Assembly (NCBI GenBank): GCA_017828975.1
Contig: JAGAJN010000011.1
Coordinates: forward strand, 41,601-105,600
Reading direction: 5' to 3'
Source: Oscillospiraceae bacterium
GTDB lineage: Bacteria > Bacillota > Clostridia > Oscillospirales > Ruminococcaceae
Length of the DNA: 64,000 bases
Under the pieces are notes generated by a model. It had not been told where the DNA came from. It saw nothing but the letters and a program-made list of their open reading frames with translations, and ran no database searches. Position numbers and translations under genes: made by a program. This document shows, in pieces, positions 1 through 64,000 of the stretch. Position 1 is the first letter of the stretch. Every line of letters starts with the position of its first letter.

Positions 1-1076
1 AGTTCCTTCAGAAGCTCAATACAGCAGTATTCGGCAAGTATCCCAACGCCCTGATGATCGCAGAGGAGTCCACCGCTTGGGAAAATGTTACCAAGCCCGC
101 ACATAATAACGGTCTGGGCTTCAACTTCAAGTGGAACATGGGCTGGATGAACGATATGATCCACTATATGAGCATGGACCCCATTTACAGAGCAGACCAT
201 CACGGCTGCCTGACCTTCTCGTTCTATTACGCATTCAGCGAAAATTTCATTCTGCCGCTTTCCCACGACGAGGTGGTTCACGGAAAGGCTTCCATGGTAG
301 GCAAAATGGGCGGCGATACTCTGGAGAAGAAGTTTGCCTCCCTCAAGGCATTCTATGCGTTCATGACCGCTCACCCCGGCAAAAAGCTCATGTTCATGGG
401 TCAGGAATTTGCTCAGGTCAAGGAGTGGGATTTCAAGACAGAGCTGGATTGGATGCTTTTGCAGTATGAAACTCACAGAAGCGTTCAGAACTGCGTGAGA
501 ACACTCAACAGGTTCTATCTGGAGAATCCTCCCTTCTGGCAGGACGATTACTCCTGGCACGGCTTCTCCTGGATCTCCAACGATGACTATACACAGAGCA
601 TTATCGCTTTCAGACGTATAGACAACGACGGAAATGAGATAGTTGTAGTCTGCAACTTCGTTCCCGTCAAGAGAACGGGCTACCGCATCGGCGTTCCCTA
701 CGAGGGCGCATATGTGGAAGTGTTCAATACCGACGCAGCAGAGTTCGGCGGCAGCGGCGAAACCAAGAACGGCAAGGTGCTGACCAACGATTACTCCATG
801 CACGGCTATGAGCAGTCCATCTCCATAAATATCCCGCCTATGTCGGTGCTTTACTTCAAGCATACTCCCGTTAAGAAGAGAAAGCCCCGCACAAAGAAGG
901 CAGAGGTCGAAACAACAGCTGTTGAAAAGACCGAGGAAGCTCCCAAGAAACGTGGAAGAAAACCAAAGGCTGAAACCGCTCCCGCAGCAGAAAAGAAAAC
1001 TTCAAAAGCAAAGAAGGAAGCCGCTCCCGCAGAGGCTCCCAAGAAGCGCGGCAGAAAGCCTAAGTCAGAAAGCTAA
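1..1076 (+). CDS. glgB: 1,4-alpha-glucan branching enzyme, 3' part
   Basis: C-terminal part of the glycogen branching enzyme (GH13), which cuts alpha-1,4 chains and re-attaches them as alpha-1,6 branches. The reading frame is open from base 3, so the gene starts outside the window. The family segments LSHDEVVHGKASM and MGQEFAQVKEWDF are present, followed by the all-beta C-terminal domain. After the normal family end (near ...VLYFKHTPV) comes an extra tail of about 65 residues, rich in Lys, Ala, Pro and Glu. It contains KKRKPRTKK and two copies of KKRGRKPK, which resemble AT-hook cores. The gene heads the visible glg operon, with glgC 89 bases downstream. Enzyme identity is certain; the role of the tail is unknown. 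Confidence 0.97.
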   Translation, partial: FLQKLNTAVFGKYPNALMIAEESTAWENVTKPAHNNGLGFNFKWNMGWMNDMIHYMSMDPIYRADHHGCLTFSFYYAFSENFILPLSHDEVVHGKASMVGKMGGDTLEKKFASLKAFYAFMTAHPGKKLMFMGQEFAQVKEWDFKTELDWMLLQYETHRSVQNCVRTLNRFYLENPPFWQDDYSWHGFSWISNDDYTQSIIAFRRIDNDGNEIVVVCNFVPVKRTGYRIGVPYEGAYVEVFNTDAAEFGGSGETKNGKVLTNDYSMHGYEQSISINIPPMSVLYFKHTPVKKRKPRTKKAEVETTAVEKTEEAPKKRGRKPKAETAPAAEKKTSKAKKEAAPAEAPKKRGRKPKSES

Positions 1077-1165
1077 TATCGGATAAATTCCGTTATTATA
1101 CCAACCGACATAAGAAACGGTGACAGTTTACCTGTAATCCCGAAAATCGACTGGAGGAAAAATCT

Positions 1166-2368
1166 ATGTATATCAAGAAAGAATGTGTGGCAATGCTTCT
1201 TGCAGGCGGTCAGGGCAGCCGTCTGTATGCGCTCACCCAGGATATGGCAAAGCCTGCCGTACCCTTCGGAGGAAAGTACAGGATAATCGACTTCCCTCTC
1301 TCAAACTGCATCAACTCGGGTATTGATACCGTCGGCGTACTGACACAGTATCAGCCCCTCGTGCTTCACGACTATATCGGAAACGGTCAGCCGTGGGATC
1401 TGGACAAGCTTCACGGCGGCGTTCACAGCCTGCCTCCTTTCCAGACCGCTCTGGGCGCTCAGTGGTATAAGGGCACTGCAAACGCTATCTATCAGAACAT
1501 CAGCTTTGTTGACAGATATAATCCCGAATATGTTGTTATCCTCTCGGGTGACCATATCTATAAGATGGATTATAATGATATGCTAGAATATCACAAGAAG
1601 AAGAACGCAGACGCTACCATCGCTGTTCTGGAGGTTTCCATGGAGGAGGCTTCCCGCTTTGGCATTATGATAACCGACGAGGACGATAACATCATCGACT
1701 TCGAGGAAAAGCCCAAGCACCCCCGCTCCACCCTTGCTTCAATGGGTATCTACATATTCACCTGGAAGAAGCTCAGACAGTACCTTATCGACAACGAAAA
1801 TGACGAATCCGCTTCCAAGGACTTCGGCAAGAACATTATCCCCGATATGAAGGCAAACGGCGAAAAGATGGTAGCTTACCACTTCGACGGCTACTGGAAG
1901 GACGTTGGAACTCTGGACAGCCTTTGGGAAGCAAATATGGACCTTCTCAATCCCAACATTCCTATCGACCTGTACGACCCCGAGTGGAAAATGTATTCCA
2001 GAAATCCCATCATGCCTCCTCAGTACATCGGCTCGGACGCTGTTGTTGAGAACTCTATGATCGCCGAGGGCTGCGAGATCGAGGGAACGGTTGATTTCTC
2101 CGTTATCTCCGCAGGCGTTAAGATCGAAAAGGGCGCAACAGTTACCGACTCTATCATCATGCCCGGCTCCGTTATCAAGGCAGGCGCAGTTGTAGAGTAC
2201 GCTATCATCGGCGAAAACACAGTAGTAGAAGCAAATGCTCAGGTAGGAGCAAGACCCGAATCGGTTGAGAACAGGGACGAATGGGGCATCGCCGTAGTCG
2301 GACATAACGTCAACGTTTCGGAGAACGCCAAGGTTCTTCCTAAGCAGATAATTTCGGAAAATATATAA
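1166..2368 (+). CDS. glgC: Glucose-1-phosphate adenylyltransferase, catalytic subunit
   Basis: Makes ADP-glucose from ATP and glucose-1-phosphate, the committed step of bacterial glycogen synthesis. The 400-residue protein has the nucleotidyltransferase signature [14 protein letters not shown] near residues 11-24, then [19 protein letters not shown], the EEKPKHPRS motif and a C-terminal left-handed beta-helix with hexapeptide repeats. The ATG follows a CTGGAGG ribosome site at 8-9 bases. glgD starts 15 bases after its stop, so the two are almost certainly co-expressed as the GlgC/GlgD pair seen in Firmicutes. Confidence 0.97.
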
Positions 2369-2383
2369 GGGAGGAACATTACA

Positions 2384-3508
2384 ATGAGCGCTAAACACAA
2401 GATCTTAGGACTTATCTTTGCAAATATGCACGACGAAACAGTATTTGACATCACTAAGCAGAGAACTATGGGTTCGGTACTTTTCGGCGGAAGATACCGC
2501 CTTATCGACTTCCCTCTCTCCAATATGGTAAACAGCGGTGTTGCCGAGGTCGGCGTTATCACCCGTTCAAACTATCAGTCCCTGCTGGATCATCTCGGCT
2601 CAGGACGTGAGTGGGACCTTGCCCGCAAGAACGGCGGTCTGCATCTGCTCCCTCCCTTTTCCCACGTTGCCAGCGGTATGTACAGAGGCCGTCTTGAGGC
2701 TCTCTACGGCGTTTGGGATTTCATCAAGACTTCCGATGCGGACTATGTGATCCTGTCCGACTGTGACGTTGTTGCTAATATGGACCTCTCCGCTGTTATC
2801 GACCGTCACATCGAAACTATGGCTGATATTACCGTAGTTTACGCAAAGGACGTTCTCTCTCTGGAACAGACTCAGAAGTCCACTATCCTCGGCGTAAATG
2901 ACGACGGACGCATTGTTGACGTTCTCATCAATCCTCAGATGAGCGGCGCCTGCAATCTCAGCCTGAACATTTTCGTACTTTCCAAGGAATTCCTCAAGAA
3001 TATCGTGCTTGAAGCTGCTTCCAGAAGTATGTACAGCTTTGAGAAGGACATTCTCCAGGCAAGAAGCCACGAGTACAAGATCATGGGCTACCGCCACGAG
3101 GGTTACTTCTCCAAGATCGACTCCATGAACAGCTACTACAAGGCAAATATGGAGCTGCTGAACTCCGACAACAGAGCTAAGCTGTTCAAGAGCGACACTC
3201 CCATCTACACCAAGGTAAGAGATAATGCTCCCGCTAAATTCGGCATCGGCGCTTCCGTTAAGAACTCCCTTATCGCTGACGGCTGTATCATCGAGGGCAA
3301 GGTTGAAAACTGCATCCTGTTCAGAGGTGTCAAGGTCGAAAAGGGCGCAGAGGTCAAGAACTCCATTATTATGCAGGAGGGCGTTATCGGTCAGAAATGC
3401 GACATCAGCTACGTTATCACCGACAAGAAGGTGGAGATCGCAAGCCACCGCATGCTGACAGGCTCGCAGAATTATCCCCTGTATATTGGAAAAGGTGCAA
3501 TAATCTAA
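2384..3508 (+). CDS. glgD: Glucose-1-phosphate adenylyltransferase, GlgD subunit
   Basis: Paralogue of GlgC, 374 residues. It keeps GGRYRLIDFPLSNMVNSG and the C-terminal hexapeptide beta-helix but lacks the N-terminal GGxGxRL nucleotide loop, as is usual for GlgD. In the family, GlgD is a non-catalytic or weakly catalytic partner that raises GlgC activity in a heterotetramer. The start has an AGGGAGG site just upstream and sits 15 bases from the glgC stop. The gap to glgA is 96 bases and shows no clear promoter. Confidence 0.95.
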   Translation: MSAKHKILGLIFANMHDETVFDITKQRTMGSVLFGGRYRLIDFPLSNMVNSGVAEVGVITRSNYQSLLDHLGSGREWDLARKNGGLHLLPPFSHVASGMYRGRLEALYGVWDFIKTSDADYVILSDCDVVANMDLSAVIDRHIETMADITVVYAKDVLSLEQTQKSTILGVNDDGRIVDVLINPQMSGACNLSLNIFVLSKEFLKNIVLEAASRSMYSFEKDILQARSHEYKIMGYRHEGYFSKIDSMNSYYKANMELLNSDNRAKLFKSDTPIYTKVRDNAPAKFGIGASVKNSLIADGCIIEGKVENCILFRGVKVEKGAEVKNSIIMQEGVIGQKCDISYVITDKKVEIASHRMLTGSQNYPLYIGKGAII

Positions 3509-3604
3509 TCTCATTTTTCGGGATACAAACTTCCGTCCGCCGCAGGAAACGCCCATTTTCTGCGGCATAAGACGGCAAGAATCATCGAAAGGAAATGATC
3601 ATAT

Positions 3605-5023
3605 ATGAACATTCTTTACGCATCAAGTGAGGCACTCCCCTTTGCAGCTTCGGGCGGACTTGCCGATGTTGCAGGTTCACTTCCCGCAGCAGTCTGCAAG
3701 GCAGGTCATGATTGCCGAGTTGTTATGCCCCTTTACAAGAGCATCAAGCCCGAGCTGAGAGAAAAGCTCACCTTCGTTACCAACTTCACCGTTGACGTAA
3801 GCTGGAGAAAGCAGTACTGCGGTATCTTCAAGGGCGAAGCTAACGGCGTTACCTACTATCTGCTGGATAACGAGTATTATTTCGGCAGAGATGGCCTTTA
3901 CGGCTTCTATGACGACTGCGAGAGATTTGTATTCTTCTCCAGAGCTATCCTCGAAATGCTCAGACATATCGACTTCAAGCCCCAGGTCATCAACTGCAAC
4001 GACTGGCAGACAGCTCTCGTTCCCGTTTATTACGAGGTATTCTACCGCCACCAGTACGGCTACGACAATATCAAGACCGTTTTCACTATCCACAACATTC
4101 AGTATCAGGGAAAATACGGCATGGAGGTACTCAACGAGGTAATCGGTATTCCTATGTACCATTCTAAGATACTTGTTTACGACGGCTGCATCAACCTGAT
4201 GAAGGGTGCTATCGAAACCGCCGACAAGATCACCACCGTTTCCCCCAGCTATGCGTGGGAAATTCTCGACCCGTGGTATTCTCACGGTCTGGACAGAGCG
4301 CTGGCAAACAAGCAGTATAAGCTCTGCGGCTTCCTGAACGGTATCGACGTTGACCTGTACAATCCCGAGAAGGACCCCATCATTACAAAGAATTTCTCGG
4401 CAAAAAATCACAAGGGCAAGGCAGAGTGCAAGAAGGCGCTGCTTGCCGAGTGCAATCTCCAAGAGGGCGACGAGCCTGTTATCGGTATCGTTACGAGATT
4501 TGTTTCTCACAAGGGTATCGACCTTATCAAGTATGTTTTTGAGGATATTCTCAAGCTTGGATATAAATTTGTTATCCTCGGCTCAGGCGAGAAGATCTAT
4601 GAGGACTTCTTCCGTGAGATGGCTTGGCGTCACCCCGATAAGGTTTACGCTTATATCGGATTTAACTCCGAGCTGGCAAGACGTATCTACTCTGCCGTTG
4701 ATATGTTCCTCATGCCTTCTCAGAGTGAGCCCTGCGGACTTGCGCAGATGATCTCCCTGAGATACGGCACACTGCCTATCGTCCGTGAAACAGGCGGTCT
4801 GAGAGATAGTATCAAGGACGCAGGCTCCGAGGGCGGAAACGGCTTCACCTTCAAGACCTACAACGCTCACGATATGCTGGACGCCTGCCGCCGTGCAAAG
4901 GACTATTATTGGAGCAAGGACGCATGGAGCAAGCTTGTTACCCACGCTATGAAGTGTGATTTCAGCTGGGCAACCTCTGCCGAGCTTTATATGGGACTTT
5001 ACAGAGAGCTTTGCGGCGAATAA
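3605..5023 (+). CDS. glgA: Glycogen synthase (ADP-glucose)
   Basis: GT5 glycogen synthase, 472 residues, which extends alpha-1,4-glucan chains from ADP-glucose. It shows the N-terminal MNILYASSEALPFAASGGLADV loop, HNIQYQG, NGIDVDLYNPEKD, and the C-terminal SEPCGLAQMISLRYGTLP with ETGGL, the catalytic GT-B motif. The usual Lys of the KxGGL ADP-glucose motif is Ser here (ASGGL), a point worth noting although other clostridial sequences vary at this site. Last gene of the glgBCDA operon, followed by a hairpin terminator. Confidence 0.96.
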   Translation: MNILYASSEALPFAASGGLADVAGSLPAAVCKAGHDCRVVMPLYKSIKPELREKLTFVTNFTVDVSWRKQYCGIFKGEANGVTYYLLDNEYYFGRDGLYGFYDDCERFVFFSRAILEMLRHIDFKPQVINCNDWQTALVPVYYEVFYRHQYGYDNIKTVFTIHNIQYQGKYGMEVLNEVIGIPMYHSKILVYDGCINLMKGAIETADKITTVSPSYAWEILDPWYSHGLDRALANKQYKLCGFLNGIDVDLYNPEKDPIITKNFSAKNHKGKAECKKALLAECNLQEGDEPVIGIVTRFVSHKGIDLIKYVFEDILKLGYKFVILGSGEKIYEDFFREMAWRHPDKVYAYIGFNSELARRIYSAVDMFLMPSQSEPCGLAQMISLRYGTLPIVRETGGLRDSIKDAGSEGGNGFTFKTYNAHDMLDACRRAKDYYWSKDAWSKLVTHAMKCDFSWATSAELYMGLYRELCGE

Positions 5024-5049
5024 TTTCGCACATTTCAGAGAATTTATCA

Positions 5050-5092
5050 CCCGTTTTCAAAGGCATTTCCCTTTGGAAACGGGCGATTTTCA
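5050..5092 (+). terminator. Terminator after glgA
   Basis: Inverted repeat CCCGTTTTCAAAGG ... CCTTTGGAAACGGG with a short loop, starting about 27 bases after the glgA stop, followed by a short T-rich stretch (GATTTTC). It is a reasonable Rho-independent terminator, though the T-run is short. Confidence 0.65.
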
Positions 5093-5124
5093 CACAATTT
5101 TCAGTTTAAATTTTCGACAAAGCA

Positions 5125-5153
5125 TTGTATTTTTGGAAAATATGTGGTATACT
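5125..5153 (+). promoter_or_regulatory. Promoter for the acidic protein gene at 5319
   Basis: TTGTAT at 5125-5130 and TATACT at 5148-5153, with exactly 17 bases between them. The predicted start near 5160 would place the whole 103-bp hairpin element in the 5' untranslated region of the next gene. Confidence 0.55.
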
Positions 5154-5187
5154 ATACTCAAACCAACGTATAACGTTGAAAAACAGT

Positions 5188-5290
5188 ATACTAATTTCCT
5201 ATCATAAAGTTGACAAAAAATCCGTGCAAAAGCTTGCGTATATGGGTTTTGTGCGGATTTTTTGTCTATACTTTGATTAGAAATTAGTAT
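5188..5290 (+). repeat. 103-bp hairpin element, copy 1
   Basis: A single long imperfect palindrome. The ends are ATACTAATTTC and GAAATTAGTAT, a perfect 11-bp pairing. An inner stem of about 20 bp (GACAAAAAATCCG...CGGATTTTTTGTC, with two G-U pairs) carries a tip CAAAAGCTTGCG...GGGTTTTG. A second copy of the same length lies at 42443-42545. It shares the ends and the tip, while its arms have different sequence that is still self-complementary. The element lies between a promoter and the ribosome site of the gene at 5319. It may be a structured RNA, a MITE-like mobile hairpin or an attenuator. Confidence 0.75.
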
Positions 5291-5318
5291 TAAACCAACA
5301 CAAAGGAGAATGATGTAA

Positions 5319-5627
5319 ATGAAGAACGGATTTGGTCTGGCAGTTCTGGCGCTGGTTTCCGCCGCTGCTGGTGCTGCTGTTGCAATGTTTGCAATGAAGA
5401 AGCAGGAAGAGCTTGAGCAGTTCGACTACGATTTTGACGATGACGACGAGATCTATTTCGACGATGACGACGAAGAATGCTGCTGCGGCTGTGAGGAATG
5501 CGGCGAAGAAGCTGCCGAGGACGAGGCAGATGCAGATGTTGAAAAGGAGCTTGACGCTATCGACGACGAAGTTGAGGACGTTGACACGGCAAATGAAGTT
5601 CCCAAGCCCGAAAAAGGCGATTTCTAA
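5319..5627 (+). CDS. Small membrane-anchored acidic protein with Cys cluster
   Basis: Not a family I recognise. The 102-residue protein has one N-terminal hydrophobic segment (about residues 5-26, rich in Ala and Val), a short basic step, and then a very acidic tail with runs of Asp (FDDDDEIYFDDDDE). A cluster CCCGCEEC at about residues 51-58 is a possible metal-binding patch. The start is set by AAAGGAG eight bases upstream of the ATG. It is monocistronic, with its own promoter and a strong terminator, and faces the metal ATPase operon tail to tail. A link to metal binding is inference only. Confidence 0.8.
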   Translation: MKNGFGLAVLALVSAAAGAAVAMFAMKKQEELEQFDYDFDDDDEIYFDDDDEECCCGCEECGEEAAEDEADADVEKELDAIDDEVEDVDTANEVPKPEKGDF

Positions 5628-5649
5628 GCAATTTTCTTTATAATGACTT

Positions 5650-5687
5650 CGGCGCACCCTGCAAATCGCAAGGTGCGCCGTTTTTTT
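5650..5687 (+). terminator. Terminator after the acidic protein gene
   Basis: Stem CGGCGCACCCTGC / GCAAGGTGCGCCG (one mismatch) with a five-base loop, then seven T. It lies between converging genes and could act on both strands. Confidence 0.9.
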
Positions 5688-7789
5688 CAGCGGTTTGGTT
5701 TATATCTTCCCGCCCGCATAGCGTTCAAAACTGCCAGCATGGAAACGCCCACATCGGCAAAAACCGCCGCCCACATATTTGCGATACTGAGCGCCGCAAG
5801 GATAAGCACCGCCAGCTTTACCGCAAGAGCAAAGATGATATTCTGCTTAACTATCCGCCCCGTTTTTGCGGAAATGTCCATTGCATGGGCTATCTTCATG
5901 GGGTCGTCGTCCATGATAACAGCGTCTGCGGCTTCAATGGCAGCGTCCGAACCTATGCCGCCCATGGCAAAGCCCGCATCTGCCGCCATAAGCACGGGAG
6001 CGTCGTTGATACCGTCCCCCGCAAAGATAACACCCTTTGCGTCCTTTTGAAGCTCTTCAAGAATAGATGCCTTTTGGTCGGGCATAAGTCCGCTGAAAAC
6101 CTTGTCAATGCCCGCCTTTTCGCCGATCTCACGGGCAGCGGCTTCACGGTCGCCCGTAAGCATAACGGTTTTCATACCAAGCTGCTTCAGACGCTTCACT
6201 GCCTCCGCCGAACGTGGCTTTATCCTGTCGGAAATGAGAATGTGACCGAGATATTTGCCGTCCTCCGAAAGGTGAATGACAGTCCCCGCCTTCTCGGGAT
6301 TTTCGCAGGGAACGCCGAATTTGTCCATCAGCCGCTTGTTTCCCGCAAGGACGGTTTTCCCGTCAATATCCGCCTTCACGCCCATTCCCGAAAGCTCCTC
6401 GGAGGAGATCTCGGCGGAAAAAATGTCCCCGAATTTCTCCTCAGCCTTACGCTTTACCGACATAGCAGCGGGGTGCGTGGAGTAACGCTCAGCCTTTGCG
6501 CAAAGAGTGAGTATCCTGTCGGCATTTTCGGCGGGGGAAATTTCCGTTACCTCGAAAACGCCCTCGGTGAGTGTTCCCGTCTTGTCGAAAACCACCGTGT
6601 CAGCCTTGCAAAGCGCATCAATAACGCTGCCTCCCTTTATAAGGATACCATTCTTTGACGCTCCCCCGATACCGCCGAAATAGGACAGCGGCACAGAAAT
6701 TACCAGCGCACAGGGGCAGGAAACCACAAGAAATGACAGCGCAGGATAAAGCCGCTCGGCAGAAAATCCCCCGTCAATTATCATGGGAATGACCGCCAGC
6801 AGAACCGCAGCAGCCACTACGCAAGGGGTGTAAAATCTCGCAAACTTGGTGATGAAGCTTTCTGCGGGAGCCTTTCTTGCGCTGGCATTTTCTACCATTT
6901 CAAGTATCCTCGCAACGGTGGACTGCCCATATTCACGGGAAACCTCCAGCTCCATGACCGCAGACAGATTGATAACGCCGCTCATTACCTCCTCGCCCGT
7001 GCGGAATGTCCTGGGGACACTTTCGCCCGTCAGCGCAGATGTGTCGGCGGAACAATCGGCGGAGAGAAGCACGCCGTCCAGCGGAACACGCTCGCCGGGA
7101 GCAACAACTATAACATCGCCGACCCTGACATTTTCGGGAGAAACCCGCTGTATCTTACCTTCGGAATCCTTAACCGAAGCGCTGTCGGGACGCAGCTCCA
7201 TAAGCCCCGCAATGGATTTTCTCGACTTTTCAACGGCATAATCCTGGAAATATTCGCCTATCTGATACAAAAGCATGACCGCCGCACCCTCGGCATATTC
7301 CCCGATAGCAAACGCTCCCACCGAAGCCAGCGCCATCAGAAAATGCTCGTCCAGCATCTTACCTCGAAACAGGTTTTTGAACGCCAGCAAAAGCACGTCA
7401 TAGCCCGCCGTGAGATACGCCGCCAGCAGCAGTATCAGCGCAGCGACCTCATTCCAGATAATATGCTCTGCGATAATTCCGCCCGCCGCCAGCACTGCCG
7501 ACAAAATTATGCGGACTATCATCACCCTGCCGTCCGTTTCTTCCTCGTCGGACTCCTTTTTCTCGGGATATTTGCCGAATTCCGTCACCACAACATCGGG
7601 CTCAATCTCCGAAACTATTTTTTTGATACGCTCAAAAAGCTCCTCGGACACTTCGCCCTTCGCCCGAACAGTAAGCTTTTTCGCCATAAAATTCATCTCC
7701 GCTCCCTCGACCTCGGGGAGCTTTTCCACCTCACAGCGTATCTTCTCGGCGCAGTGGGCGCAGTCAAGACCGTTTAGCAGCAGTTCCAT
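5687..7789 (-). CDS. cadA: Heavy-metal translocating P1B-type ATPase (Zn/Cd/Pb type)
   Basis: Membrane pump expelling divalent soft metals at the cost of ATP. The 700-residue protein has an N-terminal metal-binding domain with GLDCAHC (Cys10, Cys13), transmembrane helices from about residue 90, TGES (254-257), SCPCAL with CPC at 358-360, the phosphorylation motif DKTGT (402-406), an HP locus (STHPAA), and GDGINDAP. The last helix reads ADVGVSMLAVLNAMR, with the Asp typical of Zn/Cd pumps. Last gene of an operon with the ArsR regulator and a methyltransferase, starting 11 bases after the methyltransferase stop. cadA versus zntA naming cannot be settled by reading. Confidence 0.93.
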   Translation of the reverse strand: MELLLNGLDCAHCAEKIRCEVEKLPEVEGAEMNFMAKKLTVRAKGEVSEELFERIKKIVSEIEPDVVVTEFGKYPEKKESDEEETDGRVMIVRIILSAVLAAGGIIAEHIIWNEVAALILLLAAYLTAGYDVLLLAFKNLFRGKMLDEHFLMALASVGAFAIGEYAEGAAVMLLYQIGEYFQDYAVEKSRKSIAGLMELRPDSASVKDSEGKIQRVSPENVRVGDVIVVAPGERVPLDGVLLSADCSADTSALTGESVPRTFRTGEEVMSGVINLSAVMELEVSREYGQSTVARILEMVENASARKAPAESFITKFARFYTPCVVAAAVLLAVIPMIIDGGFSAERLYPALSFLVVSCPCALVISVPLSYFGGIGGASKNGILIKGGSVIDALCKADTVVFDKTGTLTEGVFEVTEISPAENADRILTLCAKAERYSTHPAAMSVKRKAEEKFGDIFSAEISSEELSGMGVKADIDGKTVLAGNKRLMDKFGVPCENPEKAGTVIHLSEDGKYLGHILISDRIKPRSAEAVKRLKQLGMKTVMLTGDREAAAREIGEKAGIDKVFSGLMPDQKASILEELQKDAKGVIFAGDGINDAPVLMAADAGFAMGGIGSDAAIEAADAVIMDDDPMKIAHAMDISAKTGRIVKQNIIFALAVKLAVLILAALSIANMWAAVFADVGVSMLAVLNAMRAGRYKPNR

Positions 7790-7800
7790 AGCAATTCTCC

Positions 7801-8412
7801 TTAGTTTTTGTAAATGACCGCATACGCCAGCGGAATAATTCCGTCAATGACCTTCATTCTCACCCGACAGCCTGTTTTGCAGCCCTTGAGCATTTGCAGA
7901 TAGCTGTCGGGGGTGTAATGACTTGCGGGATTGAAGCCGAACAGCCCATAGAGCTTTATTATCCCCATAGGCGCACCGTCCTTTTTGGTGGTGATGAATG
8001 TGGGAACAAGCAGCTTGCCGCCCTTTTTCAGCACACGCATAAGCTCTCCCACCGCATTTTCGGGGTTTTCCACCAGATGAAGCACATTTGCGGCGATAAC
8101 AACGTCATATGTTTCGTCCTCCTCGGGCAGCTCAAAAATGTTTCTCTCCGCAAAATCAATGTTTGAAATGCCCTTTTTGCGGCACTTTTCCTTTGCAACA
8201 TCAAGCATATTTTCCGACATATCCGTACAGAGAATATGGGACGCCTTTTCGGAAACGGCAATGGAAATCTCAGCCGTCCCCGCCGCACACTCAAGCACCC
8301 TGTCGCCCTCATTGACCAGCGATGCGGAATATCCCAGCATTTTCCTGTAAACACGTCCGTTTGCCGACTCGAGAAGGTCGTAAACGGGAGCAACTATATC
8401 CCAGAAACCCAT
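7801..8412 (-). CDS. Class I SAM-dependent methyltransferase
   Basis: 203 residues. It shows the SAM-binding fold: motif I VLECAAGTAEISIAV near residue 40, an acidic residue ending strand 2 (CTDMSENML), and YDVVIAANVLHLVENP as motif IV/post-I, with the RVLKKGGKLL turn. The closest general group is the UbiE/PMT-like small methyltransferases; the substrate is unknown. It sits between the ArsR regulator (12-base gap) and the metal ATPase (11-base gap), so it is predicted to be induced by metal. A role in metal or metalloid detoxification is possible but not shown. Confidence 0.88.
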   Translation of the reverse strand: MGFWDIVAPVYDLLESANGRVYRKMLGYSASLVNEGDRVLECAAGTAEISIAVSEKASHILCTDMSENMLDVAKEKCRKKGISNIDFAERNIFELPEEDETYDVVIAANVLHLVENPENAVGELMRVLKKGGKLLVPTFITTKKDGAPMGIIKLYGLFGFNPASHYTPDSYLQMLKGCKTGCRVRMKVIDGIIPLAYAVIYKN

Positions 8413-8424
8413 TTTTGGTCCTCC

Positions 8425-8790
8425 TTATTCCATTACGTGTTCAAACGCCGAATTGAAAATAGTGCGGATATGACTGTCCGCCAGCGAATAGAAGATAGAC
8501 TTTCCATCTCGGCGATATTTAACAAGCCTTGCCTGTTTCAGCACTCTCAGCTGATGTGAGATAGCCGACTGGGTCATATTCAACAGCTCCGCAATGTCGC
8601 AGACGCAAAGCTCGCTTTCAAACAGCGCACAGATTATCCGCACACGGGTGCTGTCCCCGAACACCTTGAACAGCTCGGCAACGTCCATCAGTATTTCCTC
8701 GTCAGCCATTCTGTCGGCAACGCTTTCCACTATTTCGGGGTGAGAATGTTCGCCGTCGGCACATACAGGCATTTTCTCTTTATCTGTCAT
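8425..8790 (-). CDS. ArsR/SmtB-family metal-sensing repressor (CadC-like)
   Basis: Winged-helix repressor of 121 residues that should release DNA when metal binds. It has an N-terminal Cys/His-containing arm (VCADGEHSHPE), the helix motif ELCVCDIAELL with the Cys-x-Cys pair used by CadC/SmtB-type sensors, and a recognition helix MTQSAISHQLRVLKQA. The ATG at 8790 is chosen because GGAGGATATAAT precedes it. A longer frame to 8832 would start inside the operator. First gene of the operon, predicted to autoregulate through the palindrome at 8815-8834. Confidence 0.93.
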   Translation of the reverse strand: MTDKEKMPVCADGEHSHPEIVESVADRMADEEILMDVAELFKVFGDSTRVRIICALFESELCVCDIAELLNMTQSAISHQLRVLKQARLVKYRRDGKSIFYSLADSHIRTIFNSAFEHVME

Positions 8791-8814
8791 ATTATATCCT
8801 CCGTTCATATCATC

Positions 8815-8834
8815 ATATGAATAACTGTTCATAT
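8815..8834. promoter_or_regulatory. ArsR-type operator overlapping the metal operon promoter
   Basis: Palindrome ATATGAATAACTGTTCATAT, which matches the TGAA-N6-TTCA core of SmtB/CzrA/CadC operators. It lies directly downstream of a TATAAT (minus strand; plus-strand coordinates 8839-8844), so bound repressor would block transcription. The -35 is weak. Confidence 0.85.
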
Positions 8835-8981
8835 ATACATTATACCTATCTGTGCCTTTGAATAATAGTGGATTTTTTAAAGGTTTTATGAATAAACTTC
8901 TAAATGTTACGTGTTGATTTAAATTTGGAAGTTGGGGGTCACATTGAGCTCAACACTACTGCAAAACCATTCCCCAAAAAT

Positions 8982-9011
8982 ACCGTTTATATCCCAAAAA
9001 CGACCACTTAT
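8982..9011 (+). promoter_or_regulatory. Direct repeat, candidate LytTR binding sites
   Basis: ACCGTTTAT at 8982-8990 and ACCACTTAT at 9003-9011 are 21 bases apart, two helical turns. Each is preceded by CCCAAAAA. The first copy fits the LytTR consensus [TA][AC][CA]GTTN[AG][TG] as I recall it; the second differs in two positions. They lie just upstream of the promoter of the LytTR gene itself. Confidence 0.65.
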
Positions 9012-9021
9012 ATAAAATCTG

Positions 9022-9050
9022 TTGCAATTACCGAAAATAAAAGTTATAAT
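9022..9050 (+). promoter_or_regulatory. Promoter of the LytTR-DUF3021 operon
   Basis: TTGCAA at 9022-9027 and TATAAT at 9045-9050, with a 17-base spacer. The start of transcription is predicted near 9057, just before the AGGAGGTGA ribosome site. Confidence 0.75.
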
Positions 9051-9074
9051 GTAATCACAACAGGAGGTGAAGCA

Positions 9075-9515
9075 ATGGATATTGAGATAAAGCTCGACCC
9101 GAATTATAAGACGCCGAAAATAATAGTTTTGACCGATAAGGTGACAGATGAAATAAACGCCCTTGTGTCAAGAATATCGGAAGAAGCTCCGCAGGTGATA
9201 GCAGGCTTTCGGGACAATATTCTTCGTATTATTGAGCAGGAAGAGATAATACGGGTGTATTCAAGCGGCGGAAAGATAATTGCAGTGACCGACAGCGGAG
9301 AATTTTTCCTCCGAAGCAGACTTTACGAGATCGAGGAGCGGCTTGACAGAGCAAGATTTGTGCGGATCTCCAATTCGGAGATAATCAATCTCGGCAGAGT
9401 CAAAAGCTTCGATCTGAGCTTTGTGGGGACAATATGCGTTTCCCTTTCCGATTCGACCGTTACTTATGTTTCCAGAAGATACGTTTCAAAGATCAAGAAA
9501 ATTTTAGGTGTATGA
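9075..9515 (+). CDS. LytTR-family DNA-binding regulator
   Basis: 146-residue regulator with a C-terminal LytTR domain from about residue 50 (strands YSSGGKIIAVTDSGEFFLRS, helix YEIEERLD, FVRISNSEIINLGRVKSFD) and no receiver domain. The N-terminal part (about residues 1-50) is a short alpha/beta extension typical of the stand-alone clostridial group. ATG at 9075 is chosen for the AGGAGGTGA site; the longer open frame starts inside the promoter. Such proteins regularly pair with DUF3021 membrane proteins, and this one does so after a 9-base gap. The membrane partner may control regulator activity. Autoregulation is likely from the upstream direct repeat. Confidence 0.93.
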   Translation: MDIEIKLDPNYKTPKIIVLTDKVTDEINALVSRISEEAPQVIAGFRDNILRIIEQEEIIRVYSSGGKIIAVTDSGEFFLRSRLYEIEERLDRARFVRISNSEIINLGRVKSFDLSFVGTICVSLSDSTVTYVSRRYVSKIKKILGV

Positions 9516-9524
9516 GGTGTTATT

Positions 9525-9974
9525 ATGAAAAAGAAAATTATTGAAAGAACCGTGCTTGGATTTTTTATCGGAATTGCAATAGGTCAGATAATCAGCGTCC
9601 TTATTTCTCTTATTGCGGGAAACGGCGAATTTCTCATCTGCGCTCCCGAATTTACGGCGCTTATGGGAAATGAAGCTGACGCAGCCGCAATACAGACCCT
9701 TCTTTGCGGAATTATGGGCATGGGTTACGCATCTGCGTCGCTCATATGGGAAAATGACAGACTGAGCATTGCCGCACAGACGGGAATATGCTTTGCGATC
9801 TATGCCGCCGCCACCCTCCCCATTGCATATTTCACAAGCTGGATGGAACATTCATTATCGGGCGTACTCGGATATGTAGGAATATTTGCGGCTTCATTCG
9901 TTTTTGTATGGGTCATTCAGTATCTGTCCTTAAAAAGCCGTATCAAAGCTATAAATGCAAAAATTAACGGCTGA
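9525..9974 (+). CDS. DUF3021-family membrane protein, partner of the LytTR regulator
   Basis: 149 residues with four predicted membrane segments (about residues 10-32, 60-76, 85-103, 111-135) and a short basic tail. Length, topology and position directly after a LytTR gene match DUF3021. The biochemical function of the family is not established; control of the neighbouring regulator is the usual inference. Confidence 0.87.
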   Translation: MKKKIIERTVLGFFIGIAIGQIISVLISLIAGNGEFLICAPEFTALMGNEADAAAIQTLLCGIMGMGYASASLIWENDRLSIAAQTGICFAIYAAATLPIAYFTSWMEHSLSGVLGYVGIFAASFVFVWVIQYLSLKSRIKAINAKING

Positions 9975-9995
9975 TTTTATCTTTCGTGAAAAAAA

Positions 9996-10029
9996 GAGGT
10001 CGCTGCAGCATTTATTCTGCAGCGACCTC
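9996..10029. terminator. Bidirectional terminator
   Basis: Perfect 13-bp stem GAGGTCGCTGCAG / CTGCAGCGACCTC with an 8-base loop. It is flanked by A-rich sequence on the left and T-rich sequence on the right, and serves both the DUF3021 gene (plus) and the YfhO gene (minus). Confidence 0.93.
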
Positions 10030-10042
10030 ATATTTTTTGAAA

Positions 10043-12793
10043 TTATTCCTCACTGTTTTCGGAAGCTTCCTCAGCCTTTTCGGGAACCTCCTCAGCTTCG
10101 GGAACAACAGGCAGCTGTTCGCCGTCATCGCCCTCCTCATAAACACGGTCAAGCAGACGCTTTTCATGCTTTCTCTCGTAAATGCCCATAAGCACCACGA
10201 TAACAATGCCCACAGCGGAAAGCACCATACCCAGCGCAAGTCCCGCAGGGAAGAAACGCATTTCAACGGTATGCTGTCCCGCTTTCATGGGAACGCCTAT
10301 GAGCGCACCGCAAAGCTTAACGGTATCCACTTTTTCGCCGTCAACCCAAACCGTCCAGCCGGGCTCGTTGGTGATGGTTGTGAACATATAGCCGTCCTTG
10401 TCGGCGTTGATAGTGCCCTTTAAGTGGTCCTCCCTGAAATAGGTTATCTCAAAGGGATTTGCCGCCAGCTTCTCATAAGCCGCCTTGAACGCTGTTTCGT
10501 CCAGATAGTAGAACCACTGGTCCTTCATAAGCAGCTCGTTTTTGTCGTCGGCAAGGGTGCATATAAGGGAAATTTCCTCCCCCGGCTCATATCTGCCCAG
10601 ATTTTGGATAACCATATTTCCCGTCTTGTAATAGTAGTCCAGAAACTCCTTGTTCAGCCAGAGATTTACCTTTCTTTCGTAGGAGCTGGGAAGATACATA
10701 TAGATAGTATCGGAGGTCGGCGCATTGATAAAGAACTCAACCTGCGCATTGTCCCCCTCAACGATAGGCGTATACTTGGAATGGTCGCCGTAAGTCGAAC
10801 TCTTGACATTCTCGGGAACAACTCTCGAAACCTCAATAGGCTTGAAATATTCCGTATAATCCGCCGAAATAAGTGCGGAAAGCAGCTTATTCTGATTGAT
10901 AAACGGGTTCTCATTCTCGATATTTACCGTCAGAATGGACTTATCCGCCATAAATCCGATGGGCAGAGCATAGGGGTTTTCGTAAACATAGAACTTGGTC
11001 TTTTCGTTTTCCTTTGTGGTCACAAGCTCGGTGTAATGCTTGGAAACAGGCTCCTTGGCAACTACTCCGCTTTCGTTCTTGTCGCCCTTTTCCATAACAT
11101 ATTTTATGCCGAAAATGGAGTCGGTAACGTAGGTAGCGCCCTTATACTTTATATAGTGTCCGCCGTAGGAGAAGCCCAGCTTGCGGAGCATCTGGATAGG
11201 TCCCGCATTCAGCGTGGAGCTTGAGTGGGAAATTCCGAAGCTGCCGAATGCCATAGCGTCATTTACGGTGCGGTGATAGTTCTTTTCTATTCGGTAAACG
11301 CCGTTGTCCATGGTCTGAATGTCGTCCACAACAGCCCGACCAAGGGTGATATAGTCGTTATAGGAGGAATATTTTGAGTAAACAACGTCCTTGTTGATAG
11401 CGTCAAGATTCCAGAGAGTTGTACCAAACATTTCGGCGCAGACAAGTATCACAAGGGCAAGTGCCGAAGAACCCTTGCCAAAATTCTTTCTGAGGAAATA
11501 CAGAGCAATTCCGTATATCGCCAGACAGCCGATGGCAAACCATACCGTGTAAATAAGGTCAAGCTCTCTGAATTCCTCCTTGTCAAGGAGAATGACGTAA
11601 ACAAACAGTCCGAAGAAAACGCCGCCTATTTCCCCTGCGGATATGCCGTCAAGATGCTCAAAAGCGTCCGCAGCCATCAGGATAAGCACAAAGCTGAAGG
11701 TGAACGAATAGCGGTAGGGCAGCCAGTTTGGTACCTGGAAGCCGTGCCACGCTATATCCAGATTGGAGATGTACATGGACATGAGAATGACCGTCAGCAG
11801 GAAAACTCCGCCGAATTTGCGGCTTGCGGGTATCTTCTTGTTCATAAAGAACAGGGGGATAAGGATAAGCGTCAGACAGCCGCAGAATACCACGGGAGAG
11901 CCCTCGGGACGGCAGGTGTCATAGGTGTTCGGCAGGAGATTTGTGAAGAAGTCGAACATATCAAACTGAGTTTTCCACTCAAATTTGGGGTCGGTGAAAT
12001 CGAATTTGCCAAGCTTCAGAGAATTGTAAAGGGGCAGCAGTATCCACGCCGAGCAAAGTGCCGCCGTAATTCCACTGACACCGAACCAGAAGCCCTTTGT
12101 AATAAAGCTGTAAAGGGCAGCCTCCCTGTCCTTTCTGATAAAAAAGAAATAGTACAGGAAGTAAAGCACGGAGAAAAACGCTATCATCCAGCCAATGTAG
12201 AAATTAGCCATAAACATCAGCGCAAGAGGGATAATGAACCAAAGCTTTTTCCCCTCCTCCACAAGCTTTTCTATGCCGTAGCAGATAAAGGGCAGATACA
12301 CAAGACCGTCCAGCCACATGGGATTCATCAGCTGCACAATAACGTAGGACATAAGCGAATAGCAGATGCCGAAGATAAGCGCCGTGGAGTTGTGCGCCTC
12401 CTTTGAGCGGCGCATATACCAGCAAAGAGCCACCGACGCCGCTCCCACCTTGCACAGCTGCATTATCAGCAGCGACTCGGTTATCATGGACCGTGGCAGA
12501 AGCATTACTATCAGTGTAAACGGGCTTGCCAGATAATAGGCAAATATTCCCATTATCTCGCCCGACAGATTTCTGCTCCACGAGATAAACGGACTTCCGT
12601 CAAAATGGAAAATATCCCTTAGATTCTCAAAATAGTAAACATACTGACCGTTCAGGTCAAGCACCAGCACGGAATTATCCCCGAACGGGTGAACGCCGAA
12701 GCAGGCGTATGCAGCAAACAATATTACCGCAGGTATAAAAAACGCACAGATATACAGGCGGTTTCTTTTAGCGGCTTCCAGCAGCTTTTTCAC
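10043..12793 (-). CDS. YfhO-family multi-pass membrane protein
   Basis: 916 residues. The N-terminal two thirds hold about a dozen membrane helices, beginning with a helix and a DLNGQYVYYFENLRD loop typical of YfhO. The C-terminal part is a large beta-rich extracytoplasmic region, then a last helix and a Glu-rich cytoplasmic tail. YfhO proteins belong to the GT-C-like group; in Bacillus and Listeria, relatives help glycosylate lipoteichoic acid or other surface polymers using lipid-linked sugars. The start is GTG, fixed by GGAGG six bases upstream. Likely monocistronic. Exact substrate unknown. Confidence 0.9.
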   Translation of the reverse strand: MKKLLEAAKRNRLYICAFFIPAVILFAAYACFGVHPFGDNSVLVLDLNGQYVYYFENLRDIFHFDGSPFISWSRNLSGEIMGIFAYYLASPFTLIVMLLPRSMITESLLIMQLCKVGAASVALCWYMRRSKEAHNSTALIFGICYSLMSYVIVQLMNPMWLDGLVYLPFICYGIEKLVEEGKKLWFIIPLALMFMANFYIGWMIAFFSVLYFLYYFFFIRKDREAALYSFITKGFWFGVSGITAALCSAWILLPLYNSLKLGKFDFTDPKFEWKTQFDMFDFFTNLLPNTYDTCRPEGSPVVFCGCLTLILIPLFFMNKKIPASRKFGGVFLLTVILMSMYISNLDIAWHGFQVPNWLPYRYSFTFSFVLILMAADAFEHLDGISAGEIGGVFFGLFVYVILLDKEEFRELDLIYTVWFAIGCLAIYGIALYFLRKNFGKGSSALALVILVCAEMFGTTLWNLDAINKDVVYSKYSSYNDYITLGRAVVDDIQTMDNGVYRIEKNYHRTVNDAMAFGSFGISHSSSTLNAGPIQMLRKLGFSYGGHYIKYKGATYVTDSIFGIKYVMEKGDKNESGVVAKEPVSKHYTELVTTKENEKTKFYVYENPYALPIGFMADKSILTVNIENENPFINQNKLLSALISADYTEYFKPIEVSRVVPENVKSSTYGDHSKYTPIVEGDNAQVEFFINAPTSDTIYMYLPSSYERKVNLWLNKEFLDYYYKTGNMVIQNLGRYEPGEEISLICTLADDKNELLMKDQWFYYLDETAFKAAYEKLAANPFEITYFREDHLKGTINADKDGYMFTTITNEPGWTVWVDGEKVDTVKLCGALIGVPMKAGQHTVEMRFFPAGLALGMVLSAVGIVIVVLMGIYERKHEKRLLDRVYEEGDDGEQLPVVPEAEEVPEKAEEASENSEE

Positions 12794-13139
12794 AATGATC
12801 CTCCTAAATTCAAATTTGCATTAGTTGGCATACCTTATTATTATATACCAATTCGGAGAAAAAAACAAGAGAAATCTTCTGAATAATGGCAAAATTCACG
12901 AGAAATTTTTCAAAACAAGCCCTGTTGAACATTTTAATGCGGTTTAATATGGCAAAATATCCAAATGATACAGCTTGATAAAAGTTTTTTTGTGCAATCC
13001 TACAAATTAAAGTTTTCCGTGCAACAAAACCCAATTTCTTTTGCACTAATTTAATGACAGGTCTTTTAAAAGAGAAAAAAATGTGGTATAATGTCATTAT
13101 CAATCTGTATTTTAAATGCAGAACGAGGTGATATTCAGA
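12794..13139. promoter_or_regulatory. Divergent promoter region, yfhO-like / sigma factor
   Basis: AT-rich gap. The minus strand shows TTGTTT-N17-TATAAT reading towards the YfhO gene, near 12836-12865. The plus strand has an extended -10, TGTGGTATAAT, with TATAAT at 13087-13092, reading towards the sigma factor; its -35 is poor. Several GTGCAA words occur in between, but I see no clear operator or RNA structure. Confidence 0.6.
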
Positions 13140-13691
13140 ATGGAAAATAACTTTGCCGAATTAGTGCAGAAGTCACGAAACGGCGACGCAGATGCTTTCG
13201 CTCAACTTTACTCCCTTGTGTATAAGGACTTATACCGAGTAGCTCTCTTTAACCTGAACAATCAGCACGACGCTTCCGATGCCGTCAGTGAAACGGTGCT
13301 CGATGCGTTCTCCTCCATAAAAAATCTCAGAAATGAAGATGCGTTCAAGGGCTGGATCATGAAGATCCTTACTGCAAAGATAAAAAATAAGCAGAAGGAA
13401 TATGTACAGATAAAAAATGACCAAATTAGCCTTGACGATTTGGACGATAAAGATACAGAGCTGTCCTATGAGATGAATTACAGCGGCGGTGAGCTGGCGG
13501 AGGATTTTAAGAAGCTTGATAAGGATGAAAGACTTGTGCTGTCACTCAGCGTAGTTTCAGGCTATAAAAGCGAAGAGATCGCCAAGATGACCGGTATGAA
13601 CGCTAATACTGTCAGATCAAAGGCGGCAAGAGCAAAGCTGAAGCTGAAAGAGCTGATAACAGGCAGGAAATCTTTGGGAAAGGAGGAATAA
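13140..13691 (+). CDS. ECF-type RNA polymerase sigma factor
   Basis: 183 residues. Region 2 is at about residues 10-75 (ADAFAQLYSLVYKDLYRVALF...DASDAVSETVLDAF), followed by an acidic linker, and region 4 at about 120-175 (LDKDERLVLSLSVVSGYKSEEIAKMTGMNANTVRSKAARAK). The ATG at 13140 follows GAGGTG at 9 bases; an upstream ATG at 13116 has no ribosome site. The next gene starts two bases after the stop and encodes a membrane beta-propeller protein, the likely anti-sigma or sensor partner. Confidence 0.94.
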   Translation: MENNFAELVQKSRNGDADAFAQLYSLVYKDLYRVALFNLNNQHDASDAVSETVLDAFSSIKNLRNEDAFKGWIMKILTAKIKNKQKEYVQIKNDQISLDDLDDKDTELSYEMNYSGGELAEDFKKLDKDERLVLSLSVVSGYKSEEIAKMTGMNANTVRSKAARAKLKLKELITGRKSLGKEE

Positions 13692-13693
13692 GC

Positions 13694-15580
13694 ATGACAT
13701 TTGATGAAAAATTATCGATGCTGGCAGAGGAAATAGAAATACCTTCCGAGCTTGAACCCGAAAATATTGCAAAGCTGCTCAAAACGGCAAACAAAGAAAA
13801 CAGCGGCAGACATATAGAAATGACCGCAGCCGAAACAAAGATAAAGAAAACAGAAGCAGCTTCAGTGAAGAACAAAAGAAAGCATATTGCAATGCGGTCT
13901 GTGGCAGTCGCCGCAGCGTGTTTGGCACTTGTTACGGGCGTTTGGCTGTATAGGGACGGAACTGATGAGGAATCCATCGACTTCGGTGAGCCAATCAGCT
14001 ATGCAGACGTGAAGCAGCCCGAATCCTACGGCGACCTTTACGGTTACATCAGAGATATTTATTTAAACGGCGGTGAAGATCCGTCGGCAGCGTTTGTCGT
14101 ATCTGCACCGACAAGCAAAACTGCGGGACGCTTTACCGAGCTTCCCGACGGAGTTTCTTCCTCGGATATTATTAAGACCGACGGCAGCAATATCTACTAT
14201 CTCAGCGGCGGTGTGCTGAATGTCATCAAAACTGCGGACGGTTCTATGGAAGTTTGCCAAAAGATAGAAAACGAAGGCAAAACTCCCGTGGATATGTTTA
14301 TCAGCGCAGGACGTCTTGTGCTTATATCCGAAAGCCGTATAAAGGTTTCGGATTCCTCCGCCGACGATGTGCCTTGTATTGTCGCTGATATTTACAGTAT
14401 CGGCGAGGACGGCGCAAGTCCCATCTCCACGGTAACACAGCCGGGCAGCTATACATCTGCAAGAATGGTTGACGGCTCTCTGTATATGGTTACCGCATAT
14501 AATAAATACCAGCACAAGCCCCTCGAAAACGAGGAGGATCTTGACAATTTCGTTCCCGTGTACTATGTAAACGGCGAAAAGCGCCACGTTTCGGCAGAGG
14601 ATATTGTTATCCCCTCCAACGCCGCCAATACCGATTACACTCTTATTTCGGGAATAAACTGCGCAGACAGTCCCAAGGAGGTCAGCGTTTCCGCAGTGCT
14701 TGGCACAGGCGATTACGTTTACTGCTCCGCCGACAGGCTTTATGTTGCGGGAACAGGCTATAAGGATACTGCCTATACCGTCGTAACAAGCTTCGGGCTT
14801 GAGAATGGTACCGCAGTCTACCGTGCAAGCGGCGCTGTGGAAGGTACTGTTATAAGTCCCACATCAATGGGCAGCAGAAACGGCAGCTTTATGCTTGCAG
14901 CGTCAGCCCGTGACAGCAAAACGGGCGAGGTTTCCACAGCAGTTTATATCCTCAATGATAATATGATAGTTTCCGGCAGTGCAGGAAAGCTTCTGCCGGG
15001 TACAACGGTTTCCGACGTGAGATTTGCCGAAGGCTGCGCCGCTCTTTACAGCGCAGATTCCGACGAACCGCTTATGGTCATTGACCTGACCAATGAAGCC
15101 GCTCCCGTACAGACAGACAAGGTCCCTGCCGCCGCATCAAAGATAGAATTCGGCTCAGGCAGACTTCTCGGTGCCGAAAAAGCGGTAAACGAGGACGGCA
15201 GTCAGTCCCTGAAGCTTACGGTATATAACGCCGCAGACCTATCACCCGTTCACGAAATATCCACGGACGGATTTGCGGATTGCAATTCCGAAGCGTTCAC
15301 AAACCCCAACGCTATCCTGACAGACAGCGAAAACGGACTTGTGGGAATCCCCTATTACTGCCACGACGAATTCGGCACCAGAGTGCTTTACACAGTCTGG
15401 AGCTATGATGACAGTATGGGCTTCACACAGATAGGTCAGCTGGAATATGCCGACCTGGACGACAGTTTGGTATTCCGCAGAGGTGTCATTATCGGGAACA
15501 CATTCTACGCTATCGGCGACGGACGTGTAGTTTCCGCAGAAGCTTCCACCTTCAAGGTAATTGACACACTCCTCTTTTAA
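13694..15580 (+). CDS. Membrane-anchored beta-propeller protein, probable anti-sigma partner
   Basis: 628 residues: a cytoplasmic N-terminus of about 65 residues, a single membrane helix (about 68-85, SVAVAAACLALVTGVWLY), then a large outer-face domain built of repeated beta strands. The outer part matches the secreted beta-propeller group (PF09826-like; AGRLVLISES, RMVDGSLYMVTAYN, TVWSYDDSMGFTQIGQLEY). In Clostridia such proteins are often encoded straight after ECF sigma factors, as here. The N-terminus has no recognisable zinc-type anti-sigma motif, so sigma binding is inferred from context and topology. What the propeller senses is unknown. Confidence 0.82.
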   Translation: MTFDEKLSMLAEEIEIPSELEPENIAKLLKTANKENSGRHIEMTAAETKIKKTEAASVKNKRKHIAMRSVAVAAACLALVTGVWLYRDGTDEESIDFGEPISYADVKQPESYGDLYGYIRDIYLNGGEDPSAAFVVSAPTSKTAGRFTELPDGVSSSDIIKTDGSNIYYLSGGVLNVIKTADGSMEVCQKIENEGKTPVDMFISAGRLVLISESRIKVSDSSADDVPCIVADIYSIGEDGASPISTVTQPGSYTSARMVDGSLYMVTAYNKYQHKPLENEEDLDNFVPVYYVNGEKRHVSAEDIVIPSNAANTDYTLISGINCADSPKEVSVSAVLGTGDYVYCSADRLYVAGTGYKDTAYTVVTSFGLENGTAVYRASGAVEGTVISPTSMGSRNGSFMLAASARDSKTGEVSTAVYILNDNMIVSGSAGKLLPGTTVSDVRFAEGCAALYSADSDEPLMVIDLTNEAAPVQTDKVPAAASKIEFGSGRLLGAEKAVNEDGSQSLKLTVYNAADLSPVHEISTDGFADCNSEAFTNPNAILTDSENGLVGIPYYCHDEFGTRVLYTVWSYDDSMGFTQIGQLEYADLDDSLVFRRGVIIGNTFYAIGDGRVVSAEASTFKVIDTLLF

Positions 15581-15667
15581 ATCAAGTTTTCTTCATTTTT
15601 TCTCCTAAAATATATAATCCGTTAAATCAGCGTTTCTGTATGGGAACGCTGATTTGCTGTGACAAAC

Positions 15668-15705
15668 AAAAAGCTCCGAAGGCTCAGTGCCCTCGGAGTT
15701 TTTGG
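15668..15705. terminator. Bidirectional terminator
   Basis: Stem around CTCCGAAGG / CCCTCGGAG with A-rich and T-rich flanks, between the converging beta-propeller gene and the beta-galactosidase gene. A further hairpin AATCAGCGTT / AACGCTGATT lies at 15625-15655 without a T-run. Confidence 0.8.
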
Positions 15706-15723
15706 TTTGTAGATAGCCGCAAA

Positions 15724-18798
<3,075 letters not shown>

Positions 18799-18828
18799 TT
18801 ATCCTTATCGCCGACCGGTGATGCCTTA

Positions 18829-18857
18829 ATTATACACACTATTGACTTGAACGTCAA
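18829..18857 (-). promoter_or_regulatory. Promoter of the beta-galactosidase gene
   Basis: On the minus strand, TTGACG (plus coordinates 18852-18857), a 17-base spacer and TATAAT (18829-18834): a near-consensus promoter. Its -35 lies in the right arm of the palindrome at 18841-18858. Confidence 0.85.
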
Positions 18858-18870
18858 TAAATGATATTAT
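18841..18870 (+). promoter_or_regulatory. Promoter of the AraC-type regulator with shared palindrome
   Basis: Plus strand TTGACT at 18842-18847, 17-base spacer, TATTAT at 18865-18870. The palindrome ATTGAC-N6-GTCAAT (18841-18858) holds the -35 boxes of both divergent promoters, so one bound protein could control both. Confidence 0.78.
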
Positions 18871-18904
18871 CATTATATAACAATATGAATATGGAGATGA
18901 TATT

Positions 18905-19717
18905 TTGTTTTTCTGCGATTACCCGATAATACGGGACGAAAAAGAGCTGCCCCTTTTCCTCCTAAATATGGGGCAGCACTACTGTCAGGACCATATCATC
19001 AGGGCGGAGGGCTACCCCTGTCCGCAGATACTGTACTGCACGAAGGGAAGCGGAACTCTTATAACAGACGGAGAAAAAATACCTGTACCGCCCTGCACAG
19101 CTATCTTTCTGCCCGCCTTTTATCCACATGAATATTATCCCAAGGAGGATATCTGGGACATTCACTGGGTAGTTCCGTCAGGGTATGCCGCAGAGAATAT
19201 CCTAAAGCATTTCGGGCTTTCCGAACCAAAGGTCTTTGAGCTTAACGAGGTCAAAACGCTGGAGCATATTTTCCGAAAAATGCACGAAGCTGTCCGCTCG
19301 GACAGAGTTTTCGGAAACTATCGCGCATCGGGGTACTTGTACGATTTTCTCATTGAAATATATCATCAGACAGCCTGTTTCGGAACGTCCGCAGCACCCA
19401 ACACCGCACTTATGAAGGCTGTTGACCATATCAATTTCAGCTATGCTTCTCCCATTTCCATGGACGACCTCTGCTCGGTTTCGGGAGTATCAAAGCAGTA
19501 TCTGTGCCTGCTTTTCCGAAAGACCTTTAACTCCCGCCCTATGGAATACATCGCAAAATGCCGCATACAGAAAGCAAAGGAGCTGCTTACGGGTTCCGAT
19601 ATGACCATCGAGGAGATAGCCGCCGCAACGGGCTTCTGCACGGCAAGCTATTTCTGCAAGCTGTTTAAAAGATACGAAGGCATCACGCCGACACATTTCA
19701 AAAATACTGTAAACTGA
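18905..19717 (+). CDS. AraC-family transcriptional regulator
   Basis: 270 residues. An N-terminal cupin-like sugar-sensing domain (about 20-110, ...ILYCTKGSGTLITDGEKIPV) is followed by two helix-turn-helix motifs (about 175-265; MDDLCSVSGVSKQYLCLLFRKTF and IEEIAAATGFCTASYFCKLFKR). The start is TTG, eight bases after GGAG; an overlapping ATG is out of frame. Divergent from the beta-galactosidase and probably its regulator. Confidence 0.93.
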   Translation: MFFCDYPIIRDEKELPLFLLNMGQHYCQDHIIRAEGYPCPQILYCTKGSGTLITDGEKIPVPPCTAIFLPAFYPHEYYPKEDIWDIHWVVPSGYAAENILKHFGLSEPKVFELNEVKTLEHIFRKMHEAVRSDRVFGNYRASGYLYDFLIEIYHQTACFGTSAAPNTALMKAVDHINFSYASPISMDDLCSVSGVSKQYLCLLFRKTFNSRPMEYIAKCRIQKAKELLTGSDMTIEEIAAATGFCTASYFCKLFKRYEGITPTHFKNTVN

Positions 19718-19729
19718 AGCCTTAATTCG

Positions 19730-20638
19730 TCAGCCTTCAAGATACCTCTCCGCCTCATAAACGCAGCAGGCACCGTCCGCAGCGGCGGTTATGACCTGAC
19801 GAAGCGGTTTTGTGCGGACATCTCCCGCAGCGAAAATGCCCTTTGCGGAAGTCACGCAGTCCTCCCCCGCAATAACGTAGCCCTCAGGGGTCAGCTCGGC
19901 AACACCCCGAAGCGGCTCGCTGTTGGGCGTTGTTCCCACAGCCACGAAAACGCCGTCAACTGCAAGCCTTTCGGTATTTCCGTCACGGGAAATTTCTATC
20001 CCACCGACCTTTTTATCTCCGTAGATCTCGGCGGGGACAGCACTCATTACGGGCACGATATTTTCTATCTTCGACACCTTTTCCTGTAAGCTCTTGTTAG
20101 CACGGAAGCTGTCACGCCGATGGATAAGATACACCTTTTCGGCAAGCTTTGACAGGAACACCGCCTCGCCCAGAGCCGTATCGCCGCCGCCGACTATCGC
20201 AACTGTCTTTCCCTTGTAAAACGCACCGTCGCAGACAGCGCAGTAGGAAACTCCCTTTCCCGAAAATTCCTCCTCGCCCTTAACTCCCAGCCGTCTGTGA
20301 GATGCGCCCGCAGCGTAAATGACGGTTTTTGTGAGATAGCTTTCGCCGTCTGACAGCTTTATTCGGTAATTGCCGTCCTCGGGATTTATCTCCGAAACAT
20401 CGCCCTCAACAAATTCCGTGCCCATGCTTTCAGCGTGGCTCCTGAATTTTTCGCCCATATCAAAGCCGTTTGTTGCGGGCAGTCCGAGATAGTTGTCCAC
20501 ACATTCGCTCTCGGCTATCTGACCCGTGCCCATAAACACCTTTTCTATCACAATAAATCTCATAGAAGCCCGTCCCGCATAGACAGCGGCGGAAAGTCCC
20601 GCAGGTCCGCTTCCGATAATAACAGTATCGTATAACAT
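19730..20638 (-). CDS. trxB: Thioredoxin reductase (NADPH)
   Basis: 302 residues, the standard length for low-molecular-weight thioredoxin reductase. FAD-binding IIGSGPAGLSAAVYAGRAS is at the N-terminus, redox CAVC (family usual CATC) at about residue 133, NADPH-binding VGGGDTALGEA at about 150, and the C-terminal FAD segment GIFAAGDVRTKPLRQ. It reduces thioredoxin in the cytosol. Single gene with its own promoter: TTGATA-N17-TAAAAT on the minus strand, plus coordinates 20701-20729. Confidence 0.95.
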   Translation of the reverse strand: MLYDTVIIGSGPAGLSAAVYAGRASMRFIVIEKVFMGTGQIAESECVDNYLGLPATNGFDMGEKFRSHAESMGTEFVEGDVSEINPEDGNYRIKLSDGESYLTKTVIYAAGASHRRLGVKGEEEFSGKGVSYCAVCDGAFYKGKTVAIVGGGDTALGEAVFLSKLAEKVYLIHRRDSFRANKSLQEKVSKIENIVPVMSAVPAEIYGDKKVGGIEISRDGNTERLAVDGVFVAVGTTPNSEPLRGVAELTPEGYVIAGEDCVTSAKGIFAAGDVRTKPLRQVITAAADGACCVYEAERYLEG

Positions 20639-20772
20639 TTTATCAGTCCTTATAAGCTATTTACAGCAGAATTTCCGCAAAAAACCTGCCATATACTGAT
20701 ATTTTACCACAAAATAAGTATATTATCAAGTCATTTTTTCGCAAATCCCACAAAAAATTGTCATTATCCTTA

Positions 20773-20801
20773 TTGACATTTATGGATTGCAATGCTATAA
20801 T
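20773..20801 (+). promoter_or_regulatory. Promoter of the chemoreceptor gene
   Basis: TTGACA at 20773-20778, 17-base spacer, TATAAT at 20796-20801: a perfect consensus promoter 48 bases before the start codon. This is notable for a chemotaxis gene, because it is of the housekeeping rather than the sigma-28 type. Confidence 0.88.
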
Positions 20802-20848
20802 AATTTTAGAGTGGTTTAGCTTTACTTTGTTAATATGGGGTGTGTAAA

Positions 20849-22828
20849 ATGAAAAGCATAAAAAGAAAAATATTGGTCGCAATGCTCCTGATGGGCGCAC
20901 TTACCTCCTACCTTATCGGCTCTGTGGCGACTATGCTGAACTATCAATCGTCAATGGACGTACTGAACAAAACTCTTTCGGAAACCGCTTCGGAATCCGC
21001 AAGGCTCGTTGAATCGGAGCTGAGATTTTACGAAGCTGCCATTACCGAGATAGGCTGCATTTCCTCCCTGACAAACCAAAATCTGTCCGAGGAAATAAGA
21101 GCAAGCATTATAGATGAACGTATCGGCAGATACAACCTTTCGGGCTGCGGTCTGCTTGATGCAAACGGAAGAAATCTTGCAACAGGCGAGGACCTTTCGG
21201 GGGAAGAATTCTTCAAGGCGTCCGTAAAGGGCGAGGTTTTCTGCTCCGACTTTATCTTTAACAGCAAGCTCACGGGCAAAAACGCCGTTGTCATCTCAGG
21301 TCCCGTTTGGCAGGACGGACGCAGCGGCACCACCATTGCAGGTGTCGCATACATAATCCCCTCCGACGAATTTCTGGACGAGCTTATGGCAGAAATCACC
21401 GTAGGCGAAGGCGGAACTGCCTATCTGCTTGACTCAAAGGGCAACACCATCGCATATACAGACTCCTCGGTTGTGGGCGAAAACAATCAGGAAGCCGTCA
21501 AGGACGACCCCTCCTTGAAGGACATTGCCGCAGTGGAAGCAAAAATGATAGCAGGCGAAACAGGCTTTGACCAGTACAAATATAACGGCAATCTGGAATT
21601 AATTGCATACGCCCCCGTTCCCGGAAGTCACGGCTGGAGCATAGGCATAAACATTGTCCGCAACGAATTCATGGGCGGTGTTTATACTGCACTGTTTATC
21701 AATCTGGGGCTTGTTTTCGGCACTGTTATCGTCATTATAATCGTATCTACCGTATTCGCACGGAGGATCACAGCACCCATCACCAACTGCACCGACCGTA
21801 TAGTCAAGCTCTCTCAGGGCGACCTTACCACACCCGTTCCCGATATAAATACCAAGGACGAAACCAAGGCTCTCACCGACGCAACGGCTACCGTTGTTGA
21901 CGACCTTAACAATATCTTCGGGGATATTGAACGTATACTCGGAGAGATCTCAAGCGGCAATTTCGCCGTTGATGTGGAACAGAACGCAGGCTATTATGTG
22001 GGCGATTACAAAAATCTTCTTGAATACACCAAGGATATCAAGGAAAGTCTTGCAGATACCATGCAGCGGATAACCGTTGCCGCAGACGAGGTTTCCGTAG
22101 GCTCCGAACAGGTTTCCGACGGCGCACAGGCACTCTCTCAGGGCGCAACGGAGCAGGCTTCCTCCATCGAAGAGCTTGCCGCAACTATCGAAGTCATCGC
22201 AAAGCAGATCAAGGAAAACGCCGAGGACGCAGAAAATGCCAGCAATCAGACCAACGCAGCAGGTGTTCAGATGCAGTCCGCAAACGACATAATGGCAGAC
22301 CTCACCACGGCAATGAACAAGATAAGCATTTCCTCCGACGAGATAAAGAAGATCGTCGCAACTATCGAGGATATCGCATTCCAGACCAATATCCTTGCCC
22401 TTAACGCAGCCGTAGAGGCAGCAAGAGCGGGCGAGGCGGGCAAGGGCTTCGCAGTCGTTGCCGATGAAGTCAGAAATCTTGCGGGAAAATCCGCAGAAGC
22501 CGCTCAGAATACCACCGCACTTATCGGTGAAACGGTTTCCGCTATCGAAAACGGTACAGCCCTTGCAAAGTCCGTTGCCGAAAAGATGGGCGCCGTTGCT
22601 GCCGCAGCGGGCAAGGTCGCACAGATAAACGACAAGATAAACACCGCTTCAAAGGACGCAGCCGATTCCATCACACAGATAACCATCGGCGTAGACCAGA
22701 TCTCCGCAGTTGTCCAGATGAACTCCGCAACCGCTGAAGAATCCGCAGCAGCCTCCGAGGAGCTTTCGGGACAAGCCAATATGCTCAAAGACCTTATGTC
22801 CTCATTCAAATTCGACAGCAAGTTTTAA
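20849..22828 (+). CDS. Methyl-accepting chemotaxis protein
   Basis: 659 residues. First membrane helix at about 10-30, an extracellular dCache-like sensor ([22 protein letters not shown]; about 35-275), second helix at about 280-302, HAMP, then the cytoplasmic signalling domain with the highly conserved hairpin tip [35 protein letters not shown]. It signals ligand binding to CheA/CheW. ATG at 20849 is preferred, eight bases after GGGG; a GTG lies three codons earlier. No other chemotaxis or flagellar genes are in the window, so it is an orphan receptor, possibly for another taxis or signalling output. Confidence 0.95.
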
Positions 22829-22831
22829 GTA

Positions 22832-22865
22832 GTGTTGAGTGTTGAGAGTTGAGTGTTGAATTTAG
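22832..22865 (+). repeat. Heptad TGTTGA stop-codon cassette, copy 1 (4 units)
   Basis: Directly after the chemoreceptor stop: units GTGTTGA, GTGTTGA, GAGTTGA, GTGTTGA, then ATTTAG. Same orientation as the upstream gene. See the related copies at 22985, 26966, 46729 and 63912. Confidence 0.8.
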
Positions 22866-22902
22866 TTTAAAGTCTGAAAAGTGGAAACTAATAACCATAT
22901 GA

Positions 22903-22940
22903 AAAAACCGATATTGCCAAAACAGGCAATATCGGTTTTT
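22903..22940. terminator. Bidirectional terminator
   Basis: Perfect stem AAAACCGATATTGCC / GGCAATATCGGTTTT with a 6-base loop and T/A flanks. It ends the chemoreceptor transcript and, from the other side, the ABC exporter operon. Confidence 0.95.
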
Positions 22941-22984
22941 ATATGCTTGTGTTTTTTCAAAGAGCAGAAGTATTCCATTCTTTA

Positions 22985-23007
22985 CATTAATTCAACACTC
23001 AACACTA
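22985..23007 (-). repeat. Heptad TGTTGA stop-codon cassette, copy 2 (2 units)
   Basis: On the minus strand, overlapping the TAG stop of the ABC exporter gene: GTGTTGA, GTGTTGA, ATTAATG. Confidence 0.8.
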
Positions 23008-24792
23008 AATATAGTACTGCGCCTGTGCCTTGAACATCTCCGCATAGATACCGCCTTTCAACCGAAGCAGCTGATCGTGAGTGCCGTACTCCTTCACCGT
23101 TCCCTCGGAGAAGACCGCTATCTTGTCGCAGAACTTGCAGCTGGAAAGCCTGTGAGAGATGTAAACCGCCGTTTTTCCGCCCACCAGCTCGTCAAACCGC
23201 TTGTATATCTCATACTCCGCAACGGGGTCGAGAGCGGCGGTCGGCTCGTCCAGAATGACCACGGGAGCGTCCTTGTAAAGCGCCCTTGCAATGGCAAGCT
23301 TCTGCTGCTCGCCGCCCGAAAGCTCCACGCCCTCCTTGTCAAACTGCTTGAACATCATAGTGTCCTTTCCGTTCGGCAGGGACGCTATCTTCTCGGACAA
23401 TCCCACCTTTTCCATCAGACTGTCAGCCGTTTCGTCCGGCTCGTCATTTCCCAGAAAAACATTGTCCCGAACAGAAAACGCCAGCAGTCGGAAATCCTGA
23501 AACACCACGGAAAACAGCTTCATATATTCCTCGTAATCGTAGTCCCTGATGTTTACGCCGTCAAGGAGGATCTCACCCTCGGTCACATCGTACAGGCGGC
23601 AAAGCAGCTTGATAAAGGTGGTTTTTCCCGCACCGTTCAGTCCCACGACCGACAGACGCTCGCCGCTTCTCAGGGTGATAGATGTGTTTTTCAGCACCTG
23701 TACGTCCGTCCCCGGATAGGTGAAGCTGACGTTCTTAAACTCAATGGTGTGACCGCCCTCGGGGTTTTCAATGCGCCTGTCACCCTTTTCCATATACGGC
23801 GGATATTCCATAAATTTCACTATCTCATAGGCATAGCTGCTGCGCTTCACAATGTCCTGAAAACCGAACACCATTCCCTGCAAAGCGGTGTTCAGGGATC
23901 CGCCCGCCGTCAGCAGCTGGGAGAATGTTCCGATAGTTATCTTCCCCGTAATTGCAAGAAATCCCAGATAAAGATATGTCCCGAAATCCCTCGCCGCCGT
24001 AACGATAATGTCCAGAATGTTCAGCGGGAACTTCTTGTCGTTTATCCGTTTCCAGTAATCGTTGAGCCTGTTTATCTGCTGGGACGCCTTTTCGATCATC
24101 ATTCCCGCAGCTCCGTAAAGACGAATGTCCTTGCCGTATCGGAAATCCTCCATCTCCCAGCAGATATGCCCGAAAATGCGGTTTATTCCCGAAAGCTCGG
24201 TGAAATTCTTTATGTCGATGTCGTTCTTTTTGCGGTTGATAAGCGTACTTGCCGTCAACAGAACGGCTATGAGAAGCAGCAAGAAAGGCGCATTCACCGC
24301 AAGCACGGCAGCCGCACCGAATATCCTCAGACCGTTTGAAATGATGCCGAAAAACGCCTTTGCTATCTCGTGAACGCCTCCCGACCAGTTCAGCCCCTCC
24401 CTCGCCTTTTTTATCTGGTCGAGGGCTTCCTTGTTTTCCGTCAGGGCAAAATCCAGCTCCATACATCTTCGGGAGATCTCCACCGAATGTTCATTCAGAA
24501 AGAAGTCCGCATATTTTTCCAGCTGAACGGACAGCGTGCTGTTCAACACCTGCAAAAGAATGTCAAGCAGCACCATTGCCCCGCCGTAAAAAAGTATGGT
24601 CCGAATGTCCTTCACCTCAGCGGTCATGGAGTCCACCAGCAGCGGCAGAAAGAAAATATCCACAAAGGGTACCGCCGCCGCAATAAGCAGATTTACAACG
24701 GACAGAATAAAGTAGCCCTTGGTCCTTTTCCACGCATCGGGGAAGAAATATTTTATGACCGCCGCCGTCTTGTTTTCTTTAGCCTTATTCAA
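23005..24792 (-). CDS. ABC exporter half-transporter, second subunit
   Basis: 595-residue fused membrane/ATPase protein of the multidrug/peptide exporter type. It has about six membrane helices in the first 330 residues, then Walker A GLNGAGKTTFIK, signature LSGGEQQKLAIARALY, Walker B VVILDEPTAALD and the H-loop ISHRLSS. Both sites look catalytically complete. The start is TTG at 24792, overlapping the stop of the upstream ABC gene and six bases after GGAGGTG; the open frame upstream is not needed. It pairs with the preceding gene as a heterodimer. Substrate unknown; drug or peptide export is likely. Confidence 0.92.
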   Translation of the reverse strand: MNKAKENKTAAVIKYFFPDAWKRTKGYFILSVVNLLIAAAVPFVDIFFLPLLVDSMTAEVKDIRTILFYGGAMVLLDILLQVLNSTLSVQLEKYADFFLNEHSVEISRRCMELDFALTENKEALDQIKKAREGLNWSGGVHEIAKAFFGIISNGLRIFGAAAVLAVNAPFLLLLIAVLLTASTLINRKKNDIDIKNFTELSGINRIFGHICWEMEDFRYGKDIRLYGAAGMMIEKASQQINRLNDYWKRINDKKFPLNILDIIVTAARDFGTYLYLGFLAITGKITIGTFSQLLTAGGSLNTALQGMVFGFQDIVKRSSYAYEIVKFMEYPPYMEKGDRRIENPEGGHTIEFKNVSFTYPGTDVQVLKNTSITLRSGERLSVVGLNGAGKTTFIKLLCRLYDVTEGEILLDGVNIRDYDYEEYMKLFSVVFQDFRLLAFSVRDNVFLGNDEPDETADSLMEKVGLSEKIASLPNGKDTMMFKQFDKEGVELSGGEQQKLAIARALYKDAPVVILDEPTAALDPVAEYEIYKRFDELVGGKTAVYISHRLSSCKFCDKIAVFSEGTVKEYGTHDQLLRLKGGIYAEMFKAQAQYYI

Positions 24793-26692
24793 CCGAAACA
24801 CCTCCCTCTTCCGAAAGTATAACGTCCTTGTCCTCCACATAATACTGCGCCTGAACACGGAACATCTCCGCATATGCGCCGTTTTTCTCCATCAGTTCGT
24901 CGTGAGTTCCCGTTTCAAGCAGCTCACCCTTTGCAAACATCGCCACCCTGTCGCAGAACCGTGTTGATGACAGACGGTGGGAGATGTAGACCGCCGTTTT
25001 CCCGCCGATAAGCCCGTCAAAGCTCTGATACAGCCTGTACTCCGCAAGAGCGTCCAGAGCAGCGGTAGGCTCGTCCAGAACTACCACGTCCGTGTCCTTG
25101 TAAAGCGCCCTCGCCAGAGCAAGCTTCTGCTTTTCGCCGCCCGAAAGGTCAACGCCGTCATCGTATAAAACCTTCAAAAGCTCCGTGTCAACGCCCTTTT
25201 CAAGGCTGTCTATCTTCTCTCCAAGACCCGCCGAACGCAGCATTTTCTCCGCCTGCTCCTTGTCCGTGTTAAACGGCTCCTTCATGGAAACATTCTCCGC
25301 CATGGGGAACGCAAACACCATCACGTCCTGAAAAGCGGGGGCAAACAGGCTGAAATAGTCCGCCCTGTCATATTCCCGAACATCAACGCCGTTTATGAGA
25401 ATACGCCCCTCGGTGACATCATAAAGCCGAAGCAGCAGCTTGATAAAGGTAGTCTTACCCGCTCCGTTAAGTCCCACAACAGCCAGCTTTTCGCCGTGGG
25501 AAATGGTTATATTCACGTTTTTCAGAGCATAGGATTCCTGTCCCTTGTATTTGAAGGAAACATTTTCAAAGGTAAATTCGTATCTGTCCGAACGGGGCAC
25601 GGGCGGCTTTTTCGACGTACCCGAAGCGTCCGCCGAAGGAATATCCATAAAGCTTCTGAAATCATCTGTATGTGCAGAACGCTCCCTCAGTGCGGAAATC
25701 GCCATAAGTATCTGATTGACCGCCATTGAAAACGCCGACGTGCTTGCGAAATACAGCGAGAAATTACCGATGGAAAGTCCCTCGTAAACCACGCTGTAAA
25801 TTAACATTCCCATAATGATAAGATTCTGTATAAGCACCATTCCATGGGAAAAAATCGAGTTGTATATCCAGTATTGACGGGACTTTTTCCAATGGGAAAG
25901 CTCCGTGTCAAACACCTGCTTCTGCTTTTTGCTGAGATAGTTTTTCATTCCGAAAAGGCGAATGTCCTTTGCAAAGGAAAAGTCGGTGGTGACGGTTTCC
26001 ATGTATTCAAGCTTTCTCCAATGGGGCATCATAGCGTCCCACATTTCCTTTTTGTCCTTCTTGCGGATATACTCGAAAAATTGGAACTGTATCAGCGCCA
26101 AAACGCCTACTATGGGGATTATCATGGGCTTGTAGGTCGCCATTATGACCGTCGAAACAATGACCGACACAATGTAGGTCGCCATGGTCTGCATATAGGT
26201 CATCATGCCCTGAACGCCCTGCCAATCGCCTGCCGTTGCCCGCTTTGCCTTCTGTAAACGGTCCAGCATTTCGGGGGTTTCCAGCGCCTCGTATTCCATG
26301 GACAGGCTCTTTGCGATACGCTCCTTCACCAGCATCATTCTGACATAGGTAAATCCAATGCCAAGCTTCGTCTGGGACAGGGTGTTCAGCCACATAAAGA
26401 ACAGCTCAACCGCCGTCGAAATGCCCACCAGCATCAAAAGCGGCTTTATGTCGCTGCCCGGGGACCTCATCTGCCGCTCTATCATATCAATGACCAGCTT
26501 GCCGATAAAGCTCCAAATATAGGACATGGACGCCGCAGCCGCACCGCCCGCTATGAGGAAAAATATCAGCGATTTTCTGTATTTTACAAACGCCGAAAGT
26601 ACGTAGCGGATATTGCTGATAACGCCGTATTCACGGTGAAATTCGTCGGTGTTCTCGTCCTTTTTCTCGGACTTTTTTCCGAAAATGCTCAT
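24785..26692 (-). CDS. ABC exporter half-transporter, first subunit
   Basis: 635 residues. An N-terminal basic segment and about six membrane helices are followed by an ATPase domain with GLNGAGKTTFIKLLLRLYD, LSGGEKQKLALARALYKD and VVVLDEPTAALD, plus ISHRLSS. ATG at 26692 is chosen for AAAGGAGG nine bases upstream. It is preceded by a 23-codon leader gene and a terminator hairpin, an arrangement known from the B. subtilis bmrCD multidrug exporter. Translation is coupled to the second subunit by overlap. Induction by ribosome-targeting drugs is inferred. Confidence 0.93.
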   Translation of the reverse strand: MSIFGKKSEKKDENTDEFHREYGVISNIRYVLSAFVKYRKSLIFFLIAGGAAAASMSYIWSFIGKLVIDMIERQMRSPGSDIKPLLMLVGISTAVELFFMWLNTLSQTKLGIGFTYVRMMLVKERIAKSLSMEYEALETPEMLDRLQKAKRATAGDWQGVQGMMTYMQTMATYIVSVIVSTVIMATYKPMIIPIVGVLALIQFQFFEYIRKKDKKEMWDAMMPHWRKLEYMETVTTDFSFAKDIRLFGMKNYLSKKQKQVFDTELSHWKKSRQYWIYNSIFSHGMVLIQNLIIMGMLIYSVVYEGLSIGNFSLYFASTSAFSMAVNQILMAISALRERSAHTDDFRSFMDIPSADASGTSKKPPVPRSDRYEFTFENVSFKYKGQESYALKNVNITISHGEKLAVVGLNGAGKTTFIKLLLRLYDVTEGRILINGVDVREYDRADYFSLFAPAFQDVMVFAFPMAENVSMKEPFNTDKEQAEKMLRSAGLGEKIDSLEKGVDTELLKVLYDDGVDLSGGEKQKLALARALYKDTDVVVLDEPTAALDALAEYRLYQSFDGLIGGKTAVYISHRLSSTRFCDRVAMFAKGELLETGTHDELMEKNGAYAEMFRVQAQYYVEDKDVILSEEGGVSVE

Positions 26693-26715
26693 TCTGTTGC
26701 CTCCTTTTTGCAAAT

Positions 26716-26746
26716 AAAAAGCTCCCTCGGACGAAACCGAAGGAGC
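26716..26746 (-). terminator. Attenuator hairpin before the ABC exporter operon
   Basis: On the minus strand, the 10-bp stem GCTCCTTCGG / CCGAGGGAGC (one G-U pair) with loop TTTCGT is followed by TTTTT, between the leader gene and the first ABC gene. Its left arm can alternatively pair over 10 bp with part of the leader coding region (26804-26813), which would release the terminator. Confidence 0.88.
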
Positions 26747-26774
26747 GCAAATGTCAGTATTTTACAGCGGGAAA

Positions 26775-26846
26775 TCACAAATTCTCCGAAAATACGTGAA
26801 CAGCCTTCAGTTTTACCCGATTCTTGATAATGATAATATTTGTCAT
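26775..26846 (-). CDS. Leader peptide, 23 codons, upstream of ABC exporters
   Basis: Short frame with its own ribosome site (AGGAAGTG, about nine bases before the ATG). It encodes a peptide starting MTNIIIIKNR, ending VFSENL, then TGA. It is the only gene between a perfect promoter and the attenuator. The stretch encoding Lys-Leu-Lys-Ala contains AAACTGAAGG, which can pair with the terminator's left arm, so ribosome position should decide between readthrough and termination. Function is inferred from this architecture; I do not recognise the peptide as a described family. Confidence 0.75.
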   Translation of the reverse strand: MTNIIIIKNRVKLKAVHVFSENL

Positions 26847-26892
26847 AGCCGTTCACTTCCTTTCATATAAATTTTTCCAAACGCTGAAACCG

Positions 26893-26921
26893 ATTATAAC
26901 ACAGCCTTTAACGTTTGTCAA
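26893..26921 (-). promoter_or_regulatory. Promoter of the leader-ABC exporter transcript
   Basis: Minus strand TTGACA (plus 26916-26921), 17-base spacer, TATAAT (plus 26893-26898): full consensus. Such a strong constitutive promoter fits control by attenuation rather than by a repressor. Confidence 0.93.
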
Positions 26922-26965
26922 GTGTTTTTGGAAATTTTTCAATATTCCCAACCAATAAAACTCCA

Positions 26966-27003
26966 CATTAAATTCAACTCTCAACTTTCAACACTCAACA
27001 TTA
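26966..27003 (-). repeat. Heptad TGTTGA stop-codon cassette, copy 3 (4 units)
   Basis: On the minus strand, starting in the rlmH stop codon: ATGTTGA, GTGTTGA, AAGTTGA, GAGTTGA, ATTTAATG. Confidence 0.8.
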
Positions 27004-27489
27004 CTTGTGGTATTTCCCATTGCCGTTAATGGAAAATGCCCTGTAAAGCTGTTCCAGAAGCATTACCCTTGCCAGCTGATGGGGAAACGTCATAGGCGAC
27101 ATTGACAGCTGCATATCGCACGCTTTTTTGACCTCCTCGGAAATTCCAAAGGAGCTGCCGATAAAAATGTTCATAAAGCTCATGCCGTTTATGGAAACCT
27201 GCTTTATTTTCAGCGCAAGCTCCTCCGAGGACAGCATTTTCCCCTCAATGCACATGGCGATATTGTAGCAGCACTTTCTGCTCTCAATCAGCTTCATCAT
27301 CTTCTTGCCCTCATCGGCAAGGGCGTTTTCTATCTGCTTCGGGGACGGGTCATCGGGCAGACGGCTCTCGGGCAGCTCGTCCACAAAGATATTGCAGTAC
27401 GCACCCAACCGCTTTATGTATTCATTGCAGGCAGAAACAAGATATTTCTCTTTCAGCTTGCCCACGGTCACAAGATGTACTGTCATCAT
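27001..27489 (-). CDS. rlmH: 23S rRNA (pseudouridine1915-N3)-methyltransferase
   Basis: 162-residue SPOUT methyltransferase that methylates pseudouridine 1915 of 23S rRNA. It has the family N-terminus VTVGKLKEKYL, the knot motif FIGSSFGISEEV, and the C-terminus FPHQLARVMLLEQLYRAFSINGNGKYHK, which is diagnostic. Two adjacent ATG codons follow GGAGG; the first is used. It lies 15 bases after the WalJ-like gene, and this neighbourhood is also seen in other Firmicutes. Confidence 0.96.
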   Translation of the reverse strand: MMTVHLVTVGKLKEKYLVSACNEYIKRLGAYCNIFVDELPESRLPDDPSPKQIENALADEGKKMMKLIESRKCCYNIAMCIEGKMLSSEELALKIKQVSINGMSFMNIFIGSSFGISEEVKKACDMQLSMSPMTFPHQLARVMLLEQLYRAFSINGNGKYHK

Positions 27490-27504
27490 ATGTCTGTCCC
27501 TCCG

Positions 27505-28287
27505 TTAAAACGCAACAAAACCGCCCTCAGTCTGAGGTTTTGCCACGGATAATATGTAGTCGATGTTCCGCCGAAAGCCCTCCGCCGACAAAGCGTTTGC
27601 AACCGCCTGTTCCGCCGTTTCGGGACGGTTATTTTCCTGAGATAAATGCCCTAGGATAAGCCGTGTAGTGCCGTTTTTCACCAGCCGAGCCGCCAACTGT
27701 CCGCAGTCGGAGTTGGAAAGATGCCCCATCTTTGAACGTATCCTAGCCTTTAAATAGGCGGGATAGGAACCCATTTTCAGCATATTTTCGTCGTAATTTG
27801 ATTCGATATACACAAGGTCGCTGCCCGTGAGATTTTCCTCCACGGTTTCCGTAACATACCCCAGGTCGGTGCAGACCGAGCATATCCGCCCATCTGGGGT
27901 TTTTATGCGGTAACCGCAGCTTTCGGGGGCATCGTGAGGGGTGTGAAAACAGGAAATTTCCATTCCTGCGGCTGTGACAACGCCCTTCATATCCTGTCCG
28001 TCGGTGTAGATACAGCCGTTTTCAAACAGGTAATCAAGTGTCCCCGCCTCCGCAAAAACGGAAATCGGATATTTCTTTGTTAAATTTTTCACGCCGCTGA
28101 TATGGTCGCTGTGATTATGTGTAATGAACAGCGCCTTTACAGTGGACATAGGTATATCGTTGGCAGCCAGAGCAGCGGTGAGCCTTGCGCAGGAAACGCC
28201 CGCATCAATAAGTATGCCGCTTTCCCGTCCGCCTATATACACGGAATTTCCCTTGCTTGATGAAAATAAAGGATAAAACCTTGCCAT
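27505..28287 (-). CDS. Metallo-beta-lactamase-fold hydrolase, WalJ/YycJ-like
   Basis: 260 residues with the metal motif THNHSDH near residue 60, a GVVTAAG segment, and later His/Asp residues (CTDLGYV; GHLSNSDCG; LGHLSQENN). The opening RFYPLFSSSKGNSVYIG is typical of the YycJ/WalJ group, proposed 5'-3' exonucleases or hydrolases linked to DNA processing. The start is at 28287, four bases after the murA stop; the longer frame overlaps murA. Confidence 0.88.
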   Translation of the reverse strand: MARFYPLFSSSKGNSVYIGGRESGILIDAGVSCARLTAALAANDIPMSTVKALFITHNHSDHISGVKNLTKKYPISVFAEAGTLDYLFENGCIYTDGQDMKGVVTAAGMEISCFHTPHDAPESCGYRIKTPDGRICSVCTDLGYVTETVEENLTGSDLVYIESNYDENMLKMGSYPAYLKARIRSKMGHLSNSDCGQLAARLVKNGTTRLILGHLSQENNRPETAEQAVANALSAEGFRRNIDYILSVAKPQTEGGFVAF

Positions 28288-28291
28288 GCCC

Positions 28292-29575
28292 TTAAAGCGC
28301 CTTTCTGACCGCTGCGCCGGGAATATTTTTCTTGACAATATCTGCTCCCAGAGCACGAAGCTTTTCTTCAATGTCCTCATAGCCGCGCTCGATGTGGTAA
28401 ATGTCATCTATCTCCGTAACGCCGCTGGCAGCCAGTCCCGCAATGACGAGAGCCGCACCTGCACGGAGGTCGGGGGCTGTCACGGGAGCGCCCATAAGCT
28501 GTCCCACACCCTCAATAATGGCAACGTGACCGTCCACCTTAATGTCAGCGCCCATTCTGCGAAGCTCGTCAACATATCTGAAACGGTTATCGAAAATGTC
28601 CTCGGTGATAATGCTGGTACCCTCCGCCAAGGTAAGCAGCGTGGAGATCTGCGGCTGCATATCCGTCGGGAAACCAGGGTGAGGCATAGTCTTAATGCTT
28701 GTCTTAACAAGAGGACCGTCCACGGAAACACGAACGCTGTCGTCAAATTCCTCAACATTCACACCGATTTTTTCCAGCTTGTTTGTGATGGATTCAAGGT
28801 GCTTGGGGATAACATTCTTGATAAGCACATTACCCTTTGTAGCTGCGGCAGCCACCATATATGTGCCCGCCTCTATCTGGTCGGGGATAATTGCGTAAGT
28901 AGTTCCCTTGAGCTTCTTAACGCCCCTTACCTTGATAACGTCGGTGCCTGCGCCCATAATATCTGCGCCCATGGAGTTCAGGAAGTTTGCCAGGTCAACG
29001 ATATGCGGCTCTTTTGCGGCATTCTCGATAATTGTCAAGCCCGAAGCCTTTACAGAAGCCAGCATAGCATTGATGGTAGCACCAACCGAAACAATGTCAA
29101 AGTAGATCTGAGAACCGAGCAGCATCTCAGCCTGAGCGTCCACCATTCCCCTGTCGATAGCACAGGCAGCACCCAAAGCGGAAAATGCCTTCAAATGCTG
29201 GTCAATAGGACGGTCGCCCAGATAGCAGCCGCCGGGCAGAGCAACTCTTGCGCACTTATACTTTCCCAGCAGTGAGCCTAGGAAATAGTAGGAAGCCCTC
29301 ATATGTCTAGCCATTTCGTAGGGAACGATAGGCTCCTTAATGCCCGTAGCGTCGATACGGACAGTGTTTTTGCCGATATATTTAACGTCTGCGCCCATCT
29401 CAAAGAGGATACGCAGGCTGATGGAAACGTCGCTGATATTAGGAACATTTTCAAGCACGCAGGGCTCGTCGGACAGAATTACAGCGGGGATAATGGCAAC
29501 AGCTGCATTCTTTGCGCCGCTGATAACGACCTCGCCTTCAAGACGGCGTCCGCCCTTGATAATAAATTTCTCCAA
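28292..29575 (-). CDS. murA: UDP-N-acetylglucosamine 1-carboxyvinyltransferase
   Basis: First committed step of peptidoglycan precursor synthesis: adds enolpyruvate from PEP to UDP-GlcNAc. 427 residues with the N-terminal ISGAKNAAVAIIPA and the active-site loop LPGGCYLGDRPIDQH, whose Cys is the residue alkylated by fosfomycin. First gene of a murA-walJ-rlmH operon. An extended -10 promoter, TGATATAAT, is on the minus strand at plus 29683-29690. Confidence 0.97.
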   Translation of the reverse strand: MEKFIIKGGRRLEGEVVISGAKNAAVAIIPAVILSDEPCVLENVPNISDVSISLRILFEMGADVKYIGKNTVRIDATGIKEPIVPYEMARHMRASYYFLGSLLGKYKCARVALPGGCYLGDRPIDQHLKAFSALGAACAIDRGMVDAQAEMLLGSQIYFDIVSVGATINAMLASVKASGLTIIENAAKEPHIVDLANFLNSMGADIMGAGTDVIKVRGVKKLKGTTYAIIPDQIEAGTYMVAAAATKGNVLIKNVIPKHLESITNKLEKIGVNVEEFDDSVRVSVDGPLVKTSIKTMPHPGFPTDMQPQISTLLTLAEGTSIITEDIFDNRFRYVDELRRMGADIKVDGHVAIIEGVGQLMGAPVTAPDLRAGAALVIAGLAASGVTEIDDIYHIERGYEDIEEKLRALGADIVKKNIPGAAVRKAL

Positions 29576-29830
29576 AGTTATTACTCCCTTGAATATTATG
29601 TGAAATATCGCACGGATATTGATTTTCTGAAAACCGCCTGACCGAACGAGAAATTTTCATCTCTGTGCAGCCAGCATATTTTATTATATCACAAATGCAG
29701 TAAAAATAAAAGTATTTTTTTGTATCGTATTCAGACATTTTTAATGTTAAAACAGCCCTATTTAACGGCATTTTTCACAAAACATTTGTGCTCTCGGTCA
29801 GGCTGACATTTTCTGTAAAATTTACCTCTT

Positions 29831-30823
29831 TCAAGAGAAAATAAGCTCGTCCTCCTCGTCCTCGGCAAGCAGAAGTCCCTTTGCAAAATCCTCATATTCC
29901 TCCGCCGCATATTCGGGGAGAATTACCCTTGCGCCGCCGCCCAAGGACGCTATCAAGCCGAAAAATTCACGGTTCAGAGCGGTTTTCACGGAGATAAGAT
30001 AGTTTTCCCCGTCGGGAGATACAACGCTCATATCCTTTCCAAAAATATCATACAGCCTTGCGGGAGCATCTGCACCGCATTCGACTGTGACCGTTTCGGG
30101 ATCATCCGAGTAAAGCGGGTCAATTTTCGCCGCAAATTCCGCAGGATTGTACTTTCTTTTAACGGACGGCTCTTTCTCGGCAACAAGCTCTGTCACCCTG
30201 TCAGCACGGAACAGCCTGTCCTCCCCGTCCATATCGGCAGCAATGTAGTAAATTCCCCCCGAACGTATCACGCCCAGCGGCGAAACGGTGAACAGCCTGC
30301 CATTTTCCGCAAGAACAATATCCGTTCCCGTAATGTAGGAGATATAACGGAAGCTGAGCTTCACGCCCGCAGCCACAGCCGCCTGCGCAGCGTTCACACA
30401 GCCCATAACATCGCCGTCGGACGCCTTCATTCTGTCCGCAACGAACACATTTCTTTTCAGCTCGGAAACGGTGTAAATGCTCGCCAGAGTTTCCAGCTTT
30501 CCGCACATTTCCGCAGATTTTTTCGCCGAAATAAGCCGTGAGGACGCAATAAGTTCAGCCAACAGCTTTAAATCGTCAGCGGAGAATACATTTTCCGCCA
30601 GATAATACCGCCCCCGCCCTTTAAGGCGAATGTCCATGCCCATAGCCCTGAGAGCGTCAATGTCGTCGTAAAGTGCCTTTCTTTCGGCGGTGATGCCCAG
30701 CTTGTCAAGCTCGTTCATTATATCGCTCAGACCGATAGTGTGGGTGCTGTCGGTGCGTTCCTTAAAAAGCCGCTCAAGAAACAGCAGTTTGGTCTTGCCC
30801 CCCTTGGATTTCGCCATTTTCAT
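29831..30823 (-). CDS. WYL-domain HTH transcriptional regulator (YafY-type)
   Basis: 330 residues. An N-terminal helix-turn-helix (about 10-65; IGLSDIMNELDKLGITAERKALYDDIDAL) precedes a WYL-like domain (about 140-230; LSFRYISYI ... VSPLGVIRSGGIYYIAADM) and a C-terminal WCX extension. The WYL triad itself reads YYI. Such regulators often sense ligands or nucleic acids. Its ATG (30823) lies 50 bases inside the end of capA, after AAAGGAT, so the two are translationally coupled. Confidence 0.85.
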   Translation of the reverse strand: MKMAKSKGGKTKLLFLERLFKERTDSTHTIGLSDIMNELDKLGITAERKALYDDIDALRAMGMDIRLKGRGRYYLAENVFSADDLKLLAELIASSRLISAKKSAEMCGKLETLASIYTVSELKRNVFVADRMKASDGDVMGCVNAAQAAVAAGVKLSFRYISYITGTDIVLAENGRLFTVSPLGVIRSGGIYYIAADMDGEDRLFRADRVTELVAEKEPSVKRKYNPAEFAAKIDPLYSDDPETVTVECGADAPARLYDIFGKDMSVVSPDGENYLISVKTALNREFFGLIASLGGGARVILPEYAAEEYEDFAKGLLLAEDEEDELIFS

Positions 30824-32045
30824 CTATCCTTTCAGCATTAAGATATTCCGCATTGATATTTTTTTCGAGAACCGCAAATATGTAGTCATAACTGAATTTC
30901 GAGAAATTTCTGACACCGTTTGACGCCGCCATTTCGGGAGTATATTCCGAAAGCTTATAAACACGGACATTCCCGTAATTTCCGTCATAATGGGTAATAA
31001 CGGGCGTCAGCCGAATGTTTGACGGCTCATAGGTCATATCGTCAAGCTTAACGGTAAGGTCAAAGGTAAGCACCCCGCCGATAAGGTTTTGTCCAACGCT
31101 CTGCGCCGAGATGAAATTTCCCAGAGAATACGCACAGACGGTCTTTCCGCCGTCCTCACGCTCAATAACTTCAATGTCCCGAAGCACGTGCGGGTGATTT
31201 CCGATAATGATGTCAGCCCCCGCATCAGCCAGTACTTTCGCCGTCTGACGCTGATAATCGCTGATAACATCGGAATTTTCAACGCCCCAATGGAGGGACA
31301 CAACGCAAAGGTCGGAAACCTCCTTTGCAGCCTTTATCTGACTGCAAATAAGCTCAACGTCCTCCGTCCTGCCGATAACAAGCGGCGAATCTGCGGGCAG
31401 AGAAAGCCCGTTCAGCGACTCGGTGTAGGACAGGAAGGAGAACACAACGCCTTCCCTTTCAAGCGTCCTGATACGGCTTTCGTCCTCCTTGTCACGGTAT
31501 GCGCCCGCCACAACAGCCTGCGGACGGGCGTCCCAGTAGTCAAGACAGGCGGACAGTCCCTTCGTACCCTTGTCCAGCGTATGATTATTGGCAATGGTGA
31601 ACACATCAAAGCCCATATCCAGCATATAATCCCCCAGTTCGGGCGGGGAATTGAAGCAAGGGTAGGTTGACGGCTCGTAAATCCCGTTGCAGATAAGCGT
31701 TTCCTGATTTATGACCGCAATATCCGCAGGTTCAATCATATCCCGGACATTTTTATACGCATAATCAAAGTCGTATCCCGTTTCTCCCTTTTCGGCAGCA
31801 CGGTTCGCCGCCTGCTTGTAAAGGCTGGAATGGATAAGATTGTCCCCCACCGCAAGAAAGGAAATTTCCGCATATTCGGGCTCGGGGGGCAGCGTTTCCG
31901 TCGTGGTGACGGTAGTCGGCTCTGTTTCGGAAACTGTCGTTGTTTCGGGCATTGGCAGATCGGCGGAAACGGGAGTGTCCTCTATTTTCCGACAGCCCGA
32001 CAAAAGCAGAACGGCAGCTGTCAGGGCAGCAAATTTTTTCATCAT
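30774..32045 (-). CDS. CapA-family lipoprotein, poly-gamma-glutamate synthesis-type phosphoesterase
   Basis: 423 residues. A lipoprotein signal (MMKKFAALTAAVLLLSGC) precedes a Thr/Pro/Glu-rich linker and a CapA domain starting AEISFLAVGDNLIH, with NQETLICNG, ANNHTLDKG, SLHWGVE and NHPHVL, the metal-binding residues of this calcineurin-like group. Lone CapA proteins are common in Clostridia, and their cell-wall role is not established. It overlaps the rsmA stop by ATGATG. Confidence 0.9.
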   Translation of the reverse strand: MMKKFAALTAAVLLLSGCRKIEDTPVSADLPMPETTTVSETEPTTVTTTETLPPEPEYAEISFLAVGDNLIHSSLYKQAANRAAEKGETGYDFDYAYKNVRDMIEPADIAVINQETLICNGIYEPSTYPCFNSPPELGDYMLDMGFDVFTIANNHTLDKGTKGLSACLDYWDARPQAVVAGAYRDKEDESRIRTLEREGVVFSFLSYTESLNGLSLPADSPLVIGRTEDVELICSQIKAAKEVSDLCVVSLHWGVENSDVISDYQRQTAKVLADAGADIIIGNHPHVLRDIEVIEREDGGKTVCAYSLGNFISAQSVGQNLIGGVLTFDLTVKLDDMTYEPSNIRLTPVITHYDGNYGNVRVYKLSEYTPEMAASNGVRNFSKFSYDYIFAVLEKNINAEYLNAERIDENGEIQGGQDQTAVS

Positions 32046-32899
32046 TTCAAAACTATCCTTTCGGCAACTGCGATAAGGTCCTCCATTTTAAGCTGTTCGG
32101 GGCGCACCGACGGGGAAAGTCCGCACTCCTCTATGACCGAAGTCACATAGGCTTTGTCCAAGGAAAGTGCCGAAGAAAGGGAGTTTGCCATAGTTTTCCG
32201 ACGCTGAGAGAACGCCCCTCTCACCACCTTGAAAAACTTCCTTTCGTCGGTTACCTCCCACGGTATCTCCTTTCGCACATTCAGCCTGATAACGCAGGAA
32301 TCCACGTTGGGCGGCGGCATAAAGCTGCCTCTTGACACGTTGAAAAGTATCTCAGGCTCTGAAAAATATCTCACGCAGACGGACACCGCCCCGACCTCTC
32401 TCGTCCCAAGCTCGGCGCACAAACGCTGCGCAGCCTCCTTCTGCACCATGACCGTCACCGACGTGATAGGCAGACGGCTTTCCAGCAGCATCATAATTAT
32501 GGGCGACGTGATGTAGTACGGCAGATTTGCGCAGACAGCCACCTCAAGTCCCCCGAAATCCTTCTGGATAAGGGCTTTTAGGTCAACGTTCATAACGTCC
32601 TCGTTGATGATGCGGACGTTGCTGTGCTCTGCCAGAGTTTCCCGTAAAATGGGGATAAGGCGTTCATCTATCTCGATAGCAGTCACCTTGTCCGCACGCT
32701 TTGCCAGCTCGTGAGTGAGAACGCCAACGCCCGTGCCAATTTCGATGACGCCGAAGCCTTCCTTTGCGTTTCCCAGCTCCGCAATTTTCGGGCAGACAGC
32801 GGGATTTACCAAAAAATTCTGTCCCAGCGTTTTGGAAAAGGAAAAGCCGTGGCGTTCAAAAAGCTCTTTTATTACACCGATATTCGTCAAATTTTCCAT
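32042..32899 (-). CDS. rsmA: 16S rRNA (A1518/A1519-N6)-dimethyltransferase
   Basis: 285 residues, also called KsgA. Conserved FSKTLGQNFLVNPAV, the SAM loop VIEIGTGVGVLTHEL, and the NLPYYITSPI catalytic motif are present. It dimethylates two adjacent adenosines in helix 45 during small-subunit assembly. Leads the rsmA-capA-WYL operon. Confidence 0.97.
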   Translation of the reverse strand: MENLTNIGVIKELFERHGFSFSKTLGQNFLVNPAVCPKIAELGNAKEGFGVIEIGTGVGVLTHELAKRADKVTAIEIDERLIPILRETLAEHSNVRIINEDVMNVDLKALIQKDFGGLEVAVCANLPYYITSPIIMMLLESRLPITSVTVMVQKEAAQRLCAELGTREVGAVSVCVRYFSEPEILFNVSRGSFMPPPNVDSCVIRLNVRKEIPWEVTDERKFFKVVRGAFSQRRKTMANSLSSALSLDKAYVTSVIEECGLSPSVRPEQLKMEDLIAVAERIVLK

Positions 32900-32912
32900 A
32901 TATTACCTCAAA

Positions 32913-33722
32913 TCAATGAATTATCATATCAAGCAGCGCCAATATCCCAAAGGCAAGGGGCTGATGTGCAAAGTAAATTATCAGACTATGCCTTCCCATA
33001 AAGCAGAGAAGTGGCACTCTTTTCATGCAAAAGGACGGCAGACTGTCCCGCTTTGCCTTTATGTACGCCGAAAGCGACGTCCCCGCCATAAAAATAAATC
33101 CGTAAGGTATCAGCGGAAAATAGTCCGCCGAACGGAAATTTGCGCTCATTATCCCCAGCGGATAGAGAAATTCGTATTTATACAGCCCCTCGGGAACCGA
33201 CATTTTCCACGTAAAAAACCGCACAAAGCCGTCATAAGGCATTGTCCTGAACATAAAAAACAGTATCAGCCAGAAAATGCACAGCACAGGGTGATTAATT
33301 TTTTCCGCAAGGGGCTTTATTAATCCGTACAGCAGCATTGACGTTCCGAGAAATGTCAGCACTCCGAAACGGATAAGCATATCGGGCATAAAAAGATACG
33401 TCCCGACAGTCAGCAGCTCTCCCAGCGCAAAAATGAACAGTCCCCTTTTCAGCACCGAGCGGGAAAATGCCGTGCAAATCCCCGAAACAAAGAAAAGCAT
33501 TCCCACCAGAAGAATATGCGTAAACCGCATAAAAAGGCTGCCGAGGTCAAAGATACCGCAGTCAATTTCGGGGAAAAATATTCTCTGAAGGTCGTACAAA
33601 ACGTGGTACATCACCACATAGAGTATGCCCGCCCCCCTGAGAGCGTCAAGAATTTCGATCCGCCGCTTTTTTTCTGACGGTTCGATCTGTTCCGTTTTTC
33701 GGACAGGCGCGGTAACTGCCAT
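32913..33722 (-). CDS. Membrane acyltransferase-like protein (DUF1624 / heparan-alpha-glucosaminide N-acetyltransferase-like)
   Basis: 269 residues with about seven membrane helices. The N-terminus EILDALRGAGILYVVMYHVLYD is the DUF1624 signature (R-G and His in the first helix), and the C-terminal FMGRHSLIIYFAHQPL is the matching end motif. The family probably transfers acetyl groups across the membrane; the acceptor is unknown. Ends 14 bases before rsmA in the same direction. Confidence 0.85.
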   Translation of the reverse strand: MAVTAPVRKTEQIEPSEKKRRIEILDALRGAGILYVVMYHVLYDLQRIFFPEIDCGIFDLGSLFMRFTHILLVGMLFFVSGICTAFSRSVLKRGLFIFALGELLTVGTYLFMPDMLIRFGVLTFLGTSMLLYGLIKPLAEKINHPVLCIFWLILFFMFRTMPYDGFVRFFTWKMSVPEGLYKYEFLYPLGIMSANFRSADYFPLIPYGFIFMAGTSLSAYIKAKRDSLPSFCMKRVPLLCFMGRHSLIIYFAHQPLAFGILALLDMIIH

Positions 33723-33782
33723 TGCTTCACCCCGATTCGGTCGTTTACTTTATTCTATCACATTTCGACGGATAATGCAAGC

Positions 33783-33814
33783 AAAAATCCGCACAAACCG
33801 AAGTTTATGCGGAC
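33783..33814 (-). terminator. Terminator after mgsA
   Basis: On the minus strand, an 11-bp stem TCCGCATAAAC / GTTTGTGCGGA with a TTCG tetraloop, followed by TTTTT. Confidence 0.9.
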
Positions 33815-33827
33815 AATAAAGCAATAT

Positions 33828-34229
33828 TCACCTTGGATTAACGATCTCACGCCAGTCAAGGTCGCCTCTTTCAAGGGCGTGGATAAGCGCCTCAGCCGTT
33901 GCGATATTGGTCGCCAGCGGAATGTTGTGTACATCGCAAAGACGAAGCAGATTCATCTCATTAGGCTCGTGGGGCTTGGGGTGCAGAGGATCCCTGAAAA
34001 AGATAAGCAGGTCGATCTCATTGCAGGAAATTCTTGCGCTTATCTGCTGATCTCCTCCCTGAGAGCCGCTGAGATAACGCTGTATGTTAAGCCCTGTTGC
34101 CTGAGCCACCTGTTTGCCCGTTGTCCCCGTAGCGCAGAGGTTATGACGGGATAAAATACCGCAGTATGCGATACAGAACTGTACAAGAAGCTCTTTTTTG
34201 GAATCGTGAGCTATAAGTGCTATGTTCAT
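33828..34229 (-). CDS. mgsA: Methylglyoxal synthase
   Basis: 133 residues. Converts dihydroxyacetone phosphate to methylglyoxal, a bypass when phosphate is low or sugar phosphate builds up. It shows [27 protein letters not shown] and the catalytic Asp region [17 protein letters not shown]. The start is at 34229 after AAAGGA. It lies downstream of minD; a min-mgsA neighbourhood is common in Clostridia. Confidence 0.96.
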
Positions 34230-34311
34230 TTTAAACAGTCCTTTCATTAGTCGGATGTATGAAATATCATCAATAAGTAGTTGTAATAATCAATTTGCTG
34301 CGAATATCCGA

Positions 34312-35052
34312 TTATACTATTTTTACGGAAAGAGGAACGTCCTGTCCCTTGATACGTCTGGAAATAGCGTCAAACGCCTTAAATGCGGGGGAATTGGAGG
34401 GCAAAGGCTGTCCCTTAGCAGTGGCGACAACAACAGCATCATCATCAGGGATAACGCCGATAAGCTGAACGCCGACTGTATCGATGATCTCGTCCAGATC
34501 CTCAACAAGAGCCTCGTTAAACAGATCTCTGTTCACCTTATTGATGATAAGACGCTGCTTCTTGTTTCCTCTCTTGTAAAACTCATCGGACATGGTACGA
34601 GCATCACGCACGCAGATGGGGTCGGGCGTTGTGTTTATCAGAATAAGGTCTGACTGCTCAACAACATCGAATACGCTTGCGTTTGTACCCGCAGAAGTAT
34701 CAACGATTATGTATTCATAGTATTTTCTCATTTCGTTGCAGATATTTGAGATCTGTTCTGCATTAACCGTCGCAAACGGGTCCTCGGGAGCGCAGACAAT
34801 GCTCAGATTGCTGGCGATCTTGACCTGAGTGGTAGCTTTATATATATCGCACTCACCCTTAAGAACGTTTCCGAGGTCGTATTTTATGTCATTTTTTACA
34901 CCCAGCATAATATCAAGGCATCTCAGACCGAAGTCCAGCTCGATAATAAGCGTTCTGTTGTTCTGCTTGGCAAGGGCAAAGCCCAGCTCCGAGCAGATAG
35001 ACGACTTGCCTGTACCGCCTTTACCTGAGGTTACAGCAATTATCTTCGACAT
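34312..35052 (-). CDS. minD: MinD-type septum-site ATPase
   Basis: 246 residues. Deviant Walker A SGKGGTGKSS (two Lys), LIIELDFGLRCLDIMLG and VDTSAGTN identify the MinD/ParA group. It places the division septum together with MinC. ATG at 35052 follows AAAGGAG. The C-terminus stops at IKGQDVPLSVKIV and lacks the usual basic amphipathic membrane helix (KKKGFF...-like), so membrane binding may differ. No minC or minE is in the window. Promoter TTGACA-N16-TAAAAT on the minus strand (plus 35186-35213). Confidence 0.87.
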   Translation of the reverse strand: MSKIIAVTSGKGGTGKSSICSELGFALAKQNNRTLIIELDFGLRCLDIMLGVKNDIKYDLGNVLKGECDIYKATTQVKIASNLSIVCAPEDPFATVNAEQISNICNEMRKYYEYIIVDTSAGTNASVFDVVEQSDLILINTTPDPICVRDARTMSDEFYKRGNKKQRLIINKVNRDLFNEALVEDLDEIIDTVGVQLIGVIPDDDAVVVATAKGQPLPSNSPAFKAFDAISRRIKGQDVPLSVKIV

Positions 35053-35067
35053 ATGATCTCCTTTCAT

Positions 35068-35354
35068 CGCAAAACAGCACCGAAATGCGGCAAAATTCTA
35101 TCTTCTGTTTGTTGCAGCTATCGTTAATAGGCACTTCAAAAACCGATTTGCGATACAGCTATAAATATAAATACCGTTACTTAATATTTTACCACAAATT
35201 ACGAATTTGTCAAATCAATTTTCTATATAATGCACAAAATTGTAGGAATGAATGTGATTTATCCAACAATTTTGTTTATCTTGCACAATAGCTCATTAAA
35301 CCACATTTTCGGAGGAATTTAATAAAACGTTTACATTTCCGAAACAGCAAAACA
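35068..35354. other. Intergenic region between minD and feoA
   Basis: Contains the minD promoter (35186-35213). An inverted repeat ACAAAATTGT / ACAATTTTGT with a 22-base spacer lies at about 35233-35275, and a LacI-type word AAAACGTTTA at about 35325. No gene is seen. Confidence 0.5.
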
Positions 35355-35400
35355 AGGCGTCCCGCTCCGCCGAAAAAACGGAAACGAAACGCCTTATTTA
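35355..35400 (-). terminator. Terminator after feoA
   Basis: On the minus strand, the arms AAGGCGTTTCG and CGGGACGCCTT pair (with G-U pairs), followed by TTGTTTTG. Confidence 0.7.
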
Positions 35401-35637
35401 TCAGCATTTTCTGACTAGCACCCGTTCGCTGTCCTCCCGCCTGAGAGCAATGACCGCTCCCCTGATAAGGAATGCGGAAATGTCCCCCGCCGTACCCCGC
35501 AGAAAGCAGCTGACCGGCGTTCCCTTTATAAGACCAATGTCCTGAAGCCGCCTGCGAATTCCGCCGCTGTTCAGAAGCTCGGTAACAACGGCAGTTTCGC
35601 CCTCGGCAAGACCGCTGAGATGTGATGTATCATTCAT
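35401..35637 (-). CDS. Stand-alone FeoA-domain protein
   Basis: 78-residue SH3-like FeoA domain (SGLAEGETAVVTELLNSGGIRRRLQDIGLIKGTPV...GAVIALRREDSERVLV). In Feo systems it binds the ferrous iron transporter FeoB, but no feoB is adjacent, so it may act on a distant FeoB or have another role. ATG at 35637 follows AAAGGAG; the longer frame lacks a ribosome site. Confidence 0.9.
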   Translation of the reverse strand: MNDTSHLSGLAEGETAVVTELLNSGGIRRRLQDIGLIKGTPVSCFLRGTAGDISAFLIRGAVIALRREDSERVLVRKC

Positions 35638-35788
35638 AAGTATAGCTCCTTTGTTATATAGAAGTATCCACTTTATACTATGGCGCAGGGCGGATTTTGT
35701 CACAAACTATCAGCTTGTCATTTTGCCCGTTTGTCCCGCATATGATACTGTAAACGGGAAACCGAAACTTGAAAAGGAGCTGTTGCAA

Positions 35789-36403
35789 ATGACCTGCAAG
35801 CCGAAAGATAAAGTCAAGACCGCAGTTATGCTCATAATCCTGCTGATAGCGGCGGGTGTTGTCTGGATCTTTATGAGGGCGGACAAGGAAAACGACCTTG
35901 ACGAAGCCCTGACCATGAATTCCAACTCGGAACGTGTAATATTCCTCAACAAAGCGGGCTGGATAGTCGCCCCCGACCCCATCGAGCAGGAGAAGATAAC
36001 CATTCCCTCTGAGTTCAACGAAGCCTACAACGCCTACAACGAGATACAGCTTCAACAGGGCTTTGACCTGACCAAATCTGCGGGCGAGGAAGCGGAGATA
36101 TTTACATATTCCGTCCTGAACTACCCCGACTATCCCGAAAACATCACCGCAAACCTTATTTTCGTAAACGACCGACTTGTGGGTGCGGACATCACCCAGA
36201 CTATCGAAAACGGCTTCACGCTTCCCCTTCTCCAGGGAAATATCATCGACCTGACGGGCAAATTTGCGGGAACGTCAGCCGAAACGGAAACGGAAACCAC
36301 CGCTCCCGCCGAAGTCACCGAATCGGTAACAACCACCGTCCCCGAAGAAACAACATCTTCACCGCTTACGGAAACCGCTTCAAATGTATCCTCACACAGA
36401 TAA
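35789..36403 (+). CDS. DUF4830-domain membrane-anchored protein
   Basis: 204 residues: a short basic cytoplasmic end, one membrane helix (about 13-30, AVMLIILLIAAGVVWIFM), then an outer domain with FLNKAGWIVAPDPIEQEKITIPSEFNEAYNAYNEIQLQQGFDL, typical of DUF4830, and a low-complexity Thr/Glu/Ser-rich tail. ATG at 35789 follows AAAAGGAG. Function unknown. Confidence 0.85.
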   Translation: MTCKPKDKVKTAVMLIILLIAAGVVWIFMRADKENDLDEALTMNSNSERVIFLNKAGWIVAPDPIEQEKITIPSEFNEAYNAYNEIQLQQGFDLTKSAGEEAEIFTYSVLNYPDYPENITANLIFVNDRLVGADITQTIENGFTLPLLQGNIIDLTGKFAGTSAETETETTAPAEVTESVTTTVPEETTSSPLTETASNVSSHR

Positions 36404-36425
36404 TATCTCCCGAAAATGCAGAAAA

Positions 36426-36457
36426 TCCCCTCTCCGCCAAAACCGACGAAGAGGGGA
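36426..36457. terminator. Bidirectional terminator
   Basis: Stem TCCCCTCT / AGAGGGGA extended by further pairs, with TTTTC on the minus side (for glgP) and an AT-rich flank on the plus side. Confidence 0.85.
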
Positions 36458-36478
36458 CAATTGTTTTGCTTAAAAAGA

Positions 36479-38878
36479 TTACTTGGAAAGCTTCCAAATG
36501 TCGCGGGCATAATCCTCAACAGCTCTGTCAGCGGAGAATACGCCTGCGCCTGCGATATTTGCAAGGGACATCTTGTTCCACTTGCTCTTATCCTTGTAGC
36601 ACTCGGAAACGTACTGCTGAGCGGACTGATAAGCATCGAAATCAGCCAGAACCATGTAAGGATCCTTGTATCTGAGAGAGTTTGCGACCTCCTCAAATGT
36701 GCAGCCGTTGATGCCGTGGTACATCTTGTCAATAGCCTGACGGATAACCTCGTTGTTGTTGTAGTAATCCTCGGGACGGTAGCCCTGAGCCTGCTTAGCA
36801 AGCACCTGCTCGGAGGTCATACCGAAGGTGAAGATGTTCTCCTGACCAACCTGCTCCTTGATCTCAACGTTAGCGCCGTCGAGAGTACCGAGAGTAAGTG
36901 CGCCGTTGAGCATCAACTTCATGTTACCTGTACCTGAAGCCTCTGTACCTGCCAGAGAGATCTGCTCGGAAACCTCGGCAGCGGGCATAAGCAGCTCGGA
37001 AAGTGTAACTCTGTAATCCTCCAGGAAGAATACCTGAAGCTTCTTGTTGATAGCGGGGTTCTTTCTGATCTCCTCGCTGATAGCCCAGATCATCTTGATT
37101 ATCTGCTTAGCAAGGTAGTAACCGGGAGCGGCCTTTGCAGCGAAGATATATGTCTTGGGAACATAATCCGCATTGGGGTTAGCCAGCAGCTTATTGTACT
37201 CTGCAAGAATGTTGAGAGCATTCAGGTGCTGACGCTTATATTCGTGCAGACGCTTTACCTGAACATCGAAGATATTGTCCTTGTTCAGCTCTGCGCCGTA
37301 ATTCTTCTTAACATACTCTGCAAATCTGTCCTTGTTCTCGGACTTTATCTCAGCAAGACGCTTGAGAACGGACTCGTCGGAAGCAAATGCGGAGAATTTG
37401 GAAAGCTCTGCGGCATTTTTCTTGAAGCCGTCACCGATAGTTTCTTCAAGCAGCTTTGTCAGACCGGGGTTGGACTGGAGCAGCCATCTTCTGTATGCGA
37501 TACCGTTGGTAACGTTCTTGAACTTATAAGGAGTATCGTTGTACTCGTTGTTGAACACGCTCTGCTTGATGATCTCGGAATGAAGCTTGGAAACGCCGTT
37601 TACGTTGTGGCAGGCGCATACGCAGAGAAGTGCCATGTGAACCTGATTATTCTGGATAATGGACATTCTGGAAACCTTTCCGCTGTCGCCCAGTCTTTCA
37701 AACAGGTCTGCGCAGTAACGGTTGTTGATCTCAACGATGATGGAATATATACGGGGGCAGATCTGCTGAAGCAGGTTAACGTCCCACTTTTCCAGAGCCT
37801 CAGCCATAACGGTGTGGTTGGTGTAAGCAAAGGTGTTTGTGGTGATATGCCAAGCCTTGGACCAGGAGTAACCGCAGTCGTCCAGCAATATTCTCATCAG
37901 CTCGGGGATAGCAAGTGTGGGGTGTGTATCGTTGATGTGGATAGCAACCTTTTCGTGGAGATTGTCCAGAGTGCCGTAAACTCTCATATGACGCTCAACA
38001 ATGTCGCCCACGGAAGCAGCGCACATAAAGTACTGCTGTCTGAGTCTGAGGGACTTGCCTTCAAGGTGGTTATCGTTAGGATAGAGTACCTTGGAGATAG
38101 CCTGAGCGATATTGTTCTGACCGAGAGCCTTAGCGTAATCGCCCTGATTGAACATAGCCATATCAAAGCTGGGAGCCTTAGCTGTCCACAGTCTGAGAAC
38201 GGAAACGCCCTCGCTGCCGTAGCCCGAAACGTACATATCGTAAGGAACGGCGCAAACGGTGGAGTAGTTCTTGTAGGAAACGTGGTGATACTGCTGATCC
38301 CAGTATTCCTGCAGCTCGCCCTCGAAGTGAACGTCGATGGACTGGTCGGTCTTGGGAACAAGCCAAACCTCACCGCCGGGCAGCCAGTTATCGGGAAGCT
38401 CGGTCTGCCAGCCGTCCTCTATCTTCTGCTTGAAGATACCGTATTCATAAAGGATAGAATATCCCATTGCGGGATAGCCGTCGGAAGCCAGACCGTCCAG
38501 ATAGCAAGCGGCAAGACGTCCCAGACCGCCGTTTCCGAGGCCTGCGTCGGGCTCGTACTCGTAAATTCTGTTAAGGCTTACATTCCAATCCTTGAGAATG
38601 TCCTCAACCATCTCATTTATCTGAAGGTTAAAGAGGTTTGTCTTAAGGGAACGTCCCATAAGGAACTCCATAGACATATAGTAAACCTGCTTTTTGCCCT
38701 GAGAATTTACCTTGTTGGTGAACTTTCTGCGCTTTTTTCTCAGGTATTCTACAACGACCGAACAAAGAGCCTTGTAGATCTGGTTATCGGAGGCAACGTC
38801 GGGGGTAACGTTGAACTCCACCTGAAGCTTCTGTTTCAGAAGGCCTTCAAACTCGTCACGGGTAAGATTATCCATCAT
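36479..38878 (-). CDS. glgP: Glycogen/alpha-glucan phosphorylase
   Basis: Releases glucose-1-phosphate from glycogen using PLP. About 799 residues (GT35) with YYMSMEFLMGRSL, GLGNGGLGRLAACYLDGLAS, and the PLP-lysine segment EASGTGNMKLMLNGALTLGTLDGANVEI. An ATG at 38899 gives seven more residues; 38878 is favoured because AAAGGA lies about 12 bases before it, but the choice is uncertain. Monocistronic, and far from the glgBCDA operon that makes its substrate. Confidence 0.97.
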   Translation of the reverse strand: MMDNLTRDEFEGLLKQKLQVEFNVTPDVASDNQIYKALCSVVVEYLRKKRRKFTNKVNSQGKKQVYYMSMEFLMGRSLKTNLFNLQINEMVEDILKDWNVSLNRIYEYEPDAGLGNGGLGRLAACYLDGLASDGYPAMGYSILYEYGIFKQKIEDGWQTELPDNWLPGGEVWLVPKTDQSIDVHFEGELQEYWDQQYHHVSYKNYSTVCAVPYDMYVSGYGSEGVSVLRLWTAKAPSFDMAMFNQGDYAKALGQNNIAQAISKVLYPNDNHLEGKSLRLRQQYFMCAASVGDIVERHMRVYGTLDNLHEKVAIHINDTHPTLAIPELMRILLDDCGYSWSKAWHITTNTFAYTNHTVMAEALEKWDVNLLQQICPRIYSIIVEINNRYCADLFERLGDSGKVSRMSIIQNNQVHMALLCVCACHNVNGVSKLHSEIIKQSVFNNEYNDTPYKFKNVTNGIAYRRWLLQSNPGLTKLLEETIGDGFKKNAAELSKFSAFASDESVLKRLAEIKSENKDRFAEYVKKNYGAELNKDNIFDVQVKRLHEYKRQHLNALNILAEYNKLLANPNADYVPKTYIFAAKAAPGYYLAKQIIKMIWAISEEIRKNPAINKKLQVFFLEDYRVTLSELLMPAAEVSEQISLAGTEASGTGNMKLMLNGALTLGTLDGANVEIKEQVGQENIFTFGMTSEQVLAKQAQGYRPEDYYNNNEVIRQAIDKMYHGINGCTFEEVANSLRYKDPYMVLADFDAYQSAQQYVSECYKDKSKWNKMSLANIAGAGVFSADRAVEDYARDIWKLSK

Positions 38879-38938
38879 CGGGTTACTCAATCCTTTCATA
38901 TATCTCGAAATATGCAGCTATGGGCTGCCTTATGGTAT

Positions 38939-38967
38939 ATTATAGCGTATTTCACAGATTTTTTCAA
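38939..38967 (-). promoter_or_regulatory. Promoter of glgP
   Basis: Minus strand TTGAAA (plus 38962-38967), 17-base spacer, TATAAT (plus 38939-38944). A LacI/CcpA-like word AAAACGTTTA lies upstream near 39127. Confidence 0.85.
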
Positions 38968-39213
38968 TTGTTAGATTAAACAAATTCAAAAAAATTGTTT
39001 TTGCCCCACTGCCCCGACGAAGAAGGGCAGAAAGTGTAAAAAGCTCGATTTTACGGGATTTTTCGGCATTTAAACGCACTTTGTGTCCCCCTGTAACATA
39101 TTTGGACAGGCGGGTCATACTTAAGAAAACGTTTAAGTAAACGGGAACTTTATCCGTCATAATCTCAAAAAACCGAGGATTTTTGCAAACGCATATGTTG
39201 ATTTTGCACAAAA

Positions 39214-39248
39214 GCGGACTGTTTATGCAAAAAGCATAAACAGCCCGC
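39214..39248 (-). terminator. Terminator after the receiver gene
   Basis: Stem GCGGGCTGTTTATGC / GCATAAACAGTCCGC (one mismatch), loop TTTTT on the minus strand, followed by TTTTG. The remaining 38968-39213 shows no gene. Confidence 0.82.
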
Positions 39249-39303
39249 CGATTTTTGGTGATATTAACAACATCCGTCGAAAAAACGGCAAATTTAGGGG
39301 AAA

Positions 39304-39696
39304 TTAACTATCTGCCGATGATCTTTTCAGCTCCGAAAGCTCCATTATCCTTGCAACACGCCTTTTCAGCACCGCAGGAACGATGGGCTTTGCGATAAAA
39401 TCCTCCGCCCCAGCCTCAATACAGCGCAGCTTGCTTTCTTCGGAGGTATCGGCGGTCATAAGCATAACGGGAATGTCCGCAAATCCCTCCCGCCGTATCT
39501 CCGAGATAAGCTTAAACCCGTCCATTTCGGGCATAAGCACGTCCGAGATAATAAGGTCGGGCGTCTTTACCGAAAGATATTTCAGAGCCTGCGCCCCCGA
39601 AGCTACGGGAGTGACCGAATATTCTTCACCCGACAGCAGCGCCTTTATTTCCGCAAGGATTGTGCGGCTGTCGTCCACAAGCAATATTTGTTTCAT
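39304..39696 (-). CDS. Single-domain response regulator (CheY-like receiver)
   Basis: 130 residues, one receiver domain: acidic pair LLVDDSR near residues 8-9, phosphoacceptor Asp in LIISDVLMPEMDGF (about residue 53), Thr in LMTADTSEESK, Lys in FIAKPI. No output domain. Its start overlaps the kinase stop by four bases, so it is the likely end-point of the phosphorelay, or a shuttle to other proteins. Confidence 0.94.
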   Translation of the reverse strand: MKQILLVDDSRTILAEIKALLSGEEYSVTPVASGAQALKYLSVKTPDLIISDVLMPEMDGFKLISEIRREGFADIPVMLMTADTSEESKLRCIEAGAEDFIAKPIVPAVLKRRVARIMELSELKRSSADS

Positions 39697-42350
39697 AAGC
39701 TGTCCTTTCTCAATATTTCTGCCGCTTCATCGTAGAAAAATCCCGACATTTTCTCGGAAGCCGCAAGCACTCTGTCAAAGGTATCCTCATCTAGGCGGAA
39801 CTCCAGCAGCTCGGAAAGCTCCTCGCCGTCGGTATGAGGCTTTCTGCCGGGCTTTGAGCAAACCTCCCTGAGAGCCTCCAGCAGACTGCGGTAGCCCGCC
39901 GTCAGCTTCCTGCCGTCCGACTCGATGAACGCATAATTACCCGTCCTTGCCGCAGCCTCATGCCTTGCCGCCTGCTCGGAAAGCTCGGAAGCGCCGATAT
40001 TTGCCGCCGTGCTTTTCAGAGAATGAGCCTCTATCATATAGTTTTTCCAGTCCTTTGCGTCAAGCAGCATTTCCAATCGCTCGCACTTGTAGCTGCCCTC
40101 GCTGTAAGCCGCAGCCAGCAGTTCACGGTAAATTTCCGCACTGCCAAGCCTTTCGGCAGCCTTGTCTGCGTCCACGCCGGGAATATGTATCCCTGTTTCC
40201 ACCGAAGCGAAAACACCCGTCTTTTCGGGCGGACGGATAAGCTGCTTCACCCTCGGGATAAATTTCAGCATTATCTCGTTGAGCAGCTCGGGGTCGATGG
40301 GCTTTGCAAGGAAACCGTTCATTCCCGATGCAAGGAACATTTCGTCCACGCCCTTGATAGCGTTTGCGGTAAGAGCCACGATGGGAACTGTCTTTGCCGT
40401 CGGGACATGCAGCTTTCTGATAAGCACAGCCGTTTCAACGCCGTCCATATCGGGCATCATATGGTCCATGAATATAAGGTCGAAGCTCTCGCCGTCCTCC
40501 ATGAGCCGCACAGCGTCCTCACCGCTTGAAACAAGCACGGACTGCGCCTCATAGCGGTCGAGAAAGCCCTTTGCCACCTTGAGATTGGTCTCATTGTCAT
40601 CGACTACCATAATTCTCGCCTCGGGGCAGCGGAAGCGTTCATATTTCGGTGCCTTTTCCATCAGCCGCTGCCTTATGCCGTTGTTTACGAAGGGGCAGAG
40701 GGAAAACAGCGTAACGGGCTTTCTCAGCACAAAGGTGCTTTCCAGCCTTTCCTCGGCAGTCAGCTGAGTTTCGGGGTTGGTCATTGCCGTGCAGACAACG
40801 TCCTTTATCCTGTCCCCAAGCCCCTTGACCGATCTTCCGTAATCGGCATGGTCGTACAGCAGATGATCCGACCTTCCCTTGAACTCCACCCTTTCGATGT
40901 CCGCAAAATTTTCCGTGATAACGTAGTCCGCACCCAGGCTGTCAAACAGCTTGTCCAGACCTTCGCGGTAATAGGGGTTTTTCTCCAGTATGAAATATCT
41001 GCCGCCGCTGAATATCTCCTTGTCAATGCAAGGCGAAAGGTCGGGACACCTTTGAAGCAGCTCGACGGTAAAGGTCGTGCCCTTGCCGTAAACGCTCTGC
41101 ATAGTGACGCTGCCGCCCATCATTTCCGCCAGACGCTTTGTGATAACAAGCCCAAGCCCCGTACCCTGAATGGTGCGGCTCTTCTTGCTGTCCACCTGAG
41201 AAAATGCGTTGAAAAGCTTCTCCTTGTCCTCGTCCTTTATGCCGATACCCGTGTCGGAAACACGGAAGATAAGCCTTGCCTGCCCGGAATTTTCCCGCTT
41301 GAAGGAAACGTCCAGCGTTATCTTTCCCTTTTCGGTAAATTTCACGGCATTTCCCAAAAGATTGAGAAGTATCTGCCTGATACGCACCTCATCTCCCACA
41401 AACACCGACGGTATATCGGGAGAAGCATTTACCACAAAGGTGACATTCCCGCCCTTCAAACGGGAATTTATCATATTCTGAACGTCATTCACCGTGGAAA
41501 ACAGCATATATTCCGACTCGGAAAGCTCCATTTTTCCCGCATCTATCTTGGAAAAATCCAGAATATCGTTGATAATATCCAAAAGACTGCCCGCCGAGGT
41601 GCGTATAGTTTCAAGATATTCGGCGTTGGACTCGGACATTTCCTCCCTTGACATCAGCTCAGCCATGCCGCAGATAGCGTTCATAGGTGTTCTTATTTCG
41701 TGGGACATATTGGCAAGGAAGTCGGACTTTGCCTTTGCCGCAGCCTCCGCCTCGTTCTTTTTGATCTCCACCACACGCAGGAGATATTCCACATTCTGCG
41801 TCTTTTGAGTAGCGATAAGCACCTGCCTGTTGTTCCAGCTGACAAGGACGGTTATTATCATCATTCCGATAAACATTACCGCCGTCCTGAGCAAAAACGG
41901 AAGGATAGCCATTCCGCGGCTTAAAACATATTCGGGGAAAAACGGCGCACAGATAAGATAGACCAGCGCAGTAAACGCTATTTCCAGCCTTGCCAGCCGC
42001 AGGTCACGGGACAGAGAGGTGACGCACATGGCAGTCAGGAACACTCCCTGCATTATCCCCAGCGTCTGACGGTAAAGCGCATATACCGTGATAAGCGACA
42101 TCATCGCAAAGCCCGTGATATAGTACTGCACGTCCGCAGACACCCTTTTGCTGTACACGGGGATAAGCAGCACCGCAGGCACTCCCGCAAAAATCCCCGC
42201 TATCGCCATATTCTGTCCCTGAACAAAAAAGAGCACCGCAATTCCGAAGCTGAATATCGCCATTATCCAGAAAATAAGCTTGGAGATAAGCTGCTTTGTC
42301 CTTTCCGAGCGCAGATCCTCGCCCTTTTTATCGTAAAATGAACCTTCCAA
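39693..42350 (-). CDS. Hybrid sensor histidine kinase with receiver and HPt domains
   Basis: About 885 residues. Six or so membrane helices form the N-terminal sensor; then come HisKA (SHEIRTPMNAICGM), an ATPase domain (N-box NAVKF, FRVSDTGIGI, GTGLGLVITKRLAEMMGG), a degenerate receiver, a full receiver (MVVDDNETN, FMDHMMPDMDG, FLAKPI) and an HPt domain (AHSLKSTAANIG). The open frame begins at 42404, but its first codons lie inside the -10 box. A TTG at 42350 after GGAAGTGA is the better start, though uncertain. Signal unknown; two membrane-phosphorelay genes in one operon. Confidence 0.9.
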   Translation of the reverse strand: MEGSFYDKKGEDLRSERTKQLISKLIFWIMAIFSFGIAVLFFVQGQNMAIAGIFAGVPAVLLIPVYSKRVSADVQYYITGFAMMSLITVYALYRQTLGIMQGVFLTAMCVTSLSRDLRLARLEIAFTALVYLICAPFFPEYVLSRGMAILPFLLRTAVMFIGMMIITVLVSWNNRQVLIATQKTQNVEYLLRVVEIKKNEAEAAAKAKSDFLANMSHEIRTPMNAICGMAELMSREEMSESNAEYLETIRTSAGSLLDIINDILDFSKIDAGKMELSESEYMLFSTVNDVQNMINSRLKGGNVTFVVNASPDIPSVFVGDEVRIRQILLNLLGNAVKFTEKGKITLDVSFKRENSGQARLIFRVSDTGIGIKDEDKEKLFNAFSQVDSKKSRTIQGTGLGLVITKRLAEMMGGSVTMQSVYGKGTTFTVELLQRCPDLSPCIDKEIFSGGRYFILEKNPYYREGLDKLFDSLGADYVITENFADIERVEFKGRSDHLLYDHADYGRSVKGLGDRIKDVVCTAMTNPETQLTAEERLESTFVLRKPVTLFSLCPFVNNGIRQRLMEKAPKYERFRCPEARIMVVDDNETNLKVAKGFLDRYEAQSVLVSSGEDAVRLMEDGESFDLIFMDHMMPDMDGVETAVLIRKLHVPTAKTVPIVALTANAIKGVDEMFLASGMNGFLAKPIDPELLNEIMLKFIPRVKQLIRPPEKTGVFASVETGIHIPGVDADKAAERLGSAEIYRELLAAAYSEGSYKCERLEMLLDAKDWKNYMIEAHSLKSTAANIGASELSEQAARHEAAARTGNYAFIESDGRKLTAGYRSLLEALREVCSKPGRKPHTDGEELSELLEFRLDEDTFDRVLAASEKMSGFFYDEAAEILRKDSL

Positions 42351-42392
42351 AATTTCACTTCCATTCAAACGTTCACATTTCCAATTAATAAT

Positions 42393-42421
42393 ATTATATC
42401 GCAAAATTAATATTTCGTCAA
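42393..42421 (-). promoter_or_regulatory. Promoter of the hybrid kinase operon
   Basis: Minus strand TTGACG (plus 42416-42421), 17-base spacer, TATAAT (plus 42393-42398). The predicted start near 42386 excludes the longest reading frame of the kinase. Confidence 0.85.
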
Positions 42422-42442
42422 TAGGTTTTTAGGAAAAATTTT

Positions 42443-42545
42443 ATACTAAACGCCATTAGAATTATGGAGAAGAAATCGGCACAAAAGCTTGCGCCTATGT
42501 GGTTTTGTGCCGAGAGATTCCCATAATTCAATGAGCGCTTAGTAT
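42443..42545 (+). repeat. 103-bp hairpin element, copy 2
   Basis: Same length as copy 1 (5188-5290). The ends ATACTAA / TTAGTAT and the tip CACAAAAGCTTGCG...GTGGTTTTGTG are shared. The arms between them (for example GAATTATGG / CCATAATTC, and TCGGCACAAAA / TTTTGTGCCGA) differ from copy 1 but pair with each other. It lies between the divergent kinase and DAGK-like genes. Confidence 0.75.
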
Positions 42546-42747
42546 TTTAACATTTTAATGGAAAATGTCTGAAACGTTTTTGTGCAAATTCGGAACTTTA
42601 TCGGGAAAAGCTTACCGCCCCCGAAATCCTTCCCGTTAAAAAAACGTTTAGTTATTAATTCCAAAACGCTAAAAAATCCGTGTGATAAAATACATTTTGT
42701 TGTGTTACAATAAAATAGAATAACATTACGTAAAGGGGGCGGAAGCG
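42546..42747 (+). promoter_or_regulatory. Upstream region of the DAGK-like gene
   Basis: Contains an AAAACGTTTAG word near 42647 and an extended -10, TGTTACAAT (about 42704-42712), about 35 bases before the GTG start. No gene is seen. Confidence 0.5.
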
Positions 42748-43680
42748 GTGCGTCATATTTTCATTATAAATCCGCTGGCGGGAAAGACAGATGCCGGCGA
42801 AAGAATGCGCAGAAGCATTGAAGAGGTCTGCGGAAAATACGGCATTGAGCCGCTTATCTGTATCTCCGAGCACGAGGGCTATGAGCGGGAAATGACCGCA
42901 AAGATGATCTCCTTTTTCTCAAACGAGATGATCAGGATATACGCCGTTGGCGGCTCGGGCTCCCTTTTGAACGTGATTTCGGGCATAACCGATTTTGGCA
43001 GCTGCGAGGTCGCATTCTGTCCCGTGGGGCTGACAAATGGTATTCTCAAAAGCTTTGAGCCCGCCGAAGCATTTTCATCGGTGGAGGCGCTTGTTACGGG
43101 AAATCCCCGCAAATTAGACCTACTGGAGCTTTCAAACGGACTTTGCGTCCCAAACTGCATAAGTCTGGGCGCAGGCAGCACGACGGAGAGGAAAACGCCC
43201 TTTATGGAGATCGCAGCACTCATAAACCCCACTTTGCCCTACCGTATCGCTGTACTGTCCGACCTGATGCTGAACAAGCATTACAGCTGCACCATTACCG
43301 CAAACGGCGTGGATTACAGCGGAAATTACATCTTAGCCGCCTGCTTTAACGGACGCTGCCTTGGCGGTGACCTTTCACCCGTGCGCAATGCCGTCCCCGA
43401 TGACGGTATAATGGACGTCCTGCTGGCGGAGGAAATGCCGTTTGCGGACAGAAGGCGGCTGTTCTCAAGCTTTGCGGACATCTCCCCGGGGAAAACGGGG
43501 CAGAAGATACATATGATACGCACCGCAAAGCTGGATATTACCGTAAACGACAGCAAGCCTTTTTTCCTGAACTGCGACGGAGAAGCAATACCTATGGAGC
43601 GGAATTCCTTTTCCGTCCGTCTGCTGCCCGGCAAGCTGAAATTTGTGGTGCCAAGCGGAGTTAAAATTACTTGTATTTGA
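42748..43680 (+). CDS. Diacylglycerol kinase-like lipid kinase, divergent
   Basis: 310 residues with the two-domain DAGK fold: FIINPLAGKTDAGERMRRSIEE at the N-terminus, a middle nucleotide region AVGGSGSLLNVISG and PVGLTNGILKSF, and the C-terminal DDGIMDVLLAEEMPF and NCDGE. The key GGDGT loop reads GGSGS, and the usual GTxND reads GLTNG, so ATP or magnesium binding may be altered or lost. The start is GTG, after GGGGGCGG. Heads an operon with queF and dusB. Confidence 0.85.
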   Translation: MRHIFIINPLAGKTDAGERMRRSIEEVCGKYGIEPLICISEHEGYEREMTAKMISFFSNEMIRIYAVGGSGSLLNVISGITDFGSCEVAFCPVGLTNGILKSFEPAEAFSSVEALVTGNPRKLDLLELSNGLCVPNCISLGAGSTTERKTPFMEIAALINPTLPYRIAVLSDLMLNKHYSCTITANGVDYSGNYILAACFNGRCLGGDLSPVRNAVPDDGIMDVLLAEEMPFADRRRLFSSFADISPGKTGQKIHMIRTAKLDITVNDSKPFFLNCDGEAIPMERNSFSVRLLPGKLKFVVPSGVKITCI

Positions 43681-43695
43681 TCGGAGGAAAATAAA

Positions 43696-44193
43696 ATGAC
43701 AGGTAGAACCAAAAACGAGACCGAGGGCGTTACTCTCCTCGGCAATCAGCATACGAAATATCCCGACGACTACGCCCCCCAGGTGCTGGAAACCTTCGTG
43801 AACAAGCACCCCGATAACGACTATTTCGTGAAATTCAACTGCCCCGAATTCACCAGCCTTTGCCCCATTACGGGACAGCCCGATTTCGCCTGCATAACCA
43901 TTTCCTACGTCCCCGACGTGAGAATGGTGGAGAGCAAATCATTGAAGCTGTATCTGTTCAGCTTCCGAAATCACGGCGATTTCCACGAGGACTGCGTAAA
44001 CATCATTATGAAGGACCTTATCAAGCTGATGGACCCGAAATATATCGAGGTATGGGGAAAATTCACCCCCAGAGGCGGAATTTCCATCGACCCCTACTGC
44101 AACTACGGCAGACCCGGCACAAAGTGGGAGCAGATTGCCGAAAACCGTCTTGCCAACCACGACCTATACCCCGAAAAGGTGGATAACCGCTAA
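43696..44193 (+). CDS. queF: NADPH-dependent 7-cyano-7-deazaguanine reductase (preQ1 synthase)
   Basis: 165 residues. Reduces preQ0 to preQ1 in queuosine synthesis. Catalytic Cys is in [15 protein letters not shown] and the QueF box is [22 protein letters not shown]. The gap after the DAGK-like gene is 15 bases, and the stop overlaps the dusB start by one base (TAATG). The preQ0-making genes lie 3 kb away on the other strand. Confidence 0.97.
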
Positions 44194-45170
44194 TGGACTT
44201 TGTGAATATCGGCGGCGTTCTTATCAGGAAAACTGCCGCACTTGCACCCATGGCTTCGGTGGCTGACAGGGCTTATCGTACTGTCTGCAAGGAGTACGGC
44301 GCTGCTTACGTCGTTTCGGAAATGATCTCCGCAAAGGGGCTTTGTTACAGCGACAAAAACACCGAGGAGCTTTGCATTGTCACCGATGAAGAGCGTCCCA
44401 TGGCTCTCCAGCTTTTCGGCGATGACCCCGTTTATGTGGCGGAAGCGGCGAAAAAGCTGATGAAGTATAAGCCCGACATTATCGACATAAATATGGGCTG
44501 TCCCGTGCCAAAGGTTGCGGGAAACGGCAGCGGTTCTGCCCTGATGAAGTCGCCCGTAACAGCGGCAAAAATAGTCGAAGCGACTGTGAATGCCGTACCC
44601 ATCCCCGTAACGGTAAAATTCCGTCTTGGCTGGGACGAAAACAGCATAAACTGCGTTGAATTTGCAAGGCTTATGGAAGAAAGCGGCGCAGCGGCAGTTA
44701 CCCTCCATGCACGTACGAAAGCGCAAATGTATCACGGAACCGCCGACATCAGCTACATCAAAAAGGTCAAGGACGCCGTAAATATCCCCGTTATCGGCAA
44801 CGGCGACATTCAGTCCCCCGAGGACGTCAAGCGAATGTACGACGAAACGGGCTGCGACCTTGTAATGATAGGCAGAGGGACCTACGGCAGACCCTATCTC
44901 TTCAAAATGACCGAACATTACCTTGAAACGGGCGAGCTTCTCCCCGAACCGACCCAGTTGGAACGGGTGGACATTATGCTTCATCACATTGAAATGATGG
45001 TGAAAAACAAGGGCGAATACTCCGCCATGCGTGAAGCCCGTGCCCATGCGTCCCACTATATAAAGGGAATGAAGGGCGCAGCGGAATTCCGCAGACTGTG
45101 CGGAACTTTATGCACCTTGGACGACCTTTACAGGCTTGCAGATGAAGTCCGCAAAAAGGCAAATGAATGA
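44193..45170 (+). CDS. dusB: tRNA-dihydrouridine synthase
   Basis: 325 residues, FMN enzyme that reduces uridines in tRNA. It shows LAPMASVADRAYR, QLFGDDP, INMGCPVPKVAGNGSGSALM with the catalytic Cys, TLHARTKAQMYHGTAD and GNGDI. The usual Gly-Ala after VxGxG reads NGSGSA, within family variation. Translationally coupled to queF, so two tRNA modification steps share one transcript. Confidence 0.95.
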   Translation: MDFVNIGGVLIRKTAALAPMASVADRAYRTVCKEYGAAYVVSEMISAKGLCYSDKNTEELCIVTDEERPMALQLFGDDPVYVAEAAKKLMKYKPDIIDINMGCPVPKVAGNGSGSALMKSPVTAAKIVEATVNAVPIPVTVKFRLGWDENSINCVEFARLMEESGAAAVTLHARTKAQMYHGTADISYIKKVKDAVNIPVIGNGDIQSPEDVKRMYDETGCDLVMIGRGTYGRPYLFKMTEHYLETGELLPEPTQLERVDIMLHHIEMMVKNKGEYSAMREARAHASHYIKGMKGAAEFRRLCGTLCTLDDLYRLADEVRKKANE

Positions 45171-45176
45171 AAAATA

Positions 45177-45219
45177 ACGGCTGCTGTCGATTACAAAATC
45201 ACCGACAGCAGCCGTTTTT
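45177..45219. terminator. Terminator after dusB
   Basis: Perfect 13-bp stem ACGGCTGCTGTCG / CGACAGCAGCCGT followed by TTTTTA. It also stands at the end of the converging symporter gene. Confidence 0.95.
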
Positions 45220-45228
45220 ATGGAAAAA

Positions 45229-46647
45229 TCAATTCTCTTTTTCTTTTCGGAAATATTCGTTGGTTTCCCTCGCCACAACACCGCTGAGTGCCAGCAGCGC
45301 AATGACGTTCGGAAGCGCCATCAGACCGTTGAAAATATCCGCGATCGTCCATACCGCCGCAACGGTCATATAAGGTCCGATAAATACGGCAAGTATGTAA
45401 AGCACCTTGTAAACAACGGTTGCGGTTTTGCTTCTGTTTGTGAGATATTCAAGGCAGCGTTCGCCGTAATATTCCCATCCGAGGATAGTTGTAAATGCAA
45501 AGAACACCAGACAAGCCATCAGAATAAATGTGCATACACCGTCGGGCAGGAAGAAAAGTCCCTTTTCGTAAGCGTCCGCAGTGACCGCAACGCCCTCTAA
45601 GGCTTCATTTTCCCAGGAACCCATCATTACAATGCTGAGTCCCGTCATTGTGCAGATAACGATAGTGTCGATAAATGTTCCCGTCATGGTAACAAGTCCC
45701 TGACGGACGGTGTCATTCGTCTTGGCGGCAGCGGCTGCAATAGGAGCAGAACCCAGACCCGCTTCGTTGGAGAATATTCCTCTGGCAACGCCCTTCTGAA
45801 CTGCAATCGCAATGGAAGCACCGACACCTCCCGCAACAGCCCTTGCGCCGAACGCATCGGCAACTATCTCCGCAAATGCAGCGGGCAGCAGCTTGATATT
45901 TGAAATAATTAGCGTCAGACAGGCAACAACGTAGATTATCGCCATAAACGGAACGACTACCTGCGATACGCCGGAAATTCTTTTCAGTCCGCCGATAACC
46001 ACAAGCCCCGTGCAAATTGTCAGCACGATTCCCGTAACGATAACCGAGATGGAATAGTCATTGCCAAGGAGATTGACCGTGTTCGCCTTGTCGGGGTCAA
46101 AAAACCCCTGAACAGCCGAAGCAATGCCGTTTACCTGAGAAAATGTTCCGATACCGAAAAGTCCCACGCAGGCACCGAAAAACGCAAAGATCTTTGCAAG
46201 CCATTTCCACTTTGCGCCCATACCGTTTTCTATGTAGTAGAAGGGTCCGCCGAGAACGTGTCCCTCGCTGTCGATAGTACGGTATTTTATGGCAAGGAAG
46301 CCCTCTGCATATTTGGTAGCCATACCCAAAAGAGCGGCTATCCACATCCAGAACAGCGCACCCGGTCCGCCCGACAGAACGCCGATAGCCGTAGCAACGC
46401 CCACAATATTTCCCGTTCCGATGGTAGCCGAAAGAGATGTACACAGCGCACCGAAGCTGGAAACCTCGCCGTGGCCGCCTTCCTCATTCTGCACCATAAA
46501 TTTCAGCGCACGCCCCAGCCTTCTGAACTGAACTCCACGCAGACGCACCGTCAGAACAATACCCGTTATGAGTATCAGCGCAATTAGCGGTACACCCCAG
46601 ACAATATCATCTATCTGCCTTAATACCTCACCTATCTTTTCCCACAT
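45229..46647 (-). CDS. Sodium:alanine symporter (AGCS family)
   Basis: 472 residues with about ten membrane helices. The family segment GSGNIVGVATAIGVLSGGPGALFWMW (here with TGTGNIVG), GIFSNEAGLGSAPIAAAAAKT and EYYGERCLEYL are diagnostic. Imports alanine or glycine with sodium. ATG at 46647 is chosen because GTGGGTGAT precedes it; four more codons are open upstream. Single gene. Confidence 0.95.
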   Translation of the reverse strand: MWEKIGEVLRQIDDIVWGVPLIALILITGIVLTVRLRGVQFRRLGRALKFMVQNEEGGHGEVSSFGALCTSLSATIGTGNIVGVATAIGVLSGGPGALFWMWIAALLGMATKYAEGFLAIKYRTIDSEGHVLGGPFYYIENGMGAKWKWLAKIFAFFGACVGLFGIGTFSQVNGIASAVQGFFDPDKANTVNLLGNDYSISVIVTGIVLTICTGLVVIGGLKRISGVSQVVVPFMAIIYVVACLTLIISNIKLLPAAFAEIVADAFGARAVAGGVGASIAIAVQKGVARGIFSNEAGLGSAPIAAAAAKTNDTVRQGLVTMTGTFIDTIVICTMTGLSIVMMGSWENEALEGVAVTADAYEKGLFFLPDGVCTFILMACLVFFAFTTILGWEYYGERCLEYLTNRSKTATVVYKVLYILAVFIGPYMTVAAVWTIADIFNGLMALPNVIALLALSGVVARETNEYFRKEKEN

Positions 46648-46728
46648 AAAAATTATCACCCACTAAAGAAAAATAACAATCTTATTCTACCATATTTTCC
46701 GTAATATGTCAAGAAACTCCACTTTTCA

Positions 46729-46744
46729 CATTTAATTCAACACT
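46729..46744 (-). repeat. Heptad TGTTGA cassette, copy 4 (1 unit, includes the queC stop)
   Basis: Minus strand GTGTTGA followed by ATTAAATG. The TGA of the unit is the stop codon of queC. Confidence 0.7.
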
Positions 46745-47420
46745 GTAAAGCGGGGTCGGAAACGCCGTTTTCCGCAAAAGCCTTTGCCCTGTCAATACAA
46801 GTTCCGCATTTTCCGCAGGGGACGTCGCCGCCCTCATAGCAGCTCCAGGTCAGCTCATAGGGAACGCCCAGATCAAGACCCATTTTCACAACGTCCGCCT
46901 TGGTTTTTGAAACAAAGGGCGCTTCTATCCTTACCTGATTTCCGCTGCCGACCCAGATAGCCTCCGCCATAGCATTGTTGAACGCCTCGGAACAGTCGGG
47001 ATATGCGTTGCCCGCAGCATCGTCGCTGTGTGCGCCGTAGTAGATGACCGAGCAGCCCCTTGAAATTGCAATAGCCGCCGCCGAGGAGATGAACAGTCCG
47101 TTTCTGAAGGGCACATAGGTGGAAACGGGAGAACCGTTCGTTTCTTTAAGCTGCTCCGCATAGCTTTCGTGTGGGACCTCCTCCGACGAGCCTTTCAGCA
47201 GAGAACAGTCGGAAAATCTGAACATTTCCGACAGGTCAAGCTCATAAAGCTCCACGCCGTAGTGCTTCGCCACAGCCCTTGCGGAGTCTATCTCCTTGGT
47301 GTGCTTCTGTCCGTAGCTGACAGACAGTGCCAGAACATTTTCGCTGCCGTACTTATCCACGGCAATGCCAAGGCAGGTGGTGCTGTCCACGCCGCCGCTG
47401 AATAAAACTAATGCTTCCAT
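46737..47420 (-). CDS. queC: 7-cyano-7-deazaguanine synthase
   Basis: 227 residues. Makes preQ0 from 7-carboxy-7-deazaguanine, ammonia and ATP. It has the PP-loop LFSGGVDSTTCLG at the N-terminus and the zinc motif SCYEGGDVPCGKCGTCIDRAKAF at the C-terminus. Last gene of the queD-queE-folE-queC operon. Confidence 0.97.
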   Translation of the reverse strand: MEALVLFSGGVDSTTCLGIAVDKYGSENVLALSVSYGQKHTKEIDSARAVAKHYGVELYELDLSEMFRFSDCSLLKGSSEEVPHESYAEQLKETNGSPVSTYVPFRNGLFISSAAAIAISRGCSVIYYGAHSDDAAGNAYPDCSEAFNNAMAEAIWVGSGNQVRIEAPFVSKTKADVVKMGLDLGVPYELTWSCYEGGDVPCGKCGTCIDRAKAFAENGVSDPALQC

Positions 47421-47453
47421 AATTTTTGCTCCTTTACATTATATTCGGAAAAA

Positions 47454-48035
47454 TCATCTTGTCATCATAAACAGCCTGTTCTGCATATCTCCGTCCGTTT
47501 CAAACCGTCCCCGAAGAGTAGTTGTCAGGGTCTTTGCGGAGGGCTTTTTGATTCCCCTTGCGGTCATACAGCTGTGATTTGCCGAGATGATAACGGCAAT
47601 ATCCTCGGAACCGGTTATCATCTGCATAATCTCCGCAATGTCCGAACCGATGCGCTCCTGAAGCTGCAAACGCTTTCCCACCATATCGCAGATACGGGCA
47701 ATTTTGCTAAGCCCGATGACCTTTCCCTTGGGGATATATGCGACCGTCGCCTTCATATCGTACATCAGCGCCATATGATGCTCGCAGTAGCTGAAAAACT
47801 CAATGTCCCGCACAATGACCATATCATTTGATGACGAGGAAATATCCTCCTCAAAGGTCTTGTCGAACATCTCCGCAAGCTCCTTATTGGTGTAGTTCAT
47901 ACCGTCAAAGACCTCGCAGTACATTCGGGCAACACGGTCGGGAGTGTCCCGAAGCCCCTCTCTGTCGGGGTCGTCACCCAAGGCTATAAGCAGTCCCCGG
48001 ATATGCTCCCTGACTGCATTCATATCTATTGCCAT
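47454..48035 (-). CDS. folE: GTP cyclohydrolase I
   Basis: 193 residues. Opens GTP to dihydroneopterin triphosphate, the first step for both folate and queuosine. It shows the zinc residues in [10 protein letters not shown] and the C-terminal Cys in [15 protein letters not shown]. Within a queuosine operon it probably supplies QueD, two bases after the queE stop. Confidence 0.97.
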
Positions 48036-48037
48036 TG

Positions 48038-48703
48038 TTATACTCCTTTCTCATTAGGGTCCCAGATAAATTTGTGAAGCTGCAGCTGCAAATTAACGCC
48101 GCAAAGCTTCCTTTCTTTCATAAATTCCACCATATCCTTCGGGTCAATATTTCCGAATACGGGGCTTAAATAAACGTGACATTTTCCTATCAGACCGTAC
48201 TCGTCAATGATTTCCGAAGCCCTTATCAAGTCCTCGTGCGAACCGCAGACGAATTTCACCGTGTCGCAGGATCTCAGCAAATAAAAATTTTCTGTCCGCA
48301 TAAGCTGTTCCATTCCCGAGGACGGCAGCTTGTAATCCATGGTTATGAGCGGGCGGTTTTCCATAGCGTCCGCAGCGGAAATATCGGCACTTCCGTTGGT
48401 TTCAATCTCAACGCTCAGACCCGCTTTGCAAAGTGCTTCGAGAAGCTTTTCGACATTGGGGTGAATAAGTGGCTCGCCCCCCGTCAAGGTGACATTCTCA
48501 AAGCCCGACGCCCTTACCCGCCCGCAAATCTCTTCGGGGGACATTTCCGTAAACTCCGCATCGGGGACATTCGCCCACTTGGTATCGCAGTAGGAACAAT
48601 TCAGGTTACACCCCTTCAAGCGGACAAAAACCGCAAGCTGTCCCGCCCGTGTTCCCTCACCGTTTATGCTTTCAAAAATCTCACAGACCTTTAACTTATC
48701 CAT
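48038..48703 (-). CDS. queE: 7-carboxy-7-deazaguanine synthase (radical SAM)
   Basis: 221 residues. The radical-SAM cluster motif [13 protein letters not shown] is preceded by [22 protein letters not shown], the QueE signature. Converts 6-carboxytetrahydropterin to CDG. Its start overlaps queD by eight bases. Confidence 0.96.
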
Positions 48704-49127
48704 TGTTATCTACCTCGTAAACGGCGCAGTTTTCGGGAGTTTCGTACACCTTCACCCTTGTTACGGGAAATCCCGCTTCGGACAGCTTATCAAAGAAATA
48801 TTTCGAGAAATTCTCCGCAGTGGGACGGAAATCCACCTCATTCAGCGCAAAATCCTCCGCCAAAAGCGCAGACAAGGTTTCGGGCTTTAACGAACCCTTT
48901 TCATAGATAAGGGAATGGTCAAGCCTGTCCGCCTCGGCTTTCAGAAATTTTTTGAAGCTGCCGAAATCCGTGACCATACCTCTTTCCTGCGGGTCGTCCC
49001 TGAGATTTTCCGCAGCAATATCCGCAGAAACTACCCACCTGTGACCGTGGATATTCCTGCATTTTCCGTTATATCCGAAAAGAAAATGCGCCGCATCAAA
49101 ATGCGCTTCCGAAGTTATTTTGTACAT
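48696..49127 (-). CDS. queD: 6-carboxy-5,6,7,8-tetrahydropterin synthase
   Basis: 143 residues of the PTPS fold. Zinc-binding His are in FDAAHFL and NIHGHRW, and catalytic residues in the DHSLIYEKG segment; the final EVDNNG is typical. First gene of the operon, with GGAGGTAG before the ATG and a structured leader upstream. Confidence 0.95.
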   Translation of the reverse strand: MYKITSEAHFDAAHFLFGYNGKCRNIHGHRWVVSADIAAENLRDDPQERGMVTDFGSFKKFLKAEADRLDHSLIYEKGSLKPETLSALLAEDFALNEVDFRPTAENFSKYFFDKLSEAGFPVTRVKVYETPENCAVYEVDNNG

Positions 49128-49363
49128 AAATCTACCTCCAAAAATAAAAGCGCATACGAAGGGGCGACCCCTTTGTCATTTCGTTTATTCATCTGCGAAA
49201 TGATCAAAGTTTGCCGCTCGGTACCGGTAAAACTTCTTTATCGGTACATCCCTAAAACGCACACGCTTTTTCCAACACAAAAACCACGCTATCTTCCGAT
49301 AACGAATAGCCCTAGTTTTACAGGATGGTGCAAGCGAACTGTATATTTAATTGTAATGACGGT
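49128..49363 (-). ncRNA. Structured leader upstream of the queD operon, unknown class
   Basis: Minus-strand 5' region with several clear hairpins: GTACCG-N15-CGGTAC, CATTTCG-N12-CGAAATG and AAGGGG-TCG-CCCCTT, the last ending 28 bases before the GGAGG ribosome site and followed by a T-rich stretch. It does not show the preQ1-I tail (AAAAAACTAA-like). It could be an undescribed riboswitch or attenuator, or simply an untranslated region. Transcription of this region is not shown. Confidence 0.35.
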
Positions 49364-49831
49364 TTACTGCTGACCCTCTCCCTGTTCCACCGAGTAGACA
49401 GCGCCCGTTTCATCAAGCACAGCCTTTACCTCGTCATAGAGAGATTTCACCGCATGGTCGTCACTCAGAACGAACAGCACACCGTCGTCCATATCCGCAA
49501 GAATACGCTCCTTCAAAGCCGCAGCGTCCGCAACAGCTTCGTTTTTGTACATAATTCCGCCCTCGGAAACCACGATAGCAATAAGCCCGTCGTCCTCGGC
49601 AGCCGCTTCCGTTTCGCTTACGGTTTCCGAAACGCTCACAGGTGTTTCGGACATCTCGGGGAGAGTTTCGTTCCCGTCATTTCCCCCGACACTTGCCCCG
49701 CCCGAACCGAAGCCAAAGTTGAATCCGCTCAGCCAAAGCGCACAAATGCAGATGAGAAACAATATAACAAGCAGCAAAAGCATACCGCCCTTTTTGCTTT
49801 TCTTTTCCTTTTTATTCTTTTTTTCAGCCAT
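49364..49831 (-). CDS. ExbD/TolR-like membrane protein without channel acid
   Basis: 155 residues: a very basic N-terminus, one membrane helix (about 16-36, MLLLLVILFLICICALWL), a Gly/Ser/Glu-rich linker and a C-terminal domain resembling the ExbD periplasmic fold (LIAIVVSEGGIMYKNEAVADAAALKERILAD...FVLSDDHAVKSLYDEVKAVLDETGAVYSV). The helix lacks the Asp that carries protons in ExbD. Start at 49831; the gene follows the other ExbD-like gene closely. Function unknown. Confidence 0.7.
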   Translation of the reverse strand: MAEKKNKKEKKSKKGGMLLLLVILFLICICALWLSGFNFGFGSGGASVGGNDGNETLPEMSETPVSVSETVSETEAAAEDDGLIAIVVSEGGIMYKNEAVADAAALKERILADMDDGVLFVLSDDHAVKSLYDEVKAVLDETGAVYSVEQGEGQQ

Positions 49832-49852
49832 AAAACGGCACCTCATTTCCGA

Positions 49853-50398
49853 TCAGTATGTATTTTTCCCGCCGCTCCGTCCAATATCCGAAGCCGCCGT
49901 AAATATCCCGTCATATTCTTCGGACAGCTTTGAAACTGCCTCATTTATCATCTGAAAATCGCTGTTGTAAATCTCCCCCGAATCGTACAAAAACATAACA
50001 AACAGGGGCTTCTCGGGACTTCTTTCCGCAGCAAGTGTGCGAAACTCGGTGTTCAGCGCATTTTTCGCATACTTAACATTGTCCCAGTCAAAATCAATAT
50101 CCTTGCGGTAACCGTCCCCGCTTACATTTTCCCTGATAACCGAGATTCTCCGTTTGTCGGCGGTCTTTTCAACTGTCACCGTGATAATGTCCGCACGGCT
50201 GTCCAGTTCGGCATATGCCTGTGCGGTACGCTCCGCATCGGCAAGCTTGTTTTGTGCGGCATCTAAGGCAGCATTTGCTTCATTCAGCGCATTTTCCGCA
50301 GCCTCGGTCTGCCTGCCGTTCTGCGCCATAAACAGAAACAGCAGTATCAGGATAACATCAAGCAGCGATGTAAGTTCAAGAGAGATCTCTTTTTTCAT
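49853..50398 (-). CDS. ExbD/MotB-like channel subunit with coiled coil
   Basis: 181 residues. The N-terminal helix LELTSLLDVILILLFLFM carries the Asp (about residue 14) typical of ExbD/TolR/MotB plugs. A heptad-rich coiled coil (about 30-65) and an outer domain ending LYDSGEIYNSDFQMINEAVSKLSEEYDG follow. It starts within one base of the preceding ExbB-like stop (50398), which strongly supports one complex. Confidence 0.78.
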   Translation of the reverse strand: MKKEISLELTSLLDVILILLFLFMAQNGRQTEAAENALNEANAALDAAQNKLADAERTAQAYAELDSRADIITVTVEKTADKRRISVIRENVSGDGYRKDIDFDWDNVKYAKNALNTEFRTLAAERSPEKPLFVMFLYDSGEIYNSDFQMINEAVSKLSEEYDGIFTAASDIGRSGGKNTY

Positions 50399-50952
50399 TA
50401 GACACCTATCTCCGATTCCGCCTGTTCAAGCTCCTTTTCCAGCTTCAAACGCTTCTCCATAACACGGGTGCTTCTGTCCAGAAACAGCGCCGCCGAACGG
50501 TCATTGTCCTCCATTATGGGCGAGATGAAACCGTCCGCCACCTTAAAGCCTATTCCGAAGACCAGCCCCCAGAAGGTAGATGTCAGCGCCGCCATAAAGC
50601 TTGTCCCGACAGTCTGCATATCCCCCGAAACGCCCAGCAGCGAAATTACCGTGCCGAGAATTCCCAGCATAGGAAATATGGAAGTCAGCGAGCAGAACAG
50701 CGAGTACCGTTTCAGTGACTTCTCCCTCATCGCCGCCAATTCCGTTTCGGAAATTGAACCTATCTCCTTCTCCGCCTTGTCGGAATTCATATATTCGGGG
50801 ACGAACAGCTTTTTATGCAGCTTCCCGTACAGTTCCTTCGCCGACCTTCTCGCAAAGAAAAACGCAGCACCGTCAGCGGCGGCAGTCAGGAAAATAAGCG
50901 CATCATATCCGAAAAGATTATCCGCAAAAGCGGCAAATATCTCCGACGCCAT
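50398..50952 (-). CDS. MotA/TolQ/ExbB proton-channel family protein
   Basis: 184 residues with three membrane helices. The second and third (SLTSIFPMLGILGTVISLLG and FMAALTSTFWGLVFGIGFKVADGF) match the MotA/TolQ/ExbB core, including the T-x-x-G pattern. Together with the ExbD-like genes it should form a proton-driven motor. In a Gram-positive without an outer membrane, the driven process is unclear. Confidence 0.88.
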   Translation of the reverse strand: MASEIFAAFADNLFGYDALIFLTAAADGAAFFFARRSAKELYGKLHKKLFVPEYMNSDKAEKEIGSISETELAAMREKSLKRYSLFCSLTSIFPMLGILGTVISLLGVSGDMQTVGTSFMAALTSTFWGLVFGIGFKVADGFISPIMEDNDRSAALFLDRSTRVMEKRLKLEKELEQAESEIGV

Positions 50953-50953
50953 C

Positions 50954-51148
50954 TTACTTTATCCTTACAAAACTGTTTGACGAATCGGAATAGCCGTAGC
51001 CGACTGCCGCCAGCTTGTTCTCTATATCGCTTCGGCAGGAAGCATCAAGCTGCATATCTGCGCAAAGCTCGTCAAAGCTCGGATATTTATCTCTCAGCTG
51101 CGTGTTGAGATAGCTCAGTAAAATGATAGGGTCATTCGGCAAAGCCAT
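50954..51148 (-). CDS. DUF4250 protein
   Basis: 64 residues, MALPNDPIILLSYLNTQLRDKYPSFDELCADM..., the DUF4250 pattern. Small soluble helical protein of unknown role. It is followed after one base by the ExbB-like gene. Ribosome site GGGAGGAAC. Confidence 0.88.
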   Translation of the reverse strand: MALPNDPIILLSYLNTQLRDKYPSFDELCADMQLDASCRSDIENKLAAVGYGYSDSSNSFVRIK

Positions 51149-51177
51149 TTTAGTTCCTCCCGTCGGACTTTTTTCTT

Positions 51178-51206
51178 ATTATAACACCGTTTTCAGAAAA
51201 AGTAAA
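51178..51206 (-). promoter_or_regulatory. Promoter of the DUF4250/ExbB/ExbD operon
   Basis: Minus strand TTTACT (plus 51201-51206), 17-base spacer, TATAAT (plus 51178-51183). A direct repeat AACTGTTTAC occurs twice 14-15 bases apart just upstream and overlaps the -35, a candidate operator. Confidence 0.75.
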
Positions 51207-51223
51207 CAGTTTTCTGTAAACAG

Positions 51224-51805
51224 TTATGAACGCCGTTTACTCTGCTCCTCAGCGGCATTTTCAAACCGTCGGGAAACCGCTTCGTTTTCCTCGTCCTCTG
51301 CGCTGCGGAAATCGGTATCATCATCTCCCAAAAAGGAAAGAATGTCAAGTTCTTCCAAAGAAACAGGCTCGGTATCAACGGCAGCTTCAAGCTGTCTGCG
51401 ATGCTCTCTCATCTCATTTTCGGTAAATCCGTCCTTTGACAATTCCCAGAGAAAATGCGCCGCCGTCCTCTCATGACCGTATTCCTTTATGCTAAGGGTC
51501 AGCATTTCATATCCCAGCACCTTGTCCCAGTCCACAAAGGAAAGCGAATATATCTGCTCGTCCCGACCGCAGTAAGCCGCCGTGTCCCAATCTGCTATCC
51601 CGCCGTTTGAAAACCGCCTGACCATCAGCACCATATTATCCGTATTTTCCTCGGGAGAACGGCTGAGAAGGTCGCCGTACATCTTCTTCATGCTTACATA
51701 AGCCCGTCCCGCCTCGTCGGGAGTGCGTTCACGGCAGTATTCAGCCATAACATATACCCAGATGTCGTCAAAGCCAACGCCCTCAAGCATTTCCTGTACA
51801 TTCAT
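51224..51805 (-). CDS. Uncharacterised acidic protein
   Basis: 193 residues, soluble, helical (NVQEMLEGVGFDDIWVYVMAEYCRERTPDEAGRAYVSMKKMYGDLL), with an acidic C-terminal third. I suspect a DUF6557-like family but am not sure. It sits between the channel operon and the phage locus, and has its own promoter, part of which is buried in the phage terminator. It might be a moron-type cargo gene or an ordinary chromosomal gene. Confidence 0.75.
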   Translation of the reverse strand: MNVQEMLEGVGFDDIWVYVMAEYCRERTPDEAGRAYVSMKKMYGDLLSRSPEENTDNMVLMVRRFSNGGIADWDTAAYCGRDEQIYSLSFVDWDKVLGYEMLTLSIKEYGHERTAAHFLWELSKDGFTENEMREHRRQLEAAVDTEPVSLEELDILSFLGDDDTDFRSAEDEENEAVSRRFENAAEEQSKRRS

Positions 51806-51830
51806 AAAAATTGTCCTCTCTTTTCATCAT

Positions 51831-51867
51831 AAAAAAAGCAGCTATGGCGTTATTATACCATAGCTGC
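51831..51867 (-). terminator. Terminator of the phage-like operon
   Basis: Minus strand 10-bp perfect stem GCAGCTATGG / CCATAGCTGC, 10-base loop, followed by TTTTTTT, starting about ten bases after the holin stop. A promoter for the next gene (-35 TTGAAA at plus 51875-51880, 17-base spacer, TATAAT at plus 51852-51857) runs through the hairpin. Confidence 0.93.
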
Positions 51868-51876
51868 GAAAGTTTT

Positions 51877-52266
51877 TCAACCCCTGTCTTTTTCCTTTAA
51901 CTGTTCCAGAACCTGCAAAAGCTTTGCGGGAACGGGGACACCTATTTTCCCCGCATTTTCAATAAGCGAAATGCACTCGTTGCACAGGTAAAACACCACC
52001 GTCACCGTTTTCAGCGTGTGACCGCCGATAACATTGATGTCGATAATGTTAGCCAGAGCAACGATAAGCAGCATAAAAATCTTTTTAGCAATGCCCTTTG
52101 CACCCACCGCCGATGAAAGCCGCTTCTCGATGACCGCCGCAATTACCCCCGATATGTAATCAAGGACAATAAGCGAAACAAGAGCGATAAGCATACCGTC
52201 AATGTCACCGAAAAGAAAGCTGATAACAGTACAGAAAAACGCCATTATCTTCTTGAACATCTCCAC
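51877..52266 (-). CDS. Phage holin (Cph1/phage_holin_4-like)
   Basis: About 129 residues with three membrane helices and the family order: short N-terminal amphipathic part, DGMLIALVSLIVLDYISGVIAA, then KIFMLLIVALANIIDI and a C-terminal helix SLIENAGKIGVPVPAKLLQVLEQLKE. Opens the membrane to let lysozyme through. Start is GTG (52266) or ATG (52260) after GAGGTGA, overlapping the lysozyme stop region. Last gene of the operon. Confidence 0.88.
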   Translation of the reverse strand: MEMFKKIMAFFCTVISFLFGDIDGMLIALVSLIVLDYISGVIAAVIEKRLSSAVGAKGIAKKIFMLLIVALANIIDINVIGGHTLKTVTVVFYLCNECISLIENAGKIGVPVPAKLLQVLEQLKEKDRG

Positions 52267-52276
52267 CCGAATCACC

Positions 52277-52885
52277 TCAGTTTCCGTTGAATTTTTTACC
52301 CACGATCACCTTGGGATAGTCCAAAAAGCAGCGGTTCATATCCACATTCCCCGAAATACCGCCGATTTTTCCCGCCCACGAATACTGATGCATTCCGAAC
52401 GGCGAATATCTCGGCTCGGAACCGATGCGGGCTATCCACATAGCATATCTGAGCTTGGTCTTATCAGACAGATTTGTCTTTGCGAAACTGTCAAACGTGT
52501 AAACGCCGACAAAATACCCCTCCGCTTCAAGCCTGCCGCAAAACGCCTTTGCAATGTCGTCGCAATTGCCTCTGTCAAGCTGACTTTTTTCTTCAATGTC
52601 ATACCAGACAGGCATCTGAAACCGCTTTCCTTTGATAAGCTTCAGACAAAATTCGGCTTCCTTTTCAGCATCCCCGGGCGAAAGAGCATAGCTGTAATGA
52701 TACGCCCCCACAGGTATTCCCAGCCTTGTACATTCGGCGTAATTCCGCTCGAAACGGCTGTCTGCCTGACGAGGGTGTTCTTTTCCGAAGCCACAGCGCA
52801 AAACAGCGAAATCAGCCTGTCCCGAAGCCTTGACCTTCTCCCAGTCGATCACCCCGTTATGCTGCGAAACGTCGATACCGTTCAT
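52277..52885 (-). CDS. GH25 endolysin (lysozyme)
   Basis: 202 residues, GH25 muramidase: GIDVSQHNGVIDWEKVKASG, LRCGFG, PVGAYHYSYA, WYDIEEKSQL with catalytic Asp-Glu, and MHQYSWAGKI. No signal peptide and no cell-wall-binding repeats, as expected for holin-dependent release. Starts after AAAGGCGG. Confidence 0.93.
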   Translation of the reverse strand: MNGIDVSQHNGVIDWEKVKASGQADFAVLRCGFGKEHPRQADSRFERNYAECTRLGIPVGAYHYSYALSPGDAEKEAEFCLKLIKGKRFQMPVWYDIEEKSQLDRGNCDDIAKAFCGRLEAEGYFVGVYTFDSFAKTNLSDKTKLRYAMWIARIGSEPRYSPFGMHQYSWAGKIGGISGNVDMNRCFLDYPKVIVGKKFNGN

Positions 52886-52907
52886 ATTGACCGCCTTTCA
52901 AATCTCA

Positions 52908-53501
52908 TCACTTTACGCCAAACAGCTGAAAATTGAAATACGAAAGAGCTGTTCCCAATGTATTCGTTATTTCAAACATACCGTTGCGCAGCCACTGTAT
53001 CTGATAAATATTTTCACCGTCACCGTGAAAAAGCGCAACGGGAAGTTCGGGTGAAAATGCAGTGCTGCCTTTGTTTTTGATTATGCAGATGAACATTCTG
53101 TAATCGGAAACGTTAAAATCGTCAATCGTAAATACATAGCTTGATGATGACGAATACGCCGAATCTTCGTGTTTAAGCAGCACCAATCCCTGACCCGAGC
53201 CACCCCCTTTCGCCCCCGCCTTAAAAGGGCAGTCCGCATAATTCTGCGCAGCAACAAGCGCATTGCCCGTTCCAAGCAGATATATTTCGCTGGTCCCGTC
53301 CATCTGAATACGTCCAGCTTCGCCCGCAGGGATAGTCATCACCCCGTCCGCACCCTCGGAAATATCTGCGGAAAGTCCCGCAAAAATATCCGAATCGGAC
53401 ATATTTTTGATCCACACCCAGCCATAAACGGCGGGAAGAGTGACCTTTTCGGCAGCCCCCGAAAGAACTGCCGTGCCTGTTGATTTTGTAAGTGTTGCCA
53501 T
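52908..53501 (-). CDS. Phage structural protein, probable tip or fibre component
   Basis: 197 residues, beta-rich with a central Gly-rich hinge (GAKGGGSGQG at about 95). The N-terminal half has alternating strands (TLPAVYGWVWIKNMSDSDIFAGL). The position between the appendage protein and the lysozyme suggests a tip or receptor-binding role. Not recognised as a named family. Confidence 0.65.
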   Translation of the reverse strand: MATLTKSTGTAVLSGAAEKVTLPAVYGWVWIKNMSDSDIFAGLSADISEGADGVMTIPAGEAGRIQMDGTSEIYLLGTGNALVAAQNYADCPFKAGAKGGGSGQGLVLLKHEDSAYSSSSSYVFTIDDFNVSDYRMFICIIKNKGSTAFSPELPVALFHGDGENIYQIQWLRNGMFEITNTLGTALSYFNFQLFGVK

Positions 53502-53513
53502 AAAAATTACCTC

Positions 53514-54101
53514 CTATATACTCCATACAGTAGTGCTGTCAGACCCGCCTATGTACGGACCCCAGACATTCGTTTTAGATGTACCGTTAGAAAACGTCGT
53601 TACAACAGTTACAGACCCATCGGAATTGATATGCGATGCATTGCTCACGCCCTCATCGGGTACCTCAAGCACTCTTAAATGAGTCGATAACACACCATTT
53701 ACAAAAGTGTCAACATAGTACATTTTGTAAGGCTGACCTGTTTCATACGCCCCCCCTATGCCGTACATCACCTGAGTTGTTTTCCCGTCGGCGGATACGG
53801 ACATAAGGAACGGCTTGTCGTAACCGTCAATCGTAGGGCGCAGATCTCCGACAGTTATATCAGGCAGAACAGGCACGGGCGTTTCGTCGGGCAGCTGCGG
53901 CATGATCTGGTCGATCACCCAATCAATAAGGTCGTCAAGGTCCTTTTGGGAAAGCCCGTTAACATTCACAATTACGGGATCGAAGCCGTCCGCACCATCA
54001 TCGGCAGCGTGGTATGTGCCGCTTTGAGTTATGGTCTTTTCGATGATCTTTACATTGTTATGTCCCACAACATACCCTATCACAAAATCCTCATCAACCA
54101 A
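53514..54101 (-). CDS. Phage appendage protein
   Basis: 195 residues. The N-terminus contains KTITQSGTYHAADDGADGF, a repeat common in phage tail-associated proteins, and the C-terminus is Thr/Ser-rich beta sequence (TVVTTFSNGTSKTNVWGPYIGG). The start is TTG, seven bases after GGAGGTG, overlapping the previous stop by eight bases. Confidence 0.72.
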   Translation of the reverse strand: MVDEDFVIGYVVGHNNVKIIEKTITQSGTYHAADDGADGFDPVIVNVNGLSQKDLDDLIDWVIDQIMPQLPDETPVPVLPDITVGDLRPTIDGYDKPFLMSVSADGKTTQVMYGIGGAYETGQPYKMYYVDTFVNGVLSTHLRVLEVPDEGVSNASHINSDGSVTVVTTFSNGTSKTNVWGPYIGGSDSTTVWSI

Positions 54102-54366
54102 TATGCAGCACCTCCGTCCTTGTCCCGTCGGGATTTGTAAAGGCGGTTATACTTTTGCCGTCACGTTCCAGAGCATAGCTGCGGGTGACAGCATTTTCCC
54201 CGACAGTATAGCTAAAGGCTATGGCATTACCCGAAATATCTATCCTGTCGGGGTGAACGGCAGTCACCACCAGCCCCGACATTTTCAGATAATCCCCGGA
54301 AAGCTCCATTCCACGGACATCACCGCTGTTGAGCGGCACTATCTCACCTATCTTAACTCTGTTCAT
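54094..54366 (-). CDS. Small phage protein, unknown
   Basis: 90 residues (MNRVKIGEIVPLNSGDVRGMELSGDY...), beta-rich. Its ATG overlaps the end of the hub-like gene and follows GGAGGGGG; the longer frame upstream is inside that gene. Probably structural. Confidence 0.7.
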   Translation of the reverse strand: MNRVKIGEIVPLNSGDVRGMELSGDYLKMSGLVVTAVHPDRIDISGNAIAFSYTVGENAVTRSYALERDGKSITAFTNPDGTRTEVLHIG

Positions 54367-55519
54367 CTTCCCCCTCCAACGCATAGACAGACAGCGCACC
54401 GTCCCCGAAGGAAACCGCCGAATCGCTGCCCGAAACGGACGAACGTATCTCCCCGAAGGAGCAGACCTCCACCCCTCCAAGCTCGCTGTCCAGCTGGACC
54501 TTTCCCGCAAGCGCACGTTCCTGACGGGTGAAATATCTGCCCTCTGTTTCGCTGTCCCCCTCGGAGGAAAGGGCGGCAAATATCCCCCTGCCGGTAAATC
54601 TCACGGTCATTTCCGAAATGTGGAACGTCCTGCCGGGCATATCCGCAAAAACCGCCTTATCCGCAATATTCGGCAGGACCGACAGCCGACAGACCTTGCA
54701 GCTAAACGCCGAGCCGAAGCTTTTCCCCGACAGCTTGGAAAGCACATTTCCCGCCATTTCCGCATTTGCAAAGGGCACCGTAAGCTCCAGCATTTTGCCG
54801 TCCGCACCGCTTTCAAATATTCCGAAATCCTCGTAGGTCTGAAGCCGTTCAGACACCGCACCGCCCTTTCGCACAGTCACCGTCCGAAGCTCCTCGGGCA
54901 GCTTGCAGCCGCTTCTTTTCAGGCGGACTTTTCCGATATTTCCGCAGAAAAGCGAACGTATTTCCACCACGGAATGGTCGTTTATGCCGATAGTGACCGT
55001 CCCCTCGGAAACAGGCGGCTTCACCCATACCGCCCCCAAATGAGAGTAAGCGTTCACGCCCTGAGATGCGGCGCACCAGCCCAGCATATCTCTGATACTG
55101 CCTTTAAGCGGCGTATTTTCGGGAATTTCGTAATCATTTTCCACCGACGGGATATTCACGTCCAGCTGAGCGGCAATGCAGTCCAGCAGAGAATTTACGG
55201 TGTGCGGTCTTTCCTCGGGAACGACAAAGGTCACGTCCGAAAGTGCGATAATATCCCTCGCCCGAAGTTCAACACGGTTCCCCCGAATACGCCTTTCGCA
55301 TATGTAAAAGGTGCCCACAGCAGCACCTGCCCCGCAGAAAAGCTCCACCTTAGCCCCTCTCGGATAGTCGTAATAGGGTATCTCGCAGCGAAGCTCCGCA
55401 CATACCGCCCGACCTGCCGCAAAACCCTTATTTGAGCCGCCGCAGGTTTTTGTCAGCACGGGAAATGCGGTAATATCGCCGTTTGTGAACACCCAGCTAT
55501 CGTCCACCCTGATGATTAT
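54353..55519 (-). CDS. Phage tail/baseplate hub-like protein
   Basis: About 385-390 residues. The order of a beta-rich N-terminus (WVFTNGDITAFPVL...CAELRCEIPYYDYPRGAKVELFCG), a middle helical part (TVNSLLDCIAAQLDVNIPSVENDYEIPENTPLKGSIRDMLGWCAASQGVNAY) and later beta domains recalls hub proteins of the gpD/XkdQ type, but similarity is only by impression. The start is uncertain: the frame is open to 55636, overlapping the gene before; no clean ribosome site decides it. Confidence 0.6.
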   Translation of the reverse strand: MIIRVDDSWVFTNGDITAFPVLTKTCGGSNKGFAAGRAVCAELRCEIPYYDYPRGAKVELFCGAGAAVGTFYICERRIRGNRVELRARDIIALSDVTFVVPEERPHTVNSLLDCIAAQLDVNIPSVENDYEIPENTPLKGSIRDMLGWCAASQGVNAYSHLGAVWVKPPVSEGTVTIGINDHSVVEIRSLFCGNIGKVRLKRSGCKLPEELRTVTVRKGGAVSERLQTYEDFGIFESGADGKMLELTVPFANAEMAGNVLSKLSGKSFGSAFSCKVCRLSVLPNIADKAVFADMPGRTFHISEMTVRFTGRGIFAALSSEGDSETEGRYFTRQERALAGKVQLDSELGGVEVCSFGEIRSSVSGSDSAVSFGDGALSVYALEGEDEQS

Positions 55520-55535
55520 GTTCTGCTTTTCGCCG

Positions 55536-55907
55536 CTACCCGAAGTCCCCGTCCGAGTCGGTTCTTTCAAGCAGCGCACGGACACGCCACCTTGCCCCGT
55601 CGCTGTCCGCACAGGAGAATTCCGTTGTAACGGCATTTACCGAGAATACCCCCTCAGCCGCCGTGGGAACGCTGTATGAAGCCGTCACGCTGCCCCCGGA
55701 AAGCTCGGCTTTAAGCGCCGCCGCCTGACCGTCATCAAGCATATCCACCGTGAAATCAAGCAGTATCTTCACCCCGAGAATATTCTCGTGCAGCACACCG
55801 TTCACGTCCCGATAGCTGCCCGAGCTGTCAACAACAGCCGAACGCTTCTCCGAAAGAGAAACTGTCCTTCCGTCCGCCTCAAAGCTTCCGACCTTTAGCC
55901 TTGCCAT
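55536..55907 (-). CDS. Phage structural protein, unknown
   Basis: 123 residues (MARLKVGSFEADGRTVSLSEKRSAVVDSSGSYRDVNGVLHENILGVKILLDFTV...), beta-rich and without membrane segments. ATG at 55907 after AAAGGAGG. Possibly a tail-tube or completion protein by position; not recognised. Confidence 0.7.
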   Translation of the reverse strand: MARLKVGSFEADGRTVSLSEKRSAVVDSSGSYRDVNGVLHENILGVKILLDFTVDMLDDGQAAALKAELSGGSVTASYSVPTAAEGVFSVNAVTTEFSCADSDGARWRVRALLERTDSDGDFG

Positions 55908-55921
55908 GAAATGACCTCCTT

Positions 55922-56077
55922 TCACTCGTCACCGTTTATCCTTGCCGCTTCCATAAGCTCAAGCAGTTCTTTTGCACGAATATCACTGCCGTCCGAAAGC
56001 CTTACACCATCATTTACCTCGGGGATAAGCAGCGAGTTTTCTTCGGAAATTACGCTGTTTTCAAACGAAAGATACAT
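55922..56077 (-). CDS. Small phage protein, 51 residues
   Basis: Short frame starting MYLSFENSVISEENSLL and ending EAARINGDE. It fills the gap between two phage genes exactly: start four bases after the previous stop, ribosome site GGTGAG, stop 14 bases before the next ATG. Spacing makes it real; function unknown. Could be a small chaperone or assembly factor. Confidence 0.7.
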   Translation of the reverse strand: MYLSFENSVISEENSLLIPEVNDGVRLSDGSDIRAKELLELMEAARINGDE

Positions 56078-56081
56078 CTTC

Positions 56082-56483
56082 TCACCCCGCTGTCAGCCTT
56101 ATGTCAACGGTGATCCTCTCGGGCTTTCCCGCCTTGTCCTCGAAGCGGTATGCGGAGATGACCGCCGTTTCATCGGAAAAGCTGTCATCGTCATAGGTCA
56201 GACGAAGCCGCACTCTGCGGAATGACCCGCTGCCGAAAAGCCGTGTCCCCGCAAAAATATAGTCCTGCGCCCTGTCCCCGACGATCCGCACACCCGTCAG
56301 CTTAACGGCAGGCTCGCAGGCGGTAACAAAGCTTTCTTTGCGTCCGTCCGAACCGAGAAAGCAAAAGCTTCGCACAGTTTCGGACAGCCGACCGTCCGCA
56401 GCGGAAAATCCCGCAGAAAGCTCCGCACGCTCCTCCTCGGAAACATAAACCTCTATCTTCTTGACATATCCCGAAAAAGTCAC
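56082..56483 (-). CDS. Phage structural protein, unknown
   Basis: 133 residues, beta-rich (KKIEVYVSEEERAEL...CEPAVKLTGVRIVGDRAQDYIFAG...RVRLRLTYDDDSFSDETAVISAYRF). The GTG start overlaps the previous stop (GTGA). Not recognised; the place after the connectors suggests a tail component. Confidence 0.7.
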   Translation of the reverse strand: MTFSGYVKKIEVYVSEEERAELSAGFSAADGRLSETVRSFCFLGSDGRKESFVTACEPAVKLTGVRIVGDRAQDYIFAGTRLFGSGSFRRVRLRLTYDDDSFSDETAVISAYRFEDKAGKPERITVDIRLTAG

Positions 56484-56851
56484 GGCAAATCACCCCTTTC
56501 TGCCGCTTCAATGTAAATATCCGCCCGATATATCTCCCGTCCGTCCTCGGAAAATCCCGTAAAAACAGGCTTGTCCGAACGCACAAAGAAAAACAGCAAG
56601 CCCTCGGAGGACGGCATCTTTTCAATCATTTCCGCCTCACCGCACAGCTGCAAATAGGTCTGACGGGCATCATCTGAGCAAATCCTCCGAAGTGCAAGCT
56701 TCATGGAAAACAGCCGTCCCCCGTCAAAAAACCGCTCGCTCTCGCTGTATTCGGACAGCGTTATGACGGAAGTATCCGCCATAGCCCGACCGCCGACGCA
56801 GCCGTTTATCAGCTCGGCAGCGGCAGTCAGAATATTTTCCGAAACGCTCAT
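56480..56851 (-). CDS. Phage head-tail joining or tail-completion protein
   Basis: 123 residues (MSVSENILTAAAELINGCVGG...FDGGRLFSMKLALRRICSDDARQTYLQLCGEAEMIEKMPS). Start ATG at 56851, overlapping the previous stop by four bases. Length and position match the family of minor capsid or tail-completion proteins, but this is by position. Confidence 0.68.
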   Translation of the reverse strand: MSVSENILTAAAELINGCVGGRAMADTSVITLSEYSESERFFDGGRLFSMKLALRRICSDDARQTYLQLCGEAEMIEKMPSSEGLLFFFVRSDKPVFTGFSEDGREIYRADIYIEAAERGDLP

Positions 56852-57186
56852 TTCCTGCCCAGCCTCACTTTCATATGATGAAGCCTGCCCTCGAAGCAAA
56901 ACCGCTCGCAGGACAGTACCCGAAACGACCTTTCACCGAATGTCACCACCTGTTTCAGCGGAAGAAAATCCACCCCGGCAGGACGGCTCTTTTCAGCGTC
57001 AAAATACAGCACCCCGAAAGGAATATTTCCCTCCGAAAGGCTGCTTTCCTCCCCCGAGATCCCGACCTGTACGCAGACATTTTCCAGCCGTGCTTCCTCG
57101 TAAACGGGCTTGCCCCATTTGTCACGGCTGACCTCGGTCATCAGCAGGCAGCTGTCCTTAAGAAGCCTTGAAGGTATGCTTTTCAT
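56848..57186 (-). CDS. Phage minor capsid protein
   Basis: 112 residues: MKSIPSRLLKDSCLLMTEVSRDKWGKPVYEEARLENVCVQ..., which resembles the small minor-capsid (Minor_capsid_1-like) proteins found after the connector in Firmicute phages. Translationally coupled to both neighbours by four-base overlaps. Confidence 0.7.
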   Translation of the reverse strand: MKSIPSRLLKDSCLLMTEVSRDKWGKPVYEEARLENVCVQVGISGEESSLSEGNIPFGVLYFDAEKSRPAGVDFLPLKQVVTFGERSFRVLSCERFCFEGRLHHMKVRLGRK

Positions 57187-57578
57187 AGGGCAGCCACCCC
57201 CCGAAAGGTAAGCCCCGTCTGCTCAAGAATTGCATATGCCGCAGGACAAATAAGCTCCTCCGCCTGCCTTTTCTGCGAATAATAGCCCCTGTCAGAATAG
57301 GAAAAATCCCCCAGCTTATAGCTGCCTATGCTGTCCGAACTAAGCCCGTACAGCCCGCCCTTTTCCTCAATAAAGTCAGCCTGAACGCAGACCGCCAGCC
57401 GCACCTTTTCCGCACAGCCATCGGACATTTTTGCCATACTATCCGCAGACAGCCGCCCCAAGCAAACGCCCCCGCAGACCGCCGAAGCCTCCGCCAGACG
57501 AACATCGATCTTTTCCTCGGAGATTTTTTCGCCCTTGTAAACATTCAGATAAAAATCCCTGTCAGCGAACATTTCCAT
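57183..57578 (-). CDS. Phage head-tail connector protein
   Basis: 131 residues, helical (MEMFADRDFYLNVYKGEKISEEKIDVRLAEASAVCGGVCLG...ELICPAAYAILEQTGL), positioned directly after the capsid gene, where gp6/YqbG-type connectors lie. Start at 57578, ten bases after AAAGGA. Confidence 0.7.
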   Translation of the reverse strand: MEMFADRDFYLNVYKGEKISEEKIDVRLAEASAVCGGVCLGRLSADSMAKMSDGCAEKVRLAVCVQADFIEEKGGLYGLSSDSIGSYKLGDFSYSDRGYYSQKRQAEELICPAAYAILEQTGLTFRGVAAL

Positions 57579-57644
57579 ACCGTTCACCGTCCTTTCGTTA
57601 TGCGACAGAGAGAACGGTATCGTCCGTTCTCTCCGCCGTTGTCA

Positions 57645-58517
57645 TCAAACCTTAGCGGCAACAGCTGCAAAAGCGTCGTCCTTGACAACAAGATAGCCGA
57701 TTCTCATAGTCGCCTTGATTGCGATCATATCCTGCTCAGCCAGAGAAACAGGCTTGCCGTCCTCGTCAAGAGTGCCCTGAAGAGTTGCTTCCTTGAGGAT
57801 CTCAAACTGAATACCGCTGCGAATACCGATAACGGAATACTTCCATTCACCTGCCAGCGCAGAGAAAACAGTCTTGTCCCATGCACCGTTGCGGACGAAT
57901 TCCACGGGAACGGAGTAAATTTCCTTGCCGTCCGTGCCCTCCAGATAAACGGGCGCACCGTCCGCATCACGCAGTCTGCGGAAGGAATTCTTCACGCCGA
58001 TTCCCGCAGCAATGCCGTCGGGGTCATAGCCCGCATCTTCTATCTTCGCCAGCATATCCGCAATGTCCGCATCTGCACGGTCGGTAGCGGTGATGATAGA
58101 CGCAGACTTTGTAACAGAGCTTTTCAGATCAGACGCAAAGGGCGAATTCTTTCCGAAAATAGCTGCCGCATCAATAGCCGTGTAAAACGCCTCGGCAATG
58201 CTTTCGGACAGCTCACCGAACACGTCAACAGCTGCGTCCTCCAGCTTTTCCTTTGTGACGGGAACGATAACAGCCAGCTTCTTTGCGGTCAGCTCGGGGT
58301 GTATCCATGTAGCACCGCTCGCCTGAATTCTTTCGCCCTCGCCGACCCAGTATGCGCCCGCCTCGGAAGTCAGCACGGGAATTTTCTTCTTGTCCGACTT
58401 CATAGTTTCGATACGGGAAAGGCGCATAACGCTTGAACCTCTTGTCACCTTTCTGATAATGTCCGAAGAAATTTCTTCGGGAATAAAGCCGCTGAGTTCA
58501 TCCTTTAAATATGCCAT
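57645..58517 (-). CDS. Phage major capsid protein (HK97-fold)
   Basis: 290 residues. The N-terminal arm (SGFIPEEISSDIIRKVTRGSSVMRLSRIETM) leads to AYWVGEGERIQASGATWIHPELTAKKLAVIVPVTKEKLEDA, a pattern diagnostic of HK97-type capsids of the Firmicute siphophage group, and the C-terminus IAIKATMRIGYLVVKDDAFAAV. No N-terminal protease or maturation gene is nearby; a scaffold gene precedes it. Confidence 0.93.
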   Translation of the reverse strand: MAYLKDELSGFIPEEISSDIIRKVTRGSSVMRLSRIETMKSDKKKIPVLTSEAGAYWVGEGERIQASGATWIHPELTAKKLAVIVPVTKEKLEDAAVDVFGELSESIAEAFYTAIDAAAIFGKNSPFASDLKSSVTKSASIITATDRADADIADMLAKIEDAGYDPDGIAAGIGVKNSFRRLRDADGAPVYLEGTDGKEIYSVPVEFVRNGAWDKTVFSALAGEWKYSVIGIRSGIQFEILKEATLQGTLDEDGKPVSLAEQDMIAIKATMRIGYLVVKDDAFAAVAAKV

Positions 58518-58534
58518 ATTTTTTTACCTCCTGA

Positions 58535-58861
58535 TTATCTTCTTCTCTTTACCTGTTCCGAACGGATAATGTCCCCGATGTCACCGCTGCCTGTCTGCGG
58601 ACATTTTGCGCCGGACTTGAACACACCTCTGCCGTCATTTGTGAACAGCGGGTATTTCTCCGCCGCAGCCTTTACCGCCGCTTCAAAATCCATCTCGCCG
58701 CCCTCGGAAATGCGCTCCGCAATAGCCGTCAGATCGTCCGCATATTCGGGACGAATTCCGTTTTCCAGACAGATAACGCGCTTTCTGAGCCGCTCTGTTT
58801 CGGGGCTTTCGGCGGGAATTTCTTCCGTTTCCTCGGGCTGTATCTCAACGATCTCGTCCAT
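58535..58861 (-). CDS. Phage scaffold-like protein
   Basis: 108 residues, acidic N-terminus (EIVEIQPEETEEIPAESPETERLRKRV) and a helical part with FEAAVKAAAEKYPLF, ending in a basic QVKRRR, the usual pattern of phage scaffolds (DUF4355-like). Lies between portal and capsid, the expected place. Confidence 0.8.
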   Translation of the reverse strand: MDEIVEIQPEETEEIPAESPETERLRKRVICLENGIRPEYADDLTAIAERISEGGEMDFEAAVKAAAEKYPLFTNDGRGVFKSGAKCPQTGSGDIGDIIRSEQVKRRR

Positions 58862-58865
58862 ACTA

Positions 58866-60236
58866 TCACCTCCCTTCGGCAACGGCGGAAAGCTCCAGCT
58901 CAGCCGCCGTTTTATCGCACTTGTTTATCTCCATGACCGCCCTCTCACGGGAACGCAGCCCCGCTTCCACCAGACGGATATTTTCGGAAATAACAGTACC
59001 GTCGTCGATAATAACGCCGTCCTTCCAGCCGATAGTTACGCTGTGCGGCTTCGGTGTCAGACGTCCCGTACAGATGCCCACGGAGATTATCGCCTCCGCA
59101 AGCCCCTTGAAAAATACGTCAGCCATTTTGCGGTTGACGTGTACGGTACGTGCGGTCTTGCTGTCCTGAGAAATGACCTCCGTCGCCGTCTTGATGGTCT
59201 TTAACCCCCGCACGCTGTCAAATGCCAAGGCTTCGGAGCTTATCCCCAGCTGAAAGCAGAGAATGTTCAGCAGCGCCTTTATAGCGGAAACATGCTCGTC
59301 GATACGCAGCACACAGGTGTTGTCCGTCACCTGTAAATCGTTTCTGTCATCGGCTTTAAGGGCAACAAAGGCTTCGTCGTCCGCATCGAAATATCTCACC
59401 GCCGCACCCGTTTCGGGGTCTGTGACCGTCCTTATGCAGGAATAAGGAACGATTATCCGCTTTTTGCCGAGAATGAATTCCCTCGCCATACTGTCAAAGG
59501 CAATATCCAGCGCACGGAGCGTATCAAGCGCAAGGTCCATCACCCCGCAGCCCACGGGCGAACCGTCATATCCCCCCGAAACCGCAGGACGAAAACAGGA
59601 AAACAGCTTCCCCGTCACCCCTCGATACTCCAAAGTGCCGCCCGCTTCGGGAATTTCGCTGCCAAGGGAAGCCCCAAAGCGTTCCTTTTGAAACAGCCTG
59701 CTCTCCGTGACGGGACAGCCGTTTTCGCCGTTTGAGAACCGTTCAAGGAGAGTGTAAAGCCTGCCGTTTTCGGAATATCCCGTTCGGAAAACAGCCTCGG
59801 TTATCTCACGGCTGTTCCATGAAACGGGCAGAAAATTCTCCGCAGAAATTACGGACAATTCGGGGAAACCGTCCGCCGCCCTGACCGTCACCGCACCGCC
59901 CCCCGACATGAACGCCTTAGAGAAAAAGTCGGGCAGCATAGCATGAAAGCCGTTCTCCTCCAGCACTTCGTTTATGTACGCCGTGTACTCGGGAACGTCC
60001 GTGAAAAGCTCCGCACCCTCGCAGATGACCAGCGCAGCCAGCTCGTCCGCAGCCGCCTTTGCCGTGTTCATGGAAAACATACGCCGCTCGCCCCGTGAAT
60101 GGAGCCCGCTGCGCTTCACCCTGAGCCAGGGCGCATTTCCCCTGTAAATTTTCATCGCACGGTCTATCCTGCCGTACTCGCCGTCCAGCTCGGGTGCAGA
60201 CCCGAACGCCGTCCTAACGTCACTTACAATACTCAT
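58866..60236 (-). CDS. Phage portal protein
   Basis: 456 residues of the SPP1/A118-type portal family: RGNAPWLRVKRSG, NTAKAAADELAALVICEG, SAENFLPVSWNSREITEAVF, and a C-terminal helical part (TVHVNRKMADVFFKGLAEAIISVGICTGRL). Forms the DNA entry ring of the capsid. In known phages the large terminase gene lies directly upstream; here the gene upstream encodes only 111 residues. Confidence 0.92.
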   Translation of the reverse strand: MSIVSDVRTAFGSAPELDGEYGRIDRAMKIYRGNAPWLRVKRSGLHSRGERRMFSMNTAKAAADELAALVICEGAELFTDVPEYTAYINEVLEENGFHAMLPDFFSKAFMSGGGAVTVRAADGFPELSVISAENFLPVSWNSREITEAVFRTGYSENGRLYTLLERFSNGENGCPVTESRLFQKERFGASLGSEIPEAGGTLEYRGVTGKLFSCFRPAVSGGYDGSPVGCGVMDLALDTLRALDIAFDSMAREFILGKKRIIVPYSCIRTVTDPETGAAVRYFDADDEAFVALKADDRNDLQVTDNTCVLRIDEHVSAIKALLNILCFQLGISSEALAFDSVRGLKTIKTATEVISQDSKTARTVHVNRKMADVFFKGLAEAIISVGICTGRLTPKPHSVTIGWKDGVIIDDGTVISENIRLVEAGLRSRERAVMEINKCDKTAAELELSAVAEGR

Positions 60237-60568
60237 TTCTTCACCTTGCCTTCCTCATCATCGGCACACCACAGGGCATCTATAAGCTCACGGAGCCTGC
60301 CCTCATCGTCCTGATTTTCCATATCTCCCAGTTCCTTAAGGACCGCACTCAGCTGACGCAGCCGTGCCACGTCGATGCACCCGTCCAGCCGCTGAGTGGA
60401 CAATTCCTCCGTGTCCACAACAGTTTCCTCCCTGTCATCGGTCTTGCCCGAAACGCTCTTTACCTTCGTCTTTTTCGACACCTGATAAACGTCCAGACTC
60501 TCGGCTGCCTTTCTCGCCTTTTCAAGAAGGACGTCAATTATCTCCCTCTGCTCCTTCTTCTTTCTCAA
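60233..60568 (-). CDS. Small phage protein upstream of portal
   Basis: 111 residues, charged and helical (MRKKKEQREIIDVLLEKARKAAESLDVYQVSKKTKVKS...). The TTG start at 60568 lies eight bases after GGAGG; an ATG at 60577 sits right on that site. It could be an unusual small-terminase-like protein, but there is no HTH that I can name. It overlaps the previous gene by 35 bases. Confidence 0.65.
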   Translation of the reverse strand: MRKKKEQREIIDVLLEKARKAAESLDVYQVSKKTKVKSVSGKTDDREETVVDTEELSTQRLDGCIDVARLRQLSAVLKELGDMENQDDEGRLRELIDALWCADDEEGKVKK

Positions 60569-60944
60569 ATGAGGCATCCTCCTTTCCGAACCATATGGTA
60601 AACAGCGTGAGCAACGCCAGCCGACGGTGGTAATAGTAGGAATTCACGCTGCTCCAGCCATATTTCTCGCAGACCTCCCCCGCTGTCAGACCGTCATAAT
60701 ACGCCAGCCGCACCAGACGGGCATAGTAGCTGTCCAGCCCGTCCACCGCACTGTCGATAAGCCCGATGTATGTGCGGACAGTTTTCGCAGCAGCGCATAT
60801 TTTGCCGTAAAGCTCCCCCAGAGCAGCGTCCTTGTCGGGCAGCGAATACAGCTTTTCCGCCGCCGCTTCAAGATTTTTCAGGGATTTTCCCAGGGGTATC
60901 CGCTCTTTCAGCAGAGCCGCCGTCCTTTGGATCTTCTCGTCCAT
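60534..60944 (-). CDS. Phage DUF1492/ArpU-like sigma-region-4-type regulator
   Basis: 136 residues. Helical N-terminal part, then a C-terminal LVRLAYYDGLTAGEVCEKYGWSSVNSYYYHRRLALLTLFTIW, a sigma-4-like helix-turn-helix as in late-gene activators of Gram-positive phages. ATG at 60944 follows GGAAGGAGG. First gene of the long structural operon, so a role in switching on the late genes is likely. Confidence 0.82.
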   Translation of the reverse strand: MDEKIQRTAALLKERIPLGKSLKNLEAAAEKLYSLPDKDAALGELYGKICAAAKTVRTYIGLIDSAVDGLDSYYARLVRLAYYDGLTAGEVCEKYGWSSVNSYYYHRRLALLTLFTIWFGKEDASFEKEEGAEGDN

Positions 60945-61024
60945 CAGATCACCTCCTTCCAAGAACAACAGTTCTCAATGTTCGTTCACAAAATGTTAAA
61001 TAAAATTAATTTTCGCAAATTCTA

Positions 61025-61053
61025 TTGACATTTCGGAACATTTGTGCTACAAT
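61025..61053 (+). promoter_or_regulatory. Antisense promoter inside the switch region
   Basis: TTGACA at 61025-61030, 17-base spacer containing TTTCGGAA (an operator half-site), TACAAT at 61048-61053. It points right, into the 3' end of the minus-strand gene at 61067-61315, and could make an antisense transcript that continues to the repressor gene. Confidence 0.65.
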
Positions 61054-61066
61054 AGATCACAAGGAA

Positions 61067-61315
61067 TTATCGCTTACCAATTGAGATCACCGAACCCGAT
61101 CCGGCTGAATCAAGTACCTCCATCATAGCGCCGCAAACCTCGTCGGAACGCACTTCGCCAACCATCAGCTTGTGCAGATAGGACGAGTCAAGGTAGCGGT
61201 TGGGGAGCAGCTTTTTCGTTTCGGAGATGAGCCACAGCTGTGTCTTGTTAAGCTCAACAAGACGGTGCTTTACACATACTCCGAATTCGCAAAGGGCTTT
61301 TTTCTCGATCTTCAT
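61067..61315 (-). CDS. Small phage HTH protein, Cro-like
   Basis: 82 residues with an XRE-like helix pattern (CVKHRLVELNKTQLWLISETKKLL...YLDSSYLHKLMVGEVRS). ATG at 61315 follows AGGAGG. It is transcribed leftward from the promoter at 61463-61491, opposite to the repressor, like a Cro or early regulator that leads into the structural genes. Confidence 0.78.
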   Translation of the reverse strand: MKIEKKALCEFGVCVKHRLVELNKTQLWLISETKKLLPNRYLDSSYLHKLMVGEVRSDEVCGAMMEVLDSAGSGSVISIGKR

Positions 61316-61340
61316 AACAATTTTCCTCCTGTATTTTCTA

Positions 61341-61350
61341 CGGAATTCCG
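61341..61350. promoter_or_regulatory. Operator O1
   Basis: CGGAATTCCG, the 10-bp core of the 16-bp palindrome seen at three further sites; it lies just upstream of the promoter at 61354-61382. Confidence 0.75.
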
Positions 61351-61353
61351 AAC

Positions 61354-61382
61354 TTGACAAATTCGGAAAAATGTAATATAAT
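61354..61382 (+). promoter_or_regulatory. Repressor promoter (rightward)
   Basis: TTGACA at 61354-61359, 17-base spacer with a half-operator TTCGGAA, TATAAT at 61377-61382. Full consensus, reading towards the XRE repressor 170 bases away. It faces the leftward promoter at 61463-61491. Confidence 0.85.
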
Positions 61383-61436
61383 AGTGATAATATCCAACGC
61401 TTACGACTCTTTGACCGTTTGCATCGGTTGTATATG

Positions 61437-61452
61437 TTTCGGAATTCCGAAA
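61437..61452. promoter_or_regulatory. Operator O2
   Basis: Perfect 16-bp palindrome TTTCGGAATTCCGAAA, lying at the predicted start of the leftward transcript. Confidence 0.88.
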
Positions 61453-61462
61453 CTGTAAGCCT

Positions 61463-61491
61463 ATTATATTTCAGAATTCCGAAATTGTCAA
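61463..61491 (-). promoter_or_regulatory. Leftward phage promoter with operator O3 in its spacer
   Basis: Minus strand TTGACA (plus 61486-61491), 17-base spacer, TATAAT (plus 61463-61468). The spacer holds TTTCAGAATTCCGAAA (61469-61484), one base off the perfect operator. Bound repressor would exclude RNA polymerase. It drives the Cro-like gene and probably the structural operon. Confidence 0.92.
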
Positions 61492-61509
61492 GAGCTTTCC
61501 GAAAGATTT

Positions 61510-61525
61510 TTTCGGAATTCCGAAA
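61510..61525. promoter_or_regulatory. Operator O4
   Basis: Perfect TTTCGGAATTCCGAAA, 35 bases before the repressor ATG; a further TTTCCGAAA word lies at about 61496. Confidence 0.88.
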
Positions 61526-61560
61526 GTTTGTTAATACCGCACAAAGGAGAACGACTGTTT

Positions 61561-61887
61561 ATGTCTGAATTGTACGAAAGAATTGAGAAGCTCTGCAAGG
61601 ATAACGGAACCAACGTTACCCAAATGTGCAAGGAGCTGAAAATTTCCAGAAGCTCCCTGACCGAACTGAAAAACGGCAGGTCAAAGAGCCTTTCACTGTC
61701 TGCGCTGGCATCGATCGCAGGATTTTTCGGGGTACCCGTTGACAGCCTCACCGCCTCTGAGGCATTGCCCGAAAATGTGCAGTTTGCCCTGAAACGGCAG
61801 ATAAACGACGCCGCTTCCGACCTGACCGAGGAGGAGCTGAATGACGTTCTTAGTTATATAAAATTCAAGCAGTCACAAAGGAGCTGA
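61561..61887 (+). CDS. XRE-family phage repressor (CI-like)
   Basis: 108 residues. HTH at about residues 5-60 (LYERIEKLCKDNGTNVTQMCKELKISRSSLTELKNGRSKSLSLSALASIAGFFGVPVDSL) and a short helical C-terminus without peptidase domain. ATG at 61561 follows AAAGGAG. It most likely binds the TTTCGGAATTCCGAAA operators. It is followed six bases later by an ImmA/IrrE-type peptidase, the pairing that inactivates such repressors in ICEBs1-type elements. Confidence 0.9.
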   Translation: MSELYERIEKLCKDNGTNVTQMCKELKISRSSLTELKNGRSKSLSLSALASIAGFFGVPVDSLTASEALPENVQFALKRQINDAASDLTEEELNDVLSYIKFKQSQRS

Positions 61888-61893
61888 TATTTA

Positions 61894-62319
61894 TTGGAAC
61901 TTTCCGAGCTGTATGATTTTGCAGATTCACACAAAATAGATATTGATATGTTCCCCATGAAAAGCGTAAAAGCGGTTTCCATTCCCCTCAGCGACCGATG
62001 CGCAATTGCCGTTGACGACAGGAAAATGCGTGACGAAGCAGAGCTGAAAACCACCCTCGCCCACGAAATAGGCCACTGCGAAACAGGAACCTTTTACACC
62101 GCCCCCACCTATCTGGAGCTGCGTTCGAGATACGAGTACCGCGCGGACAAATGGGCAGTCAAAAAGCTTATCCCGCAGACCGAGCTGGAAAGCGCATTGA
62201 GATGCGGCGAAAGCGAGATATGGCAGCTGGCGGAGCACTTCGGCGTCGAGGAGGAGCTTGTGGAAAAGGCACTTTACATATACTTCGACATCACCCCGAC
62301 AAGAGCCTGCACATTATGA
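61894..62319 (+). CDS. ImmA/IrrE-type metallopeptidase
   Basis: 141 residues with zinc motif TLAHEIGHCETG and downstream Glu/Asp (YEYRADKWAVKKLIP). Family members cleave the neighbouring XRE repressor upon a signal. The start is TTG, about ten bases after AAAGGAG, with no good ATG nearby. Confidence 0.92.
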   Translation: MELSELYDFADSHKIDIDMFPMKSVKAVSIPLSDRCAIAVDDRKMRDEAELKTTLAHEIGHCETGTFYTAPTYLELRSRYEYRADKWAVKKLIPQTELESALRCGESEIWQLAEHFGVEEELVEKALYIYFDITPTRACTL

Positions 62320-62900
62320 GAAATACAGAAAAATACCGCCGCAACAGGCGTGTGGAAACGGACAACAAAGCCGCATTTTCCGTCCCCATAAACGGTCAGG
62401 GACGTGAGCCTTACTCCCTGACAGTTTTGGGCGATTTTTCGGGCGGATACAACACCTGCGGCTCCATTGCAGCGTTTAATTTTATGCAGCTGCTGGGACA
62501 GAAACCGTCCTTTTCACGGATATTGCATCTGACGGAAAAATACGCACTTATCTCCCTCCCCTTTATGAAAAAAGGAAAGCTGGGCGCACACGCCTTCGGT
62601 ATCGCACGGGTGCTGAAAATTATGGGGATAAAATGCGCCGTCACAGCAAGCGCAAAAAAAGCCGACAAAGCCCTGTCGGACGGTCGGCCCGTTATCCTGC
62701 TGTATCAGGACAAAAAGCAGCTTTATATGCACTTTGTCGTCATCAGAATTTCGGGGGACAAAGCCGAAATTTTCAACCGATACAATAACTCGGTATCAAC
62801 CGTTTTCATCGACAAAACCGATATAAAAGCCATTACCGAAAGCTTCGGCGGCAGAATTATCCTTCTAATTATCCCAAACCGAAAGGAACGTTTAACTTGA
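62316..62900 (+). CDS. Cysteine-peptidase-like protein (C39-like fold)
   Basis: 194 residues, no signal peptide. A papain/C39-like pattern: GDFSGGYNTCGSIAAFNFMQLLG with a candidate catalytic Cys (preceded by N-T), RPVILLYQ, MHFVVIRISGDKAEIFNRYN with candidate His and Asn/Asp. It overlaps the ImmA-like stop (ATGA) and the tsaD start (TTGA), so all four genes from the repressor to tsaD look co-translated. Function unknown; cytoplasmic processing or an inactive fold are both possible. Confidence 0.75.
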   Translation: MRNTEKYRRNRRVETDNKAAFSVPINGQGREPYSLTVLGDFSGGYNTCGSIAAFNFMQLLGQKPSFSRILHLTEKYALISLPFMKKGKLGAHAFGIARVLKIMGIKCAVTASAKKADKALSDGRPVILLYQDKKQLYMHFVVIRISGDKAEIFNRYNNSVSTVFIDKTDIKAITESFGGRIILLIIPNRKERLT

Positions 62901-63907
62901 AAATTTTAGGAATAGAAAGCTCCTGCGACGAAACCGCCGCAGCCATCTCGGAGGACGGAAGAACTATCCTCTCAAGCATCGTATCAACGCAGATCGAGGA
63001 GCATAAAAAATACGGCGGCGTTGTCCCCGAAATAGCTTCAAGACGGCATTGCGAGAACATTTTGGACGTGGTGAAACGGGCATTGTCCGAAGCAAACTGC
63101 ACCATGAACGACATCGACGCCATCGCCGTAACATACGCCCCGGGACTTATCGGCGCACTGCTGGTAGGCGTCAGCTTTGCCAAAGGCTTGGCTATGAGTA
63201 CGGGCAAGCCGCTTATACCCGTTCACCATATTGCGGGACATATCGCCGCAAACTATATCGCCCACCCCGACCTTGAACCGCCCTATCTCTGCCTTGTGGC
63301 AAGCGGCGGACATTCCCACATCGTCGAGGTGGAAAGCTACACAAAATTCCGTGTTATCGGCAGAACAAGGGACGATGCCGCAGGTGAAGCCTTCGACAAG
63401 ACCGCCCGTGTCCTGGGACTCAGCTACCCCGGCGGCGTTCAGATAGACAGGCTGTCCAAGGAGGGTGATCCCCTTGCCTACAAGCTTCCCCACCCCAAGG
63501 CGGCAGGCTCCGAGTTCGATTTTTCCTTCTCGGGACTGAAAACGGCGGTGATAAATACCGTCCACAACGCCGAACAGAAGGGCGAGGAGATAAACAAGGC
63601 GGACATGGCAGCCTCCTTCCAGAAAACCGTTGCGGACATTCTTGCGGACACCACCATAAAAGCCGCAAGATCTCTCGGATATAAGACCATTGCGGCGGCA
63701 GGCGGCGTTTCGGCAAATTCCGAGATACGCAGCCGCCTTGAAGAGGGCTGCAAAAAAATCGGCGCAAAGCTGTATCTTCCGCCCCTTTCCCTCTGCGGCG
63801 ACAACGGGGCAATGATAGCATGTCAGGGATATTACGACTATCTTTCGGGAAAACGTGCGGACGAGTCCCTGAATGCTATTGCTACTCTTAGCTTGGACAG
63901 CATTTGA
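62897..63907 (+). CDS. tsaD: tRNA N6-adenosine threonylcarbamoyltransferase
   Basis: 336 residues. Essential for t6A37 in ANN-decoding tRNAs. It shows ILGIESSCDETAAAI, the iron-binding HHIAGH, LVASGGHSHIV, and GGVSANSEIR with LCGDNGAMIA. The start is TTG, after AAAGGAACG, overlapping the peptidase-like gene by four bases. Confidence 0.97.
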   Translation: MKILGIESSCDETAAAISEDGRTILSSIVSTQIEEHKKYGGVVPEIASRRHCENILDVVKRALSEANCTMNDIDAIAVTYAPGLIGALLVGVSFAKGLAMSTGKPLIPVHHIAGHIAANYIAHPDLEPPYLCLVASGGHSHIVEVESYTKFRVIGRTRDDAAGEAFDKTARVLGLSYPGGVQIDRLSKEGDPLAYKLPHPKAAGSEFDFSFSGLKTAVINTVHNAEQKGEEINKADMAASFQKTVADILADTTIKAARSLGYKTIAAAGGVSANSEIRSRLEEGCKKIGAKLYLPPLSLCGDNGAMIACQGYYDYLSGKRADESLNAIATLSLDSI

Positions 63908-63911
63908 TTAT

Positions 63912-63948
63912 AGTGTTAAGTGTTGAGAGTTGAAAGTTGAATTATATG
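63912..63948 (+). repeat. Heptad TGTTGA stop-codon cassette, copy 5 (4 units)
   Basis: Right after the tsaD stop: GTGTTAA, GTGTTGA, GAGTTGA, AAGTTGA, then ATTATATG. The last 50 bases of the window hold nothing recognisable. Confidence 0.8.
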
Positions 63949-64000
63949 TTCAGACCATTATTTCCGTCTGCCAAATTTATACATAGAAACGGGAGTTCCC

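Follow-up and report, generated by a model that had tools for sequence, protein, structure and literature searches.

The RUP elements of Streptococcus pneumoniae, which are found there together with IS630-Spn1, are described in the accounts consulted as AT-rich stem-loops of 107 bp present in about 110 copies, with end repeats like those of the resident IS630-family insertion sequence (IS) and insertion at TA (PMC2229807, PMC3049150). Correia/NEMIS and ERIC are presented in part of the same literature (PMC2229807) as short MITEs of intergenic regions that have end repeats and TA termini and whose transcripts form long stem-loops. ISY100, from the IS630/Tc1/mariner group, inserts at TA with duplication of the TA and, according to the section of the report consulted, 30 bp per end are enough in vitro (PMC2170065).

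Here we describe a family of hairpins represented twice in the window, a stretch of 64,000 nucleotides from an Oscillospiraceae bacterium. The family is a known kind of mobile element, a bacterial MITE, carrying a conserved tip that is unexplained. We estimate at about 90% the probability that these hairpins are non-autonomous MITEs, mobilised in trans by a transposase of the IS630 family (Tc1/mariner type). Such a transposase would recognise the ATACTAA-type end repeats, cut the unit out and paste it at a TA, which would be duplicated in the process.

Direct reading of both copies confirmed the two 103-bp hairpins of the preliminary description, their positions, their ends and the blocks shared at the tip. 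Copy 1 (5188..5290) and copy 2 (42443..42545), both on the + strand, start with ATACTAA and finish with TTAGTAT; in each, element positions 40-51 read CAAAAGCTTGCG, and GGTTTTGTG lies 3′ of the loop. Among the matches of this genome, they are the only two within the window. Copy 1, which was oriented by its tip and delimited by folding and by DNA and model searches, has arms of type A (see below). Its left arm (5188..5232, +) resembles IS right ends and its right arm (5246..5290, +) resembles IS left ends read inward, as judged from folding and from comparison of arms with IS ends. Between them is the conserved tip CTTGCGTATATGG (5233..5245, +), recognised from the sequence and by comparison between copies. 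Sequence and flank pattern also place a TA, without strand, on each side: that on the left (5187..5188) lends its A to the 103-bp unit as base 1, while that on the right (5291..5292) is the other half of the presumed target duplication. Copy 2, identified by sequence, folding and searches, is of arm type B, has the tip CTTGCGCCTATGTGG (42488..42502, +; read from the sequence) and is preceded by T and followed by TT instead of TA.

The upstream neighbour of copy 1 is glgA, encoding glycogen synthase (3605..5023, +), and its downstream neighbour is a small ORF of 102 aa (5319..5627, +) without NCBIfam match. The end of copy 1 and the start codon of this ORF are 28 bp apart, with an AAAGGAG, recognised by eye, beside the element; copy 1 therefore probably lies within the 5′ untranslated region, and it may change expression of the small gene at 5319. 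Promoter-like matches over and ahead of copy 1 number 4 against 1.3 expected, a count that carries no proof. The neighbours of copy 2 are divergent and resemble hybrid histidine kinase and lipid kinase genes, with kinase matches below their respective cut-offs.

Many further copies exist. DNA searches of the same genome returned 56 matches for copy 1 (E<=10) and 46 for copy 2 (E<=1), both strands counted, and the tip pattern AAGCTTGCGN{3,10}GGTTTT occurs exactly 20 times, compared with 0 for the reversed control. The search with a covariance model that the preliminary description proposed was carried out with R2, a structured model built from 14 type A and type B copies; it gave 117 matches in this genome (both strands, E<=1), which merge into about 62 places, 4 of them odd-sized or degenerate, and it also found copies in related genomes. 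Lengths at the 62 or so places are mostly 97-112 bp, with ends ATACTAA/TTAGTAT, and an ORF of at least 80 aa overlaps the element in 4 of 92 loci. Like bacterial MITEs in general, these elements are short, non-coding and repeated, with terminal inverted repeats. Partial matches within the genome proved to be copies that are truncated or of odd size; for 2 of 7 such stretches, no recognised transposase appears among the ORFs listed.

In 44 aligned copies, the ATACTAA and TTAGTAT ends and a CTTGCGTWTATGG-like tip are nearly constant. The arms fall into three main types, A (TTTCCTATC), B (ACACCATT) and C (GAACCAATT), with a few hybrids (L018, L007 and L077). Most types have two extra nucleotides in the left arm near position 17 and in the right arm near position 22, and this asymmetry of the arms is concordant with the orientation of the tip in 146 of 148 scorable elements (179 in total, 31 unscorable); the two discordant elements are L075, which has a small arm deletion, and L106. 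The hybrid L077 (1501-1602; G000:C3:6276-6377) combines two left-type arms that belong to different subfamilies, which would fit recombination at the tip between two inverted copies, or it may reflect an assembly join. Other hairpins were observed as well. One of 161 bp (L127, about 1005-1166; G000:C31:5005-5165) has the same ATACTAATTCC ends and a different core, and is perhaps another MITE type of the same IS. A short inverted-repeat element at L064:1646-1745, with relatives in L075 and L125, is bounded by ATAGTAAACG...CGTTTACTAT and can form a strong hairpin internally; a G001 copy of this type carries L088 as a nested insertion.

Orthologous loci with and without the element, a comparison suggested at the outset, indicate that the hairpins insert. 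From glgA orthologues of named public genomes, 80 of 409 loci were kept. One of these, L131, comes from a bin of an uncultured Ruminococcus sp. whose GlgA is 99% identical; it has the same intergenic region without the element, and is thus an empty site for copy 1: the joined flanks of copy 1 match it at 95% over 300 columns with two gap openings, one beside the junction, and a few bases differ at the exact site. With this junction, six were counted, rows with overlapping loci or other repeats being left out. Of the other five, two align to element-free sequence without a gap: L088, against L064 (99% over 106), and L086, which is itself inserted in a type B copy (92% over 89). L064 (94.5% over 73) and L286 of G001 (89% over 295) align to element-free sequence with one gap each, the site of L286 being equivalent to window positions 60955-61249, and L004 (85% over 165) does so with two gaps. 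At L088 the net insertion is 104 nt, that is 102 nt plus TA. The family therefore displays insertion polymorphism with target duplication, as bacterial MITEs do, although the duplication of TA is inferred, because the unit's own ends are A and T. Among 43 copies, T precedes the element in 39 and TA follows it in 36, and of 160 scorable elements, 141 have a flank offset that matches the orientation of the tip. Back-to-back copies separated by a single T occur as two pairs (L005, L012), and nested copies are also present. The sole model match among the 80 glgA loci, L161 (32 bits), was rejected as a copy, as it is without ATACTAA ends; it may be an unrelated hairpin. At L094 (G001:C33) the left flank matches G000:C13 and the right flank G000:C7 with the element at the breakpoint, which may mark a point of rearrangement between two species or an assembly join.

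A candidate partner is present in the same genome. L229 contains an IS roughly 1.13 kb long that has two ORFs: the first, of 168 aa, carries winged-HTH domains, and the second, of 160 aa, carries DDE_3 and matches NF033545, IS630 family transposase, at 130 bits against a cut-off of 100. The ends of this IS (ATACTAATCTTC... and ATACTAAACACC...) are of the ATACTAA...TTAGTAT type, and its flanks, T and TA, show the same one-base offset as those of the MITEs. Judging from these sequences, an IS of the L229 type, or a relative of it, would be the source of mobilisation. Its transposase is split over two frames (L229:950-1989), and an A-run near the overlap is perhaps a frameshift site.

The likeness between IS ends and MITE arms was measured with 184 distinct arms from 149 of the 179 elements and with 200 shuffles that kept ATACTAA. 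Each of the seven IS ends, from G000, G001 and G003, resembles a MITE arm more closely than at least 199 of 200 shuffles do (shuffles reaching the seven real scores: 0, 1, 0, 0, 0, 1 and 0 of 200), the best being the left end of G003_L233 (29.5 against a shuffle maximum of 22.0). The MITEs thus have end repeats in common with the IS630-family IS of L229, L231, L228, L233 and L235. By mean score, 3 of 4 IS right ends favour left arms and all 3 IS left ends favour right arms, so that a left-right swap holds in 6 of the 7 ends, the exception being the right end of G001_L235. The left arm of the MITE would then correspond to the right end of the IS and the right arm to its left end, and this correspondence would explain inverted-repeat arms with fixed 2-nt offsets. 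In a sample of 197 genomes of the family, DDE_3 was sought in 12 of the 18 that bear the element and in 11 of the 179 that do not; it was found in 4 of the 12 (3 above cut-off) against 0 of the 11. Presence of DDE_3 alone is a weak argument, and the case rests on the common ends. Since DDE_3 was not found in 8 of the 12 element-bearing genomes, the helper there would be lost, unassembled, unrecognised or different, and this is the main gap of the IS630 model.

The hairpin might instead be moved by a Y1/HUH transposase, as are REP elements and elements derived from IS200/IS605. The present elements, as long palindromes with a conserved tip, resemble the substrates of such enzymes. Yet Y1_Tnp is missing from 7 of the 12 element-bearing genomes, including that of the window (G000), and occurs in 5 of the 11 element-free ones, a distribution that largely refutes it as the mobiliser, and TA flanks with IS630-like ends suit a DDE enzyme better. 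We have rejected this reading, which we find scarcely credible. The IS630-family IS with the same ends, in turn, sustains the "mobile hairpin element" that was one of the two suggestions of the preliminary description, together with the empty site, the TA flanks, the back-to-back and nested copies and the occurrence of identical copies: four G003 copies are identical to one another, and certain copies recur without change in both G000 and G001.

The other suggestion was an undescribed structured RNA. With 10 bases of flank on each side, copy 1 folds at -45.0 kcal/mol on the + strand and -36.4 kcal/mol on the - strand, and copy 2 at -47.0 and -48.6 kcal/mol respectively (z-scores -8.98 and -6.46 for copy 1, -7.66 and -9.70 for copy 2); in each of the four folds, 0 of 200 shuffles were as good. 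Covariation was assessed in an alignment, A2, of 14 copies of two arm types (A and B), the structure being taken from one of the 14. Pairs changed on both sides number 10 of 40 (shuffle mean 5.8; 1 of 500 shuffles as high) and cells with a double-sided change 36 (shuffle mean 10.5; 0 of 500 as high), while further pair types are about as numerous in this alignment as in shuffles (26 against 23.6; 59 of 500 shuffles). Pairing is found in 88.6% of cells against 35.6-51.0% in six slid versions, a figure that favours the structure because this was derived from one of the aligned sequences. Folding far beyond shuffles and covariation thus bear out the observation that the arms are unlike between the two copies and pair almost fully within each. 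Absence of both further copies and covariation, which had been named as counting against the proposal, was not what we found, given the 62 or so places and the signal in A2. RNAalifold returned zero pairs on 44 mixed copies (A1), probably because gaps fall differently between arm types; the model R1 was therefore sequence-only and was set aside. A third alignment, A3 (32 loci, model-fitted), mixed both strands and was left out of the counts.

Selection on structure had been deduced from pairing that persists as the sequence changes. The covariation itself is real in A2, but the deduction is weakened in the outer 32 bp or so, where both arms are transposon-end-like. As end repeats for one transposase, both could follow the lineage of the IS, and their likeness to IS ends accounts for part of the paired changes that separate the subfamilies. 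Clear covariation of hairpin arms need not signal a structured RNA, since mobile DNA with inverted repeats yields the same signal.

If the + strand were transcribed and the hairpin with its tip were a regulatory or processing element under RNA selection, the covariation in A2 and the conserved tip would both be expected. The + strand is indeed the better folded in 80 of 95 representatives (mean difference 5.0 kcal/mol), in 69 of 95 with the loop neutralised (2.5 kcal/mol) and in 86 of 95 when the apical hairpin is folded by itself (1.9 kcal/mol), all three counts being inflated by related copies. Selection on one RNA strand would also produce an excess of G-T over A-C mismatches on it. The two are, however, equally frequent (140 against 145 in 98 representatives; 79 against 85 for the inner stem, p 0.70), a balance that on its own would tell against such selection, whereas the fold energies favour the + strand. 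The inner-stem tallies and the energies were obtained without the hybrids L007, L018 and L077, and element-wise comparisons left out 4 of 183 elements: L272, whose stretch is too short, and the odd-sized or degenerate L127, L128 and L129. In addition, the whole window contains no Rfam family at gathering score, the copy at 5188 is missing from the same site of a relative, and neither gene context nor orientation is constant in the 92 loci with enough flank: the settings are tandem in 44, convergent in 28 and divergent in 20, with the element strand divided 25 to 19 in the tandem settings, all approximate because genes were chosen greedily from ORFs of at least 80 aa. Despite the better folding of the + strand, a dedicated RNA is therefore not supported and we regard it as very unlikely. 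A MITE family accounts for intergenic hairpins of a kind that might otherwise be taken for new RNAs.

The same loci bear on the idea that the hairpins are co-opted transcription terminators, repeated by chance. Type A arms have A-runs and T-runs around the inner stem on both strands, and the nearest gene boundary is a 3′ end in 52 of the 92 loci. It is, however, a 5′ end in the other 40; a terminator scan of 5000-5700 found 0, with one on the - strand inside copy 2; and terminators would leave the ends, the TA flanks and the empty sites unexplained, so that this account appears highly improbable.

The element occurs in both genomes of the genus that were examined, and R2 matches were obtained in 18 of the 197 sampled genomes of the family, representing 15 of 126 genera. 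In a sample of the class, 2 of 391 genomes match, both from the same family, under strict filters that lose weak matches. Plasmid records gave zero matches, while a phage collection gave 18 records. The 10 listed are contigs labelled "Bacteriophage sp.", without annotation and derived from human faeces, whose copies show about 77-79% identity; they could reflect carriage by phages or contamination with bacterial DNA. Between genera, identity is 0.826 for the outer seven bases, 0.767 for the tip (computed on those 92 of the 98 representatives whose tip is 13 nt long), 0.523 and 0.534 for the arms and 0.413 for the far inner stem. The CTTGnnnTATGG tip is thus kept at 77% against 52-53% for the arms, the tip figure being biased upward because the search model includes the tip and because its position was assigned by pattern.

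This conservation of the tip and the copy-specific pairing of the inner stem both go beyond what the MITE model alone explains. Watson-Crick pairing of the inner stem is 0.692 and falls to a mean of 0.584 (maximum 0.609 in 200 trials) when right arms are swapped between genomes, a control in which the hybrids were kept; pairing near the tip is therefore copy-specific, with a moderate difference. For both features we lean towards constraint on a DNA palindrome or replication-linked correction of the arms, over a dedicated RNA. Template switching can keep arms complementary (PMC8794818, as consulted in part), and spacer inversions are said to accompany arm correction of this type (PMC8604942, likewise in part). 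Frequent spacer inversion is not seen here, tip orientation and arm asymmetry agreeing in all but two of the 148 scorable elements. The folded hairpin, as ssDNA or RNA, could itself be the recognised substrate, with a transposase or host factor reading structure and tip beyond the linear ends, because the CTTGnnnTATGG tip, the orientation and the arm offsets are fixed across genera while both arms change together; we judge this doubtful.

The IS630-MITE model gives Ruminococcus-like bacteria a MITE family with a likely IS630 partner, and the conserved tip becomes a concrete, testable puzzle. The terms IS630, Clostrid- and Ruminococc- are absent from the main text of a 2024 review of prokaryotic MITEs, and the open-access literature yielded no paper combining Ruminococcus, IS630 and MITE. 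Among known systems, ISY100 is an autonomous IS of a cyanobacterium and offers a parallel for mechanism only. Correia/NEMIS and ERIC, as far as the source consulted describes them, are like the present hairpins in being small intergenic MITEs with end repeats and TA termini; they occur in other hosts, and effects of RNase III or RNase E are reported for them. The closest known element is RUP, likened here by description alone from the portions consulted: size, copy number, stem-loop, IS630-like ends and TA sites are comparable. The host differs, and arm types that are paired yet different, together with a tip conserved across 15 genera, are features of the present family that are absent from the description of RUP consulted.
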